Source of the DNA: Opitutia bacterium
GTDB lineage: Bacteria; Verrucomicrobiota; Verrucomicrobiia; Opitutales; UBA953
Direction: 5' to 3'
Length of the DNA stretch: 64,000 nucleotides
NCBI GenBank assembly: GCA_003569165.1
Contig: BGOI01000003.1
Span: 1-64,000 of the forward strand
Made by a program: the position numbers and the translations under genes. The notes below the pieces were generated by a model. The model did not search any database. It saw only the letters and a program-made list of their open reading frames with translations, and was not told the DNA's origin. This document shows positions 1 to 64,000 of the stretch, one piece after another; within the stretch, counting starts at the first letter, position 1, and each line of letters begins with the position of its first letter.

Positions 1-950
1 TGGCGCTTCGCCCAGGCGACGACCTTGACCGCATCATCGGCGAGGGCGGCGGGGTGTCCGTCAATCTCAACGAGCAGGGCCGCGTGCGTCTCGGCGGAGC
101 CAGCCAGTTCGCTGTCGGTAAAGACGCGCTGGCCGCGGCGTTTCTCCGTGGCGGCGACCGTCTGGACGTCGAGGAACTCGAGCACCGACGGATTCACACG
201 CAGCGAGAGCAGGTCGATGGCGGCTTCGAGCGCGGCTTCATCGGTACGGAACGCCAGCAGGAAGGTGCGCCGGGCGGCGGGTAGGGCGGAAAGCTTGAGG
301 GTCGCTTTCGTGATGACGCCGAGCGTGCCTTCGGAGCCGATTCCACAAGTCACGAAGATTGAGGCCGCTGACGAACTTGCGGAGCGGGGCGGCCCAGCGG
401 ACCTTCTCGCCGGTGGGCAGGAAGCCTTCGAGCGCGTAGACGTGATCACGGACCACGCCGTACTTAGCGGCGCGGAGGCCGCCGGCGTTGGTGGCGATGT
501 TGCCACCGATGCTGCAGTGCTTCACGACGACGGGTCGGGCGGGAAGAAGAGGCCGTGCGGTGCGGCGAGATCGTTGATGTGGGCCGTGATCGCGCCGGGC
601 TGAACCGTCGCCATCGAGGAGACCGGGTCGATTTCGATTTTATCCCAGTGGTCGAGGTGAATGACCCAGCCGCCCTTGAGCGGGGCGCAGGCGCCGGTCG
701 TGCCGGTTCCGCGGCCCCGGACGGTGACCGGGACGCGGTGTTCGTTGGCGAGCTTGAGCGTGACGCCGATGTCATCCTCCGTCGCCGGGCGGATGACCGC
801 CTCGGGCATGAACGACAGGCGCAGGTTGTCGAAGGACGCCGCGAAGCAATCGGCTTCGTCGGTCCGGACGACCTGCGGACCCAGCTTCGCCAGGAGGGCC
901 TGGGTGGCGGCGGGATGCGTCTGCGCGGGAGGGCTCACGCCTCCCATCAA
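1..950 (-). pseudogene. glcD: FAD-binding oxidase, glycolate oxidase GlcD-like; partial (runs off window start), two apparent frameshifts
   Basis: ORF 522..950 (PEAVIRPATEDDIGVTLKLANEH..VRGRGTGTTGACAPLKGG) continues in other frames as ..KHCSIGGNIATNAGGLRAAKYGVVRDHV.. and ..GSEGTLGVITKATLKL..; frame breaks near 527 and 342. Confidence 0.75.
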
Positions 951-956
951 GCAGGG

Positions 957-2921
957 TTAGCCCAGTTCGGCAAGCCACGCCGTCGCCTCGGCGTCGGAAG
1001 GCATGCGCCAATCGCCGCGGGGGGACAGGGCCAGCGAGCCCACCTTGGGGCCGTCGGGCATGACCGACCGCTTGAACTGCTGGCTGAAGAAGCGGTTCAG
1101 GAACGACCGGAGCCAGTGGCGGATCTCCGCCTGGTCATATTTGCCGGCGAAGGCGTGCTCGGCGATCCAGAGGACCTTCGAGGGGCGGAAGCCGTTGCGG
1201 ATGACGTGGTAGAGGAAGAAGTCGTGGAGCTCGTAAGGGCCGACCAGCATCTCCGTCTGCTGGGCGATCTCGCCGTCGTCGCCGGGCGGGAGCAGCTCGG
1301 GGCTGACCGGGGTGGCCACGATGTCCTCGAGGATGGCGCGTTCGGTGCCGACGTGGCGGGCGTGCGCGGCCCAGGCCACGAGGTGCTTCACCAAGGTCTT
1401 CGGCACGCCGATGTTCACGTGGTACATCGACATGTGATCGGCGTTGAACGTGCACCAGCCGAGCGCGGCTTCGGAAAGATCGCCGGTACCGACGACGAAG
1501 CCGTGGCTCTGGTTGGCGACGTCCATCAGGATCTGCGTGCGCTCGCGGGCCTGGGCGTTCTCGAAGGTGACATCGTGCTTGCCGGCCGGATGCTGGATGT
1601 CTCGCAGGTGCTGTTTGACGGCTTCGTTGATCGGGATTTCGCGGGCGGTGATGCCCAGCGTCTCCATCAGGCGCATCGCATTGACGCGCGTGCGGGCTGA
1701 GGTGCCGGGGCCGGGCATCGTGAGTCCGATGATACCCTTGCGGTCGAGGCCGAGGCGGTTGAAGGCTTCGAGCGTGACGAGCAGCGCGAGGGTGGAGTCG
1801 AGGCCGCCCGAGACGCCGATGACGACGTGCTTGAGGCCCGTGTGGCGGATGCGGCGGGCGAGGCCCGTCGACTGGATTGCGAAGATCTCCTGGCAGTTCT
1901 CGTCGCGACGGTGCGGGTCGGACGGTACGAACGGATGTTGGCTGTAACGGCGACGCAACTTAGGTGTCTGGCCGGTCGGCACGCCGAGGGTGAAGCCGAT
2001 GACGCGCGGGCGGACGGCCACGGGGGCGCCGAAGAAGGTGCTGTTGCGACGGCGTTCGGCCGCGAGACGGTCGAGGTCAATCTGCGAGACAATCAGCGCG
2101 AGGTCGAAGCGGAAGCGCTCGGATTCGCCGAGGACGACGCCGTTCTCGGCGATGAGACCGTGGCCGCTGTAGACGATATCGGTGCTCGATTCGCCGGCGC
2201 CGGCGGCGGCGTAAACGTAAGCGGCGAGGCAGCGGGCGGACTGTGACTTCACTAGGTCGCGGCGGTAAGCGGCCTTGGTCAGGAGCTCATCGCTGGCGGA
2301 AAGATTGCAGAGCAGGGTGGCGCCAGCGAGGGCCTGGCCGCCGCTCGGTGGCTCGACGGCCCAGAGGTCTTCGCAGATCTCGATGCCGAGCATGCAGTCG
2401 GGCATGTCAGTTGCCTGGAAGAGCAGGTCGGTGCCGAACGGGACTTTCTGGCCGAGCAGTTCGATTTCGGAGACTGGGGCGACCCGGGCCGAGGCGAACC
2501 AGCGCTGTTCGTAGAATTCCCCGGTGTTCGGGAGGTGGGTTTTTGGAACAACCCCGAGGATCTTGCCGCGGGAGACCGCTACGGCCACGTTGAAGAGGCG
2601 TCCATTGACCTCCAGAGGGGTGCCGACGAGGGCGGTGAGGCCAAGCTTGGTGGTAGCCTCGCAAACCTGTCCTAGGGCCTTTACGGCACCGTTAAGGAGG
2701 GTCCGTTGGCCGAAGAGGTCGCCACAGCTGTAGCCAGTCAGGCAGAGCTCGGGGAGGACGACAATTTCCACCCCCTCTGCGGCGGCTTTTTCCAGGGCCT
2801 GAATGATCAGGGTGGCGTTGGCCGCAGGGTCCCCCAGACGGAGGGCCGGCGAGGCGGCCGCCACGGTTACAAAACCGTTCTGGTGGATGCGGTTGGACAT
2901 CAAAGGACTGGTAACCGTCAT
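957..2921 (-). CDS. nadE: Glutamine-dependent NAD+ synthetase (nitrilase-type amidase + NAD synthase)
   Basis: ORF 957..3260; N-term [17 protein letters not shown] nitrilase domain, C-term [35 protein letters not shown]; start at 2921 or 2900. Confidence 0.93.
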
Positions 2922-2984
2922 GTTCACCGTTGACCGATGGGGAGGCAACCCGAAAGGTCTGCCCACCCCTGTTAAAGGGGCCTT

Positions 2985-3938
2985 ATGTCCGCTCAGCCGC
3001 TCAAAGAAGTCCGTATCTTTTCGCCTGCCACCGTGGCCAACGTGGCCTGCGGTTTCGACGTGCTTGGCTTCTGCATCGATGCCCCGGGCGACGAGATCGT
3101 GGCCCGCTTCTCGACCACCCCCGGCCTGCGCATCACCAAAATTACCGGCGATGACGGCCGACTGCCCCTCGATTCGAAGAAGAATACCGCTGGGGTCTCC
3201 GCCCACGCGCTGCTTCGTCACCTTGGCAAGAGCGACCTGGGTATCGAGATGGAGATACACAAGAAGATGCCCTTCGGCAGCGGTCTCGGCTCCAGCGCCG
3301 CGAGTGCGGTCGGCGGCGCCTTCGTCGTCAATCGTCTCCTCGGTGACCCGCTGACGCGCCTCCAGCTATTGCCTTTCGTGGTCGCCGGCGAAGCCGCGGC
3401 CGACGGCGCCTGGCATGCTGATAATGTCGGACCTTGTCTCCTCGGCGGTATCACCTTGATCCGATCCAATGCCGAGCTCGACGTGATGGACGTGCCGATT
3501 CCGGAGCGTCTCTGGGCCGCCGTCGTACATCCGGACATCGTCGTACTCACCAAGGTCGCGCGTGAGATCATGCCTCGCCAGATTCAGCTCGAGACTTCCA
3601 CGCAGCAGAGCGGCAACCTCGGTGGCCTGCTGTGCGGCTTCTTCAAGAGCGACTACGCCCTCATCGGTCGTTCACTTCACGACCTTATCGCCGAGCCCCA
3701 CCGCCACCGCTTGATCCCTGAGTTCTACCGCGCCAAGGCCGCCGCCATGGCCGCCGGCGCGCTGGGCTTCTCGATCTCTGGTGCTGGCCCGAGCGTGTTC
3801 GCACTCTGTGACGGCGAGGAGACCGCCCGTAAGGTCGCGGCCGCCGTCGCTGCCGTGTTTGCTTCGGTGCCGATCAAGGCCACTCCTTACGTCTCGCGCA
3901 TCAATCCCAAGGGTGTCCATGTCCTCTCCGAGTCCTAA
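2985..3938 (+). CDS. thrB: Homoserine kinase (GHMP kinase)
   Basis: [26 protein letters not shown] and [25 protein letters not shown] motifs. Confidence 0.93.
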
Positions 3939-5253
3939 GTTGGAATTCGTCTCCACCGTCGACGCTTCCTGTCGCGGTTCCCTGCGTGACGTGCTGCTTT
4001 CGGCGATACCCGCCAAGGGCGGCCTCTGGGTGCCGACGCATATCCCGCAAATCGCGCCCGACTTTATCGAGCGTTATCGCGATGCTTCCTACGCCGACCT
4101 CGCCGAGGCGGTCGTAGCCCCGTATTTCGCCGAGGTCCTCGGCCCGGCGGTCCTTCGTCAGCTCTGCCAGGAGGCCTTCGACTTCCCCGTGCCGCTCGTG
4201 CACCCCGAAGGATTCAAGGGCACGTCGGCTGAACGCATCGCTGTCCTTGAACTCTTCCAAGGCCCGTCCGCGGCCTTCAAGGATTTCGCGGTCCGCACGC
4301 TCGTGCGCGTCACTGCACGTGTCCTTGGTGACGAGTTCCCCCAGCTGACCGTGCTCGCCGCGACTTCCGGTGACACTGGTGCCGCCGTCACGGAAGCTTG
4401 CTCCGGTGTCCCCGGCGTCCGTGCTGTGGTGCTCTACCCGCGCATCGGTGTCAGTGGCGTGCAGGAATCGCAGATTGCCCGCGCCCGTCCCGGCGTGGTC
4501 GCGCTGTCTGTTGACGGCACGTTCGACGATTGTCAGGCGATGGTGAAGTGCGCTCTCGCCGATGAGTCCCTGCGCCGTCGCCGCCCTTTGCTCACGGCCA
4601 ACTCCATCAATCCGGTTCGCCTGATCGCCCAGGTTCCGTTCGCCTTCCACGCCAAGCGCCTGCTGGCTCCGGGCCGTCGCATGGGTATCGTGGTGCCTTC
4701 GGGCAATCTCGGTAACGTCGGCGCCGTGCAGCTCGCCCGCCGTATGGGTCTCGATGTTGCCGCCCTTGTCGCCGCGACTAACACGAATTCGCCTTTGCCC
4801 GACCTTTTCGCCACTGGCGAATATCGTCCGCGCCGCGCCACGCCCACGGCCTCTAACGCCATGGACATTGGTGACCCGAACAACCTCAGTCGCCTGCTTG
4901 CCTGGCGTGAGGGTGGCCCGGCTGTCAGCGCTGTTACCGTCGATGACAAGGCCACGCTCGATGCCATGCGTCGAGTTCGTGATGCGGGTGGCTATATTCT
5001 TTGCCCGCACTCTGCGGTCGGCTGGAAGGCCGCCGAGGATCTGCTGGCTCGCGATGGCGATAAGCTCGATGACGTCATCGTCTTTGGTACCGCGCATCCG
5101 GCTAAATTCCCGGATGTGTTACAGGATGCCTTTGGTGACGCCAATGCTTCTCGCTTCCCGGGCGAGCTGCCCGCGCCGGCTCCGATCAAGATTGGCCACG
5201 ACTTCGAGGCCGTCCGTAAGATCCTCGAATCTGAAGCTGGTTTTGGACGCTAA
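3919..5253 (+). CDS. thrC: Threonine synthase
   Basis: ORF 3781..5253, likely ATG at 3919 overlapping thrB by 20 bp; GPSAAFKDFAVRTL, AATSGDTGAAVTEA. Confidence 0.93.
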   Translation: MSSPSPKLEFVSTVDASCRGSLRDVLLSAIPAKGGLWVPTHIPQIAPDFIERYRDASYADLAEAVVAPYFAEVLGPAVLRQLCQEAFDFPVPLVHPEGFKGTSAERIAVLELFQGPSAAFKDFAVRTLVRVTARVLGDEFPQLTVLAATSGDTGAAVTEACSGVPGVRAVVLYPRIGVSGVQESQIARARPGVVALSVDGTFDDCQAMVKCALADESLRRRRPLLTANSINPVRLIAQVPFAFHAKRLLAPGRRMGIVVPSGNLGNVGAVQLARRMGLDVAALVAATNTNSPLPDLFATGEYRPRRATPTASNAMDIGDPNNLSRLLAWREGGPAVSAVTVDDKATLDAMRRVRDAGGYILCPHSAVGWKAAEDLLARDGDKLDDVIVFGTAHPAKFPDVLQDAFGDANASRFPGELPAPAPIKIGHDFEAVRKILESEAGFGR

Positions 5254-5256
5254 GGC

Positions 5257-5403
5257 TTACTTTGAAGCGCTGTCCGGATTCGGCTTGGCCGCGGCCTTCT
5301 TTACCGGGGTGGCCTTTTCGGCGGGCGCCTGTTCGATCACGATGATGCAGCCCGAGAGGGTGAGGCTGGCGAGGGCAAGGGCGGCGGCGAGGGCGGTCTT
5401 CAT
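5257..5403 (-). CDS. Small putative lipoprotein
   Basis: MKTALAAALALASLTLSGCIIVIEQAPAEK: signal peptide with LSGC lipobox. Confidence 0.6.
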   Translation of the reverse strand: MKTALAAALALASLTLSGCIIVIEQAPAEKATPVKKAAAKPNPDSASK

Positions 5404-5442
5404 GTCTGGGAGCATGGGGTGTGGACTGGCTGGGTAAACCCG

Positions 5443-5474
5443 CAAAACAGAAAGGCCGCCCGGAGGCGGCCTTT
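5443..5474 (-). terminator. Rho-independent terminator downstream of exbD
   Basis: AAAGGCCGCC..GGCGGCCTTT hairpin followed on minus strand by CTGTTTTG. Confidence 0.65.
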
Positions 5475-5494
5475 GCGGACGGCTAAGATGCCGC

Positions 5495-5938
5495 TTACTC
5501 CGTGTCAGACACCGCGAACGTGACGTTCGTGATGTTCGCCTTGGCGAGGCAGTCGAGGACGTTGATCACGCGCTCGTAGCGGGCGTTCTCTTCGGCCTGG
5601 ACCGTGATGAGTAGCTTCGTCTTGGACTGCTCGGCAGCTTGGCCCATCTGCTTCATCTGGTTGTAGAGGTTCTCGAGGAGCTTGTCGCCGGACGCACCGA
5701 CCGGGTCTTCGTTAAGGGTGATTTCTCCGGTCTCGCTGATGCCGATGGTGACTTCGTCGGGAAGTTCGGTCTCCTTGGAAGTCTCGGCGTTGCCGGGGAG
5801 GGTGGTCTTCAGCTCATGTTCAACCTTCACGGCGCCGGCCATGACCATGAAGAAGAGCATGATCACGAAGACCACGTCGATCATGGGAGCAATCTGGAAG
5901 CCAGGAGAGGCGTCGGGCTGTGCTTCGCGTTGTTTCAT
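5495..5938 (-). CDS. ExbD/TolR-type biopolymer transport protein
   Basis: FQIAPMIDVVFVIMLFFMVMAG. Confidence 0.88.
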   Translation of the reverse strand: MKQREAQPDASPGFQIAPMIDVVFVIMLFFMVMAGAVKVEHELKTTLPGNAETSKETELPDEVTIGISETGEITLNEDPVGASGDKLLENLYNQMKQMGQAAEQSKTKLLITVQAEENARYERVINVLDCLAKANITNVTFAVSDTE

Positions 5939-5941
5939 GAC

Positions 5942-6382
5942 TTATTCTTCTTTGTTGAGGCCCGAGAAGGCGATGTTGTCGATGCCGGCTTCAGCCCCCC
6001 ATTCGAGGGCCTTAGAGATGTACTTTGCGTGGCACTCCTTATCGGCGCGGATCAGTAGGCGATACTTCTCATTCGTGCCCTTACGATCGGAGAGTTCTTT
6101 CGCGATGCCTGCCTTGTCGTTCGAGTCGATTTCGCGATCGTCGATCTTGTACTTGGCCTGGCCTGTGGTCTTGTCCCAGGAGATATTGATGAGTCCAGCG
6201 GCCGCCTTGTCATCGCGCTTCACGCCGTTGGAGGCGACCGGGAGGGCGATATTCTTGTCCACCTTCAGCACCTGGGCAGAGGTGATGGACATGAAGAAGA
6301 TGAGCAGCACCAAGAGCACGTCGATCATCGGCGCGACCTGGAACTCTGGTTCCCCTTCTCCGCCTCCTCCTCCGCCTGCCAT
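5942..6382 (-). CDS. ExbD/TolR-type biopolymer transport protein (second paralog)
   Basis: FQVAPMIDVLLVLLIFFMSITSAQ. Confidence 0.88.
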   Translation of the reverse strand: MAGGGGGGEGEPEFQVAPMIDVLLVLLIFFMSITSAQVLKVDKNIALPVASNGVKRDDKAAAGLINISWDKTTGQAKYKIDDREIDSNDKAGIAKELSDRKGTNEKYRLLIRADKECHAKYISKALEWGAEAGIDNIAFSGLNKEE

Positions 6383-6414
6383 GGCTGTGTTGTTTGGTTA
6401 GGGGTGGAAAGGGC

Positions 6415-7200
6415 TTACGACTGGACGTTCGAGGACGCGTTCCAATCGGGCTTGGCGGCGTAGATTTCTTCGTCGCCGACCTTACGGCCTTCGATTTCTT
6501 CGTAGGGGAAGGCGCGGAACAGGCCGGTCACGATTTCCGTGATGTCGTGGATACCCTTGTTGATGCGGTTCGCCAGCAGGTAGTAGGAGATGAAGGCCGG
6601 GATCGCGATGAAGAGGCCCGAGGCGGTCGCCACGAGCACTTCACCGATAGCGCCAGAGAGCTTGGAGGGGTCGCCTACACCGGAGGTACCGAGGGTTTCG
6701 AACGCGCTCATCATGCCAGTCACGGTGCCGACCAGGCCGATCATCGGGGTGCAGACGCCGATCACGGAGAGGTAGGAGGAGCGGCCCTTGAGCTCGGCGT
6801 TGACGCGGGTAATTTCGGAGATGATGGCTTCTTCGGTCATCGTCTTGCCATCCGGGGTGAAGGCGACGCCAGCGCGAACGACGTCAGCGAGGGGGGAGCC
6901 GGCGGACTTGGCGAAGGCGTAGGCACCGACGTAGTCACCCTTTTTGAAGAGCTCGCGGAGCTGGGTGACATGGTCAACCGGGTAGAGTTTGCCAGCGCTC
7001 GTGCGCATGTAGCCGTCGACAATAAACCAGATCATCGCCACGGAGCAGGCCGTGATCGGGTACATGACCCAGCCGCCCTCAATGAAGAGGTCCATGAGGG
7101 TCTTCTTGCTGTGGGCGCCGGCCGCGGCTTCCTGGGCCGAGGCAGCGATGGTCATCAGGCCGAGGAGGACGGCGCTGAAGGAGGTATTACGGAGGTTCAT
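6415..7200 (-). CDS. MotA/TolQ/ExbB proton channel protein with N-terminal signal peptide
   Basis: GLVGTVTGMMSAFETLG..GAIGEVLVATASGLFIAIPAFISYYLLANRI. Confidence 0.88.
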   Translation of the reverse strand: MNLRNTSFSAVLLGLMTIAASAQEAAAGAHSKKTLMDLFIEGGWVMYPITACSVAMIWFIVDGYMRTSAGKLYPVDHVTQLRELFKKGDYVGAYAFAKSAGSPLADVVRAGVAFTPDGKTMTEEAIISEITRVNAELKGRSSYLSVIGVCTPMIGLVGTVTGMMSAFETLGTSGVGDPSKLSGAIGEVLVATASGLFIAIPAFISYYLLANRINKGIHDITEIVTGLFRAFPYEEIEGRKVGDEEIYAAKPDWNASSNVQS

Positions 7201-7259
7201 CTTCATGATGATGGGGTGTAGGTTGGTTTTTAGGTTAGGTTTTGGAAAGGGGCAAGGAC

Positions 7260-8279
7260 TCACTTATTACCTTCGACCTTCTCTTCCGCTGCGAGCTTGG
7301 GCTTGGCCATGATGACGCCATCCGGCAGGGGGCCGCCGGCGGCGATCTTCTTCTGGTCGGCCTCGGCCTTGGCGCGTTCTTCCTTGGGAAGCATCTTCTT
7401 GGCTTCTTCGGCTTCTTTGGAGACCGGATAGGAGACGATGATGTCGTAGAGGTAGCGGTTGGCGACGGACTCGAGCTTCTGGTCGCGAAGGGCGGGGCTG
7501 TCCATGCCGCGGAACGACCGGGCGGCGCCCAGCATGGCCTTCGGCACGATTTCCGTCTCGGAGCCGAAGAAGACTGGAACGCGCAGGTAGGTGGACATCG
7601 CGGCTTCGTACTTCTTGGAGGCGAAGAGCGAGTTACCCTTCACGAGGTGGAGGCGGGCCTGGAGTTCGGCGGTATCCACCTTGGTCAGGAGTTCCGTGGA
7701 CTCCTTTATGACCGCCTCGTGTTCGCCTTTGCGGGCGCGTTGCATCAAGCGGGCCAGCTGAATCTGGGTGGCGACTTCGGGAAGCTTGGCGGCTTCCTCC
7801 TTTTCGAAGGCGGTGAGGAATGATTCCGTGGCGGCGTCGTTCTCGAGGCGGTCGAGGGCGTCGAGCTTGACGATGGACGCACGGGCCCACCAAGAGCCGG
7901 GGACGTTCTTAATCGGTTCGAAGAACTTGAGCACGGCTTCAACGTTGTCGAGGGCCTTGGCTGGTTCGCCCCGGCTGACGTTGGCCTGGGCGTCCGTGAG
8001 GCGGGAGGGCATCGGCCAAATCACTTCGGTGACTTCGGAAAGCTTACGGGTGAGGGTCACCTCGATGCCGCCGGAGTTGCTGACGCGGACAATCTCTCCC
8101 TTGATGACGTTGATCGTGCCTTTCTTGGTATCGACGATCGGCTTCGGCGGGATGGAGCTGTCCATCTTGAATGGGTCGTTGATCTCCCAGCGTTCGCCTT
8201 TGAAGACGAAGGTCTGGGCCGGCGACGTGGCGGCGGCGGCGAGGAGCGCGAGAGCGGGGAGGCAGAAGGAGAGACGCAT
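7260..8279 (-). CDS. Exported TPR-like protein
   Basis: Signal peptide MRLSFCLPALALLAAAATSPAQ and helical repeat-like sequence; adjacent to ExbB/D cluster. Confidence 0.6.
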   Translation of the reverse strand: MRLSFCLPALALLAAAATSPAQTFVFKGERWEINDPFKMDSSIPPKPIVDTKKGTINVIKGEIVRVSNSGGIEVTLTRKLSEVTEVIWPMPSRLTDAQANVSRGEPAKALDNVEAVLKFFEPIKNVPGSWWARASIVKLDALDRLENDAATESFLTAFEKEEAAKLPEVATQIQLARLMQRARKGEHEAVIKESTELLTKVDTAELQARLHLVKGNSLFASKKYEAAMSTYLRVPVFFGSETEIVPKAMLGAARSFRGMDSPALRDQKLESVANRYLYDIIVSYPVSKEAEEAKKMLPKEERAKAEADQKKIAAGGPLPDGVIMAKPKLAAEEKVEGNK

Positions 8280-8284
8280 GTTGA

Positions 8285-11200
8285 TCAGAGTCCGAGGAGG
8301 AAGGATTTGGCTTCTTGGGCTTCGCGGGTGTCCTTGATGCGGTCCTTCTCGAGCATCTCCTTGAGGAGCACCTTGGCGGCGTCCTTCTGGCCGAGCTCCG
8401 TGGCAAGAAGCTTCGCGTTGGAGAAATAGGCCTTCGCGGCCCAGACCTCGTATTTCTTCCAGGTCATATGGCAGCGACGGTAGTAGGCGATGGAGCGGGC
8501 GTAGCCGTCCTTGGCGTTTTCGGGCTCGTTGTTGACGAGGGCGTTGATTGTCACGGTCGACTTGCTTTCCACGTTGTTGTCCAGCTTGACGGTGAGCGTT
8601 GCGGTGAACTCACCTGCGGTGGCGTAAGTGTGGGTGGGCGTCGGCTCGGTCGAAGTCGGGAGCTTATCGCCGAAGTCCCAGAGATAGGTCACTTTACCCT
8701 TTTTCTCCGGCGTTGCCCCGGATGACGCGAATTTAACGGTTAAAGGCGCAGCACCTGATGTGGGGGATGTCCCCGTCAATTCTGTCGGCACATTGGCCAA
8801 GTCTGTCGCATCCTTGGGTTTTTTGATGAGGCTGGGCTTCCCTTGCGCCATCTGGATGGCGTTACGTTCATGGATTAGGCCAAGCAAGTAGAGCGAAGCG
8901 GCGGTCTTCTCGCCGCGCCATTCTTTGGTGCGAATGATCTCGTCGAAGGCCTGGAAGGCCTCCTCTAGTCTCGAGAGCTCGGTAAGGGCGCGGGCGCGCG
9001 TGAAGCGGAGGTCGAGCTCCTTCGACATCAAGATATTGTTATCAATGGCCTCGTTGCAGAGCGAGAGGGCTTCGGCGTACTTCTTGTTGGCGAAGGCGAT
9101 TTCGGCCAGGCCGGCGAAACCGTAGTCGGCGTATTCCGAGGAGCGGGAATGCTCGAGGATGTAGCCGAAATAATCGGCGGCCTTCTTGTTGTCGCCCTTC
9201 GCGAGGAGGCTGTCGCCGACGAGTCCAAGGATCGTCGGGTTGAGTTCCTCGGCCTTGTAGTTTGCGGAGATTTTGGCGTAGTTGGCGGCGGTCTTCTCAG
9301 GTTCGCGGGTGAACACCGCGAGCTGGCCGAGGGCGAAGAAGCCGCGGGCCTGGGCTACGAGGGAATCACGGTAGTCATCGAGGCGGAGCAGCTTGACCAG
9401 CTCTTTTTCAGCGTCCTCGCTGGTGTAGGCGCCGGGCTCGGGCTTGGCGCCCGGCTTCACGCGCTTGACCTTGCGGGCGATTTTCTCGGCGAGGAAGACG
9501 ATGAGCTTCTCGGTGCCTTCCTGTCTGCGATCGTTGATGGATTCGGAGACGGCGTCGGAGAGGATTTTGAGTGCGCGCTTCTTCTGGTCGGCGATGGAGG
9601 TCTGGCGCTTGACCTCGACCTTGGCGAGTTCGGCCTCGAGTGCGGTGGAGAGCTTGCGGACAGCCTCCTTGGCGGTGTCGATCTCGGGTTGGGTGATACC
9701 TGGCTTGCGCTCGAGCGTGTCAACGACCTTACGGGCGTCGGCGAGCTGGGCGCTGAAATTCTTGCGGACCTTCTCGGATTCAGCGGCGAACTCGGGCATG
9801 TCGCCCATGCGCTCTGTCGAGCGGATGACCTCGTAGAGGTAGGTCATCGCCTTGGGGTCGTTATGGTTCCAGTCGAAGATTTCTCTAAACAGGTCGCGCA
9901 TGCGCTTATGCTCGCCGCGCCCCGGGAGGAGCTTGCGGAGCTCGCCGAGGACGAATTCGAGGGCCTGCGGATTGTTGCGGGCGTTCTTGGCGGCGGCTTC
10001 GTAGGCGTCGATGGCCTTATTGGTGACGGCTTCCTTCTCTTTTTCTAACTTGGTCTTGATCTCGACGAACTTGGCCTTGTCGGGGTTCTTGGCGTTGATG
10101 CGGACGTCGGTGTCAGCGTCCTTGATCTTCTTGTCGAGCTCGTCGGCGAGAGCGATGTTGGCATCGGCGATCAGCGTGTAGACCTCGGGCACTTGGGACA
10201 TGACCTCGTCGGTGTTGTCCTTGGAGTAATCCTTGAGCCAGTCTTCGCAGATCTTAAGGGTTCCCGGGATGTCGCGTGGGGTGCTGCCGAACTTGACGAT
10301 GGCCTGACGGTAGCGGACATCGGGGATGAACTGACCCTTCGGGTATTCCTGTTCGTACTTATCGAAGTCCGCCTTTTGCTCTATGCGATTAGGGTTGGGT
10401 TTGAAGAACGAGCAGAGCGCGTTCATGTAGAGCACCTGCTGACGGACCGGAGAGCGTTCGTGCTTCTTCAGGAATTCCGTGAAAGCCTTCTGGGCTGGGA
10501 CCCAGTCGACCTGGGAGAAGAGGCAAGCGGCGATACGGAAGTCGATCTCTTCGATGACCTCGGGCGTCAGGGTCTTTACGTTGGCCTGGACCCACTTGTA
10601 GTGGGCGATGGCCTCGGGAAACTCTTCGCGCTCCTGGGAGATGTCGCCGAGGATCAGCGCGATAGCGGAGACCTGTTCGTCTTTCGGGAACTTGGAGATG
10701 AATTCCTTACACTTCGCCTGGGCCTCATTGTCGCGGCCGATGCGGCGCAACGCGAGGATGTGATAGTAGTAGGCGCCGGAGATGCGACTGAAGCCGGGGC
10801 TATTCTCGAAGATGTCGAGGAAGGCGATGTGGGCCTCCCAAGGGCGCTTCAGCTCGAGGAGGCAGAGGCCGATGCGGTAGGAGATAAACGCGTCGTAGTC
10901 CTTGTTGGCGTTGAACTCCTCCTGGATCTTCTTGAACTGCGCGACCTCTTGCTTGGTCTTCTCGAGGTTGGCGGCCTGTTCGGGGCTCGGCTTTGGGAAG
11001 TTCTTGGTCAGCGTGTCGACTTCCGTCTGCTTGGCCTCGATGGCGCGACCGAAGGAGCTGCTGAGGTTGGCGCGACGCAGCGTGCCTTGGTAATTTGTGA
11101 GGGCCTGACGGTAGAAGTCGGCGCGGAAATTCTCGTCGGCGGCCGTTTCGGCGGCGGAGAAGCGAGCGTCGCCAATCTCGAGGCGCTGGAAGTTGGAGCG

Positions 11201-11968
11201 GACGACTTCGACGGGCGAGCCATTGCTCTTCGCGTCGATCTCATTCTTCAGCTGGGCCGCTTCCTTGGCCAGGCCGAGCTTGGTGTACATGTCGACCAAC
11301 TTGTAGGCGGCCTCGCGGCGTTCCGGCGTGTTGATACCATCGGCGGTCGCCTGTTTTAGCAGGGTCAGGGCCTGGGCGTAGGCGGCCTTCTTGACGTCCT
11401 CCGGCGAGCTCTTGGCGCGGTCGACGATGATCTGGGCGGAAAGGGTGAAGGCGCTTACGCGCTCTTCGGGGCGGGCGAGCGAGTTGGTGCGAATCTTCTC
11501 GAGGCGGGCGAGCGCGAGCTCCCATTTACCCTGCTTAGAATAGGCTTCGATGAGCAGAAGCTCGGCGGTGCCGCGGCGATTATCGGTATCAGAGAGGAAG
11601 TCCTCCGTGCCCTTGGGGAACTTGTCGAGGAAGGCGGTCAGCTCGGTTTCGGCCCGCGGCCAATCCTTGATGAAGAAATGACAGAGGGATTTCTGGAAGG
11701 AGACGACGGCCTTGAGCTTCGGTTCGACGTCGACAGCTTTGGCGTCGAGATCCTCGAATAGCGCGAGGGCCTCACGGTACTTCTTTTCTTCGAGGTTCTT
11801 GATGGCATCCTTGTAAAGGAGGGACAGCGGGTCCTCCTGTGGCTTCTGGGCGGTCGGCAGCGGGCGAGCCTGCGCCTTCAAGTCACCTGTGACGGGGGTC
11901 AGGGCAATGAGGACGGCGAGCAAGGCGGCCTTGGCCAATTTATAGGTGCGGGACTCTTTGATAAGCAT
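8285..11968 (-). CDS. Large exported TPR-repeat protein with embedded PKD domain
   Basis: ORF 8285..12067, likely start 11968 (MLIKESRTYKLAKAALLAVLIALTPVTGDLKAQA); many TPR-like helices; PKD motif TSGAAPLTVKFASSG..YLWDFGD..PTHTYATAGEFTATLTV. Confidence 0.8.
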   Translation of the reverse strand: MLIKESRTYKLAKAALLAVLIALTPVTGDLKAQARPLPTAQKPQEDPLSLLYKDAIKNLEEKKYREALALFEDLDAKAVDVEPKLKAVVSFQKSLCHFFIKDWPRAETELTAFLDKFPKGTEDFLSDTDNRRGTAELLLIEAYSKQGKWELALARLEKIRTNSLARPEERVSAFTLSAQIIVDRAKSSPEDVKKAAYAQALTLLKQATADGINTPERREAAYKLVDMYTKLGLAKEAAQLKNEIDAKSNGSPVEVVRSNFQRLEIGDARFSAAETAADENFRADFYRQALTNYQGTLRRANLSSSFGRAIEAKQTEVDTLTKNFPKPSPEQAANLEKTKQEVAQFKKIQEEFNANKDYDAFISYRIGLCLLELKRPWEAHIAFLDIFENSPGFSRISGAYYYHILALRRIGRDNEAQAKCKEFISKFPKDEQVSAIALILGDISQEREEFPEAIAHYKWVQANVKTLTPEVIEEIDFRIAACLFSQVDWVPAQKAFTEFLKKHERSPVRQQVLYMNALCSFFKPNPNRIEQKADFDKYEQEYPKGQFIPDVRYRQAIVKFGSTPRDIPGTLKICEDWLKDYSKDNTDEVMSQVPEVYTLIADANIALADELDKKIKDADTDVRINAKNPDKAKFVEIKTKLEKEKEAVTNKAIDAYEAAAKNARNNPQALEFVLGELRKLLPGRGEHKRMRDLFREIFDWNHNDPKAMTYLYEVIRSTERMGDMPEFAAESEKVRKNFSAQLADARKVVDTLERKPGITQPEIDTAKEAVRKLSTALEAELAKVEVKRQTSIADQKKRALKILSDAVSESINDRRQEGTEKLIVFLAEKIARKVKRVKPGAKPEPGAYTSEDAEKELVKLLRLDDYRDSLVAQARGFFALGQLAVFTREPEKTAANYAKISANYKAEELNPTILGLVGDSLLAKGDNKKAADYFGYILEHSRSSEYADYGFAGLAEIAFANKKYAEALSLCNEAIDNNILMSKELDLRFTRARALTELSRLEEAFQAFDEIIRTKEWRGEKTAASLYLLGLIHERNAIQMAQGKPSLIKKPKDATDLANVPTELTGTSPTSGAAPLTVKFASSGATPEKKGKVTYLWDFGDKLPTSTEPTPTHTYATAGEFTATLTVKLDNNVESKSTVTINALVNNEPENAKDGYARSIAYYRRCHMTWKKYEVWAAKAYFSNAKLLATELGQKDAAKVLLKEMLEKDRIKDTREAQEAKSFLLGL

Positions 11969-12106
11969 CGGTTGAGGGGAGCGTTTAGCTCCGCATCGGG
12001 GGTATGTAGAATTAGCCCAGCCGGCCGCAGATTGCCAAGCAATAAGCCCCTTTTGAACGACATTCATTCGAGGGGGTATGCCCCAGGGGTGGCCCCTGTG
12101 AATAAC

Positions 12107-13045
12107 TCAGCCTCCGGGCTTCATGCCTGTCGCCAGAATAGTCTCAAAACAGGGTTCTTTGACTTCTTTGGCAACGACGCGCACCTCGGATTGGCGGAAA
12201 CCAGCCTCCTCGATCCAGTCATGGAGTTCGTTTTCTTTGAAACCGAGCCAGCGGTCAGCGTAAAGTTCTCGGGCTTTCTCGAAACGATGGGCGCGGAGGT
12301 CGAGGATGAGCAAGCGGCCGCCGGGCTTGAGGATGCGAAAGGCTTCCGACAGCGCCAGCCGCGGGTTCTCGGCGTGGTGCAGGGCTTGGCTGAGTAAGGC
12401 GAGGTCGATACTCCGGTCCGGCAGGGGGACTTTCTCGATGTTACCGAGGATGTAGGTCAGGTTACGGAGGTGCTCCTTCTTGGCCAAAGCACGGCCGACC
12501 TGGACCATCCGGGGGGAGTTATCGACACAGTGGACGCTCTCGGCTTGGCGGGCCAACAGGCGCGAGAGCGTGCCGTCGCCGGCGCCGAGGTCAGCGATTC
12601 GCACGCGCGGTGTGAGGAGGAAGAGCATCTGCCCGATCGCTTCCCATGAGCGGCCGGGGCAGTAGTTGCGGCCGAGACGGTCGGCGACGAGGTTGAAGTG
12701 CTGCTCAGCTTTCTGGCGGCGCTTCTCGATGATGCGTTGCAGGGAGCGCTGGTCCGCGGCGGACTTCGACTCGCGCGCGCTGGCGGCGAGGGCGGCGTCC
12801 ACGATGCCGGCGATACTCACCGGCAGGTCGCGGGCGAGCGAGTAGAACGACTTCTTGCCGTCGCGGCGGTCGTTCACGAGCTGGGCTTTTCGAAGCAATG
12901 CCAGATGGGTCGAGATCCGCGACTGCGGGAGCCCGAGGATTTCCTGGAGCTCTCCGACCGCCAGCTCACCTCGATGCAATAGATGAAGGATGCGGGACCG
13001 GGTCGGGTCGGCTAGGAGGCGTAGGGTTTCCCAGGGGTCGGACAT
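12107..13045 (-). CDS. ArsR-family HTH regulator fused to SAM-dependent methyltransferase
   Basis: N-term LRLLADPTRSRILHLLHRGELAVGELQEILGLPQSRISTHLALLRKAQLV; C-term RIADLGAGDGTLSRLLAR..VHCVDNSPRMV. Confidence 0.85.
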   Translation of the reverse strand: MSDPWETLRLLADPTRSRILHLLHRGELAVGELQEILGLPQSRISTHLALLRKAQLVNDRRDGKKSFYSLARDLPVSIAGIVDAALAASARESKSAADQRSLQRIIEKRRQKAEQHFNLVADRLGRNYCPGRSWEAIGQMLFLLTPRVRIADLGAGDGTLSRLLARQAESVHCVDNSPRMVQVGRALAKKEHLRNLTYILGNIEKVPLPDRSIDLALLSQALHHAENPRLALSEAFRILKPGGRLLILDLRAHRFEKARELYADRWLGFKENELHDWIEEAGFRQSEVRVVAKEVKEPCFETILATGMKPGG

Positions 13046-13085
13046 GCGGGCAGGTTGGGGTGCGCCGGCGTCCGTGTCAAAAGAG

Positions 13086-13107
13086 GAAGCCCCGTTTCCG
13101 GGGCTTC
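13086..13107 (-). terminator. Hairpin terminator between methyltransferase and Gre-domain genes
   Basis: GAAGCCCCGtttcCGGGGCTTC. Confidence 0.45.
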
Positions 13108-13132
13108 GTCAGCAGGCGATTCGGCTGGGTGC

Positions 13133-15100
13133 TTAGCGCTTATCGACCCAGCGGGTGATGCGGATAACGGTCCAGGATTCGGCCTTACCGTTGATGTTTG
13201 TCGTGAAGGTCTCGCCCGTCTTGTGGTTGAGGAACTGCTTGGCCAGCGGGGAGATATACGAGAGGATGTTCTTCTCCGGTTCGCCGTCCCAGGCGCCGAG
13301 CAGGTCGTAGGCGAACTCCGTCTGGTCGGAGCCGCGGCGGAGTACCACGCTGGAGCCGACGCTGATGGTGTCCGTGTTGGCTTCCTTGAAGTCGGTGACC
13401 TTGGCCTTCTTCAGCAACGCGTCGAGCTCGGCGCGACGGGCGGCGAGGGTGTCATGGTCCTGTCGGGCCATCTTGTATTCGGAATTTTCCTTCAAGTCGC
13501 CGTGCTCCTTGGCGATCTGGATGGCTTCCTTGACCGCGGGGAGGCGCACCTTGACGATGTCCTCGAGCTCGCGCTCCTTTACTTCCTTCGAGTTCTTGGA
13601 GACGAGGAGTTCCTTTTCCTCGGCTTCGGAGCCGGAATGCTTGGACTTGGCGAGGCGCTGGACGTGCGGCTCGATCTTGGCGAGGCGAGAGAGGAGAGCC
13701 TTCTTGGTCATCTCGTCGAAGCCCTGGCTGCTCATCATCGTGCGGGTGAGGTCGAAGATCGTCTCGCTGTCGGCCTTCTTGCCGTCGGCGGGGATCAAGA
13801 TGTTGGCGATGAGCTCCTTGTCCTTGATGAGTTCGTTGGCGAGCGGGATGCGGGCCGTGGAGTTGGACTCGAGGGACTCGGTGTCGATTGAAGACAGGAT
13901 GGCGCCGAGCAGCGACGGGTTGATCAGGCGTCCGACGATATCGGCGTACTTCTTCGAGTCGCGATTCTTGATGACCCAGATGATGACCGGAGCGCGGAGT
14001 TCGCGGGTCTCGAGCCACTGAGCGAAGCGGGCGGAGACGACGGCAGCGAGCTCTTGGTCGCAGAGGTAGGCAATCGATTCGGAGACGAGCTTAGCGGAGC
14101 CGCTCTTCGTGCCGCCGATATCGCGATTGCGGAGTAGGTCGAAGGCGCGTTCGGACCAGTTATCGCCGTGATGCGCCCGGACGAGGTCGAGCAGGCTGCG
14201 GATCTTCTCGGTGGTGTGAGGGATGTTCAGCGCCACGAAGGCGAGGTCGCTTTCGGTGCAGAGGGCGATGATTTCCGAGGCCGTCGGGCTGACGGTTTCG
14301 ACGTTCTCGACGGCGGAGCGGAAGAACTTATCGCGGTTCCAGATGCCACCGAGGATGGCGGGGAGGTTGTCGCGCTTGCGGGCGGTCTCGAGCTTCTTGA
14401 TTTCCTTGGCGAGGTCCGCGGAGACCTTGTCGAGGTTGGCAGCGTTGGCGGCCGAGCGGGTCTCCGAGGAGGCGCTGCCGGCGAGCTCTTCGAGGAGTAC
14501 GAGCTTACGTTCGAAATTAGGGGCGCTTTCGTACTGGGCGAAAAGGTCTTCGCCGAGGTCCTTGGGGGCTTCGAGGAGGGCGTACAGACCACCTTTACGC
14601 TCCGGGACGAGGATGGCACGGTCCTTGCGGAGGGCGGCGCGAGCCTTGGTCCACCAGGCCTTGAAGGAGGTGGCGCGATCCTTGCCGGCCGGCAGAGAGG
14701 CGAAATAGATGCGGTCGAGGTTGGCCTCGAGTGCGTAGGAAGTGCATTCGCCGGTAGGGTATTCGGCGAGGAGGGCCTTCACGACGCCGGCAGGGTCGTT
14801 GGCGACCATGTTGGCGACCTCGGCTTTGGTGCTGTCGCCGTAGGCCTTAGCCACGACGCCGTTGGGATTGATGACCTCGATCTTGCCGAGGAAGAAGGCG
14901 GCATCCATGGCGTGGGCCTTCTTGTTCTGTTCAGGGAAATCGACGGTGAGGCGCTTGGTGGCTTCGTCGTAGGCGCGGATGACGCCGATACCCCAGGCTT
15001 GGTGGAGGCAGAAGGCCGGCTGACCCGTGGCTACCAAGTCGATGGCGGCCTGCAGGGAGTTAATTTTACCACCTTGTGGGTTGTGGGCCTTGTTGCTCAT
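13133..15100 (-). CDS. Long GreA/GreB-domain transcription elongation factor (about 655 aa)
   Basis: C-term DIVKVRLPAVKEAIQIAKEHGDLKENSEYKMARQDHDTLAARRAELDALLKKA and ..ISPLAKQFLNHKTGETF Gre domain preceded by about 500-aa extension. Confidence 0.8.
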   Translation of the reverse strand: MSNKAHNPQGGKINSLQAAIDLVATGQPAFCLHQAWGIGVIRAYDEATKRLTVDFPEQNKKAHAMDAAFFLGKIEVINPNGVVAKAYGDSTKAEVANMVANDPAGVVKALLAEYPTGECTSYALEANLDRIYFASLPAGKDRATSFKAWWTKARAALRKDRAILVPERKGGLYALLEAPKDLGEDLFAQYESAPNFERKLVLLEELAGSASSETRSAANAANLDKVSADLAKEIKKLETARKRDNLPAILGGIWNRDKFFRSAVENVETVSPTASEIIALCTESDLAFVALNIPHTTEKIRSLLDLVRAHHGDNWSERAFDLLRNRDIGGTKSGSAKLVSESIAYLCDQELAAVVSARFAQWLETRELRAPVIIWVIKNRDSKKYADIVGRLINPSLLGAILSSIDTESLESNSTARIPLANELIKDKELIANILIPADGKKADSETIFDLTRTMMSSQGFDEMTKKALLSRLAKIEPHVQRLAKSKHSGSEAEEKELLVSKNSKEVKERELEDIVKVRLPAVKEAIQIAKEHGDLKENSEYKMARQDHDTLAARRAELDALLKKAKVTDFKEANTDTISVGSSVVLRRGSDQTEFAYDLLGAWDGEPEKNILSYISPLAKQFLNHKTGETFTTNINGKAESWTVIRITRWVDKR

Positions 15101-15167
15101 TGCAAAAGTGGGTTTTGGGGATAACAATTCTCACTTGCAAGCAGGAAGGCGGGGGGCTTTGGGGTCT

Positions 15168-16331
15168 ATGCCTCGACAGCCCTCCTGGCCTGCGTCCCAC
15201 ATGGCCTTTAAGCCCGAAAAACCCTCAATCCACGGCGAAACTCCCGAGACCCTCGGCGAGCGATTGGTCGCGGATGGCCATCCTCGCTACCGGGCTGGTC
15301 AGGTCTTCGAATGGCTCTACCCCCGCCGGGCCGAGACCCCGGAGGCGATGACCAACCTTCCGGCCAACCTCCGGACCTGGCTTTCGGCCAATTATGATTT
15401 CGAGGCGACCAGTCTGGTCCAGCGGAAGGCCTCCTCCGACGTCACCCAGAAAATCCTCCAACGCCTCCGAGACGGTTCCCTCATCGAGACCGTCATTATC
15501 CGGGCCCCGATGGAGGGGGTGGGGCAAGAGAAGTCCCGCCGGACTATCTGCATCTCGACCCAGGTCGGCTGCGCCTATGGGTGCAAATTCTGCGCCTCGG
15601 GCCTCGATGGCTGGAAGCGTGACCTTTCGATCGGTGAAATCGTCTCCCAGCTCGTCCAAGTCTGCCGCATCGAAGACAAGACGGATCCCGCTCGCGCCGC
15701 CGAAGGGCTGGCGTCCTTCGACAACATCGTGGTGATGGGGATGGGTGAGCCGCTGGCCAACTACGAGAACCTGATGTCCGCGCTCCGCATCGTGAACGCG
15801 CCCTGGGGCTTCGGTTTCGGCGCCCGCCGGGTCACGATTTCGACTTCGGGCGTGGTCCCCAAGATTCTCAAGCTTGCCGAGGAGCCACTGGGCTTCCGGC
15901 TTGCCATCAGTCTGCACGGCGCGACCAACGAGGTTCGTAATCAGATTATGCCGGTGAATAAGAAGTTCCCGCTCGAGGAACTTATCCCCGCGGCAAAGGC
16001 TTTCGCCCGTAAGCATGGCCGGATGCTGACCTTAGAATTTATCCTGATTGAAGATATCAACGACTCACTCGAGCAGGCCAAGAAACTCGCCGTGATCGCC
16101 CGGGAACTGCACGCGCACGTGAATCTCATCCCGTACAACAAGGTTGAAGGCCTGCCGTGGGTGCGCCCGTCTCTAACGCGTCAGGATCGCTTCGTGAAGG
16201 AACTCCGTGGGCTCGGCGTGACGGCGACGCTCCGTCGCGAGAAGGGGCACGATATCGATGCGGCCTGCGGTCAGTTGCGCCTCCAGACGGAGAAGGCACA
16301 GAGCGCAAACCCACCGCCCGCGGCGGCTTAG
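15168..16331 (+). CDS. rlmN: 23S rRNA (adenine2503-C2)-methyltransferase, radical SAM
   Basis: CISTQVGCAYGCKFCASGLDGWKRDLSIGEIV..VVMGMGEPLANYENL; start 15168 or 15201. Confidence 0.93.
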   Translation: MPRQPSWPASHMAFKPEKPSIHGETPETLGERLVADGHPRYRAGQVFEWLYPRRAETPEAMTNLPANLRTWLSANYDFEATSLVQRKASSDVTQKILQRLRDGSLIETVIIRAPMEGVGQEKSRRTICISTQVGCAYGCKFCASGLDGWKRDLSIGEIVSQLVQVCRIEDKTDPARAAEGLASFDNIVVMGMGEPLANYENLMSALRIVNAPWGFGFGARRVTISTSGVVPKILKLAEEPLGFRLAISLHGATNEVRNQIMPVNKKFPLEELIPAAKAFARKHGRMLTLEFILIEDINDSLEQAKKLAVIARELHAHVNLIPYNKVEGLPWVRPSLTRQDRFVKELRGLGVTATLRREKGHDIDAACGQLRLQTEKAQSANPPPAAA

Positions 16332-16978
16332 GCCGTCAGCGCGGCCGCGAAGGCCTTGCGGTCCGGTGCCTTGAAGAAGGCGGTGCCGGCGACGAATGTG
16401 TCTGCGCCCGCCTCGCGGCAGCGCTGGCCGGTCTCGATATTGATACCGCCGTCGACCTCGAGGCGGAAGTGGGCGCCGCGCTTCGCGCGTTCGGCTGCGA
16501 GGAGGCGGATGCTATCGAGGACGGAAGGGATGAAGGACTGTCCGCCGAAGCCGGGGAAGACCGTCATGCAGAGCACGAGGTCGACAGAGTCGAGGTAAGG
16601 AAGCACGCGGCGCGGATCGGCATCGGGGTTCATCGCAATGCCGGCGGAAAGCCCTGCGGCCTTGATCGCGGCAATAGTTTTGGCGACGTCATGGTCGGCC
16701 TCGATATGCACCGTGAGGCGTTCGGCTCCGGCTCGGGCGAAGGCCTCGACGTAGCGGTCGGGATGGCTAAGCATCAGGTGCACATCGAAGTGCAGCTTCG
16801 TCAGCGGACGCAGGTCGGCGACGACCTGCGGACCGAAGCTGATGTTGGGCACGAAGTGCCCGTCCATGATATCGATGTGTAGCCAGGTCAGGCCGGCTTC
16901 CTCCACCGTACGGACGCCCTGCGCGAACGCGCCGTGATTCGCGGCGAGTAGGGAGGGGGCGACGACGGCGGGGTTCAT
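16328..16978 (-). CDS. rpe: Ribulose-phosphate 3-epimerase
   Basis: VVAPSLLAANHGAF..WLHIDIMDGHFVPNISFGP..EVDGGI. Confidence 0.93.
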   Translation of the reverse strand: MNPAVVAPSLLAANHGAFAQGVRTVEEAGLTWLHIDIMDGHFVPNISFGPQVVADLRPLTKLHFDVHLMLSHPDRYVEAFARAGAERLTVHIEADHDVAKTIAAIKAAGLSAGIAMNPDADPRRVLPYLDSVDLVLCMTVFPGFGGQSFIPSVLDSIRLLAAERAKRGAHFRLEVDGGINIETGQRCREAGADTFVAGTAFFKAPDRKAFAAALTA

Positions 16979-16980
16979 GC

Positions 16981-17466
16981 TTACCAGGCGGTGGTGGCGG
17001 CTTCGCGAATCTGCGAGGCAATGTCGCCGAAGAGCGTCGGTCCGAGGCTGAGTTCCTCGGCGGCGGGATCGCCGGAGACCTGCAGTGTCGCGATGGAGCG
17101 GAAGAGGCGGTCCTTGAAGAGGACGCGCTTGCCGCCGTCGGTCGTCAGGGTGCAACGCACCTCGAAGCTCACGCGGTAGCTCGTAAAGGCGTACGCGTCG
17201 CCGGTCTTGGTGGTGAAACCATCGCGCTGATACCGCGTGACTTCGGCTTCAAGGCGGGCTTCGCCAGGGCCGACCTTCACGCGAGGATCGCCCGCGAGGG
17301 CTTCGATAATCTTGCTGTGCAGCACCGCGTGGGTGCCGGTGCGTGCCGTGGAATTGCGGATCGGCGCGACTTCGATGTTACGGAAAGCGGGCTTGGGTCC
17401 GCCGAGGTGATAGGCGGAGCAACCGACGAGTAGGGAGGCCGCGAGCAGCCCAAGGAGGCGCTTCAT
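16981..17466 (-). CDS. lptE: LptE-like LPS assembly lipoprotein
   Basis: MKRLLGLLAASLLVGCSAYHLG lipobox; FRNIEVAPIRNSTARTGTHAVLHSKIIEAL. Confidence 0.7.
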   Translation of the reverse strand: MKRLLGLLAASLLVGCSAYHLGGPKPAFRNIEVAPIRNSTARTGTHAVLHSKIIEALAGDPRVKVGPGEARLEAEVTRYQRDGFTTKTGDAYAFTSYRVSFEVRCTLTTDGGKRVLFKDRLFRSIATLQVSGDPAAEELSLGPTLFGDIASQIREAATTAW

Positions 17467-18584
17467 CGACGGTCTCCTCCCGTGGCTGGCTTCGGCTCTT
17501 CCTTCTTGAAGCCGAGCGTATCGAGGTCTCCGCCGACGGCCTGTGGTTTGGCTTCAGCAGGGGGACGCGGACGCGGAACGGTGCCGAGCAGTCGATCGGC
17601 GAAGCTCTTCGGAGGATTGGGGTCCTTCTGGATACGGGCGAGGAGTGCTTCGGCTTCCGTGGAGGCGGCCGATTCCGGCGCGATGTTGCGGCAAGCGTTG
17701 GCCATCAGCTTGGCGGCTTCCGGATTGTTGCGGTCGAAAAAGTAGAACTTGGCGAGATTCAGGCGGGCGCGGGCGGCGCGGTCGCGCAGAAGGGCGATCT
17801 GTTCAAGGGCCTGCTTGGCGCGCGGGTCGTTGGGGAACTGGTCCGCCAGCGTGCGCCAGTGGTCGGCGGCTTCGATGGTGGTAGCTTGATCCCAGGCCGG
17901 CCCGAGTGATTCCTTGGAGCGCATCGTGGCGAGCATCTCGAGACCTTCAGCGGCGAACTTGGAAGTGGGGTAATCGCTGACGAGACGTTCGAGGGCTTCG
18001 ATCGTCTTGGCATCGTTGCCGCCCTCCAGACCTAGGCGGGCCGTGCGGATGAGGCATTCGTCGGCGTACGGGCCATTGGGCGCGAGGCGGAGGGTCTTCT
18101 GCCAGAGGGCAACCGCTCCTTGGGGGTCGCGGAACCACGGGAACCAGCCGCCGAGCTTGCGGCGTTCGCCGGCGGCGAGACGGTTCGCGATCTCGAACTG
18201 CAGCTTCACGGCTTCACCGAAATTAGCGAAACTCGAGTGGCGTGCGTAGAGGTCGTCGATGAGTTCGGTGGCGGTCTCGAATTCATGGCGCGCGGCATGC
18301 AGTCGGGCGCGCTCGAGGATGGAGACGGCCTCGGCTTCGGTGCCGGTGTTGGCTTCGCCGATGACGGACCATTCCTTGATGGCGGTGCCGACGTCCCCGG
18401 CCTCGGCTTCGGCCGAGGCGTGGTTCATGGCCAGCAGGACGACGGTGACGCGTTCGGGCGGGGTGACGTCATGGGAGGTGCCGGCCTTGACGAGCCAGGA
18501 GCCTTCGAAGCGAAGGTATTCGGCACGGGCGAGAGGGCCGAGCAGGAGCGCGACGGCGAGGAGGGTTTTAGCGAGGTGGTTCAT
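17463..18584 (-). CDS. Exported TPR protein (BamD/YbgF-like)
   Basis: Signal peptide MNHLAKTLLAVALLLGPLARA; tetratricopeptide-like YPTSKFAAEGLEMLA, FPNDPRAKQALEQIA. Confidence 0.65.
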   Translation of the reverse strand: MNHLAKTLLAVALLLGPLARAEYLRFEGSWLVKAGTSHDVTPPERVTVVLLAMNHASAEAEAGDVGTAIKEWSVIGEANTGTEAEAVSILERARLHAARHEFETATELIDDLYARHSSFANFGEAVKLQFEIANRLAAGERRKLGGWFPWFRDPQGAVALWQKTLRLAPNGPYADECLIRTARLGLEGGNDAKTIEALERLVSDYPTSKFAAEGLEMLATMRSKESLGPAWDQATTIEAADHWRTLADQFPNDPRAKQALEQIALLRDRAARARLNLAKFYFFDRNNPEAAKLMANACRNIAPESAASTEAEALLARIQKDPNPPKSFADRLLGTVPRPRPPAEAKPQAVGGDLDTLGFKKEEPKPATGGDRR

Positions 18585-19581
18585 GCCAGCGGAGAAGGGT
18601 TGCGCCCCAGGTGAGACCGGCGCCGAAGGCGACGATGAGGACGAGGTCGCCGTGCTTGAGCTTGCCGTCTGTCCAGGCTTCTTCAAGCGCAAGGGGAATT
18701 GAGGCTGCAGACGTATTGCCGTAGCGCTCGAGATTCGAGGGGAAGCGGTCCATGCCCACGTTGAGCTGGCTCGCGACGGCTTCCAGGATACGGCTGTTCG
18801 CCTGGTGCGGGATGAACCACGCGACCTGCTCCGATTTTACGTCGCACTGGGCGAGGACGCGTTCGCAGGACTCCGCCATGACGCGCACGGCGTGGCGGAA
18901 GACTTCCTTGCCGTTCATCCGCAGGAAATGCTTACCATCGCGCAGGGAGTCGGTGGTTGCGGGGGCCGCGGAGCCTCCGCCGATACAATGCAAGAGCTCG
19001 GAGTTATTGCCGTCGGCGCCGAGGAGGTTACCGAGCAGGCCGACATTCTTCTCCGGGGTGGTCTCGAGCAGGACGGCACCGGCGCCGTCGCCGAAGAGCA
19101 CGCAGGTCGTCCGGTCCGACCAATCCACGACGCTGGAAAGTTTTTCGGAGCCGATGACGAGGGTGCGGCGATAGGCCCCCGAGCGCATCATGTCCTTGGC
19201 GACCTGGAGGGCATAGACGAAGCCGGAGCAGGCGGCGGAGACGTCGAAGCAGGGGATGTCACGGCGGAGGCCGAGCTTGGCCTGAAGGAGGCAGGCTGTG
19301 GACGGGAAGGGAACGTCCGGCGTCATGGTGGCGACGATGAGCAGATCGACGTCGGCGGGGGTCAGGCCGGCGCGTTCGAGGGCCTTGGCGGCGGCCTTGG
19401 CGCCCATGTCTGAAGGGTTCTCGCCTGGAGCGGCGATGCGGCGTTCGGCGATGCCGGAGCGGGTCTTGATCCACTCGTCGGAGGTGTCCACCATCTTGGA
19501 CAGTTCGGCATTGGTGAGCTTGCGTTCTGGAGTGTGGACCCCGATGGCCCGAATGAAGACTGAAAGCTCAGCGCTGCTCAT
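18568..19581 (-). CDS. fabH: 3-oxoacyl-ACP synthase III
   Basis: TSDEWIKTRSGIAERRIA..FDVSAACSGFVYALQVA..WFIPHQAN. Confidence 0.93.
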   Translation of the reverse strand: MSSAELSVFIRAIGVHTPERKLTNAELSKMVDTSDEWIKTRSGIAERRIAAPGENPSDMGAKAAAKALERAGLTPADVDLLIVATMTPDVPFPSTACLLQAKLGLRRDIPCFDVSAACSGFVYALQVAKDMMRSGAYRRTLVIGSEKLSSVVDWSDRTTCVLFGDGAGAVLLETTPEKNVGLLGNLLGADGNNSELLHCIGGGSAAPATTDSLRDGKHFLRMNGKEVFRHAVRVMAESCERVLAQCDVKSEQVAWFIPHQANSRILEAVASQLNVGMDRFPSNLERYGNTSAASIPLALEEAWTDGKLKHGDLVLIVAFGAGLTWGATLLRWHEPPR

Positions 19582-19629
19582 CGATGCGTGAGAAAAGACC
19601 CCTTGGGCGGGGAAGGGAACACTAAAACC

Positions 19630-20700
19630 TCAGGCTTCCTCCGGGGTGGAGGAAATCACCGCATTCGCCTCGGCCAGCGAGGTCAGCATGCGGTGGCCAG
19701 CACCGTGGCCAAGGGCTTCTAGGCCTAGGCGAATGGCGCTGGCGATGCTCTGGCGGTTGCTCGAGCCGTGGGCCTTCATGACGAGTCCGGTGAGGCCGAG
19801 TAATGGCGCTCCACCGTAACGTTCTGGTTTCAATTTGCCTTTGAGGTCGCGCAGGAGGGGGAACATCGCGATGCCCCCGGCCAGGTAGACTGGATTACTC
19901 TTCACCTTGCTGCCGACCATGTCGCGGACCATGTAAACGAGGCCTTCCAGGGTCTTAAGGATCACGTTGCCGGTGAAGCCGTCAGTCACGACGACATCGC
20001 AAGCGTCGCCAAAGACGTCAAAGCCTTCGACGGGGCCGACGTAATTGATGCGATTTCCCATGGCCTTCAGGAGGGAGTGGGTGCGATTGATGCGCGCGCC
20101 GCCTTTGCCTTCTTCGGTGCCGACTGAGAGGAGGCCGATGCGCGGGCTGACGATACCGAGGGCGCTTTGGGCGTAGATAGAACCGAGGACGGCGTTATGC
20201 ACCATCTGGGCGGGCGTGGCCTCAGGGTTGGCGCCCACGTCGAGCATGACGAAATGGCCTTCACGGCGTGGCATGATGGCGGCGAGGGCCGGGCGTTCGG
20301 CGCCTTCCATCGGGCGGACTTTGATGGTGCCCGCGGCGACGAGGGCCTTGGTGTTGCCGGTCGAGATGACGACGTCGACTTCGCCGGCCTTGAGCATCTC
20401 AAGGGCGATCACCATCGAGGAATCACGCTTCGACTTGAGCACGGCCATCGGGGCGTCGTCCGGAGCCACGATGCTGGCGGCGTGGCGGAAGCTGACGCGG
20501 CTGTTCTTCAGCGCACGATGCTCGATCGCGAGCATGCGTAGATTATCTTCATGGCCGACGAGCACTAAGGCGTCGTCCGGTCCGATGATGCCTTCCTTGA
20601 AAGCGACGGCGGCAGCGGCCACGGCTTCCGAAGGCCCCATATCGCCACCCATGCAATCCAGGGCGATACGATGACCTTTCTTGAGAGGGGCGTCGCTCAT
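19630..20700 (-). CDS. plsX: Phosphate acyltransferase PlsX
   Basis: IALDCMGGDMGPSEAV..DVVISTGNTKALVAAG..VVTDGFTGNVILKTLEG. Confidence 0.93.
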   Translation of the reverse strand: MSDAPLKKGHRIALDCMGGDMGPSEAVAAAAVAFKEGIIGPDDALVLVGHEDNLRMLAIEHRALKNSRVSFRHAASIVAPDDAPMAVLKSKRDSSMVIALEMLKAGEVDVVISTGNTKALVAAGTIKVRPMEGAERPALAAIMPRREGHFVMLDVGANPEATPAQMVHNAVLGSIYAQSALGIVSPRIGLLSVGTEEGKGGARINRTHSLLKAMGNRINYVGPVEGFDVFGDACDVVVTDGFTGNVILKTLEGLVYMVRDMVGSKVKSNPVYLAGGIAMFPLLRDLKGKLKPERYGGAPLLGLTGLVMKAHGSSNRQSIASAIRLGLEALGHGAGHRMLTSLAEANAVISSTPEEA

Positions 20701-20727
20701 GGGGTCGGGCTGGGCCCGGGGTGGAGC

Positions 20728-20907
20728 TTAAGCTCCAGCGTCCAGCACCTGACGGCCGCGGTACTTGCCCGAGGTGGGGTCGACGCGGTGGGAGCGGCGG
20801 AGAGCGCCAGATTCGCCGTCTTTGACGAGTTTCGGGGCGCGGAACTGGTTGGCGGCACGACGGAGTCGGCTGCGGCGTTTGGACTGTTTACGTTTCGGAT
20901 TGGCCAT
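20728..20907 (-). CDS. rpmF: 50S ribosomal protein L32 (not in supplied ORF track)
   Basis: Reverse complement translates MANPKRKQSKRRSRLRRAANQFRAPKLVKDGESGALRRSHRVDPTSGKYRGRQVLDAGA*; upstream of plsX. Confidence 0.9.
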   Translation of the reverse strand: MANPKRKQSKRRSRLRRAANQFRAPKLVKDGESGALRRSHRVDPTSGKYRGRQVLDAGA

Positions 20908-21010
20908 GGTTCTACGCTGGGATGAGGGTCGGTTCTACCCCTCCCGCCCCCTCGGTCAAGCCCCCTTTCCATTCCCTTGCGATTGTGGGCGGGTTTGTTT
21001 GGCTGGCCTT

Positions 21011-21559
21011 ATGCCCGGCCATCCCGCCCTTTTCCTCGATCGTGACGGTAACCTGATCCGCGACCACCACCATACCTGCCGGGAGGAGCAGATTGAGCTG
21101 ATTCCGGAGGTGAAGCCCGCCTTGGAGGCCTGCCTTCGCGCCGGCTACCGTCTCTTTGTGCTGACTAACCAGAGCGGCATCAATCGTGGCATCTTCACCT
21201 GGGCGCAATACGAGGCGTGCAACCGCCGCATGCTCGAATTGCTCGCGTTGCCGGCTCCGGGTATCCTGGAGATTAAGGCGGCGCCGGAGCGCCCCGACGA
21301 ACCTTCCCTTTACCGTAAGCCGAGTCCTCGTTTCATCTTGGAGAAGATCGCCGAACATGGACTCGATCCGGCGCGCTGTTGGATGACGGGCGATCGCGTC
21401 TCGGATTGGGAAGCCGGGTTCAACGCGGGTATCCGCTCGTGCGCGATGCGCAGCGGCGCAGCCAAGCCGGAAGAGCTTTTGCAGGCGGCCCGCCGTGGTT
21501 TTGCGGTGCACGACGATTTTCCCGCTTTCGTGCGCGCCGAGCTTAAGCTGACTTTCTAG
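21011..21559 (+). CDS. gmhB: D-glycero-D-manno-heptose-1,7-bisphosphate 7-phosphatase (HAD)
   Basis: ALFLDRDGNLIRDHHHTCREEQIELIPEV..LFVLTNQSGINRG..CWMTGDRVSDWEAG. Confidence 0.85.
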   Translation: MPGHPALFLDRDGNLIRDHHHTCREEQIELIPEVKPALEACLRAGYRLFVLTNQSGINRGIFTWAQYEACNRRMLELLALPAPGILEIKAAPERPDEPSLYRKPSPRFILEKIAEHGLDPARCWMTGDRVSDWEAGFNAGIRSCAMRSGAAKPEELLQAARRGFAVHDDFPAFVRAELKLTF

Positions 21560-21564
21560 GCCAA

Positions 21565-21595
21565 CAAAAAAACGAACCGGGTGGTTCGTCTTTTG
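21565..21595. terminator. Bidirectional terminator between convergent genes
   Basis: AAAAAAACGAACCgggtGGTTCGTCTTTT between 21559 and 21614. Confidence 0.75.
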
Positions 21596-21613
21596 ATCGC
21601 CTGAGCGAGCCGA

Positions 21614-21886
21614 TTAGGCCTTGGGCTTTTCCTTCTCGCAGGGGCACTTGCCGTCCTTCTTCTCTTCGTCGCCAGCGACGACAGCCTTGGGCTTCTCCTT
21701 TTCGCAAGGGCACTTGCCGTCCTTCTTCTCTTCGTCGCCAGCGACGATGGCCTTCGGCTTTTCCTTTTCGCAAGGGCCGTTGGGGCACTTGCCGTCACCC
21801 TTCTTTTCTTCGGCGCTGACGAAAGCAGCGGAGAGAGCGAGGATGCCGACGGTGAGAGTGAGGAGTTTGAGGAACTTGGAGTTCAT
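21614..21886 (-). CDS. Small secreted Cys/Lys-rich repeat protein
   Basis: MNSKFLKLLTLTVGILALSAAFVSA signal peptide then repeated KCPCEKEKPKAVVAGDEEKKDG units. Confidence 0.75.
   Translation of the reverse strand: MNSKFLKLLTLTVGILALSAAFVSAEEKKGDGKCPNGPCEKEKPKAIVAGDEEKKDGKCPCEKEKPKAVVAGDEEKKDGKCPCEKEKPKA
21624..21790 (-). repeat. In-gene direct repeat, about 66-69 bp period, about 2.5 copies
   Basis: GGCTTYTCCTTYTCGCARGGGCACTTGCCGTCCTTCTTCTCTTCGTCGCCAGCGACGAYRGCC repeated. Confidence 0.85.
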
Positions 21887-21959
21887 GGTGGAGTGATATG
21901 GTTGGTGAATTCTAGCCCAAGTCAATCGGCCGGAGGTCATTCCGGCCGGTGAGTTTACC

Positions 21960-22754
21960 CTACTGGCCGATCGCGTTGCGGATGCGGGTAATTTCTTCCA
22001 ATGAATTCTTTAAACCACTGCCAGGCAACCAGTTGCTGCCGCTATTGACCTGATAGACGTGCTTGTTCTTAACGCAGCCTAGGTCTCTGACTCCGGGAAT
22101 CCGCCCCATTTCAGCGGCTTTTTCAGGGCTGGTCGTGATGAGGCGGTCCGCTCCGGAATTCTGGACCCAAAGCACGGCGTCCGGCTTTGCGGTGACAAGG
22201 AGCTCCCAATCAAACTTGACCCAGGCGCCGCGCGACAGGGCGGATTGCAGCCCGGCAGCGGCCAAAGGTTCGGCAAGATAACTATCCGGGCCGGCCATGA
22301 CTCCGTCCCAGATGACGATGATCTTTCGCGTCGTCATCACGGGCCGATGGGCGAAGGTCGCGGCAATCTTCTTTGCGACATCGGTGCGTCCAGTCGCTTC
22401 GCCGATGAGAAGGATGTCCTTGCTGACGGAGTCGCGTGACTCCGGGTTCAGGACGAGCGTTCGTAGTCCGGCCTTCGCGCATTTCTCCGCCCAGAGCGGA
22501 TTAGCCATGCGCGGAAGGATGACGAGGTCAGGCTTCGTCCCGAGCAGACGTTCGAGGTCGGGTAGGAAAACATCGGCGTCCCGCGCGGCCAGATGTTCTT
22601 TCGGGAGTGGACACCAGCGAGTCGCCATGACGATCTCCGCCGAGCAGCCGAGATCGATCAACGTCTGCGTCGCGCCCGGGCTGTAGCTGGCGATACGATG
22701 ACCAGCGGCGCTCAGCGTCAGGCAGGTCGCGAGCCAGAGGAAGAGCGGGCGCAT
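21960..22754 (-). CDS. Periplasmic substrate-binding protein, BtuF/FhuD-like helical-backbone metal receptor
   Basis: RIASYSPGATQTLIDLGCSAEIVMATRWCPLP..RLLGTKPDLVILPRM. Confidence 0.75.
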   Translation of the reverse strand: MRPLFLWLATCLTLSAAGHRIASYSPGATQTLIDLGCSAEIVMATRWCPLPKEHLAARDADVFLPDLERLLGTKPDLVILPRMANPLWAEKCAKAGLRTLVLNPESRDSVSKDILLIGEATGRTDVAKKIAATFAHRPVMTTRKIIVIWDGVMAGPDSYLAEPLAAAGLQSALSRGAWVKFDWELLVTAKPDAVLWVQNSGADRLITTSPEKAAEMGRIPGVRDLGCVKNKHVYQVNSGSNWLPGSGLKNSLEEITRIRNAIGQ

Positions 22755-23656
22755 CAGGCCGAAAGCAGGCGCGCGAGGCGCATCGCCGAATCGAAACTGC
22801 CGCGGTCCGCCTTACCTTGGCCGGCGATTTCGTACGCGGTGCCGTGATCGGGGCTGGTGCGCACGTGCTTCAGGCCGAGACTCAGGTTCGCCGCAGTCGA
22901 GAAATCGACGGCCTTCAGCGGGGCGAGGCCTTGGTCGTGATAGATCGCGGCGACGGCGTCGAACTCACCCTGCAGGTGGCGGTGGAAAACGGTGTCGCCC
23001 GGCAGCGGGCCGACGACTTCATGCCCTTCGGCGCGCAAGGCTTCGACGGCCGGCCTGATGATGGCATCGTCTTCCTTCCCCAGTAGGCCGCCTTCGCCAG
23101 CGTGCGGGTTCAGTCCGCAGACGGCGATACGCGGTCGGCGGTCACCGAGTTTCGTGCGCAAGGTGATCAGCGCGAGCACCGTGCGACGGATATCCGCGGC
23201 GGTGACGTTGCGCGGTACGTCGGCGAGCGGGAGATGCCAGGTGACAAGCCCGACGGTCATCTTGCCGCCGGCGAAGGCCATCACGGGCTCGCCACTCCAG
23301 CGCGATGCGAAGAATTCCGTCTGGCCGGGAAAGGTATAACCCACGCCAGCGAGGCCCTTCTTGTTCACGGGTCCAGTGACGACGGCGGCGAAACGCGCAC
23401 CGGAGGTGCCGCGGGCCGCCATCTCCATCGCGTCGATCGCGATGAGCTGTCCAGTGTCGTCGGGTTTGCCGGGCCGGGTGACGAAATCTTTCGGCCCGAC
23501 GGAGATGCCTTGGCCGAGCTGTGCGATCCAATCGGCCGGGCCGATGGGCACGACGGTGGGCGCCGATTCCGGGTGCGCTTTTAGCCAGCTGGCAATGAGT
23601 TCCGGGCCGACTCCAGCTGGATCTCCGCAGGTGACGGCGATGGGTAAGGAACTCAT
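22754..23656 (-). CDS. pdxA: 4-hydroxythreonine-4-phosphate dehydrogenase
   Basis: VTCGDPAGVGPELIA..CGLNPHAGEGGLLGKEDD..AAIYHDQGLAPLKAVDF. Confidence 0.93.
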   Translation of the reverse strand: MSSLPIAVTCGDPAGVGPELIASWLKAHPESAPTVVPIGPADWIAQLGQGISVGPKDFVTRPGKPDDTGQLIAIDAMEMAARGTSGARFAAVVTGPVNKKGLAGVGYTFPGQTEFFASRWSGEPVMAFAGGKMTVGLVTWHLPLADVPRNVTAADIRRTVLALITLRTKLGDRRPRIAVCGLNPHAGEGGLLGKEDDAIIRPAVEALRAEGHEVVGPLPGDTVFHRHLQGEFDAVAAIYHDQGLAPLKAVDFSTAANLSLGLKHVRTSPDHGTAYEIAGQGKADRGSFDSAMRLARLLSA

Positions 23657-24432
23657 TCGGGCGAGACGAAGCGGCCGCGCTTACCGCCGAGAAAGAAGTT
23701 AAGGAAATCACGCGCCTCCAAGGTCTGGTAGTTGCCTTCGCTCAGGGCTTTCTGCGCGAGTGTGGCGCAGGTGCCGTGGGTGGCGTAGACTGCGTGGTAG
23801 GCCTGCTTGATCTCCGCGACGGCGGGGGCTGGCACGGCACGACGTCGCAGTCCGATGAGGTTGAGTCCAGAGATCAGGTTGCGCCCGTGGGCCAGCGCGT
23901 TGGGCGGGACGTCCTCGGTGATGACGGCGTTGCCTGAGACGAGTGCCCCTCCGCCGATACGGCAGAATTGGTGCACCGCCACGCCCCCGCTGATAAAGGC
24001 CTTATCTCCGACGGACACATGGCCGCCGAGCATGCAGCCGTTGGCGAGGATGACTTGATCGCCGAGTATGCAATCGTGGGCGACATGGCTGCCGGCCATG
24101 AGCAAACCATCCGCGCCGACGACGGTGTGTGTGCCGGCCTTGGTGGCGCGGTGGATGGTGACGTGTTCGCGGATGACCGTGCGGTCGCCGACGCGCGTGC
24201 CAGAGTCCGTCGCGGGGTCGAAGGAAAGATCCTGCGGATCACCGCCGACGACGGCGAAGTGGTCGACGCATACGCCGGCTCCGAGTTCAGTCCGTGCCTT
24301 CACGATGGCATGCGCCGCGATGCGGCAGCCGGGCCCGAGCGTCGCGCTGGCTTCGATGATTACGAACGGGCCAACCTCGACGTCGGGGGCGAGTCGGGCG
24401 GAAGGGTGGACTTGGGCGGAAGGGTGAATCAC
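23653..24432 (-). CDS. lpxA: Acyl-ACP--UDP-N-acetylglucosamine O-acyltransferase
   Basis: Hexapeptide repeat protein: IHPSAQVHPSARLAPDVEVGPF..REHVTIHRAT..SHVAHDCILGDQVILANGCMLGGHV..VHQFCRIGGGALV. Confidence 0.92.
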   Translation of the reverse strand: MIHPSAQVHPSARLAPDVEVGPFVIIEASATLGPGCRIAAHAIVKARTELGAGVCVDHFAVVGGDPQDLSFDPATDSGTRVGDRTVIREHVTIHRATKAGTHTVVGADGLLMAGSHVAHDCILGDQVILANGCMLGGHVSVGDKAFISGGVAVHQFCRIGGGALVSGNAVITEDVPPNALAHGRNLISGLNLIGLRRRAVPAPAVAEIKQAYHAVYATHGTCATLAQKALSEGNYQTLEARDFLNFFLGGKRGRFVSPE

Positions 24433-25040
24433 TTCGGAGGGATGGCGCCGCCGAACAGTTCAAGTTGGGCGGCTTTGACCATATCGTAGACGCGGAGCAG
24501 GCGGAGCAACTGCAACGTATCGGATTTGGCGTAGCTCTGGTTCGATTCGACCACTTGGACGAGGTTCTCGAGGATTGTCCGAAAGGTCAGCACATGGTCG
24601 ACGCCGCTTTCGCGGAGCAGGGTGATGCTTTCGGAGCGCTGCGGTTCGGTGGACGGGATGCCCGGTAGCACCAGGATTTTCGCCATGGGCTGGTCCTCGG
24701 GCGACGTCAGATCGGCGAACGCCTCCTTCGCGGCCTTGACGGCTTCCTCGCGGACGAACTCGAGGAGGTCACCCTTCTTGATCATCGTCGGGGTGATGGC
24801 CTTGGTCGTATGCCAGGCTTTCACCGCGACGACAGCGGCACCGATTTTCGGCAGGTCCGAGCTGAAAAGTTGGAAGGGGGCTTCGGCTCCGCGGAGCGGC
24901 GACGGATTGATTACCAGCAGGTCGCCTTCTTCATCGGCGCGTTTCCTGCGGGATTGGACGGCGTACTTGCGCGACTGACGCACGAAGAAACCGTTCATCT
25001 CGAAATACTCGCGGACCAGACTGTCGTCGAAACCCGCCAT
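24429..25040 (-). CDS. Conserved hypothetical protein
   Basis: 204-aa ORF overlapping lpxA by 4 bp; no family recognised. Confidence 0.6.
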   Translation of the reverse strand: MAGFDDSLVREYFEMNGFFVRQSRKYAVQSRRKRADEEGDLLVINPSPLRGAEAPFQLFSSDLPKIGAAVVAVKAWHTTKAITPTMIKKGDLLEFVREEAVKAAKEAFADLTSPEDQPMAKILVLPGIPSTEPQRSESITLLRESGVDHVLTFRTILENLVQVVESNQSYAKSDTLQLLRLLRVYDMVKAAQLELFGGAIPPK

Positions 25041-25094
25041 TGGCTAATAGGATGCGGGCGAGGAGGCGGTTTGGTCAACCCGCGATAAAAGACC

Positions 25095-25823
25095 TCAAAG
25101 GACGAAGCCGGCCGGAGCGATCGCCACGGTGAACTCACCCTTGAGTGAGCCCGCTTTGAGCGCTGGTACGAGTTCCGAAAGGGCGGAGGTGCGGATCGTC
25201 TCGTGCAGCTTGGTGAGTTCGCGGCCGACGCAGACGACCCGCTCGGGACCGAGAATCTCCAGCATCTCGTCCAGGAAGTCGCTGATGCGGTGGCAGGATT
25301 CGTGGAGCACGACAGTCTCATCGGCTTCCTTGAGGCCTTCGAGGAAGCGACGGCGGGCCGCGGATTTCGGCGGCAGGAAGCCGACGAAGCGGAACGCGTT
25401 GGTCGGGAGTCCGGAGGCAGAGAGTAGGGCCACGATTGCGCACGGGCCAGGCAAAGGGGTGACGGTTAGGCCGCGCCGACGGCATTCGCGGGTGACGCGA
25501 AAGCCGGGGTCACTAATGCCCGGCGTGCCAGCATCGGTGATTAGGGCAATCTTCGCACCGCCGGCGACCTTGTCGGCGATCAGGACGGCAGCGTCCTTCT
25601 CGTTGTGCTCATGGTAGGCGAGCATCGGCTTGGAGATCGCGAGGTGGCGAAGCAGGCCGCCGGTCACGCGCGTATCTTCGCAGGCGACCAGGTCGCATTC
25701 CGCGATGGCCTCGCGGGCGCGGGCGGTGATATCGCCGAGGTTACCCAACGGCGTAGCCACGACCCAGAGCCGTCCGGCCGGTCCCTGCGGACGGCCGGCG
25801 GCACCTGCGTCGGCGGGCAACAT
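25095..25823 (-). CDS. rsmI: 16S rRNA (cytidine1402-2'-O)-methyltransferase
   Basis: LWVVATPLGNLGDITARAREAIAECDLVACEDTRVTGGLL..ALITDAGTPGISDPG; start couples (TGATG) to upstream lipoprotein. Confidence 0.92.
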   Translation of the reverse strand: MLPADAGAAGRPQGPAGRLWVVATPLGNLGDITARAREAIAECDLVACEDTRVTGGLLRHLAISKPMLAYHEHNEKDAAVLIADKVAGGAKIALITDAGTPGISDPGFRVTRECRRRGLTVTPLPGPCAIVALLSASGLPTNAFRFVGFLPPKSAARRRFLEGLKEADETVVLHESCHRISDFLDEMLEILGPERVVCVGRELTKLHETIRTSALSELVPALKAGSLKGEFTVAIAPAGFVL

Positions 25824-25993
25824 CAGCGGCGGTAGCCGGAACCCGGCGTCGATACGCCTGGGATGCCGCCCTGCCAACCGCTGGGCTGGGACAGGGGGAG
25901 CATGGAGTCGGCTGGCTTCTCGACGGTCTCACAACCCGCCAGACCTAAAAGGCAGGCAAACAGGGCGAAGGCGATGAGCGTGCGTCCGAGCAT
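25823..25993 (-). CDS. Small putative lipoprotein (not in supplied ORF track)
   Basis: Reverse complement gives MLGRTLIAFALFACLLGLAGCETVEKPADSMLPLSQPSGWQGGIPGVSTPGSGYRR*; lipobox LAGC; TGATG overlaps at both ends. Confidence 0.65.
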   Translation of the reverse strand: MLGRTLIAFALFACLLGLAGCETVEKPADSMLPLSQPSGWQGGIPGVSTPGSGYRR

Positions 25994-26934
25994 CAGTTGA
26001 TGGCAATCTTAGTGGAGGGAACGAGGGACACCGAGCTGGCCTTGGCGATAGCGCGGATGTCGAGTTCCTTGTCAGGCTGCAGCTGGCCAAAGGAGAGCAC
26101 TCCCTTGACGGTCGAGATTTGTACCTTGCCCACTTTCTTGCCGTCGATCTTTACGTCGAAGACGGCCTTTTCCTTGATGCCATTGGCTTCGCCGACCGAG
26201 AAGGCGACGATGCCGGAGTCGGAGTCGAGGGCGAGGACGTTGGTCAGGATGCTTTCGGAAGCGGCTTCGACGGCGGCGACGGCAGGGGCAATGTCACCCG
26301 GCTTGGCGGGCTCGCCGAGAGGGTCGCTGGCGAAGCCAAAGGGGGCCGGGTTGTTATCCATCGCGCGGGAGACCTTGGCGTGGAGGCCGCGGTATTTGCC
26401 GCTGATGGTTTCGGCCTTCTGTTCGGCATTGGTGGCCTTGGTTTCAATTTCAGCGAGCTGTTCTTTCGTGAACATGCCGGCGGCCTTTTCAGTGGCCTTG
26501 ACGAGCTCTTCCTTGGCGGTGGCGAGGGAGGCTTCCGCGCCGTCCTTCTTGCTGTTGGCGTCGGTCAGCTGGGCGGCGAGTTCGTCGCGCTTGCGGGTGA
26601 GTTCGGCGCGTTCGCCTTCCAGCGTGGTATTCGCGGCGCTGAGGCCTTCGATCTTCGTCTTCATGTCGGCGACGTTGGCGATGAGGTCCTTCTTTTCGAG
26701 TTCGAGGTCGTTGATGCTCTTGCGCTTGGCGGTAAGGAGGGGGCCAACGGTTAAGAGCGAAGTCATGCGGGCGTCATATTCCTTGCCGGCCTTGACTTCG
26801 GCGTCGGTCACGGCCCAGGCGGTGTTCGTGAGGGCGATGTCCATCTTGCCTTTCAGGAGGAAGGCAAAGACGGCGGCGGCGCTGGCGGCGACGACGGTCA
26901 GGACGCGGAGGAAGGTGTTGAGCTTCTTGTTCAT
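25993..26934 (-). CDS. Coiled-coil protein with N-terminal membrane anchor
   Basis: TM near N-term, long heptad-like region (DLELEKKDLIANVADMKTKIEGLSAANTTLEGERAELTRKRDEL). Confidence 0.65.
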   Translation of the reverse strand: MNKKLNTFLRVLTVVAASAAAVFAFLLKGKMDIALTNTAWAVTDAEVKAGKEYDARMTSLLTVGPLLTAKRKSINDLELEKKDLIANVADMKTKIEGLSAANTTLEGERAELTRKRDELAAQLTDANSKKDGAEASLATAKEELVKATEKAAGMFTKEQLAEIETKATNAEQKAETISGKYRGLHAKVSRAMDNNPAPFGFASDPLGEPAKPGDIAPAVAAVEAASESILTNVLALDSDSGIVAFSVGEANGIKEKAVFDVKIDGKKVGKVQISTVKGVLSFGQLQPDKELDIRAIAKASSVSLVPSTKIAIN

Positions 26935-26961
26935 GGGGTAGGTGAAGGGGTAGGGCGGGGG

Positions 26962-28539
26962 TTAGGAATGGCTGAAGAGGGTCTTCCCGGGATCAGGAGA
27001 ATCCTGACGGGAAATGGCACCGGGGTTAGACGAAACGTGCAGGAGGACTTTAAACACCAATTCTTCCTGCCCCTCAAGTGCAATTTCCTCGCAAACCTGC
27101 GAGACGGAGAGCCATTTGCCCTTAGCCTTGGCCAGAGTGGCGAGGGCGGCGGCCCGGACTTTGAGGGTCTCGGCGGCGGCCTTCTTGCCGGCCTCGACGC
27201 CAGGCTGGTGGTAGGCGTTGATGCCGAGCAGGTTGGCGTACAGGCCGACAGCTCGCTCGAAAAGCGCGATCAACATGCCCACGGAACGGGCGTCTACCTG
27301 ATTGATGGTAATAGTAATATTAGCGCGGCCGCTGCCCGAAAGGGCCTCGCGGGTGCCAAGCAGGAAGGCCTGGAGGTAGTCGCCGGAGGTCACGCCGGGC
27401 TCCACCTCGAGGGAACTGCCTTCGCGGTCCTTGAGGACTTCGATGAAAACGGCGAAAAAGTTATTCACACCGTCGCGGAGCTGCTGCACGTAGGCGTGCT
27501 GGTCGGTCGAACCTTTGTTGCCATAGACGGTGAGGCCTTGGAGGACCTTGCGGCCCTGGAGGTCGAGTTCCTTGCCGAGCGATTCCATGACGAGCTGCTG
27601 GAGGTAGCGGGAGAAGAGCAGGAGGCGGTCCTTGTACGGGAGCACGACCATGGCCTTGGTGCCGCGGCCTTCGGTGAGGTGATGCCAGGCCAAGGCGAGC
27701 GTGGCGGCCGGGTTCTTCTGCGCATCAGGCACGCGGGTCAGCGCGTCCATGCCGCGGGCGCCGTCGAGCAGTCCGTGGATATCAATGCCCTGTAATGCGG
27801 CGGGCAGCAGGCCGACCGGGCCGATCTCGCTCGTGCGGCCACCGACCCAATCCCACATCGGGAAACGGGCGATCCACTTCTCAGCCGTGGCGACCTTATC
27901 GAGCTGGCTACCTTCACCGGTGACGGCGACGGCGTGGGCGGCGAAGGAGAGTCCGGCCTGCTTCCAGCGGAGCGCGGCTTCGAGCTGTCCGTTGCGCGGT
28001 TCCGGCGTGCTGCCAGACTTCGAAGTCACGATGGCGAGCGTGGTGCCGAGGCGCGTGCCCAGAGTGTCGAACACGCGGTCAATGCCGTCGGGGTCGGTGT
28101 TATCGATGAAATGGACGCGGAGTTTGTCCGCCTTGCCGCCAAGTGCGTCGGCGACGAACTGCGGGCCGAGGGCCGAGCCGCCGATACCGATGCAGAGGAG
28201 GTCGGTGAACTTGCCAGCGGAGCCTTTGACCTGGCCAGCGTGGACCTGAGCGGCGAAGCCAGCGATGGCGTCGATGGCGGCCTTCACTTCGGCGGCGATC
28301 TTCGCATCAGGCGCGAGCTCAGGAGTACGCAGCCAGTAGTGGCCAACCATGCGCTTCTCATCAGGGTTGGCGACGGCGCCCTTCTCGAGCGCCGCCATGT
28401 CGGCGAACGCCTGGGCCATAGCCGGGGCCATCTTCTCGGCGAAACCGGCCGGCGCTGGGGCGCGGCTGAAGTCGAGCGCGATACCGAGTTCAGGGAAGTT
28501 CTGGAGTTGCTTCCGGAAGAGGTCGAAGGAGTTGGCCAC
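26962..28539 (-). CDS. pgi: Glucose-6-phosphate isomerase
   Basis: ORF 26962..28614; [48 protein letters not shown] start at 28539 preferred because a terminator occupies 28576-28611. Confidence 0.88.
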
Positions 28540-28575
28540 GATAGGGGAGTCTTCCCCGCCACAACCCCGCTTGGC

Positions 28576-28611
28576 AACAAAAAGGGCGGTCCGCCGAGGC
28601 GTCCGCCCTTT
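28576..28611 (-). terminator. Rho-independent terminator of ilvD
   Basis: AAAGGGCGGtccgccgaggcgtCCGCCCTTT with TTTTTGTT on minus strand. Confidence 0.8.
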
Positions 28612-28633
28612 CATTGCCGCTCAGGTGAAGACC

Positions 28634-30321
28634 TCAGTCGCCGTCGGTAATAGCGCCTTCGGAGGCCGAGGACACGAGCTTGGCGTATTTGGCGAGGGTG
28701 CCGCGCTTCTCCTTGCAAGGGGAGGCCTTCCAGGACTTCAGGCGATCCGCAATCTCCGCGGCCGGCACGTCCAGGTTGATTTCGTTCTTCTGCGAGTCGA
28801 TCGTGATGGTATCGCCGTTCTTCACGACCGCGAGTACGCCGCCGACGGCGGCCTCGGGGGTGATATGGCCGACCACGAAGCCGTGGGAGCCGCCGGAGAA
28901 ACGTCCGTCGGTGATGAGGGCGACAGTCTTGCCGAGGCCCTTACCCATGACAGCGCTGGTGGGTCCGAGCATCTCGCGCATGCCAGGTCCGCCCTTGGGG
29001 CCTTCGTTGCGGATGACGATCACATGGCCGTCCTTGACCTCGCCGTCGAGGATACCGCGAAGCGAGGCTTCTTCGGATTCGTAGACGATGGCCTTGCGGT
29101 GAAGGCGTTGCCTTCCTTGCCAGAAATCTTGGCGACGGAGCCTTCGGGGGCGAGGTTACCGCGCAGGATGCGCAGGTGGCTGTCGGCCTTGATTGGATTA
29201 GAGAAGGGACGGACGACGTCCTGATCGGCGGCGTAGCTACCGACGTTCGCGAGATTCTCAGCGACGGTCTTGCCGGTGACGGTCATGCAGTGGCCGTGCA
29301 GGAGGCCCTTATCGAGGAGCATCTTGAGCAGAGGCTGGAGGCCGCCGATACGGACAAAGTGGGCCATGTTGTATTTGCCGCTCGGCTTGAGGTCGGCGAG
29401 CACCGGCACGCGTCGGCCGACGCGCTCAAAATCCTCGAGGGTGAGTTTGATGCCCGCGGAATGGGCCATCGCGATGAGGTGCAGTACAGCGTTCGTCGAA
29501 CCACCGAGGGCGATGACGACGGTGATGGCGTTCTCGAACGCATCCTTGGATAGGATGTCGGAAGGGCGGATGTTCTTCTTGATGAGTTCCAGCACCGCCT
29601 TGCCCGCGCGCTCGCAGTCCTCGAGCTTGGCTTTGGAATTAGCGAGCTGCGCAGAGCTGTCCGGCAGGCTGAGTCCGAGCGCTTCGATGGCGGAGGCCAT
29701 GGTGTTCGCGGTATACATACCGCCGCACGAGCCTTCGCCGGGGATGGAGCAGACTTCGATCTCCTTGAGCTCGCTTTCGCCGATCTGCTTGCCGGCATGC
29801 TTGCCGACGGCTTCGAAGACGGTGACGATGTCGGCCGACTGGCCGCGGTGCAGTCCCGGGACGATCGTGCCGCCGTAGACAAAGACGGAAGGGCGGTTGA
29901 GGCGCGCCATGGCGATGGCACAGCCAGGCATATTCTTATCGCAACCCCCGATGGCGACGAGGCCGTCGAAACCTTCGGCGCCGGTCACGGCTTCGATCGA
30001 GTCCGCGATGATCTCACGCGAGACCAGTGAGTAGCGCATGCCGGGGGTGCCCATCGAGATACCGTCCGAGACGGTGATGGTGCAGAAGATGACCGCCTTG
30101 CCGCCGGCCGCGTCGGCCCCTTTGACGGCTTCGTCTGCCAGTCGGTTAATGTGCATGTTGCAGGGGGTGACCATCGACCAGGTCGAGGCGACGCCCACGA
30201 CGGGCTTGGCAAAGTCGGCGTCGGTGAAGCCCACGGCCCGGAGCATGGCTCGGCTGGGGGCGCGGTCGGGGCCGTCTACGACGATGGCGGAGTGTTGGCG
30301 GCAGTGGTTGGCGTCGGTCAT
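28634..30321 (-). CDS. ilvD: Dihydroxy-acid dehydratase, interrupted by one apparent frameshift near 29098
   Basis: [59 protein letters not shown]; ORFs 29020..30621 and 28634..29023 join as NAFT-[G][42 protein letters not shown]. Confidence 0.88.
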
Positions 30322-30438
30322 GATGGGTGTGAAAAGTCTGCGGTTGTCAGTCGGTGAGCGCCCCCTAATAAGAGGGCAGGGAGCGGACTGTGAACCGCCC
30401 CGTCGCTCCCGACAATCCGATTTAAGCCTCCCCGACCC

Positions 30439-31221
30439 GTGGAATTCAACCTCAAGAAAATCATCAAGGCCCTCCTGTTCTCGACCTCCGAGGCGGTGTC
30501 CATCAAGGACATCCAGAAGGTCGTGCAGCGCTACCACGCCCAGGCGGCCGCCGAGCGCCAGCCTGACCTGCTCGAAGCAGCCGGCGAGCCCACCATCGTG
30601 CCCGCGGCTCAGCCCGTCCAAGAAGTCATCCAGGATATCATCGATCAGGTTCCTACTTTGCTCACGGCCACCCAGATTCGCGAAGCGGTCGACGCCCTCG
30701 AAGCTGAGATGCGCGACGCGAACGACGCCTGCCGCATCCTGCAGGGTCCCGAAGGGTTCCGTCTGGTGATCTCTCCGGCCTACGCCGACTGGGTCCGCCT
30801 CCTCCGCGGCGAGCCGCGCCCGCAGCGCCTCAGCCCCGCCTCGCTCGAGACGCTCTCAATCGTCGCCTATCGCCAGCCGGTTACCCGCTCAGAAATGGAA
30901 GCCATCCGCGGAGTCTCCGTCGATAGCGCCTCATCGTCTGCTCGAGCTCGAACTCGTCGCCGTCACTGGCCGCGCCGATCTGCCCGGTCGTCCGATCCAG
31001 TATGGCACGACGGACAAGTTCCTCGATTTCACCGGCCTGCGTTCGCTGGGCGAACTGCCCGCCTCCGACGTCCTGTCTCCGCTCAGATTTCCGAATGGAT
31101 CACCCGCGCGACCACCCCGGTCGAGGTCGGCGATTCCGAAGTCGGCCTGCCGCTCGAAGATCAGTCCTCCGCCGCCATCGCGACGGAGGCCCCGCCCGAA
31201 GACGAGAAGCCTGCCGAATGA
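30439..31221 (+). CDS. scpB: Segregation and condensation protein B, two apparent indels (near 30931 and 31081) garble the middle
   Basis: [57 protein letters not shown]; lost segment readable in another frame as [46 protein letters not shown] start. Confidence 0.82.
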
Positions 31222-32284
31222 GCCTGGAAGAGCACCGCCGCGAGGTTGATCGTATCGACGCGAGATCCTCAAGGCTGCTCGGTGAGCGCTTGCAGGTGGC
31301 CCGTGCTATCGGCGAAGCGAAGCTGAAGTCGGGTGCGCCGGTCTACGCTCCGCAGCGCGAAGAACAGCTCCTCCGCTCTATCACCGAAGCCGCGCCAGCG
31401 ATTCCGGCCTCGGGACTCCGCGCGGTCTATCGCGAAATCATCTCCTTTCCATCGGCGCCCAGATGGCCAATCCCGTCGCCTACCTCGGACCCGAAGGCTC
31501 CTTCACCCAGCAGGCCCAGATCCGCGCTTTCGGCACGAGCGTGCCGTCGCTCCCCCTCCGCGCCATCGGCGACATCTTCGCCGCGGTCGAATCCGGCGAA
31601 GCCTCCTACGGCGTCGTCCCGGTCGAGAACTCCACCGAAGGCGTCGTCAGTCACTCCCTCGACCTGCTTGCGGAATCCGATCTCAAGGTCGTGGCCCAGG
31701 TCACGCTCTCCGTCGAGCAGTGCCTCGTCGGTCAAGGCCCCCTCGATCAGGTGAAGAAGGTCCTCTCGAAGGACATCGCCCTCGCGCAATGCCGCGGCTG
31801 GCTCTCTCGTCACGTCCCGGGCGCCGCGCTCGTCGAGACCGACAGCACCGCCGCTGCCGTGGAGATTATCGCCCGCGATCCGCAAGGTCAGGCCGCCGTC
31901 GCCTCCGCCACCGCCGCCGAATCGCGCGGCGTCCCCATCCTCGCCCGCGGCATTCAGGATCGCCGCGATAACGCCACGCGCTTCTTCGTCATCGCCAAGA
32001 CGGCCAACACCGTCGGCGCCAAGGACGAGGTCACGAGCGTGGTGCTCACGCTCAAGCATGAGCCGGGCGCCCTGCAAGGCGCCCTCGCCGCTTTCTCCGA
32101 CCGCGGCATCAACTTGATCCGCATCGAGTCCCGCCCGAGCCATCGTCGCGCTTGGGAATATCTCTTCTTCATTGATTTCCCAGGTCACTGGGACACCGCG
32201 GCTGTGCAGGCCGCCGTCACCGAGCTCAAGGGTCGCTGCGAAGTGGTGAAGTGGCTGGGCAGCTATCCTCAATCCGCCGGATGA
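31218..32284 (+). CDS. pheA: Bifunctional chorismate mutase / prephenate dehydratase, with apparent indels near 31261, 31273 and 31446
   Basis: [35 protein letters not shown] (CM) then [24 protein letters not shown] (PDT) and [24 protein letters not shown] domain in another frame. Confidence 0.87.
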
Positions 32285-33219
32285 GCCGACGCGCCCTCGG
32301 AGGCGTGATGCTGGCCGTCCTCGGCGTGGCCGTGCTTTGGTCGGGCTATTCCTGGTGGCGCGCTTGGTCCGCTCCGCTCATTCCCGTGGTCTTCCGGCCG
32401 TCCTTTTCCGTCGAAGGCATCTCTTCCGGTACGCCGGTCCGCGTGCAAGGTGTCACGGTGGGGCAGGTGAGTTCCATCGGCCTCGATGCTGATGCCGAAG
32501 GCCGGCTCCGTCCGGCTGTCAGACTTGTCCTCGATCCGGCGACCTTGGAAGATCGCGGCTTCGCCGACCGTCTGCGTGGCGATCGCCTGCGGACCGAAGT
32601 CGCTCAGGGCCTCCGCGCCCGTCTCGTCGCGGTGAGCCCTGCTTCCGGCATGCTCCAGGTCGAATTGATCTGGGATGCCGCCGCGGCGGCGCCAACGGAA
32701 CCCTTGGCCGTCGATGAGATTCCTCCGCTCAGCAGTCATCTCCAGAGCAAGATTGTCGGCTTCGTCCAGCAACTGCAGGACCTCGCTGAAAAAGACTTGG
32801 TCGGTCTGGCGGCGGAGCTCGAGCGCGATTTGGACGGGTTCCACGAGGCGACCGACCCCGAGCGGGCCGCCCGTTTCTCCGCGATGATCGTCCAGCGGAC
32901 GGGCGCAGTTCTTGAAGCCACCGGCGAAGGTAAGCTCGATGCCCAGAGCGCTCGGCTGATCGCCGCTTGTGCCCGACTGCGTGCAACGGTCGAGCAGGCT
33001 GACCGCAAGATGGACGACGAGACGCTGGCTCTCCTGCAGGTAAGCCTCGCCGACGCCGCCGCGGCTCTGGCCTCCTTTTCTGCTTCCCTGGAAGGTTCGC
33101 AGACCCGCATGAACGCCGCTTCGGCTGAATTCTCCGCGCTCTTCCGCGCCGTCTCCGAGGCAGCCCGGACGTGGTCCAAGAAGGCGGCCGGTCTGACCAC
33201 GGAACCCCGCCCCCGCTGA
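32281..33219 (+). CDS. MlaD/MCE-domain protein
   Basis: Single N-term TM then VVFRPSFSVEGISSGTPVRVQGVTVGQVSSIGLDAD; ATGA overlap with pheA. Confidence 0.75.
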   Translation: MSRRALGGVMLAVLGVAVLWSGYSWWRAWSAPLIPVVFRPSFSVEGISSGTPVRVQGVTVGQVSSIGLDADAEGRLRPAVRLVLDPATLEDRGFADRLRGDRLRTEVAQGLRARLVAVSPASGMLQVELIWDAAAAAPTEPLAVDEIPPLSSHLQSKIVGFVQQLQDLAEKDLVGLAAELERDLDGFHEATDPERAARFSAMIVQRTGAVLEATGEGKLDAQSARLIAACARLRATVEQADRKMDDETLALLQVSLADAAAALASFSASLEGSQTRMNAASAEFSALFRAVSEAARTWSKKAAGLTTEPRPR

Positions 33220-33275
33220 GGGAACAGGCTTGCGGCGGACCCCCGGAGCGGGGATAGGTTTGGGCCTTACCAGCC

Positions 33276-34778
33276 ATGGCCGACCCGACCGATAAGATGG
33301 AATCCATCATCAACCTGTGCAAACGCCGCGGGTTCGTCTTCCCTTCCTCCGACATCTACGGCGGCTTCAACGGCTTTTTCGATTACGGTCCTCTCGGCGT
33401 CGAGCTGAAGAACAATATTAAGCAGGCCTGGTGGCAGGACTTCGTTCACCGCCGCGACGACATCGTCGGCCTCGACTCCTCGATCATCCATCACCCGACG
33501 ACTTGGAAGGCCTCGGGGCACATCGATAATTTCACCGACCCGCTCGTCGACTGCAAGGAGTCGAAGATGCGCTACCGTGCGGACCAGTTGTTCTTCGCTC
33601 CGGTGCGAGTCGCCAGCGAGACCATCGGTTACGTCTCTGTCCTTGAAGACGACGGCATGCAGGCCAAGGCCGACGAGATGGCCAATGACATGAAGCGCAA
33701 GCTCGCCAAGCAGGGCGCGCTTGAGCCGGTGATACTCAAGGATTACACGGAGTCCACGGCCGAGGAGCATGCGCTCATCCCTTCGCCGGCCACTGGCAAG
33801 CCGGGTTCGCTCACGCCGCCCCGCTCGTTCAACATGATGTTTCAGACTTACGTCGGCGCTATGCAGGACGCGTCGGCTACCGCCTATCTCCGTCCGGAGA
33901 CCGCGCAGGGTATCTTCATCAACTTTAAGAACGTCGTCGACACAGGCCGCGTGAAGCTGCCCTTCGGTATCGCCCAAATCGGCAAAGCTTTCCGCAACGA
34001 AATCAATCCGCGCAACTTCATCTTCCGCTCCCGTGAGTTCGAGCAGATGGAGATTGAATACTTCATCTCGCCGGACTCCGACTGGGCCACCGCCCATAAG
34101 AATTGGATCGAAGGCTGCCTGGCCTGGTTCGAATCCATCGGCATCCCGCGCGCCAAGCTCTCCCTCTACCCGCACCCGACCGAGAAGCTTGCCCACTATT
34201 CGAAGGGCACGACGGACATCATGTTCGAGTTCCCCTTCGGCGTGCAGGAGCTCCAGGGCGTCGCCGCCCGCGGCGACTTCGACCTGACCCAGCATAGCAA
34301 CGTCTCAGGCCAGAAGCTCGATTGGTTCGACGAAGTAGCCAAGGCCCGCTACATCCCGCACGTCATCGAGCCTTCCGTCGGCGTCGACCGCGTCTTCCTG
34401 GCCCTCCTCACTACGGCCTATCACGAGGATGAAATTGAAGGCGAGAAGCGCATCGTTCTCCGGCTGCCGGCCCGCATCGCCCCCTTTAAGGCCGCGATTT
34501 TCCCCCTCGTGAAGAACAAGCCCGAGCTCGTCGAGCGTGCCGAGGCCCTCTACCGCCGCCTAAAGAAGCGCCACAACGTTTTCTACGACGCCGCCGGGGC
34601 CATCGGCCGCCGCTACCGTCGCCAGGACGAGATCGGCACGCCTTACGGCATCACGATCGACTTCGAGACCATCGAGAAGGGCGCCGGCGTCACGGTCCGC
34701 GACCGCGATACTCTGGAGCAGGTGCGCATGACCGAAGACGAGGTCGTCCGCTTCCTCGACGATAAGGTCAACGGTTGA
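33276..34778 (+). CDS. glyS: Glycyl-tRNA synthetase (homodimeric alpha2 type)
   Basis: [83 protein letters not shown]. Confidence 0.95.
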
Positions 34779-36459
34779 CCTTCGCCGGGGTGCCCGCGAG
34801 TTCTTCCGCCAGCTTGGCGATCCGTCGCTTCCCGCAGAGGGAGGCGGCAATCGTCAGGTTGCGCAGGCCTTGCGGCAGGTGCGCGAGGTATTCCGGACGG
34901 CCCTTCTTGTGGCCGAGGAAGCCGTAGGCGCCGCAGGCCTGCAGGAGGCGCTGCGTCGCGGCGACGTGGAAGAGGTAGGAGAACTCATCGCTGGAACCCT
35001 TCCAGTCGGAGACTTCACGCGCATGGTCCTCGATCTCGATACGCCAAAGGTCCATGTCGTGGCGCGTGAGGTAAGGGTCGAAGGCGAGCGAGGCAAAGTC
35101 GTAGAACATGCAGCCGTGGCGGAGGCCCTGTAGGTCAATGAGCCAGGCGGAATTATCGCGCACCATGATGTTCTGCGACTGGAAGTCGCGATGGATCGTG
35201 ACGACAGGCTGGCCCATAAGTTCCTTGGAGAGAGAGGCCATCTCATCGGTGATGGCCCGGTCGGGCTTGCGGCCGCCGAGTGCGTTGTCCTGGAAATATT
35301 GGCGCTCCCATTGGTAGAGGTTTGGACCGAACGCCTCCATCAACGTGACGCCGGAACCGGCGAACGCGTCGACGCCGAGGCGATGGATGCCGGCCACCTG
35401 TTCGAGGGCCGAGGCGACGGGCGCCCACGGGAATTCGGGACCCTGGGCGAGGGAGCAGAGGTCGGCGTCACCGAGGTCTTCGAGGATGAGCACGCCTGCG
35501 GCCTTGTCTTCGGCGAGCACCTGCGGGACTTGGACGCCAATCTTGTCGCGCAGCACGCCCGCGATGGCGCCATAGAGCTGGTTCTCCGCGCGCGAATCAT
35601 CGTAGACGCATAGCACGGAGGACTCGCCGGAGGCGTTGCGCATGCGGTGGAACTTGCGGCCGGAGCCCCCCTTGAGGACTTCACCGCCAGCGGCGAGCTG
35701 GTAGCCGTGCGCCTTGGCGGCGTCGGCCGGGGAGATGGCCCCGCGCACGGGCTTTTCATGCTCAGCCTTCACGGCCTGATATTCCTCGACGGTGCCGAGG
35801 TCGTGCCAACTCGCAGAGGCATCAAGGAAACCTTGGATGCTGTTGGGTTCGGCTTGGAGGCGGCGGAGGAAATGTTCGACCAGCGATTCGATCGTCGCGG
35901 GAACGCCTTGGACGAAGGCCTTGGTGACAACACAGATACCGGTGTACTGGTAGGAGGGGTCGGCCTTGCCGAGGCGGTCGCGCATATCGGTCACGAAACC
36001 TTCGTCGGTGATGCGGACGTTACGATTCGGGCCCTGTTCACGGACGACGAGCGTCGCGGCGCCGCCGTTGGTGCGGTGGTGCGCGTAAGCGGCGGCGATG
36101 TCGCAGCCAGAGAGGATATCGCCGTTCCAGATGATGAGGTCCTTGTCGTCTTCACCAAGCAGGCCGGCGATGTTCGCGAGGCCACCGCCGGTCTCGAGCA
36201 GCACGGGCTCATGCACGAGCTTCACTTCTGCGTCGCCGTAGCGACCGGAAGGGAAGACGAGCGCCCAGGCTTCAGGGCAGTGGTGCGTATTGATGATGAA
36301 ACGGCGCGTGCCCGTGGCATGGAGCTTGTCCATCGCTTGGGCGATCATCGGCCGTCCGCCGATTGGCAGCAGGGGCTTGGGGCAGTTTTCGGTGAGCGGA
36401 CGCAGGCGCGTGCCGAGGCCGGCTCCGAGGAGAAAGGCGGTGCGAGGGAAGTCAGACAT
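34768..36459 (-). CDS. Fusion: sugar-1-phosphate nucleotidyltransferase (MurU-like) + phosphotransferase kinase (AmgK-like)
   Basis: N-term [34 protein letters not shown]-term [38 protein letters not shown] aminoglycoside-phosphotransferase-type kinase motif. Confidence 0.82.
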
Positions 36460-36928
36460 GGGAAGATTGGGTGCAGGCCGGGCAGATGCCGTAGATCTCC
36501 ATGATATGGGTCAGTTCGGCATAGCCCTTGGTACGGGCGGCGGCTTCGAGGCGGGAGGTGTCGCAACCGGGCAGTCGGTCGATCCGACCACAACGACGGC
36601 AGATCACATGGTGATGGTGGTGTCCGGGTGAGACGAGCGCGTAGAGGCTGCGGCCTCGCTCGAGCGGGTGTCGCTGGACGATGCCGGCGTCGTCCATGGC
36701 GCCGAGGCTCCGGTACACCGTGACGAGGTCCAGCTTGTCGTCGCCGGCCGCTTCATGGACCTGTTCCGCGCTGAGGGGGTGCTTGGCCGCCGCGAGTACC
36801 TTGAGCATAACCAACCGAGGGGACGTAACCCGCATGGCTTTCTCCTTCATGCGGAGGACGGCCGCTTCGATGCGACCGTCGGAGCCCTCCCCGCAGCATC
36901 CTTCCTCATGGCGGTGGCCTTGGGACAT
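36452..36928 (-). CDS. Fur-family transcriptional regulator
   Basis: VTSPRLVMLKVLAAAKHPLSAEQVHEA..LVTVYRSLGAMDDAGIVQRH..HHHHHVICRRCGRI..CPAC. Confidence 0.88.
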   Translation of the reverse strand: MSQGHRHEEGCCGEGSDGRIEAAVLRMKEKAMRVTSPRLVMLKVLAAAKHPLSAEQVHEAAGDDKLDLVTVYRSLGAMDDAGIVQRHPLERGRSLYALVSPGHHHHHVICRRCGRIDRLPGCDTSRLEAAARTKGYAELTHIMEIYGICPACTQSSHV

Positions 36929-37015
36929 GTCCCGTAGGTTTGGGGTCGTTTATGACGAGGCAACAACGAATGGCCACTTGCCTCCCGCCCGGGTCTGGTT
37001 TGGCTGGATGAGTCC

Positions 37016-38140
37016 ATGTCCGACCGTCCGGCTAATCCGACCTCCGCTCGCGAGCTCTGCCCGGTCTCGTTCCGTGACTTTGTCTCGTCCGAGCCGTTCA
37101 AGCTCGAGTTGGGCGGCGAACTGCCGTCCTTGACGCTCCGCTATGAGACCTACGGAACTCTGCTGCCTGACAAGTCGAACGCGATCCTGGTCCCCCACGC
37201 CCTGAGCGGAGACCATCATGTGGCCGGACGCTACTCGGCCGAGGACCGCAAGCCGGGCTGGTGGGATTGCTTCGTCGGGCCAGGCAAGGCCATCGACACC
37301 AATCGCTTCTTCGTCATCGGTGTGAATTGTATCGGCGGCTGCCGCGGTTCGACCGGCCCGCTCTCGACCGACCCTCGCACCGGCAAGCCTTACGGCGGTT
37401 ACTTCCCGGAAATCACCCTTGGCGACATCGTCCGCGCTCAGCGCTTGTTGGTCCGTCACCTCGGTATCGCCAAGCTCCATGCCGTCGTCGGCGGCTCGAT
37501 GGGTGGCATGCAGGCCCTCATCTGGTGCGCCGACTACCAGGCCGAGGTCGGCCGCATCGCGGTGCTTGCCGCTGGCCTGAGCCAGTCGCCCATGGCGATC
37601 GCGCTTAACGCCGTCTCGCGCGCCTGCGTGGAGCGCGACCCGCATTTCCGCGGCGGTCATTACGCCCCCGGCGAAGGGCCTGACTCAGGCTTGGCTATCG
37701 GCCGCATGATCGCGCACATCAGCTACCTTTCTTCCGCATCGTTTGAGCAGAAATTCGGTCGCGCCAAGGTTCCGGGCGCTGGCGCCGGCGATGCCGTGCA
37801 CTGGCAGGTCGAAAGCTACCTCGAACATCAGGGTAATTCGTTCGTCCAGCGCTTCGATGCCAATAGCTGGCTGCGCATCACCCGCGCCGTCGACCGCTTT
37901 GATATGACCGCGCGCGCTTCCTCTGGCACGCTCTTCACGCAGGACGGTCCGGATGTACTCGCGATCGGCTTCTCCAGTGACTGGCTCTATCCGACGAGTG
38001 AGCTGCGTATGCTCCTCGCCGCGGCTACCGCGGTCGGCGTCAATGCGGCCTATCATGAGGTCGTGACGGATGCCGGCCACGACGGCTTCCTCTTGCCCGA
38101 CACCGGGCTGACGGTTCGCCTGCACGCCTTCCTGGGCTGA
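37016..38140 (+). CDS. metX: Homoserine O-acetyltransferase
   Basis: LRYETYGTLLPDKSNAILVPHALSGDHHVAG..VVGGSMGGMQALIW. Confidence 0.93.
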   Translation: MSDRPANPTSARELCPVSFRDFVSSEPFKLELGGELPSLTLRYETYGTLLPDKSNAILVPHALSGDHHVAGRYSAEDRKPGWWDCFVGPGKAIDTNRFFVIGVNCIGGCRGSTGPLSTDPRTGKPYGGYFPEITLGDIVRAQRLLVRHLGIAKLHAVVGGSMGGMQALIWCADYQAEVGRIAVLAAGLSQSPMAIALNAVSRACVERDPHFRGGHYAPGEGPDSGLAIGRMIAHISYLSSASFEQKFGRAKVPGAGAGDAVHWQVESYLEHQGNSFVQRFDANSWLRITRAVDRFDMTARASSGTLFTQDGPDVLAIGFSSDWLYPTSELRMLLAAATAVGVNAAYHEVVTDAGHDGFLLPDTGLTVRLHAFLG

Positions 38141-39586
38141 TCAGAGAAGCGGGGAGATTACCTTCGAGACCGCTTCGATCAACCGGCCGGTCAGCGTGCG
38201 GCTGCGGCGGTAGAGGTCTTCGGTGTAGCGCGTCGACTCCGTCTCCCAGCCCGCGATGAGCGCGCTGACTTCGGCCACCGCCGCGGGGTCGCGCACGACC
38301 GCGCCGATCTCGTAGTTCAGGAAGAGTGAACGCATATCGAGGTTCGCCGACCCCACAACCAGTTGCTCTTCGTCGACAATGACGAGTTTGGCGTGGAGCA
38401 CATCCGGCTTGAAGAAGTGAATCTCCGCGCCGGCCTCGCGCAGGTTGCGCAGGTACCAACGACGGGCGAGGTCGAGGAGGCGATGGTCCGAGCGGCGCGG
38501 CACCATGATCTTCACGTGCCGGCCGGCATGGGCGGCGGTGACCAGGAGTGTGAAGAGCGTGCGGTCGGGTACGAAGTAAGGCGTCACGACCGTGATCGAT
38601 CGCTTGCAGTTGGAGAACAGCTTCACGTAGGTCTCCCACAGGGGGTCGCCTTCGCAGTCGGGTCCGGAGGAGATGACCTCGACGCGCGCTGGGCCGACAT
38701 GGGGCGAGCGTTCGCGGAGCAGCGTCGCGAAATGCATCGGGGCCTCGTCGGTGGCCTGGCACCAGTCAGCGATAAAGACGCGCTCGATGGCGGCTGCGGT
38801 CGGTCCTTCGATCAGGAACGAGCAATCGCGGAAGCGGCGGTTCGAGGGCTTTTCGCCCATGTAGCGCAAGCCGAGGTTCTGGCCGCCGATGACGGCGAAG
38901 GTCCCGTCAAAGACCGCGATCTTGCGATGGTTGCGCCAGTTGGCCGAGCCTTTACCCTGCATGGGCAGAGCGGGGTTGAAGCGGGCGACCATACCGCCAG
39001 CTCGACGTAGCGGTCGGCAGAGGCGCAGCGGGATGCCGAAGCTGCCGATGGCGTCGACGAGCAGGCGGACCTCGATGCCTTCTTTGGCTCGGGCGGTCAG
39101 TAGGCTCACGATCTCGCGGCCAACGGCATCGTCGCTGAGGATGTAGGTCGAAAGGCTGATGCGTCGTTGGGCGCCTTTGATCTGCCGGCGCAGTTCCTCT
39201 AAAGTGTCGCGGCCATCGCGGTCGCCCAGGAGGCGGAAGCGGTTACCGCCAAAGTCCGGCTCGTCGCTCAGTCGCCAGGCGACGCGGTTCACTTCTTTCT
39301 TCGCATCGGCGAGGGAGGAGTGCTTGCGTCCGCCGAAGACGAAGTGGAGTAGGGCGGTCGAAAGAGGGAAGAACCAGGCCAGCGGTCCCCAGAGCAGGAG
39401 ATAAGCAGGGGAGACGCGGGCCCGCATCACGCGTAGTAACACGTAGATTTGGCAGCCTGTGTGCACGGCCAGCATCGCTTTGTCTGGGAGCAGGTCCGCC
39501 CACTCTGCTATGAGGATTACGGCAGCCGTCAGCAGCGCGAGCGTCGTGCTCCGCTTTAGCCGGCCGTATCCTTGGAACGGAACCAT
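38141..39586 (-). CDS. cls: Cardiolipin synthase-type phospholipase D protein
   Basis: NWRNHRKIAVFDGTFAVIGGQNLG and VLHAKLVIVDEEQLVVGSANLDMRS (two HKD motifs); N-term TMs. Confidence 0.88.
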   Translation of the reverse strand: MVPFQGYGRLKRSTTLALLTAAVILIAEWADLLPDKAMLAVHTGCQIYVLLRVMRARVSPAYLLLWGPLAWFFPLSTALLHFVFGGRKHSSLADAKKEVNRVAWRLSDEPDFGGNRFRLLGDRDGRDTLEELRRQIKGAQRRISLSTYILSDDAVGREIVSLLTARAKEGIEVRLLVDAIGSFGIPLRLCRPLRRAGGMVARFNPALPMQGKGSANWRNHRKIAVFDGTFAVIGGQNLGLRYMGEKPSNRRFRDCSFLIEGPTAAAIERVFIADWCQATDEAPMHFATLLRERSPHVGPARVEVISSGPDCEGDPLWETYVKLFSNCKRSITVVTPYFVPDRTLFTLLVTAAHAGRHVKIMVPRRSDHRLLDLARRWYLRNLREAGAEIHFFKPDVLHAKLVIVDEEQLVVGSANLDMRSLFLNYEIGAVVRDPAAVAEVSALIAGWETESTRYTEDLYRRSRTLTGRLIEAVSKVISPLL

Positions 39587-39621
39587 GTCGTCAAGTTAGC
39601 CCCGTCTCCCTCCATTGGGCA

Positions 39622-39650
39622 CAAAAAAAGACCCCAGTTGCCCGGGGTCT
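39622..39650 (-). terminator. Rho-independent terminator of rpsA
   Basis: AGACCCC-GGGCAACT-GGGGTCT followed by TTTTTT on minus strand. Confidence 0.8.
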
Positions 39651-39673
39651 GTTTGGTGCCTGCGAAGGACAGC

Positions 39674-41392
39674 TTAGTTGCCGGCCTTGTCGAGGAGGTC
39701 GCCGAGACTGTTGAAGTCTCCGCTGCCCGACGACGAGGAGGACGAACCGCCAGCCGAGGGGGCCGGGGCGCCGCCAGTGGACGGTCCCTTGATGCGGTCG
39801 TAGCTGCTGATTTCGGCCTGGAGGCGTTCGGCGTCGTAGTTCGCGGCCTTGATCGAGAGACCGATGCGACGGTCTTCCTTGTCGATCTTGATGACGCGAG
39901 CGGTGACGTCCTGGCCGACCTTGACGACGTCCTTGACGTTCTCAACGCGCTGTTCGGCGAGCTGGGAGACGTGCACAAGGCCGTCGATTTCGTCGGACAG
40001 TTCGATGAAGGCGCCGAAGTTCGCGATCTTGGAGACCTTGCCGTTGACGAGGTCGCCGATGCGGTACTTGCGGTCGATTTCGCTCCACGGATCGGTCTGG
40101 GTCTGCTTGACGCCCAGGGAGATGCGCTGCTGGTCGACATCCACGTCGAGCACGATGGCTTCCACGTCGTCGCCCTTCTTCATGACTTCGGCCGGATTGT
40201 TGATGCGGCGGGTCCAGCTCATGTCGGACACGTGCACCATGCCGTCGATGCCATCTTCCAGTTCGACGAACGCGCCGTAGTTGGTGAGGTTGCGCACCTT
40301 GCCGCGGACGCGAGCGCCCACAGGGTAGTTGTGGCGGACCTTTTCCCACGGATTGGTTTCGAGCTGGCGGATGCCGAGCGAGATCTTCTGTTCTTCCTTG
40401 TTGAAGTTGAGGATGACTGCGTCGACTTCCTGGCCGACCTTGAGGATGTCAGACGGCTTCTGGACGCGCTTGGTCCAGGAGAGCTCGGAGACGTGGACGA
40501 GGCCTTCGACGCCGCCTTCGATCTCAACGAACGCACCGTAGGCGACGAGGTTGACGACCTTGCCGTGGACCTTCTGGCCGACGGGGTAGCGCTTCTCGAT
40601 ACCTTCCCAAGGATTGGGCTGGGTCTGCTTGAGGCCGAGGGAGACGCGTTCGCGCTCGCGATCGACTTCGACGACCATGACGGTGATTTCTTCGCCGACC
40701 TTGACGACTTCGCTCGGGTGGCCGATGCGGCCCCAAGACATGTCGGTGACGTGCAGCAGGCCGTCGAGACCGTCGAGGTCCACGAACGCGCCGTAGTCGG
40801 TGATGTTCTTGACGACGCCACGGCGGATGACGCCGGGCTTGACCTCCTCGAGGAGCTTGCGACGGCTTTCGCCGCGCTGTTCTTCGATGAGTTCGCGACG
40901 AGAGACGACGAGGTTCTTCTTCTCTTTGTTGATCTTGATGATCTTGAAGTCGAAGGTCTGGCCCACGAACTGTTCGAGGTTCTTGGGGGGGTTGACGTCG
41001 ATCTGGGAGGACGGCATGAATGCGTCGACGCCGACGGAGACGATGAGGCCTCCCTTGACGATGGACTTGACGCGGCCCTGGACGATGGAGCCTTCCTGGC
41101 AATTGGCTTCGATGCTTTCCCACTTCCGGATTTGGAGGGCGCGATCGTAGGAGACGGTCGGGGTGCCATCCTTGTTCTCAAGCTTCTCGAGGTAGACCTC
41201 GAGCTGCATGCCGACCTGGACTTCGGCCATGTCGGGGAATTCGCCCTGGGGGATGAAACCCTCGGATTTGCCGTTGATGTCGACGACGACGAACTTGTCT
41301 TCGCGGATTTCGGTGACCGTGGCGTTGATCACGGAGTGTTGCTTGAGCGCGCCGAAATTGGATTCGGCGAGCAGTTTTTCCATTAGGCTCAT
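39674..41392 (-). CDS. rpsA: 30S ribosomal protein S1
   Basis: Repeated S1 domains (NITDYGAFVDLDGLDGLLHVTDMSWGRIGHPSEVVKVG etc.). Confidence 0.95.
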   Translation of the reverse strand: MSLMEKLLAESNFGALKQHSVINATVTEIREDKFVVVDINGKSEGFIPQGEFPDMAEVQVGMQLEVYLEKLENKDGTPTVSYDRALQIRKWESIEANCQEGSIVQGRVKSIVKGGLIVSVGVDAFMPSSQIDVNPPKNLEQFVGQTFDFKIIKINKEKKNLVVSRRELIEEQRGESRRKLLEEVKPGVIRRGVVKNITDYGAFVDLDGLDGLLHVTDMSWGRIGHPSEVVKVGEEITVMVVEVDRERERVSLGLKQTQPNPWEGIEKRYPVGQKVHGKVVNLVAYGAFVEIEGGVEGLVHVSELSWTKRVQKPSDILKVGQEVDAVILNFNKEEQKISLGIRQLETNPWEKVRHNYPVGARVRGKVRNLTNYGAFVELEDGIDGMVHVSDMSWTRRINNPAEVMKKGDDVEAIVLDVDVDQQRISLGVKQTQTDPWSEIDRKYRIGDLVNGKVSKIANFGAFIELSDEIDGLVHVSQLAEQRVENVKDVVKVGQDVTARVIKIDKEDRRIGLSIKAANYDAERLQAEISSYDRIKGPSTGGAPAPSAGGSSSSSSGSGDFNSLGDLLDKAGN

Positions 41393-41580
41393 GTTGTTTT
41401 GACTGTTTGTCCTGGCCGTCGCGGAGGACGTTTCCAGGGTTTGGTTGGTTTTTTGGTTTTCCCTTCGGAGGGTCCGCTGACACATGCCAGCGGGCCGATG
41501 GGAAGGTCTAACGAACCGTCCGCCGGACCAGTTGGCAAGCGGATTTTGGGGGAAAAGACGGCCAGTCCGTCCGCCTTGGC

Positions 41581-42543
41581 TTATTTTGCGGCCGGACGAG
41601 CCCGGACCGCGTAATCCACGATGCCAGCCGCCACGGCTTCGGCGATCTTCTGACGATAGGCCGCGTCGGCGATCAGGGCGGCTTCCTTGCGGCTCGACAT
41701 AAATCCGCCTTCGATGAGGACGCCCGGGCAGGACAGGGTGCGCAGGACGGCGAAGCGGGCGCGTCGGACGCCGCGATCGTCGGCCCCCGTGCTCTTCACC
41801 AAGCGCCGCTGGATGCCCCAGGCGAGCGCCATATTGGCGGTGTCGAACCGGTTCCCGGGTTCGGCGCCGGTGGTCGACTTGGCTTTGCCGGCATTGGTCG
41901 ACCGCTGGCCAGCCGGGGTGAGGCAGTAGGTCTCGATGCCGTCCGCGGTGGTGTCCCCGGTGGGCCCGGCGTTATAGTGTAGGCTGATGAAGAGGTCGGC
42001 CTTGAGGGACGTGGCCATGGCGGCGCGATCATCGAGGTCCAGGAAGACGTCCTTGGTGCGGGTGAACACGACCTCGAAGCCCTGCTTTTCGAGTAGGATC
42101 TTCAGGCGAGCGGCGGTGTCGAGCGTGGCCACCTTCTCAGTGTACTTAAATGCACCGCTGACCTTGCCGGTGTCCTTGCCGCCGTGACCGGGGTCGATCA
42201 GAATGCGTCGGACTGGATCCTTGGGCAGCTCCCAGAAAAGCGGCACAAAGACTTTATCGTAATCACGTTTGGAGACGGTGAGGTGGTCGCGCTGGGAGCC
42301 CACTGCGTCGTCGAGCAATACCTTCACGCCATCGACCAGGACGAAGTCCTTGCTGTATTCCGCGTAGAGCGAGATGCCCGTGCGCGAGACATAGCGTTCG
42401 GAGCTACGGCCATCGCTCGCCTGGCGCGAAGCGTCACGCAGGCCGAGTTGTCGCACCGACTCTCCGAGGTAATAATCGGTCGAGGCTGCAGATAGCATCG
42501 CGCCGACGCCAAGCAGCAGAAGTATCGCTGCGAAGCGCCGCAC
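41581..42543 (-). CDS. N-acetylmuramoyl-L-alanine amidase (AmiC-type)
   Basis: ILIDPGHGGKDTGKVSG..LFISLHYNAGP..SCPGVLIEGGFMSSRKEA. Confidence 0.88.
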   Translation of the reverse strand: MRRFAAILLLLGVGAMLSAASTDYYLGESVRQLGLRDASRQASDGRSSERYVSRTGISLYAEYSKDFVLVDGVKVLLDDAVGSQRDHLTVSKRDYDKVFVPLFWELPKDPVRRILIDPGHGGKDTGKVSGAFKYTEKVATLDTAARLKILLEKQGFEVVFTRTKDVFLDLDDRAAMATSLKADLFISLHYNAGPTGDTTADGIETYCLTPAGQRSTNAGKAKSTTGAEPGNRFDTANMALAWGIQRRLVKSTGADDRGVRRARFAVLRTLSCPGVLIEGGFMSSRKEAALIADAAYRQKIAEAVAAGIVDYAVRARPAAK

Positions 42544-42547
42544 GTTC

Positions 42548-43216
42548 TTATTCGGCGTCGTTCTCGCCGTTGTCTACTGAGGAGTCGTCCTCGCCGTCTT
42601 CTTCGCCCGGAGTCTCGTTGTGCACGAGCTTACGCTTATTCTGCTGAACGGGGGTGAGGCCGACGACGATGGCGCGTCCGCTGCGCTTGGGCTCGTTGTC
42701 GCGCGTGCTGATGTGCGAGAGGGCCTCGATCGCCTTGGTGATGGTGGCGATACCGATTTCCGGGTGCTCGAGCTCGCGGTAGCGATACTGGAGCAACAGC
42801 TTGATCTTGTGGCCGTGGAAGAGGAAGTTCTCGGCGCGGCGGACCTTGATGAAGAGGTCATGCACGTCGATACGTGGGCGCAGTTTAATCTCCTTAACTT
42901 TGGTCGCGGTCTTCTGGTGCTTATTCTTCTTGGCTTCTTCGTAGAGGTATTTGCCGTATTCCTGAAGCTTGCAGACCGGCGGAACAGCGGTCGCGGCGAT
43001 CTCGATGAGGTCGACGCCAAATTCACGGGCGAGGTCGAGCGCCTGCTGCGTGGGCATGATGCCCATCATCTCGCCCTTGGGAGAGATGACACGCACTTCG
43101 GTGGCCCGGATGCGGTCGTTGCGCTTGGGCCCTTTGTCTTCTTTGCGGAAGTTGCCGCGATTCTGTCCCGCGTTGTTCTTCGGGCGGGGACTTTTAGGAC
43201 GATAGGGCGAAGGCAT
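42548..43216 (-). CDS. infC: Translation initiation factor IF-3
   Basis: NDRIRATEVRVISPKGEMMGIMPTQQALDLAREFGVDLIEIAATAVPPVCKLQEYGKYLYEE. Confidence 0.93.
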   Translation of the reverse strand: MPSPYRPKSPRPKNNAGQNRGNFRKEDKGPKRNDRIRATEVRVISPKGEMMGIMPTQQALDLAREFGVDLIEIAATAVPPVCKLQEYGKYLYEEAKKNKHQKTATKVKEIKLRPRIDVHDLFIKVRRAENFLFHGHKIKLLLQYRYRELEHPEIGIATITKAIEALSHISTRDNEPKRSGRAIVVGLTPVQQNKRKLVHNETPGEEDGEDDSSVDNGENDAE

Positions 43217-43310
43217 TAGGTACTGCGGAGGTGTCTGGCCGATAAACTCCCCGTTTGTCGCCGATGGTTCAAGCACCGATTATCAATGCCGCGCCGCCAG
43301 TGCCTTCGGC

Positions 43311-43787
43311 TTACTTCGCCGCCGCGATCGCTGCGAGGAGTTGCTTGCCGTGCTCGGCGGCCTCGACCTTGGGGACGATGCCGACGAGTTTGCCATCGCC
43401 GTCGAAAAGGTAGGCGGCCCGGAGCGGTCCGAGGTACTTCTTTCCGTACATGGACTTTTCGACGATGGCATCGAGGGCCTTCGAGAAGAGGTCTTCCGGG
43501 TCCGAAACCAGGGTGAACTTATACCCGTGCTTTGCGGCGTACTTGGTGTGGGAGGCACAATTGTCCCGGGAGACGGCAATTAACCTAAATCCTTGTCTGA
43601 CAATGGCTTTCTCGTTTTTACCCATCTCGGCGGCCTGTTTGTCGCAGGCCGACGTGTTGTTGCGCATGTAGACGGAAACGATGGTCGGACCGTCCAGGAG
43701 GTCTGCAAACGGCCCATTGACGGGCTTGCCGTCCACTAAGGCATCTACTTTGAAAGTCAGTTTAGGCTTTTTTCCTAGGGAAAGCAT
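43311..43787 (-). CDS. Peroxiredoxin / AhpC-TSA-like thioredoxin-fold protein
   Basis: VSVYMRNNTSACDKQAAEMG..LIAVSRDNCASHTKYAAKHGYKFTLVSDPE. Confidence 0.78.
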   Translation of the reverse strand: MLSLGKKPKLTFKVDALVDGKPVNGPFADLLDGPTIVSVYMRNNTSACDKQAAEMGKNEKAIVRQGFRLIAVSRDNCASHTKYAAKHGYKFTLVSDPEDLFSKALDAIVEKSMYGKKYLGPLRAAYLFDGDGKLVGIVPKVEAAEHGKQLLAAIAAAK

Positions 43788-43949
43788 GGTTTTTAGGTTT
43801 GGTTACATGGCAGGGGAGTGGGCTTGGCCCAGATTGTCAAACGGCCAGCCCGATCCGCCGCCTGCCAGAAAGTGAGCCCATCTCCGCTCCCTCGGCCCTT
43901 TCCCCTTTACAAGTCCCCTCGGACGCCCTTTGTTCCGACCCTTTCCGCC

Positions 43950-44141
43950 ATGCAAAAGACCCGCAAGTCAGTCTCCAAGCGCTTCAAGGTGACCGGTACC
44001 GGCAAAGTGATGCGCCGTTCCCCTAATGGCCGCCACCTGTTGAGCTCCAAGTCCCGCAAGCAGCGTCGTCGCGCCAACAAGTCCAAGCGCGTCGACTCCG
44101 GCTTCGAGAAGAAGATGCTGGCCAGCATGCCTTTCGCCTAA
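43950..44141 (+). CDS. rpmI: 50S ribosomal protein L35
   Basis: MQKTRKSVSKRFKVTGTGKVMRRSPNGRHLLSSKSRKQRRR. Confidence 0.93.
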   Translation: MQKTRKSVSKRFKVTGTGKVMRRSPNGRHLLSSKSRKQRRRANKSKRVDSGFEKKMLASMPFA

Positions 44142-44225
44142 ACCGGCGATCCACTTTTTGGCCGAACGGGTGTTCATTAAGGCGACCCCGAGGCCATCTA
44201 ACCAAAACCAAAACCAAATACCAAC

Positions 44226-44582
44226 ATGCCTAGAGCAACCAATGGCCCGGCCACCAAGGCCCGAAAGAAGCGCGCGATTAAAGCCGCTAAGGGCTACTTC
44301 GGAAACAAATCCCGTCTGTACGTCTACGCCCTCGAGGCCGTTCAGCGCGCGCAGAAGTTCGCTTATCGCGACCGCCGCAAGAACAAGTCGACGTTCCGTC
44401 AGCTTTGGATCGTGCGTCTCAACGCCGCCTGCCGTCCCCTCGGCATTTCCTACAGCCGTCTGATCTCTGGTCTGAAAAAGGCCAACATCACGATGGACCG
44501 TAAGAATCTGAGCGAACTGGCCATCCATGACGCCCCCGCTTTTGAAGCGATCGTCAAGAAGGCCCAGGCCGCGCTCGTCTAA
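44226..44582 (+). CDS. rplT: 50S ribosomal protein L20
   Basis: AIKAAKGYFGNKSRLYVYALEAVQRAQKFAYRDRRKNKSTFRQLWIVRLNAA. Confidence 0.95.
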   Translation: MPRATNGPATKARKKRAIKAAKGYFGNKSRLYVYALEAVQRAQKFAYRDRRKNKSTFRQLWIVRLNAACRPLGISYSRLISGLKKANITMDRKNLSELAIHDAPAFEAIVKKAQAALV

Positions 44583-44603
44583 GACGACTTAACGTCCCTT
44601 CAC

Positions 44604-44635
44604 GAAGCCCCGGCCCTCCGGGGCTTCTTTGTTTT
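44604..44635 (+). terminator. Rho-independent terminator of rpmI-rplT
   Basis: GAAGCCCCGG..CCGGGGCTTC TTTGTTTT. Confidence 0.85.
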
Positions 44636-44683
44636 ACGGTGCTTTCGCTTGCCGATTATCCCCTCCAACGCACAAATTAACCC

Positions 44684-45724
44684 ATGCAGCAGCAGCTCGC
44701 CCAACTCGTCGCCGCCGCCACCCAGGAAGCCTCCGCCGTCGCCACCCGCGCCGAGCTCGAAGCCTTCAAGGCGCGCGTCGTCGGCCCCAATGGCTCCCTG
44801 ACCCAGGTGATGAAGGGGATGGCCACCCTTTCAAAGGAAGAACGCCCAGTCGTGGGCAAGCTCATCAACGAGGCGAAGAAGTCCGTCGAGGAACTCCTCG
44901 CTACACTCTTGGTCAAGGTCGAGAACGCCGAAATCGCCGCCGCCCTCGGCGCGTCCGTCGACCCGACCCTCCCGAGTCCCGACGCTCCGGCCGGCTCGCT
45001 CCATCCGCTCTCCCGCACCCGCGAACGCATCCTCGCCTCCTTCCGTAAACTGGGCTTCGTCGTCGCCGACGGCCCTGAGGTCGAGACGGAGTGGCATTGC
45101 TTCGACGCCCTCAACACGCCGGCCGATCACCCGGCCCGCGATATGCAGGATACGCTCTACATGCCGAAGGCGTTCCGCTCCGCCGACGCGCCCCGCAAGG
45201 CCGACGAGGCGATCCTCCTCCGCACGCACACGTCCAGCGTGCAGGTCCGGACGATGCTCTCGCGCAATCCGCCGTTTCGCATCGTCGCCCCAGGTCGCTG
45301 CTTCCGCCGCGACGCGGTCGACGCGACGCACTCCGCCAACTTCCACCAGGTCGAAGGTCTTTGGATTGATCGCAACGTCACGCTCGCCGATCTCCGCGGC
45401 GTGCTCGACTTCTTCGTCAAGGAAACCTTCGGCGCCGATGCCGAGATTCGACTGCGCCCGTCGTTCTTTCCCTTCACGGAACCGTCCTTCGAGATGGACC
45501 TCCGCTCGCCTAACCTGGGTCGCCTCTCCAACCGTTGGCTCGAAATCATGGGCTGCGGCCTGGTCGACCCGAAGGTGCTCGAACTCTGCGGCCTCGACCC
45601 AAAGGAATGGTCGGGCCTCGCCTTCGGCCTCGGCCTCGAACGCATCACGATGCTGGTCCACGGCATCGACGATATTCGCCACTTCTACAACAACGACACG
45701 CGCTTCCTGCGCCAGTTCGCCTAA
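44684..45724 (+). CDS. pheS: Phenylalanyl-tRNA synthetase alpha subunit
   Basis: HPLSRTRERILASFRKLGFVVADGPEVETEWHCFDALNTPADHPARDMQDTLY. Confidence 0.95.
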   Translation: MQQQLAQLVAAATQEASAVATRAELEAFKARVVGPNGSLTQVMKGMATLSKEERPVVGKLINEAKKSVEELLATLLVKVENAEIAAALGASVDPTLPSPDAPAGSLHPLSRTRERILASFRKLGFVVADGPEVETEWHCFDALNTPADHPARDMQDTLYMPKAFRSADAPRKADEAILLRTHTSSVQVRTMLSRNPPFRIVAPGRCFRRDAVDATHSANFHQVEGLWIDRNVTLADLRGVLDFFVKETFGADAEIRLRPSFFPFTEPSFEMDLRSPNLGRLSNRWLEIMGCGLVDPKVLELCGLDPKEWSGLAFGLGLERITMLVHGIDDIRHFYNNDTRFLRQFA

Positions 45725-45727
45725 GCC

Positions 45728-48163
45728 ATGAAAGTCTCTTTCCAAGCCCTCTCCCGTCACCTCGACCTCGCCGGCGTCACCGCCGAGCGCGTCGCGGAAG
45801 TCCTCCCGATGCTCGGCCTCGAGGTGGAGTCGGTCACGACCTTCGGCCTCGCCCCGCTACCGCTCGTGGTAGTCGGTGAGATCAAGTCTTTCGACAAGCA
45901 TCCGAAGGCCGATCGTCTCAGCGTCTGTCAGGTCGACGTGGGTGATGGCGCAATCCGCCAGATCGTCTGCGGTGCGAAGAACTTCAAGGCGGGTGACCGG
46001 GTCCCGGTCGCTCTCCCAGGCACGGTGATGCCGAGCGGTTTCACGATCTCGGTCTCGAAGCTCCGTGACGTCGACTCGGCGGGCATGATGTGCTCCTCCG
46101 AAGAACTCGGCCTCGGCAAGGGTGAGGACGGTCTGCTCATCCTCACGCCGCGTCAGCCGGCCCTGGGCACGCCGCTCAATTCCCTGTTCGGTGCGCCGGA
46201 CACGGTGCTCGAGATCTCGGTCACACCTAACCGCGGTGATTGCCTCGGCATCCGTGGCGTCGCCCGCGACCTCGCCGCTGCGCTAGGCCTGACGCTGAAG
46301 CCGCTCACGGTGAAGACCCCGGCCGGCCTCGCCGCCGCACCTTCCGCCGCCGATGCGGTGAAGTTCGTCCGCTCGTCCTCCGAGTTCTGCCCTTACTACA
46401 CGCTCCGCACGCTGAAGAACGTGAAGGTCGGCCCGAGCCCGGAATGGCTCCGTCGCGACCTCGAGGCCGCTGGCCTCCGTCCGATCAACAATGTGGTCGA
46501 TATCACGAACTGGGTGCTGCTCGAACTGGGCCAGCCGCTCCATGCGTTCGATGCGAAGAAAGTCTCCGAAGGCATCGAAGCCCGCCCGGCCCGCGAAGGC
46601 GAAGAGATCGTCCTGCTCGACGGTAAGAAGGTGAAGCTCGAGACCGGTGTCTGCGTCATCGCTGACGCCCAGCGCCCGCTCGTCGTCGCCGGCGTGATGG
46701 GTGGCGCCGAATCCGGTGTGACCGATTCGACAACCGAAGTCCTCCTCGAAGCCGCCTGGTTCCGCCCAGGAGAAATCCGCCGCGTCGCCCGCCGCATCGG
46801 CGTGTCGACCGACTCTTCCCATCGCTTTGCCCGTGACGTGGATCCGGCCGGCGTCGAGCTCGCCTCGCGCCTCGCTACAGATCTTCTCATCGAACTCGCT
46901 GGCGCCCAGCCGGCTGGTCCCACCGTCGCCGTCGGCCAGCCGCCGCGCGCCGACGTCACGATCGAACTTCCCGCCGGCTACGTCGCGGCTAAGCTCGGTA
47001 CGCCGATCGCCGACGCCGATGTCTCCGCGGCCTTCGCTCGCCTTGGCTTCACAGTGAAGGCTTCCGCCACGGGTTTCTCGGTGCTGGTGCCTTCGTTCCG
47101 TTCCGACGTGACCCGTCCCATCGACCTGGTCGAAGAATTCATCCGTATCCACGGCACCGACAAGGTGCCCGCCGGCCGTCCAATCGCCCCGCTCCCGGGC
47201 GACGAAGATGCGCTGACGTCCGTCTTCACCCGCGAAGTCTCCGCCCGCCTCGTCGGCGCTGGTTTTACGGAGTGCTGCCACTACTCGCTTCGCGACGCCG
47301 CGGAACTCGAACGTACCCTTGGCGCCGACAAAGCCGCCTTGGTCGCGATGGATAACCCGCTGACCGCCGAACAGACGCACCTCCGCGCGTCGCTCGTCCC
47401 GGGCCTCGCCGGCGCGCTTGCGCTTAACCTCTCGGTGCACGCCGATCCGCACGGTCTCTTTGAAGTCGGTACGGTCTTCCGTCCGCAGGCTGACGGCACC
47501 GTGCGCGAATTCATCTCGGTTGCCTTCGCGATCGTCGCCGAACCGGTGACGCGTTCCTGGAAGTCCCGTGAGGCCTTCGACGGCCTTCGCGCGAAGCGCC
47601 TTCTGCAGGATGCCGCAGCGCTCGCTGGCGTCGCCTCGGTCCGTCTTTCGTTTGCCGCTGCCAACGGCGGTCTCTGGCAGGCTGACCATGCCGCCGCCCT
47701 CGTCGACCGTGGCCGTGCCGCGGAAGGTGCATGTGGTGTCCTCGATCTTCGCTGGACGCGTTCCCTCGGCCTGAAGAGCTCCGTCATCGCCGGCGAAGTC
47801 TGCTTCCCCCGCTCGGCTTTCGCCGAAGCCCGCAAGATCCCACGCTTCGAAGCGTTCTCTTCCTTCCCGCCCGTCACGAAGGACGTCGCGGTCATCGTCC
47901 CGGTCGACGTCGCCGCCGCCGAAGTCGAAAGCCGTGTCCGCCAAGGCGCCGCCAAGGCCGCCGGTAAGGAGTTCGCGCTGGAGTCGGTTAACTGCTTCGA
48001 CGTCTTCACCGGCCCGGGTCTGCCTGAGGGCCACCGCAGCCTGGCCTTCGAAATCCGCTGGCGCCATGCAGCCCGCACGCTCACGGACGAAGAAACCAAT
48101 CAAGCCCTCGGCGTGGTCATCGCGACGCTCGAGAAGGGCGCCGGCTGGACCGTACGCCGCTAA
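45728..48163 (+). CDS. pheT: Phenylalanyl-tRNA synthetase beta subunit
   Basis: B3/B4 domains and N-term EMAP domain: VVVGEIKSFDKHPKADRLSVCQVDVG..NVVDITNWVLLELGQPLHAFD. Confidence 0.95.
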   Translation: MKVSFQALSRHLDLAGVTAERVAEVLPMLGLEVESVTTFGLAPLPLVVVGEIKSFDKHPKADRLSVCQVDVGDGAIRQIVCGAKNFKAGDRVPVALPGTVMPSGFTISVSKLRDVDSAGMMCSSEELGLGKGEDGLLILTPRQPALGTPLNSLFGAPDTVLEISVTPNRGDCLGIRGVARDLAAALGLTLKPLTVKTPAGLAAAPSAADAVKFVRSSSEFCPYYTLRTLKNVKVGPSPEWLRRDLEAAGLRPINNVVDITNWVLLELGQPLHAFDAKKVSEGIEARPAREGEEIVLLDGKKVKLETGVCVIADAQRPLVVAGVMGGAESGVTDSTTEVLLEAAWFRPGEIRRVARRIGVSTDSSHRFARDVDPAGVELASRLATDLLIELAGAQPAGPTVAVGQPPRADVTIELPAGYVAAKLGTPIADADVSAAFARLGFTVKASATGFSVLVPSFRSDVTRPIDLVEEFIRIHGTDKVPAGRPIAPLPGDEDALTSVFTREVSARLVGAGFTECCHYSLRDAAELERTLGADKAALVAMDNPLTAEQTHLRASLVPGLAGALALNLSVHADPHGLFEVGTVFRPQADGTVREFISVAFAIVAEPVTRSWKSREAFDGLRAKRLLQDAAALAGVASVRLSFAAANGGLWQADHAAALVDRGRAAEGACGVLDLRWTRSLGLKSSVIAGEVCFPRSAFAEARKIPRFEAFSSFPPVTKDVAVIVPVDVAAAEVESRVRQGAAKAAGKEFALESVNCFDVFTGPGLPEGHRSLAFEIRWRHAARTLTDEETNQALGVVIATLEKGAGWTVRR

Positions 48164-48168
48164 TTAAT

Positions 48169-48459
48169 ATGGCCGAAGGTTTTGACATCGACCATCTCGC
48201 GAAGCTCGCACGCCTTAGCCTTACGGCCGAGGAGAAGGCGCTCTACTCGTCGCAGCTCAACCAGATCCTGGGTCACTTCCAGGCGCTCGCCGACGCCGAC
48301 CTGCCCGCGACGATCGACGACGCCCGAGTGGTCGACGAAGCCGCGCTCCGCTCCGATGAGCCGGGTCCCGTTCTCGGCGCCGAAGCAGTCACCCGCATCG
48401 CCCCTGCCTCGCGCGACGGACAAATCTCCGTCCCGCGCGTCGTGGACGACGAATCGTAA
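48169..48459 (+). CDS. gatC: Aspartyl/glutamyl-tRNA amidotransferase subunit C
   Basis: FDIDHLAKLARLSLTAEEKALYSSQLNQILGHFQAL. Confidence 0.9.
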   Translation: MAEGFDIDHLAKLARLSLTAEEKALYSSQLNQILGHFQALADADLPATIDDARVVDEAALRSDEPGPVLGAEAVTRIAPASRDGQISVPRVVDDES

Positions 48460-48462
48460 GCC

Positions 48463-49920
48463 ATGGCCGACGCGCTCCATACGCTTTCCGCCGCCGAACT
48501 CGGCCGCCGCCTCGCGGCCGGCACGCTTACGTCCCGCGCCCTCTGCGAAGCGCTCATCGCCCGCTATCAGACGGTGAACGACAAGGTCGGCGCTTTCACG
48601 CACCTCGACCAAGCTGACGTGCTCGCGCAGGCCGACGCCTCTGATGCGCGCCGTAAGGCCGGGCAGGGCAGGGGTCCTCTCGAAGGCATCCCGGTCGCGA
48701 TCAAGGACAACATCGCGGTGAAAGGTCAGCCGCTCACCTGCTCGAGCAAGATGCTCGCATCTCTGGTCTCGCCTTACGACTCGCACGTCGCCGAACGCCT
48801 CCGCGCTGCTGGTGCAATCCTCTACGGTCGCCTGAACATGGACGAGTTCGCGATGGGTTCCTCCACGGAGAACTCCGCGATCCGCAAGACGTTCAATCCT
48901 TGGGACCTCGCCCGCATCCCAGGCGGATCTTCCGGTGGCAGCGCCGCGGCCCTCGCGGCCGGCCTAGTGCCGCTCTCGCTCGGTTCCGATACCGGTGGCT
49001 CGATCCGCCAGCCCGCCTCGCATTGCGGCGTGGTCGGCCTGAAGCCCACCTACGGCCTGATCTCCCGCTTCGGTCTCGTGGCTTTCGCTTCGTCGCTCGA
49101 TCAGATCGGCCCGATGGCTCGCAGCATCGAAGACTGCGAACTCCTCCTCAATGCGCTATCCTCGGCCGACGCGCGTGATATGACCTGCTTCGGCCCGTCC
49201 GACCGCGGGCTCACGCCGGCTGGTGACGCCAAGAAGCTCCGCATCGGCATTCCGAAGGGCTTCCTCGGCAAGGGTGTCGCTCCCGAGGTCGCCGCCGCGG
49301 TCAATGCCGCGGTCGATTTCTACCGAGCCCAGGGTTGCGCAATCTCCGAGGTCGAACTGCCCTCGGCCGATCTCGCCGTGCCGACTTATTACGTCGTCGC
49401 GACCGCCGAGGCTTCCTCGAATCTCGGCCGCTACGACGGCGTCCGCTACGGTCATCGCTCCGCTTCCGCTGGCACGCCGGTCGAGATGATGACGGCCAGT
49501 CGCTCCGAGGGCTTCGGCCCCGAAGTGAAGCGTCGCATTCTACTCGGCACGTTTGTGCTCAGCGCCGGTTACGCCGATGCGTATTACGTCCGCGCCCTCC
49601 GCGCCCGCGCCAAGATTCGTGCCGAATACCTCTCCGCGCTCGCCGGCGTCGACGTGCTGCTCACCCCGACCGTCCCGACACCCGCCTTCAAGGTCGGCGA
49701 GAAAGCCTCGGATCCTCTCCAGCTCTATCTCGAGGATATCTTTACGATTCCCGCCAACCTGGCCGGCCTCCCGGCAATCTCGGTGCCTTGCGGTAAGTCC
49801 GGCCACCTGCCGGTCGGTTTCCATCTCGTCGGAGCGCCGCTCTCCGAAGCCAAACTCCTCGCTGCGGGCCGTCTCTTCGAGGCCGCCCACGGTTTCGCCC
49901 ACCAGCAAGCCGCCCTATGA
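48463..49920 (+). CDS. gatA: Aspartyl/glutamyl-tRNA amidotransferase subunit A
   Basis: GRGPLEGIPVAIKDNIAVKGQPLTCSSKML..PGGSSGGSAAALAAG..SLGSDTGGSIRQPA. Confidence 0.95.
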   Translation: MADALHTLSAAELGRRLAAGTLTSRALCEALIARYQTVNDKVGAFTHLDQADVLAQADASDARRKAGQGRGPLEGIPVAIKDNIAVKGQPLTCSSKMLASLVSPYDSHVAERLRAAGAILYGRLNMDEFAMGSSTENSAIRKTFNPWDLARIPGGSSGGSAAALAAGLVPLSLGSDTGGSIRQPASHCGVVGLKPTYGLISRFGLVAFASSLDQIGPMARSIEDCELLLNALSSADARDMTCFGPSDRGLTPAGDAKKLRIGIPKGFLGKGVAPEVAAAVNAAVDFYRAQGCAISEVELPSADLAVPTYYVVATAEASSNLGRYDGVRYGHRSASAGTPVEMMTASRSEGFGPEVKRRILLGTFVLSAGYADAYYVRALRARAKIRAEYLSALAGVDVLLTPTVPTPAFKVGEKASDPLQLYLEDIFTIPANLAGLPAISVPCGKSGHLPVGFHLVGAPLSEAKLLAAGRLFEAAHGFAHQQAAL

Positions 49921-51422
49921 GCACCCCTCCTTCTGATTGGGAAGTCGTCATCGGCCTCGAGGTCCACGTGCAGCTGCACACCCGCGCCAAGGTCTTCGCG
50001 TCGTCCCCTTGGGGCTTCGGTAAGGAACCTAACGAGCAGGTCGATCCCGTCGTCCTCGGTCTCCCTGGCACGCTGCCAGTCGTGAACCGCGAGGCGGTCG
50101 AGAAATCCATCCTCTTCGGGCTGGTCGTCGGAGCGTCGGTTCCGGAGCACTGTTCCTGGGATCGTAAGAACTATTTCTACCCGGATAATCCGAAGAACTA
50201 TCAGCTCACCCAGAAGGATTTCCCGGTCGTCGTCGGCGGCCAGGTCGAGATCGAGCTCCCGGGTGCCTCGCGCAATGTGATGGGCGAGCATAAGTTCATC
50301 CGCATCCACCACGCGCACCTCGAAGAAGACGTGGGTAAGCTCAGCCACGCGGGCAGCGGCTCCCTCGTCGACTATAACCGCGCCGGCGTACCGCTTCTGG
50401 AGATCGTCACCGAGCCAGACCTCCGTTCCTCCGCCGAAGCCGAGGCCTTCCTGCGCTCGCTCGTCGCGATGCTCACCCAGGCCGGCGTGGCCGATTGCGA
50501 CATGGAAAAGGGCCAGCTGCGTTGCGACTGTAACGTCTCTATCCGCCGTCGTGGGGTCGAGAAGCTCGGTACCCGTACCGAGACCAAGAATCTCAATTCT
50601 ATCTCGAGCGTCCGCGATACGGTCATCTACGAGACCGCCCGCCAGATCCGCGAACTCGAAGCCGGCCGTTCGATTACGCAGGAGACCCGCGGTTGGAACG
50701 CTGAACTCGCCCGTGGTTACGTCCTGCGCGACAAGGAAGATGCCCACGACTACCGTTACTTCCCGGACCCGGACATCCCGACCCTGAAGATCTCTCGCGA
50801 GACCGTCGCCCGCCTCGCCAAGCAGGTCCCCGAGAACCTCTACGACCGCCAGCGGCGTTACGTCGAAAAGCTCGGCCTGCCTTACACCGCCGCCTCGGTG
50901 CTCGTGAACGACCGTGCGCTCGCCGAATGGTTCGAAATCGCCGTGGCTGCTCATCCGACCAATCCTTCGGGTATCGCCAACCTCGTTGCCAATGATCTCC
51001 TCCGCGATCTCGCCGCTTCGACGGGTACCGCGGGTGCCTTCGATGAAGCCGCCCCGGCCCCCGTCTCGCTGGCGTCCTGCCCGATCAAGCCCGCGCAGCT
51101 CGCTGGCCTGGTGAAGCTCACCGACGACGGCGTGATCTCCAAGCAGCAGGCCAAGGAAGTCTTCACCGAGATGTTCAAGTCCGGTCAGGATGCCGCCGCC
51201 ATCGTAGATGCGAAGGGCCTCCGCCAGAATAGCGACACCGGCGAACTCGAGAAGATTGTCCAGGAAGTCATCGCCGATCCGGCCGTGGCGAAGTCCATCG
51301 CCGAGTACCGCGCGGGCAACGAGAAGGCCATCAACGCGCTCAAAGGGCCAATCATGAAGCGTACGCAGGGCAAGGCTAACCCTGTCCTGATCGACCAGCT
51401 GCTCCGCAAGTTCCTCGCATGA
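49917..51422 (+). CDS. gatB: Aspartyl/glutamyl-tRNA amidotransferase subunit B
   Basis: WEVVIGLEVHVQLHTRAKVFASS..RKNYFYPDNPKNYQLTQ..GQLRCDCNVSIRRRG. Confidence 0.95.
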   Translation: MSTPPSDWEVVIGLEVHVQLHTRAKVFASSPWGFGKEPNEQVDPVVLGLPGTLPVVNREAVEKSILFGLVVGASVPEHCSWDRKNYFYPDNPKNYQLTQKDFPVVVGGQVEIELPGASRNVMGEHKFIRIHHAHLEEDVGKLSHAGSGSLVDYNRAGVPLLEIVTEPDLRSSAEAEAFLRSLVAMLTQAGVADCDMEKGQLRCDCNVSIRRRGVEKLGTRTETKNLNSISSVRDTVIYETARQIRELEAGRSITQETRGWNAELARGYVLRDKEDAHDYRYFPDPDIPTLKISRETVARLAKQVPENLYDRQRRYVEKLGLPYTAASVLVNDRALAEWFEIAVAAHPTNPSGIANLVANDLLRDLAASTGTAGAFDEAAPAPVSLASCPIKPAQLAGLVKLTDDGVISKQQAKEVFTEMFKSGQDAAAIVDAKGLRQNSDTGELEKIVQEVIADPAVAKSIAEYRAGNEKAINALKGPIMKRTQGKANPVLIDQLLRKFLA

Positions 51423-52120
51423 GCGACTCTTCCGCTTCGCCGCTGACCGCCGGCATCAAGGCCCTCCGCGACATCGCCCTTCCTCTGGTAGTCATCATGT
51501 TGGCGGCCGCTGGCTTGGTTGTCGCCTACTACAATATCCCGGAAGTCGCCACGGCTCTCAATCGTATCGGTGCCATCAACGCGGCCAATCCGATGGCCTT
51601 TGCCGCGATCTGCACGGCCATCACCTCTGGTCTGATTCCTTGGTGCTTCCGGATGGTCTTCCCTGGATTGCGTCCGGCGCATCCCTTCCGCGACCTCATT
51701 CACAGCATGGTCTGGTGGGCCCTGATGGGGATGCTGGTAAGTTATTTCTACACCCTGCAGGCCGCCTGGTTCGGTAGCGAAGCTAACCTGCGGACCGTCC
51801 TGCTCAAGGTGTTCGTCGATATGGCGGGCTTCACGATCTTCATCGGAGCTCCGTTCAACGCTATCTCCCACCTTTGGAAGGATTGCGGCTGGGACACCGC
51901 CCGCCTGCGCGCGGCGATGGGCCCGGGCTGGTATCGTCGTTTGGTCCTCCCGAACCTGCTGACGAACTACTTCGTCTGGTTCCCGGGCACGCTCATCTTC
52001 TACAGCATGCCCACCGACCTCCAGTTGGTCGTGGCCAATTGCATCGGCTGTTTCTGGGCCCTAATGTGTGCCCGCATCGCAGCCCATTCCGGCGTCCCGA
52101 CGACCGATATCCACGCCTGA
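51419..52120 (+). CDS. Multi-TM membrane protein, possibly Mpv17/PMP22-like
   Basis: Four or more hydrophobic segments; C-term NYFVWFPGTLIFYSMPTDLQLVVANCIGCFWALM resembles the Mpv17/PMP22 W-P..NF.P..W pattern; ATGA overlap with gatB. Confidence 0.5.
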   Translation: MSDSSASPLTAGIKALRDIALPLVVIMLAAAGLVVAYYNIPEVATALNRIGAINAANPMAFAAICTAITSGLIPWCFRMVFPGLRPAHPFRDLIHSMVWWALMGMLVSYFYTLQAAWFGSEANLRTVLLKVFVDMAGFTIFIGAPFNAISHLWKDCGWDTARLRAAMGPGWYRRLVLPNLLTNYFVWFPGTLIFYSMPTDLQLVVANCIGCFWALMCARIAAHSGVPTTDIHA

Positions 52121-52186
52121 GCGTAAATCAGGCGGTGTCGGCAACCCTCGCTTGAATCCCTGCTTTGCTTCGGCGAACCTCCCCCT

Positions 52187-54443
52187 GTGCCTGATCTCTT
52201 CGGAGAAATTGAACCCGGCGTCGCCGAGGTGGTCCCGTTTGACGGCGGGGCCCGGGCTTACTCGTATTCAGTGCCGGCGGGCCTAAAGGATATCCTGCAG
52301 GTAGGGCAGCTGGTGCGCGTGCCGCTCGGTGGGCGTACGAGCATCGGTGTAGTCTGGAAATATCCCGCGGAGCCGCCCCCTTCGGCGAAACTCCGCAGCG
52401 TAATTTCACTTGAGCATGAGCAGCCGGTGATGACGCCGGACTGCTGCAAGCTGGCTGAATGGATGGCGGGCTATTACGGCTGCGGCCTTAATTCGGTGTT
52501 GGAGACGGTCTTACCCGCCGCCATCCGAAAAGGCGTCCGCCCGGTGCTGCGCCGCCTGCTGACGCTCATCGCCCCGCCCGAAGCCGAAGCGCTGGCGAAG
52601 CTTCGCAAGAAGGCCCCGCGTCAGGCGCAGGTCATCGATTATCTTTCCGCGCAGAAGGAGCCTACCGACCGTTCTAAGATGGTCGACGGGCTCGGCGTCG
52701 CCCAGCAGGCCGTGGATGCGCTCATCAAGGCTGGTACGGTCAAGGAGGACACCAGCGTGCTCTGGCGGGTCGCCTATAACGACCCTTATGCCGAAGGGGA
52801 GACCATCGCCTCGGCCGGTCACACTTTGAACCCTGAGCAGGTCGCGGCCGTCGCCTCGGTCACGCAGACGCTCGACTCGAAGGCCTTCCGCGCCCACCTA
52901 CTCCACGGCGTTACGGGCTCGGGTAAGACCGAGGTTTATGTGGCGCTCATCCGTAAGGTCGTGGCCGAAGGCGGCTCGGCGATCTTCCTCGTCCCGGAAG
53001 TCGCGCTCACGCCGCAGACGGTCGGGCGTCTTCGTTCCCGCCTCGCCGACCTCGGTGCCAAGGTAGTCGTCTGGCATAGCCACCTTTCCGCCGGCGAACG
53101 TTTCGACGCATGGATGGCGATGTCGCTCGGGCAGGCGCGGGTGGTGGTCGGCGCCCGTTCGGCGGTCTTCGCCCCGCTCCCGAACCTGCGTCTCATCGTG
53201 GTCGACGAAGAGCACGAGCCTTCCTTCAAACAGGGTGAGACGCCGATGTATCACGGCCGCGACGTCGCGGTGATGCGTGCCTCGGTCCTCGGCGCGGCCT
53301 GCGTGCTGGGTTCAGCCACGCCTTCGCTCGAGACCTGGAAGAACGCGACGGCCGGCCGCTATGCCTTGGATGTCATGACCAAGCGCGTCGACGACCGTCC
53401 GATGCCGGCCTTCCGGATCGTGGACATGCGTCGCGAGGTCCTGCACTCGAAGGGCCAGCATATCCTGTCCCGCGAACTGACCGACGGCATCCGCGCCCGC
53501 CTCGAGCGTCGCGAGCAGACGATCCTGTTCCTGAACCGCCGCGGTCATTCACGGTCCCTCGTTTGTCCGGATTGCGGCGAGGCCGTCCAGTGCAAGCGCT
53601 GTAGCGTCTCGCTGACGCTCCATCGCACCGACGACACCGCCCGCTGCCACCTGTGTAACCATCAGGAACGCGCCCCGGTGCTCTGCCCGAGCTGCCGCTC
53701 CCCGAAGGTCCGCTGGAAGGGTTACGGTACCCAGAAGGTCGAGGAGACCATCGCCCAGCTCTTCCCCCGCGCCCGCGTGGCCCGCATCGATGCGGATACC
53801 ATGGGCAAGAAGGACCTCTTCCGGAAGGTCCTCTCGGACTTCCGCGCGGGCAAATATGACATGCTCCTCGGCACGCAGATGATCGCCAAAGGCCTCGACT
53901 TCCCGCGGGTGACGCTGGTGGGCATCATCGACGCCGACCTTTCGTTGCAGCTACCAGATTTCCGCGCCGCCGAACGCACCTTTCAGCTGCTCACCCAGGT
54001 CGCCGGGCGCGCGGGTCGTGGTGACCTCGAGGGTGTCGTTGTTGTGCAGAGCTTCCAGCCCGCCTCCGACCCGATCCAGTTCGCCAAGCGACTGGATTTC
54101 CATGGCTTCGCGGCTGCCGAGCTCGAGAAGCGTGCCGAATTCGGTTACCCGCCGGACCGCCATCTCGTCCGCCACGTCTTCCGCGGCCGCAATGCGAGAA
54201 AGTAAACTTCGTCGCCGACGCGTGGGTCAAGGAACTCGAGCGACTGCACCCGGGCCTTTGCGAGATCCGCGGCCCGGCCCCGTGTCCGTTTGAGAAGGTC
54301 AGGATCAGCACCGCGTGCACATCTGGTACCTTGTCACCGGTGTGAAATCGCTCTTGTCGGCAATCTTACCGTTGCGCGCCAAGATACTCGGCGATGACGA
54401 GGTCATCGACGTCATCGACGTCGATGCCCAGGATTGTGCGTGA
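52187..54443 (+). CDS. priA: Primosomal protein N' (replication restart helicase), two apparent frameshifts near C-terminus
   Basis: LLHGVTGSGKTEVYVALI..FLVPEVALTPQ..VDEEHEPSFKQ..zinc-binding CPDCGEAVQCKRCSVSLTLHRTDDTARCHLCNHQERAPVLCPSC; after two 1-nt corrections reads on to DVIDVDAQDCA* at 54443; GTG start. Confidence 0.92.
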
Positions 54444-54606
54444 GGACGCTGAATTGAGGACAGCGTGGAGGACAGCGTGGAGGTCTGAATGGAGGGCTGA
54501 ATTGATAAAGTCATAGACAAGACAGCCTGCGGGGGCCGTTCTGCCTCTACCTCAATTCAGCCCTCTATTCAGTCCTCCATTCAGCGATCAACGCAGTCCT
54601 CTGCTC
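54441..54606. repeat. Imperfect inverted array of 12-nt repeats (copy A) between convergent priA and corA
   Basis: GAGGACAGCGTG GAGGACAGCGTG GAGGTCTGAATG GAGGGCTGAATTGA ... TCAATTCAGCCCTC TATTCAGTCCTC CATTCAGCGATC AACGCAGTCCTC; 14-bp perfect arms 54492-54505 / 54552-54565. Confidence 0.85.
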
Positions 54607-54611
54607 TTCTT

Positions 54612-55805
54612 TCAGAACCACCGCTTGCGCTTCATCCAAAGGATGATGCCCGTCGCGAGGGCGCCCATGGAGCCTAGCGCCAGGAAGTAGCCGTATTTCT
54701 CGCCCCAGGCCGTATGGATTTCCGGCATGAAGTGAAAGTTCATGCCCCAGAGACCTACCAAGAAGGTCAGCGGGATGAACACCGAGCTCATCACCGTCAG
54801 CACACGAATGACTTCGTTGGTCTTTCGTTCCTGCTGGGTGTGGTGGTATTCCTGCAGGTCCTGCAGGATCATGCGGGCGTGCTCGATGCGGTCGGCCGCG
54901 CGAATCGCGTGGTCATACAGGTCTCGCAGGTACATGTCCAAGGTCGTCGGCAGCAAGGGGTGCTCGTAGTGTTCGAGGACGCTGACCATGTCCTTGAGGG
55001 GCTGGGCGAGGCGGCTGAGACGCACGACGATGCGCTTAAGGCGGTAGACCTCGTTGAGGTCCCAGTCGTCGGTGCCTTTGAGGATCGAGTCTTCGAGCTC
55101 GGTCGTGGCGTCCTCGATCTCTTCGGTCTGGTAGAGCAGTCGGTCGACGAGTGTGTCGAGGAGGGAGTAGATCAGGTAGCCCGCGTGCCACTTACGGATA
55201 TTGCCTTTGTTGTCGGCGATGCGTTTCTCGACGGCTTCGAAGACCTTCTCGTCGTTTTCGTGGAAGGAGATGACCCAGTTCTGGGCGGCGACGATGGAGA
55301 TCTGCTGGCCGCGCGGGGTATCTTCTTCGACGCCGATGCGGACCGCGCGGGCGATGGCGAGGAGCTTGTCGCCGTGTTCCTCGAACTTCGGACGGGAGGT
55401 GGCCGTCAGGATGTCTTCCTGCGCCAGCATCGGGATGTCGAAGAAGGCGCCGACGATGTGGACGATCTGGGGGTCGGTGATGCCGAGGACTTGGATCCAG
55501 ACCATCCCTGGCTTGCCGGCGTAGCGGCCGACGGAGTCCAGGTCGGAGAACTCGTCTACCTTACAGCTGTTCTCGTCGTAGGAGATGACCCGGAACTTGG
55601 TCGGGGCGGTGGACTCAAAGGGGGAGGCGGCCGGTAGCTGGCCGGGCGCGCGCCCGATTTCGGTGTCCTCGTAGGCGGCTTCGCCGGGCAGGGGGACGGC
55701 GTCGGCCTTGAGACCAAGCCGCGAACGCAGGTCGTTCATGCGTCGTTCCAGGAAGGAACGGGCGCGGGCCACTTCTTGCTGACGCCTCTGCTGATGCCGG
55801 CTCAT
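54612..55805 (-). CDS. corA: CorA-type magnesium/cobalt transporter
   Basis: C-term SVFIPLTFLVGLWGMNFHFMPEI..GIILWMKRKRWF, GMN motif. Confidence 0.92.
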   Translation of the reverse strand: MSRHQQRRQQEVARARSFLERRMNDLRSRLGLKADAVPLPGEAAYEDTEIGRAPGQLPAASPFESTAPTKFRVISYDENSCKVDEFSDLDSVGRYAGKPGMVWIQVLGITDPQIVHIVGAFFDIPMLAQEDILTATSRPKFEEHGDKLLAIARAVRIGVEEDTPRGQQISIVAAQNWVISFHENDEKVFEAVEKRIADNKGNIRKWHAGYLIYSLLDTLVDRLLYQTEEIEDATTELEDSILKGTDDWDLNEVYRLKRIVVRLSRLAQPLKDMVSVLEHYEHPLLPTTLDMYLRDLYDHAIRAADRIEHARMILQDLQEYHHTQQERKTNEVIRVLTVMSSVFIPLTFLVGLWGMNFHFMPEIHTAWGEKYGYFLALGSMGALATGIILWMKRKRWF

Positions 55806-55884
55806 GCCGCCATCATCCGAAGCCCCGGGTCGATGTCAACGGGTTCGGCGGGGTCGTCACCCCTAAGTCACATTCCGCCCCAGG

Positions 55885-56238
55885 TCAGGCTTTTCGCTGC
55901 CCCTTGGCGTTGCGGCGACCGTTCTTACCGATGCCCATCGTCACGAGTTTCCCTTGGTTCACCTTCTGGAAGAGGTTGTTCGAGTTAGTGACCCCGAGGC
56001 AGTAGAGCACTGCGGCCACGTCTTGAGCCTTGTCCTTGTGCACGAGGCCGGCGTTGGCGAGCCAGGTCGCGAGGGCGTGGTGGAAGTTGGGCGGGCTGAT
56101 GTCCAGATTCTCGCCACCGTGGCGCAGCCAGAGCTCGGCCCGATCTTTCATCGTGCAGTTGCCGCGTTTCTCCTGACGTTCGTGGAGATGGGCGAGAAGT
56201 TCGGAGAGGTTGTCGGGAAGCTTGGAGGATTCGGACAT
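55885..56238 (-). CDS. Conserved hypothetical protein
   Basis: ORF 55885..56304, likely start MSESSKLPDNLSELLAHLHERQEKRGNC. Confidence 0.55.
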   Translation of the reverse strand: MSESSKLPDNLSELLAHLHERQEKRGNCTMKDRAELWLRHGGENLDISPPNFHHALATWLANAGLVHKDKAQDVAAVLYCLGVTNSNNLFQKVNQGKLVTMGIGKNGRRNAKGQRKA

Positions 56239-56426
56239 CTGAGGCGGAAGGTGGCAGGGAAAAAGAAGGGAGATCGACGGGCTGGCCCCGCAGGGAGGCG
56301 ACATCGATGAGCCTTAGGAATAATTAAGCGACAGTTTGCTGGGAACACCTAATTACAATCTGACCTCTAATATTATAAACTAATAGAAACGCCCCAGCGG
56401 CGGGACTCTGCGGACAAGATCCCGGG

Positions 56427-56503
56427 TGGTGGTCGCGACAGGACTTGAACCTGTGACTTCAGCAATGTGAATGCTGCGCTCTAACCAACTGAGCTACGCG
56501 ACC
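56427..56503 (-). tRNA. tRNA-Val (anticodon CAC)
   Basis: GGTCGCG-TA-GCTC-AGTTGGTTA-GAGC-G-CAGCA-TTCACAT-TGCTG-AAGTC-ACAGG-TTCAAGT-CCTGT-CGCGACC-A-CCA cloverleaf, encoded CCA. Confidence 0.95.
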
Positions 56504-56628
56504 GTTACCCGAGAAGGTATCATATCCCTCTGGGGAGGGAGTCGGGCAAGCCTGTTTTCCTGCGGGGGAGGGGCCTTATCCGCGTGGTGGCTTGTCTTTG
56601 GCCTGGTTCGTCGCAATCCTGTGCAAAG

Positions 56629-56997
56629 ATGGACACCACCGCACCAGCCGCCAGCCCGCGCGTCGCCGACGAGCGCCTGATCCGCCTGACGGCCCCGGCC
56701 GGTGTCAAGGTGCGTGCTTTGGCCGCCCGCGAGGCCCAAGGCGGTTTCCTGCGCGTGGCGATCTCCGGCGGCGGCTGTAACGGCCTGTCCTATAAGATGC
56801 GTTTCGTGGGCGAGGCCAAACCGGCCGATATCCTTGTGCGCACGGAGGGCGTCGAAGTGCTGGTCGATCCGAAGTCGGCCCTCTACCTCCGCGGCACCCA
56901 GTTGGATTATTCCGACAAGATGATCGGCGGCGGCTTCAAGTTCTCCAATCCCAACGCCAAGGCCAGTTGTTCCTGCGGGGAGAGTTTTTCTCTTTAA
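56629..56997 (+). CDS. HesB/IscA/ErpA-type iron-sulfur cluster carrier
   Basis: LRVAISGGGCNGLSYKMRFVGEA..FSNPNAKASCSCGESFSL. Confidence 0.9.
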   Translation: MDTTAPAASPRVADERLIRLTAPAGVKVRALAAREAQGGFLRVAISGGGCNGLSYKMRFVGEAKPADILVRTEGVEVLVDPKSALYLRGTQLDYSDKMIGGGFKFSNPNAKASCSCGESFSL

Positions 56998-57075
56998 CGC
57001 GAAGGCGCAGCCTTCGCGAGGGGGGCACGTTGACACGCTGGCACGTGGGCAAGGGGGTATCGTGTTTGCCTCGAG

Positions 57076-57129
57076 GTAGGGCCGACCATCCTTGGTCGGC
57101 CGCGGTCGAGCAGGGATGCTCGACCCTAC
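57076..57129. repeat. BIME-like pair of opposed GTAG-footed hairpins
   Basis: GTAG-GGCCGACCA-tcct-TGGTCGGCC ... GGTCGAGCA-ggga-TGCTCGACC-CTAC. Confidence 0.85.
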
Positions 57130-57153
57130 CCAAGGCAGGGAGTTTGGCTCAAT

Positions 57154-57220
57154 GGGAGACCGGATGATTGGCTGGGTTATTAAATGCCCTAGCCAGCCTC
57201 CCGGTCTCCGGTTCCCCTTT
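57154..57220. repeat. Palindromic element, copy 1 (GGGAGACCGG..CCGGTCTCC with internal TTATTAA)
   Basis: GGGAGACCGGATGATTGGCTGGGTTATTAAATGCCCTAGCCAGCCTCCCGGTCTCCGGTTCCCCTTT. Confidence 0.8.
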
Positions 57221-57232
57221 GATTTCCTGGCT

Positions 57233-58374
57233 CTAGTCCGCCGGTATCTCGTCCTTCGCACCGGCTTCGTAACGTTCGCACCAGGACTTAGACCAAGAGG
57301 CGAAGTCGCCCGCGGCGATATGGGCGTGGGCCTGGGCCATGAGGTCCTGCAAGAAGTGGATGTTATGCAGCGCCAGCAACGTTCCGCCGAGCTGTTCGCC
57401 GGCGTGGTGCAGGTGACGCAAGTAGGCACGCGAGAAATGGCGGCAGGTGTAATTGTCCATGCCTTCCACGAGCGGACGGTGGTCGTCGCGGTAGCGCAGG
57501 TGTTTCACGCTGATCGGGCCGTCGGGCGTGAACGCGCCGCCGTGGCGGCCGATGCGCGTCGGCATGGTGCAGTCGAACATGTCGGCACCGAGCGCGACCA
57601 TGCGGAGGAGCTGGGGCGGCGTGCCGACGCCCATGACGTAGCGGGGCTTGTTCTTGGGCAGGAGGGGCGCGACGAGGCCGACCTGATGGAGCATATGCTC
57701 CTCGGGCTCGCCGACGCTCACGCCGCCGATGGCGTGGCCGGGGAAATCGAGGCCACCGAGTTCCTCGGCGCAACGGATGCGCAGGTCATCATAGACTGAG
57801 CCTTGGTTGATGCAGAAGAGATGACGACCCGAGGCCAGGAAGCCGCTGTCCTTCGCCAGCTGGAGCATCTCCTTGGCCCAGCGGATGGATCGGTTCACCG
57901 CGACTTCGCACGCGGCGCGCTCGCAGGGGTAGGGCGGGCACTCGTCAAGCACCATGGCGATGTCCGACCCCAGCGCATCCTGGATGTCGAAGCAGTCTTT
58001 CACGTCGAGGAACAGCTTGTTGCCGTCGAGGTGGGAGCTGAAATGGATGCCTTCGTCGGTGATCGTGCGGAGCTTCGCGAGCGAGAAGACCTGGAAGCCG
58101 CCGCTGTCGGTCAGGATCGGCTTATCCCAGTGCATGAACTTATGAAGGCCGCCGGCGGCGCGGACGATCTCGCGGCCCGGGCGCAGGTTCAGGTGGTAGG
58201 TGTTGCTGAGCAGGATCTGGGCGCCCGTCTCGGCGACCTGCTGAGGGGAGAGCCCCTTGACCGTGGCCTGGGTGCCGACTGGCATGAAGACCGGTGTGCG
58301 GATCTCCCATGGGGGGTCTTCAGCACGCCGAGGCGCGCGGCCGTCGTCGTATCAGTCTTAAGCAGGGTGAACAT
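57233..58374 (-). CDS. tgt: tRNA-guanine (queuine) transglycosylase, one apparent frameshift near 58307
   Basis: MFTLLKTDTTTAARLGVLKTPHG-[fs]-EIRTPVFMPVGTQATVKGLSPQQVAETGAQILLSNTYHLNLRPG; DSGGFQVFSL. Confidence 0.92.
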
Positions 58375-58425
58375 GTGTCGGGGACTAGGGTTTGGAGTAT
58401 GGAGTTTAGGGCCGATGACAACACA

Positions 58426-58453
58426 AGCGGTAAGCGGTTGGCGGTAGGCGGTT
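58426..58453 (+). repeat. Heptanucleotide tandem repeat RGCGGTW x4
   Basis: AGCGGTA AGCGGTT GGCGGTA GGCGGTT. Confidence 0.85.
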
Positions 58454-58471
58454 AGACACGCCGCAAAAGGG

Positions 58472-58495
58472 GTAGGGGCGTGATTTATCGCGCCC
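58472..58495 (+). repeat. GTAG-footed REP-like hairpin
   Basis: GTAG-GGGCGTGAT-tt-ATCGCGCCC. Confidence 0.75.
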
Positions 58496-58536
58496 TCCTA
58501 GGCTTACCCAGCCGCTAAGCGCTTAAACCAGATTGC

Positions 58537-58640
58537 GAGGGCTGAATAGAGAAAGGAACAGGGGAAATCAGCCCTGGTATCTTTTCAATTCAGTCCTCTA
58601 TCCAGTCCTCCACTCAGCGATCCACGCAGTCCTCCTCTGC
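58537..58640. repeat. 12-nt-period repeat, copy B
   Basis: GAGGGCTGAATAGAG ... TCAATTCAGTCCTC TATCCAGTCCTC CACTCAGCGATC CACGCAGTCCTC. Confidence 0.85.
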
Positions 58641-58655
58641 CGGTTTTTCCAACCG

Positions 58656-60011
58656 CTAGCCGCTACTACCTAGCGTTCCCATCAAACTAAGGCGCATGCC
58701 GCGCGGCGCATCGGCTCGGACCTTGCCATCTTCGTAGACGCAGACGCCGTTGACGAAGGTACGCTCGATGGTGCTGTTGAAAGTGTGGCCTTCGAGGGGC
58801 GACCAACCGCACTGGTAGAGGAGGCCAGCCTTGTTGACGGTGTGCGGCTTCTTGGGGTCCACGACGACGAGGTCAGCCCAGTAGCCTTCGCGGATGAAGC
58901 CGCGCTTTTCGACGCCGAAGAGCACTGCGGGCGCGTGGCACGCGCGCTCGACGGCGGTCTCGAGCGTGAAGGCGCCCTGGCGGACGAGGTCCATGAGTAC
59001 CTGGAGGGAATGTTGCACGAGCGGCAATCCGGACGGGGCTTTGAAGTAGGTCTGCGATTTCTCGTCCCACGTGTGCGGGGCATGGTCGGTCGCGATGACG
59101 TCGATGACGCCGGACGCCACGGCCGCGCGGACCGCGGCACGGTCGGCGGACGTCTTGATCGCCGGGTTGCATTTAATCTGGTGGCCGAGGCGGGCGTAGT
59201 CCTCTTCGGCAAACCAGAGGTGGTGCACGCAGGCTTCGGCGGTCAGGCGCTTGCCCTTGAGCGGTGCGGCGCTGAAGAGCGAGAGTTCCTTGGCGGTAGT
59301 GATGTGCAGGATGTGTAGGCGCGCGTCGTGACGCTTGGCCAGTTCGGCCGCCATCGACGAAGAAGCGTAGCAAGCCTCGACATCGCGGATGCGGGGGTGT
59401 TCGCTGGCAGGTACGGCTTCACCCCACTTGGCCTTGGCGGCGGCTTCGGCCAGCTTGATGCGCGGGGTGTCCTCGCAGTGCGTCAGGATGATGGTGGGCG
59501 AGTGACGGAAGATGCCTTCGAGGGTGGCGACGCTGTCGACGAGCATGTCTCCCGTGGAGGAGCCCATGAAAATCTTCACTCCGCAGACCTTGCTCGAATC
59601 GATGGACTTGATGGCTTCGACGTTGGAGTTGGTCGCTCCGAAGAAGAAGGAGTAGTTGGCAACCGAGGTGGCGGCACCGATGGCATATTTCTTTTCGAGC
59701 TCCTCCTGCGTGGTCGCGGGAGGGTTCGTGTTCGGCATCTCCATGAACGACGTCACGCCGCCGGCGACGGCCGCGCGGGCTTCGCTGGCGATACAGGCCT
59801 TATGCGTCAGGCCAGGCTCACGGAAATGCACCTGGTCGTCGATCAGGCCGGGGAGGAGGAGCTTGCCGGTGAGGTCGTATTCCTGGTCGGCCTTCGTGCC
59901 GGCGGGGATCGTACCGATGCGCTCGATGCGTCCGGCGCGGAGTAGGACGTCGGCCCGGAGGCGACGGCCTTCGTTGATGATTTCGGCGTTGCGGAGGACG
60001 ACGGTGGGCAT
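58656..60011 (-). CDS. pyrC: Dihydroorotase
   Basis: LLLPGLIDDQVHFREPGLTHKACIASEARAAVAGGVTSFMEMPNTNP..DVIATDHAPHTWDEK. Confidence 0.92.
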   Translation of the reverse strand: MPTVVLRNAEIINEGRRLRADVLLRAGRIERIGTIPAGTKADQEYDLTGKLLLPGLIDDQVHFREPGLTHKACIASEARAAVAGGVTSFMEMPNTNPPATTQEELEKKYAIGAATSVANYSFFFGATNSNVEAIKSIDSSKVCGVKIFMGSSTGDMLVDSVATLEGIFRHSPTIILTHCEDTPRIKLAEAAAKAKWGEAVPASEHPRIRDVEACYASSSMAAELAKRHDARLHILHITTAKELSLFSAAPLKGKRLTAEACVHHLWFAEEDYARLGHQIKCNPAIKTSADRAAVRAAVASGVIDVIATDHAPHTWDEKSQTYFKAPSGLPLVQHSLQVLMDLVRQGAFTLETAVERACHAPAVLFGVEKRGFIREGYWADLVVVDPKKPHTVNKAGLLYQCGWSPLEGHTFNSTIERTFVNGVCVYEDGKVRADAPRGMRLSLMGTLGSSG

Positions 60012-60064
60012 GGGCAGAGCTATTCAGCCCGAAACCCCGGCCACCGCAAACGGGAAACTTCGAA

Positions 60065-60565
60065 TCAGGCCGTCACCTTCACCATATCCGAAAGGTCGGC
60101 CTTCTTGACGCCTTCTGGGTTGATGTTGACGGCCGAGACGCGGAACTGGGCGCCGCGCTTGTGGTTGAACTTCAGGATGAAATTGGTGACGACCATCTTT
60201 TCCTCGGGGTAGAGCTCGGTCTTGCGGGCGACCATGGTGGTGACGAGTTCCTCAACCTGTTCGCCGGTGGCGCCAGGTAGCTTGGCGAGGGTAGCCTTGG
60301 CATCTTGAATCTTGGGGCCGCCTTCGATGGCCGCGTTCCAGATCAGGATGGCGACGTTCATGGCGCCCTTGGCGGCGGTGTGGTTGCCGCCGGCCTGCTC
60401 GAGGATGGGCTGGGCGAAGGTGATGAGCTTGTCCGCAAAGCTGGGCTCCCGCGGGGTGGTGTCGACCGGGGCCGGCTCAGGACGGGTGAAGTCGCGCAGG
60501 ATGTCGCGGGGCTTGTTATTGCCGAAGGCACCGGTGGTCTTGCGACGAGAATGGGGGGAGGCCAT
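60065..60565 (-). CDS. Conserved hypothetical protein
   Basis: ORF 60065..60679, likely start MASPHSRRKTTGAFGNNKPRDILRDF. Confidence 0.55.
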   Translation of the reverse strand: MASPHSRRKTTGAFGNNKPRDILRDFTRPEPAPVDTTPREPSFADKLITFAQPILEQAGGNHTAAKGAMNVAILIWNAAIEGGPKIQDAKATLAKLPGATGEQVEELVTTMVARKTELYPEEKMVVTNFILKFNHKRGAQFRVSAVNINPEGVKKADLSDMVKVTA

Positions 60566-60681
60566 TGGAAAGGATGTCCCCCAAGGGAAGCCCGAGCGGT
60601 CCCCTCGGCAAGCCCTTTCCCATTGGGCGTCCCTTGACACCCCGCCCGGGGTAGGCCAGCCTGCCTTCACCGCCACCACCC

Positions 60682-61203
60682 GTGTCCGATTACAGCGACG
60701 TCATCCGCGCCCATCGCCGCGACCACCTCACGAAGCCGAATTCGTTGCCGACGGGCGTTCACCGTTACTTCGAGAGCACGCTCCTGCCGCTACCGATCGA
60801 GCAGGTCTTTGATTTCTTCTCGAAGGCCGAGAACCTCCAGGCGATTACCCCGCCGGAACTGAGCTTCCGGATCAAGACCCCGTTGCCGATTGCCATGCGC
60901 CAAGGAGCCCTGATCGATTATGATCTAAAGATGAGTGGTATCCCGTTCGGCTGGCGCACCCGCATCACCCACTGGGAGCCGCCTTACGCCTTCGCCGACG
61001 AACAGCTCAAGGGTCCGTATGCCGTCTGGTTCCATACGCACACGTTCGCCGACGAAGGCGGCAAGACGCGCATGGACGACGAAGTGCTTTATAAGCTCCC
61101 GCTCTGGCCGTTCGGCGAGATCGCCTATCCGTTCGTGAAAGCCAAGGTCGAACGCATCTTCCGCTATCGTCGAGCGAAGATCCGCGAGATCCTCGGTTGC
61201 TAG
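60682..61203 (+). CDS. SRPBCC/START-like ligand-binding protein
   Basis: LPIEQVFDFFSKAENLQAITPPELSFRI..IDYDLKMSGIPFGWRTRITHWEPPYAFADEQ. Confidence 0.85.
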   Translation: MSDYSDVIRAHRRDHLTKPNSLPTGVHRYFESTLLPLPIEQVFDFFSKAENLQAITPPELSFRIKTPLPIAMRQGALIDYDLKMSGIPFGWRTRITHWEPPYAFADEQLKGPYAVWFHTHTFADEGGKTRMDDEVLYKLPLWPFGEIAYPFVKAKVERIFRYRRAKIREILGC

Positions 61204-61248
61204 GCGTTGTAGGGCTAGAGACAGGGCCAGGCCTAGGGCTAGTGGATA

Positions 61249-61280
61249 TTCCTACCCCTACCCCTGCCCCTACCCCTACC
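61249..61280 (+). repeat. C-rich hexamer tandem repeat (CCCCTA/CCCCTG)n
   Basis: TTCCTACCCCTACCCCTGCCCCTACCCCTACC. Confidence 0.85.
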
Positions 61281-61281
61281 G

Positions 61282-62097
61282 TCACTTCTTCTCCGGCGTC
61301 GGCGGCGGCGGACAGTCCGGAAGCATCGCCCGTGCCTCGAAGGAGGCCAGGTTGTCCTGCCGGCCCGCCCAAGCGATGCCGCGGATGAGCAGGCTCTTCA
61401 CGTCCGGTCGGCTGAAGTTGACGTAGGTGTGCCCGGGGATGAAGACGAAGGCGCGCTGGGCGCCCGGCTTCTCATACGTCCAGAGCTGGGTCTGCGCCTC
61501 GAAGCCATCACCTTTCTTCTTGGGCGTAGGGGCCGTCGCGAGCGCATGGATATCTGCGCGCAGGTCCATGTCGTAGTAGATCTCGTCCTTCATGCCGAAG
61601 TCCGCGATGCCCTTCGTGATGCCGTGGGCTTTATCGACGAACTTGAGTTCCATCGGGCCTTCGCGCCACTTGGTGACCTTCTGACGCCAAGAGCCGCCGA
61701 CGAGGTCCTTGTAGAAATCGGCGGAGGCGTCGTTGCCGGCGACGGCGCCGGCGTGGATCACCACGAAGCTGCCGCCGCGAGTTGCGAATTTCTCGACCCG
61801 CGTCTTTTCATCGGGCTTGAAGTCTCCGCCGCCCTGGCGGTGGATGACGAGCACGTCGGTCCGGGCGAGTTCTTCGTCGGAGGGGAAGGTCTGCACGCCC
61901 TTGGCGTCGGCGTCGCCGACGGAAACCTTCATGCCAGCCGCATTCAGCAGGGGCCTCCAGTCGCGCGCGAACGCCGGGTGGTCATGGTCGCCCGGGCCGT
62001 GGCTCTTGGGGCCGCAACGGAGGAAGACGCGGAGCGGAGCAGGGGCATCAGCGGCAAAGACCGAGACGATGGCCAGCAGGGGTAGGAGGCAGCGCAT
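61282..62097 (-). CDS. ThuA-like domain protein with signal peptide
   Basis: MRCLLPLLAIVSVFAADAPAPLRVFLRCGPKSHGPGDHDHPAFARDW..LVIHRQGGGDFKPDEKTRVEKFATRGGSFVVIHAG. Confidence 0.8.
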   Translation of the reverse strand: MRCLLPLLAIVSVFAADAPAPLRVFLRCGPKSHGPGDHDHPAFARDWRPLLNAAGMKVSVGDADAKGVQTFPSDEELARTDVLVIHRQGGGDFKPDEKTRVEKFATRGGSFVVIHAGAVAGNDASADFYKDLVGGSWRQKVTKWREGPMELKFVDKAHGITKGIADFGMKDEIYYDMDLRADIHALATAPTPKKKGDGFEAQTQLWTYEKPGAQRAFVFIPGHTYVNFSRPDVKSLLIRGIAWAGRQDNLASFEARAMLPDCPPPPTPEKK

Positions 62098-62143
62098 GGG
62101 GGGAGATTGAGTGCAAAAGTGCAAAAGTGCAAAGGTGGAGAGA

Positions 62144-62180
62144 GGGGCAGGGGTAGGGGTAGGGGTAGGGGCAGGGGTGG
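62144..62180 (+). repeat. G-rich hexamer tandem repeat (GGGGTA/GGGGCA)n
   Basis: GGGGCAGGGGTAGGGGTAGGGGTAGGGGCAGGGGTGG. Confidence 0.85.
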
Positions 62181-62189
62181 CACCGTCAC

Positions 62190-62267
62190 AAAGGGAGACC
62201 GGAAACCGGGAAGGATGCTGCGGTTATTAATGCCCCCAGCCAATCATCCGGTTTCCGGTCTCCCTTT
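62190..62267. repeat. Palindromic element, copy 2, inverted relative to copy 1
   Basis: Perfect 20-bp arms AAAGGGAGACCGGAAACCGG / CCGGTTTCCGGTCTCCCTTT. Confidence 0.85.
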
Positions 62268-62289
62268 GAGTTTGTTTTCGTTGCATCGG

Positions 62290-62343
62290 GTAGGGTCGAG
62301 CATCCCTGCTTGACCGCGGCCAACCAAGGATGGTCAGCCCTAC
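62290..62343. repeat. BIME-like pair of GTAG hairpins, near reverse complement of 57076-57129
   Basis: GTAGGGTCGAGCATCCCTGCTTGACCGCGGCCAACCAAGGATGGTCAGCCCTAC; about 4 mismatches over 60 nt to reverse complement of copy 1. Confidence 0.85.
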
Positions 62344-62368
62344 CTAGTGAAGAAGCTGGCGCTAGAGT

Positions 62369-63007
62369 TCAGATCACGCCTGGCAACTGATCCAGCGACG
62401 TGATAAACGCATCCGCCCCGGCCTTCACCTTGGCGCGGACGGCGTAGCGGCCGAAGCCGATGACCTTATCGGCATCGCCCTTGACCTCGAGGTCGCTGGC
62501 GCCGTCGCCGACCATGACGACAGTCGTGGCCTGATGTTCGGCGCGGAGACGGCGGGCGACGACGTTCTTGCCCTTGGAACGGCAGGTCGGGCAGGACTCG
62601 TCGAAGCTGGCGTAGGAGCCATCGGCGTGGAAACGGAGGATCACCGCTTCGACGCGGTCGATGCCGAGGTAAGCGGCGAGCGGGAGGATGGCCTGGGTGA
62701 AGCCGCCGCTGACGATGGCGATCTTCCAGCCCGCGGCGCGGAGCTGCTCAAGCGTCGCCTTGGCGGTGGGCTCGACCGTCGCGATATACTTCGCGCCGAT
62801 GGCTTCCAGCTCGGCCTTGGTCGGCTTGATGATGTCGAGACGCTTGGCGAAGATGGCTTCCATCGGCGTGCCGCCGTCCATGGCCGCGTTGGTCATGTCC
62901 TCGATGGCCTTGAAAGTCTCCGGCCCGCGCAGGCGGCCGAGCTCGTCGATTCCCTCGATGGACGAGAGGGTCGAATCACAGTCGAGGAGCAGGAGCTTCG
63001 TGGCCAC
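62369..63007 (-). CDS. serB: Phosphoserine phosphatase (HAD family)
   Basis: LLLDCDSTLSSIEGIDELGRLRG..IVSGGFTQAILPLAAYLGID..VVMVGDGASDLEVKGDAD. Confidence 0.88.
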   Translation of the reverse strand: MATKLLLLDCDSTLSSIEGIDELGRLRGPETFKAIEDMTNAAMDGGTPMEAIFAKRLDIIKPTKAELEAIGAKYIATVEPTAKATLEQLRAAGWKIAIVSGGFTQAILPLAAYLGIDRVEAVILRFHADGSYASFDESCPTCRSKGKNVVARRLRAEHQATTVVMVGDGASDLEVKGDADKVIGFGRYAVRAKVKAGADAFITSLDQLPGVI

Positions 63008-63059
63008 GAGGGAACTACAAAGGGCGCCACCGATAAGGTCAAGAAAGGGCGGTGAGTGA

Positions 63060-63087
63060 GAGTATTGAGTATCGAGTATGGAGTATC
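63060..63087 (+). repeat. Heptanucleotide tandem repeat GAGTATN x4
   Basis: GAGTATT GAGTATC GAGTATG GAGTATC. Confidence 0.9.
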
Positions 63088-63145
63088 GGGGTTGATGTGT
63101 GGTGCCGTTATTAAATGAGAGTGTCGCGGTTTGGGGATTCGTTTC

Positions 63146-63179
63146 GGGTGGCGGGTGGCAGCCCCGGGTGGCAGGTGGC
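63146..63179 (+). repeat. Heptanucleotide repeat RGGTGGC, 2+2 copies
   Basis: GGGTGGC GGGTGGC agcccc GGGTGGC AGGTGGC. Confidence 0.75.
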
Positions 63180-63196
63180 AGGATTGCTTGTCCTCA

Positions 63197-63250
63197 TCGA
63201 TTCAGCCCTCGATTCAGTCCTCAATGCAGTCATCGACTCAGTCCTCTCCC
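63197..63250 (+). repeat. 12-nt-period repeat, copy C
   Basis: TCGATTCAGCCCTC GATTCAGTCCTC AATGCAGTCATC GACTCAGTCCTC. Confidence 0.85.
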
Positions 63251-63316
63251 GGCGGTCCCGGCCCTACCTACTGCAGGGTTGCCCTCTCGTCGGGTTGGCT
63301 CACTCTTCCGCTCATC

Positions 63317-63718
63317 ATGGCCTGCACCCCTCCTACCTCCGCCTCCGAAGTCTTCTGCCGCGCTGCCAAGTGCAACCGCCTCATGGGCCGGGTGCTCTTC
63401 GCTTTCGCCATCTTCCTAACGTTGATCCTTGTCAGTGGCAGCACCGAGTTCATCCGCAACTCCTCCGCGGGTAACGTCGGCAGTGCCGAGCGCATAGTCG
63501 GGCACCTGACGTCCGTCGTCGCTCAGTTGACCCTGCTTCTCTCTGTCCTATTCCTCGCCCGCCGTCGCTCCTCCGCCGCGCACCACGCCATGGTTAAGTC
63601 GAATAACCTCAAGGCCCTCGAGCTCCTTGCCGCCTCCGCGACCGACGAAGCCACGAAGAAGGACCTCCTCGCCCGCGCCGCCGACCTCGTCGCCGGCAAG
63701 CCGGGTTGCTGCAAGTAA
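63317..63718 (+). CDS. Small membrane protein, unknown function
   Basis: ORF 63131..63718, likely ATG 63317: MACTPPTSASEVFCRAAKCNRLMGRVLFAFAIFLTLILVSG..; two TM segments, C-term CCK. Confidence 0.55.
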   Translation: MACTPPTSASEVFCRAAKCNRLMGRVLFAFAIFLTLILVSGSTEFIRNSSAGNVGSAERIVGHLTSVVAQLTLLLSVLFLARRRSSAAHHAMVKSNNLKALELLAASATDEATKKDLLARAADLVAGKPGCCK

Positions 63719-63734
63719 GCGGACGTAAAATAAG

Positions 63735-63766
63735 GTAGGGACAGCACCACGTGCTGTCCTTTTTTG
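63735..63766 (+). terminator. REP-like GTAG hairpin followed by T-run, doubles as terminator of 63317..63718
   Basis: GTAG-GGACAGCAC-cac-GTGCTGTCC-TTTTTTG. Confidence 0.75.
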
Positions 63767-63988
63767 TGCCCGCGTTCGCCGCATGGTGAACGCCAGGGTA
63801 GGGGCGGGACTACGTCACGCCCTGGCCTGCATGGGTAGGGACGTGATTACCATCACGTCCGCGGGCGGACGGACATCGGAAAGATCGGTTACCTTGCTCG
63901 GCTCGTCGCGCGCGCCATCGCGAACGGCGGTCATGGCAATGACCGCCCTACCCGATACCGCTAGGACAGCACGTGGTGCTGTCCCTAC
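63735..63988. repeat. Cluster of five GTAG-footed hairpins (three forward, two reverse)
   Basis: 63735 GGACAGCAC/GTGCTGTCC; 63798 GGGCGGGAC/GTCACGCCC; 63835 GGACGTGAT/ATCACGTCC; 63926 GGCGGTCAT/ATGACCGCC-CTAC; 63964 GGACAGCAC/GTGCTGTCC-CTAC. Confidence 0.85.
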
Positions 63989-64000
63989 CTCGAGGCCTTA

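Follow-up and report, generated by a model that had tools for sequence, protein, structure and literature searches.

Near the right-hand end of the window (the whole 64,000-nucleotide stretch that was analysed, from an uncultured freshwater bacterium of the Opitutales, corresponding to C3:1-64000), five hairpins that share a GTAG foot but have different stem sequences are crowded between two convergent genes. This arrangement raises the question of whether the hairpins represent one structure whose sequence is free to change, or several distinct elements that have accumulated at one site. All five hairpins described for positions 63735-63988 in an earlier note are present there, with three pointing forward (63735, 63798 and 63835, plus strand) and two pointing backward (63951 and 63988, minus strand). 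Their loops measure 3, 3, 4, 4 and 3 nt along the cluster, within the 3-4 nt range reported previously, and four of the five stems are perfect, including the two 9-bp stems at 63835 and 63926..63951 for which this had been claimed. The only imperfect stem is that of 63798, which carries one G·A mismatch at stem position 6. The two outermost elements, 63735 and 63988, together form a perfect 28-bp inverted repeat.

The gene to the left is a small ORF on the plus strand (63131..63718; its start is uncertain, and position 63316 lies in the part aligned with relatives) that ends just before the cluster and is conserved in related genomes. A dispersed repeat of ~110 bp (cctcatcgattcagccctcgattcagtcctc...) is located at 63138-63247 and has dozens of matches in the genus at 75-98% identity; it is not a GTAG hairpin. 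On the right is the 3' end of a minus-strand gene (63985..64000) that runs past the window and encodes the C-terminus EQEKKDKASR followed by the stop; a Pfam search of this fragment gave no match. The TAG stop codon of this gene (63985-63987) is part of the GTAG foot of the 63988 element. An Rfam search of positions 55000-64000 returned a tRNA only, and no known RNA family at the hairpins. The tRNA gene (56430-56503, minus strand) lies about 600 bp from another GTAG element, at 57076.

By the same rule, three further hairpins occur within the window (57076, plus strand; 57129, minus strand; 62290, plus strand), and this total of 8 compares with a mean of 0.24 and a maximum of 3 in 50 dinucleotide shuffles of the whole window. 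The wider structural-pattern search that the earlier note had called for was run on sampled stretches of the same genome, some of them picked around known matches, and the resulting densities are therefore not genome averages, although feet were always compared inside identical stretches. In 429 kb, GTAG ranks first among the 256 possible 4-base feet, with 137 perfect 9-bp hairpins or 67.7 per 1000 occurrences, whereas the median foot has 0. Likewise, 17.1% of GTAGG sites in 759 kb open a hairpin, compared to 0-0.22% for six control feet. The larger sample, which is also partly centred on known matches, contains 208 GTAG hairpins that are dispersed and present in high copy, and pairs less than 300 nt apart are convergent in 63 cases and divergent in 7. 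Two tracts of ggggtagggg / cccctacccc repeats in the window (61237-61290 and 62144-62185) contain GTAG and lack 9-bp hairpins.

The cluster elements thus have GTAG directly 5' of a short palindrome, occur in high copy, and form inverted pairs at fixed spacing, as do REP elements and the paired units called REPINs. REPIN spans are fixed by family at 54, 71-72 or 114-117 nt. Two 54-nt examples reside in the window, at 57076..57129 (GGCCGACCA/TCCT plus GGTCGAGCA/TCCC) and at 62290..62343, where the right arm, read by eye, contains G.T wobbles.

The association of such elements with RAYT (TnpA_REP, HUH/Y1) transposases, proposed in the earlier note, can be examined directly in this genome (assembly of 2.03 Mb in 37 contigs, 86.6% complete). 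There are four RAYT genes, located at C1:465330, C3:71723, C3:76288 and C32:11596. The HUH and Tyr residues are invariant in all four proteins. All four genes were recovered with NF047646 and only one with PF01797; the C32 protein matches NF047646 at 2.7e-19 and also the solved TnpA_REP structure 4er8, while the NF047646 score falls under the curated cut-off for several RAYTs, C32 included (69.5 versus 80). The window was correctly described as lacking a RAYT, and because it corresponds to C3:1-64000, the two C3 genes are situated just outside, 8-13 kb past its edge. Each of the four RAYTs is flanked by GTAG hairpins with a stem and loop of its own: GGACAGCAC/CAC for C3:76288, GGGCAGCAC/CGC for C3:71723, GGTCAGCAC and GGTCGGCAC/TGC for C32, and GGCCGAGCA/TCCC and GGCCAACCA/TCCT for C1, the last being the family of the two 54-nt REPINs. 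The REP/RAYT reading is borne out by these genes and their flanks.

Comparison with these and other RAYT flanks reveals that the five cluster hairpins are REP elements of three families, and not one family of freely varying stems. Family 1 comprises the outer elements at 63735..63759 (plus strand; GTAG + GGACAGCAC / CAC / GTGCTGTCC) and 63964..63988 (minus strand, inverted relative to the first), which are identical in type to the hairpin beside the RAYT at C3:76288. There are 44 matches to this hairpin at no more than one mismatch in the genome. Family 2 is represented by arms at 63835..63860 (plus strand; GTAG + GGACGTGAT / TACC / ATCACGTCC) and 63926..63951 (minus strand; GTAG + GGCGGTCAT / TGCC / ATGACCGCC), which together constitute a 117-nt heteromeric inverted-pair REPIN (63835..63951) whose single strand is predicted to fold as two local hairpins. 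These arms match a RAYT-flanking pair, GGCGGCCAT/TGCC ... GGACGTGAT/TGCC, in relative G043 (L130), and a second 117-nt pair of this type is present elsewhere in the same genome. Family 3 is a lone left arm at 63798..63822 (plus strand; GTAG + GGGCGGGAC / TAC / GTCACGCCC) that resembles GGGCGGGGC/TAC hairpins flanking RAYTs in other relatives, where its G·A mismatch at position 6 is shared in 5/5 cases. The 86.6% complete assembly yielded no RAYT for family 2 or family 3, and the family-2 RAYT was found only in G043. Fixed mismatches or wobbles mark some REP families (G.A at 6, G.T at 3, T.G at 4 or 6); they are kept in all RAYT-flanking or all same-genome copies, which indicates a family mark and not decay.

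Hairpin type also tracks RAYT phylogeny. The 59 RAYTs of the genus form clades with one hairpin type per clade, and only 16 loop changes are needed to account for 17 loop types on 57 labelled tips, compared to a mean of 42.9 and a minimum of 37 in 200 shuffles. This was a rapidly built tree in which several branches are long and the deep joins unsure, but the clade-level match is independent of those joins. One RAYT of this freshwater group, 81% identical, comes from CALQLO010000040.1 (L177), which is titled Akkermansia muciniphila and is probably a mislabelled MAG. Copy number follows a similar trend, with a median of 12.8 family-1 REPs per Mb in genomes with a close family-1 RAYT versus 4.8 in those without (p=1.4e-4, not corrected for phylogeny). 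Thirty genomes carry at least 5 family-1 REPs but no close family-1 RAYT, as would be expected after RAYT loss or from incomplete assemblies; orphan REP classes have been attributed to RAYT loss in published work (PMC3686654).

Many relatives retain both the left small ORF and the right gene, and the REP mosaic between them differs in each relative read. There is a single hairpin in G003. In G034, family 1 is present together with the family-2 REPIN, and 63798 has no counterpart. G007 carries family 1, a further REPIN, and a family-3 REPIN that is complete, with the 63798 arm and its right partner. Other REP sets occupy the site in G028, G016, G014, G052, G040, G041 and G008. The right-hand gene of G052 and that of G040 likewise end in a TAG taken from a REP foot, although different REPs are involved, and the remaining relatives read use a stop of their own. 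No clean boundary between an empty and a filled insertion site could be drawn from the orthologous sites read. At a neighbouring spot, corresponding to window positions 63007-63131, a RAYT is found between a HAD-like gene and the small ORF in G007 (L126) and G037 (L127), and the L126 gene has GTAGGGTCGGGACCGCGTCACGACA on both sides, with mismatches in the stem.

Collectively, RAYT linkage, tree congruence, fixed spans, site mosaics and the copy-number difference lead us to conclude, with a probability of about 0.93, that the cluster is a mosaic of three REP/REPIN families between two convergent genes, each family being the substrate of its own RAYT. Three other explanations can be weighed against the same observations. 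The palindromes might instead be binding sites maintained by the host, given that E. coli REPs bind host proteins such as gyrase, IHF or Pol I (as cited in PMC3686654). This proposal predicts neither RAYT-specific hairpin types nor the presence of different families at one site in each relative, and we consider it improbable as the primary explanation, though host use could be a secondary role that is compatible with a transposase origin.

Slightly less probable still is the possibility that the hairpins are intrinsic transcription terminators of no mobile origin. Their location between convergent genes is appropriate for such a function, a run of six T residues (63760-63765, plus strand) directly follows the family-1 element at 63735 in a terminator-like position for the upstream ORF, and a T-run recurs at the orthologous sites of G034, G007 and G024. 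However, at least four T residues come right after the stem in only 5 of the 208 GTAG hairpins in the 759 kb sample, and a terminator role accounts for neither the constancy of the GTAG foot nor the presence of these hairpins beside RAYTs. We therefore reject a terminator-only role, since the T-run is generally absent and within the cluster accompanies the single copy at 63735.

The least credible explanation is that favoured in the earlier note, a single family whose stem drifts freely while structure alone is kept, because, even though stems differ inside one cluster and REPIN arms differ yet stay paired, exact stem/loop types recur (GGACAGCAC/CAC in 38 copies, 32 of them perfect, in 759 kb), there is a one-to-one correspondence between these types and the RAYT clades, and orthologous copies decay without compensation, with the last two observations causing us to reject it. 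Hairpins at the orthologous site are gained, lost or decayed unrepaired, so this location shows no maintenance of structure. The covariation that had been sought among orthologues is evident at a different level: between the two arms of a REPIN and between RAYT families, pairing is retained despite changed sequence. Thus, the earlier statement that structure rather than sequence is maintained fails across the cluster, since its stems and loops are conserved family sequences tied to RAYT clades, and holds for REPIN arms and for comparisons of RAYT families.

The mosaic of REP/REPIN families also exposes a regular arm anatomy. Partner arms of a REPIN share the foot, the basal GG, the apical pairs and the loop; in nearly every case their stems diverge at positions 3-7. 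Of 24 distinct RAYT-linked pair types, 16 have agreeing loops, where shuffling would give 2.4. Position 8 of the stem agrees in 22/23 types and position 9 in 21/23 while positions 3-7 vary, although pair types inside one RAYT clade are not independent. The first three loop bases are common to both arms in 86 of 118 distinct REPIN sequences; identical stems are present in only 3 of these 86, and the differences fall almost wholly at positions 3-7, with position 7 often occupied by C in one arm but by G in its partner. The excess of arm differences over random arm pairing is at or near the shuffle maximum in most classes and outside it only for class TCC_4. Among 66 right arms picked by foot and spacing alone, 65 have at least 8 of their 9 positions paired, and all 66 differ from the stem of the left partner; these arms were probably counted from both strands and so represent about 33 independent pairs. 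Folding predictions that used DNA energies give two local hairpins for 47 of 60 natural pairs and for none of the in-silico homodimer versions, which suggests that unlike arms may keep the two hairpins of a REPIN separate.

The most likely mechanism is one in which the cognate RAYT would act on the single-stranded state by reading the GTAG foot, the basal GG, the apical pairs and the loop, whereas the middle stem positions 3-7 would mainly need to pair. The RAYT would then cut the element and copy or paste it into new intergenic sites. In vitro, loop bases are critical for group-3 TnpA_REP enzymes, and stem changes are mostly tolerated if pairing is kept (PMC8266576); the REPIN arm pattern is what such loop recognition and tolerance would predict. 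We tentatively extend this to a genus-wide code, in which the two apical pairs would be read along with GTAG, the basal GG and the loop, and stem positions 3-7 would be kept unlike between arms, often through a C/G swap at position 7, allowing local folding of each arm and leaving the two strands distinguishable. Such a code is a real possibility, to which we assign somewhat worse than even odds.

REPs, REPINs and RAYTs have all been described before, as have heterodimers and the occurrence of GTAG REPs in Opitutus, and this cluster is nothing unusual for genomes of this kind. The GTAG REPs of Opitutus terrae (PMC3733652), a related verrucomicrobial host, resemble those analysed here in their GTAG foot, in having a short stem and loop, in forming inverted HH dimers as well as heterodimers, and in their association with RAYTs. 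In comparison with that species, considered here by its description, the present genus of freshwater MAGs has many RAYT-linked families and spans of 54, 71-72 and 114-117 nt. GTAG heterodimers were noted in that work, where protection from hairpin-cutting enzymes was proposed and the preference for heteromeric pairs had no obvious explanation (PMC3733652). Group-3 REPtrons of Stenotrophomonas and Marinomonas (PMC8266576) likewise carry GTAG and a short perfect palindrome with a stem that mainly requires pairing and a 3-4 nt loop whose sequence is important. Most families here have a palindrome of this form and some have a fixed mismatch or wobble; furthermore, the stem is 9 bp instead of the 8 bp of Sm, with an invariant basal GG and apical pairs, and the likeness lies in the features of the hairpin. 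As in the Pseudomonas and Stenotrophomonas classes (PMC3686654), each RAYT has a single REP class whose copy number depends on it, and RAYT loss leaves orphan classes, but REPIN arms here are almost always heteromeric with a common loop. Finally, an inverted REP pair is the unit here as in the REPINs of Pseudomonas fluorescens (PMC3116915), and the arms in our genus differ in that most are predicted to fold separately because their stems are different.

A systematic arm/loop rule was not found stated in the REP/RAYT literature examined, in which coverage of journals is incomplete. With 17 loop types over 57 RAYTs, this one genus supplies many natural combinations of RAYT and hairpin, from which it can be read off which parts of the hairpin are constant and which vary. 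How specific RAYTs are, and why REP pairs tend to be heteromeric, become directly testable questions. If the recognition code is true, the natural series of RAYTs and hairpins would be a ready-made specificity panel.
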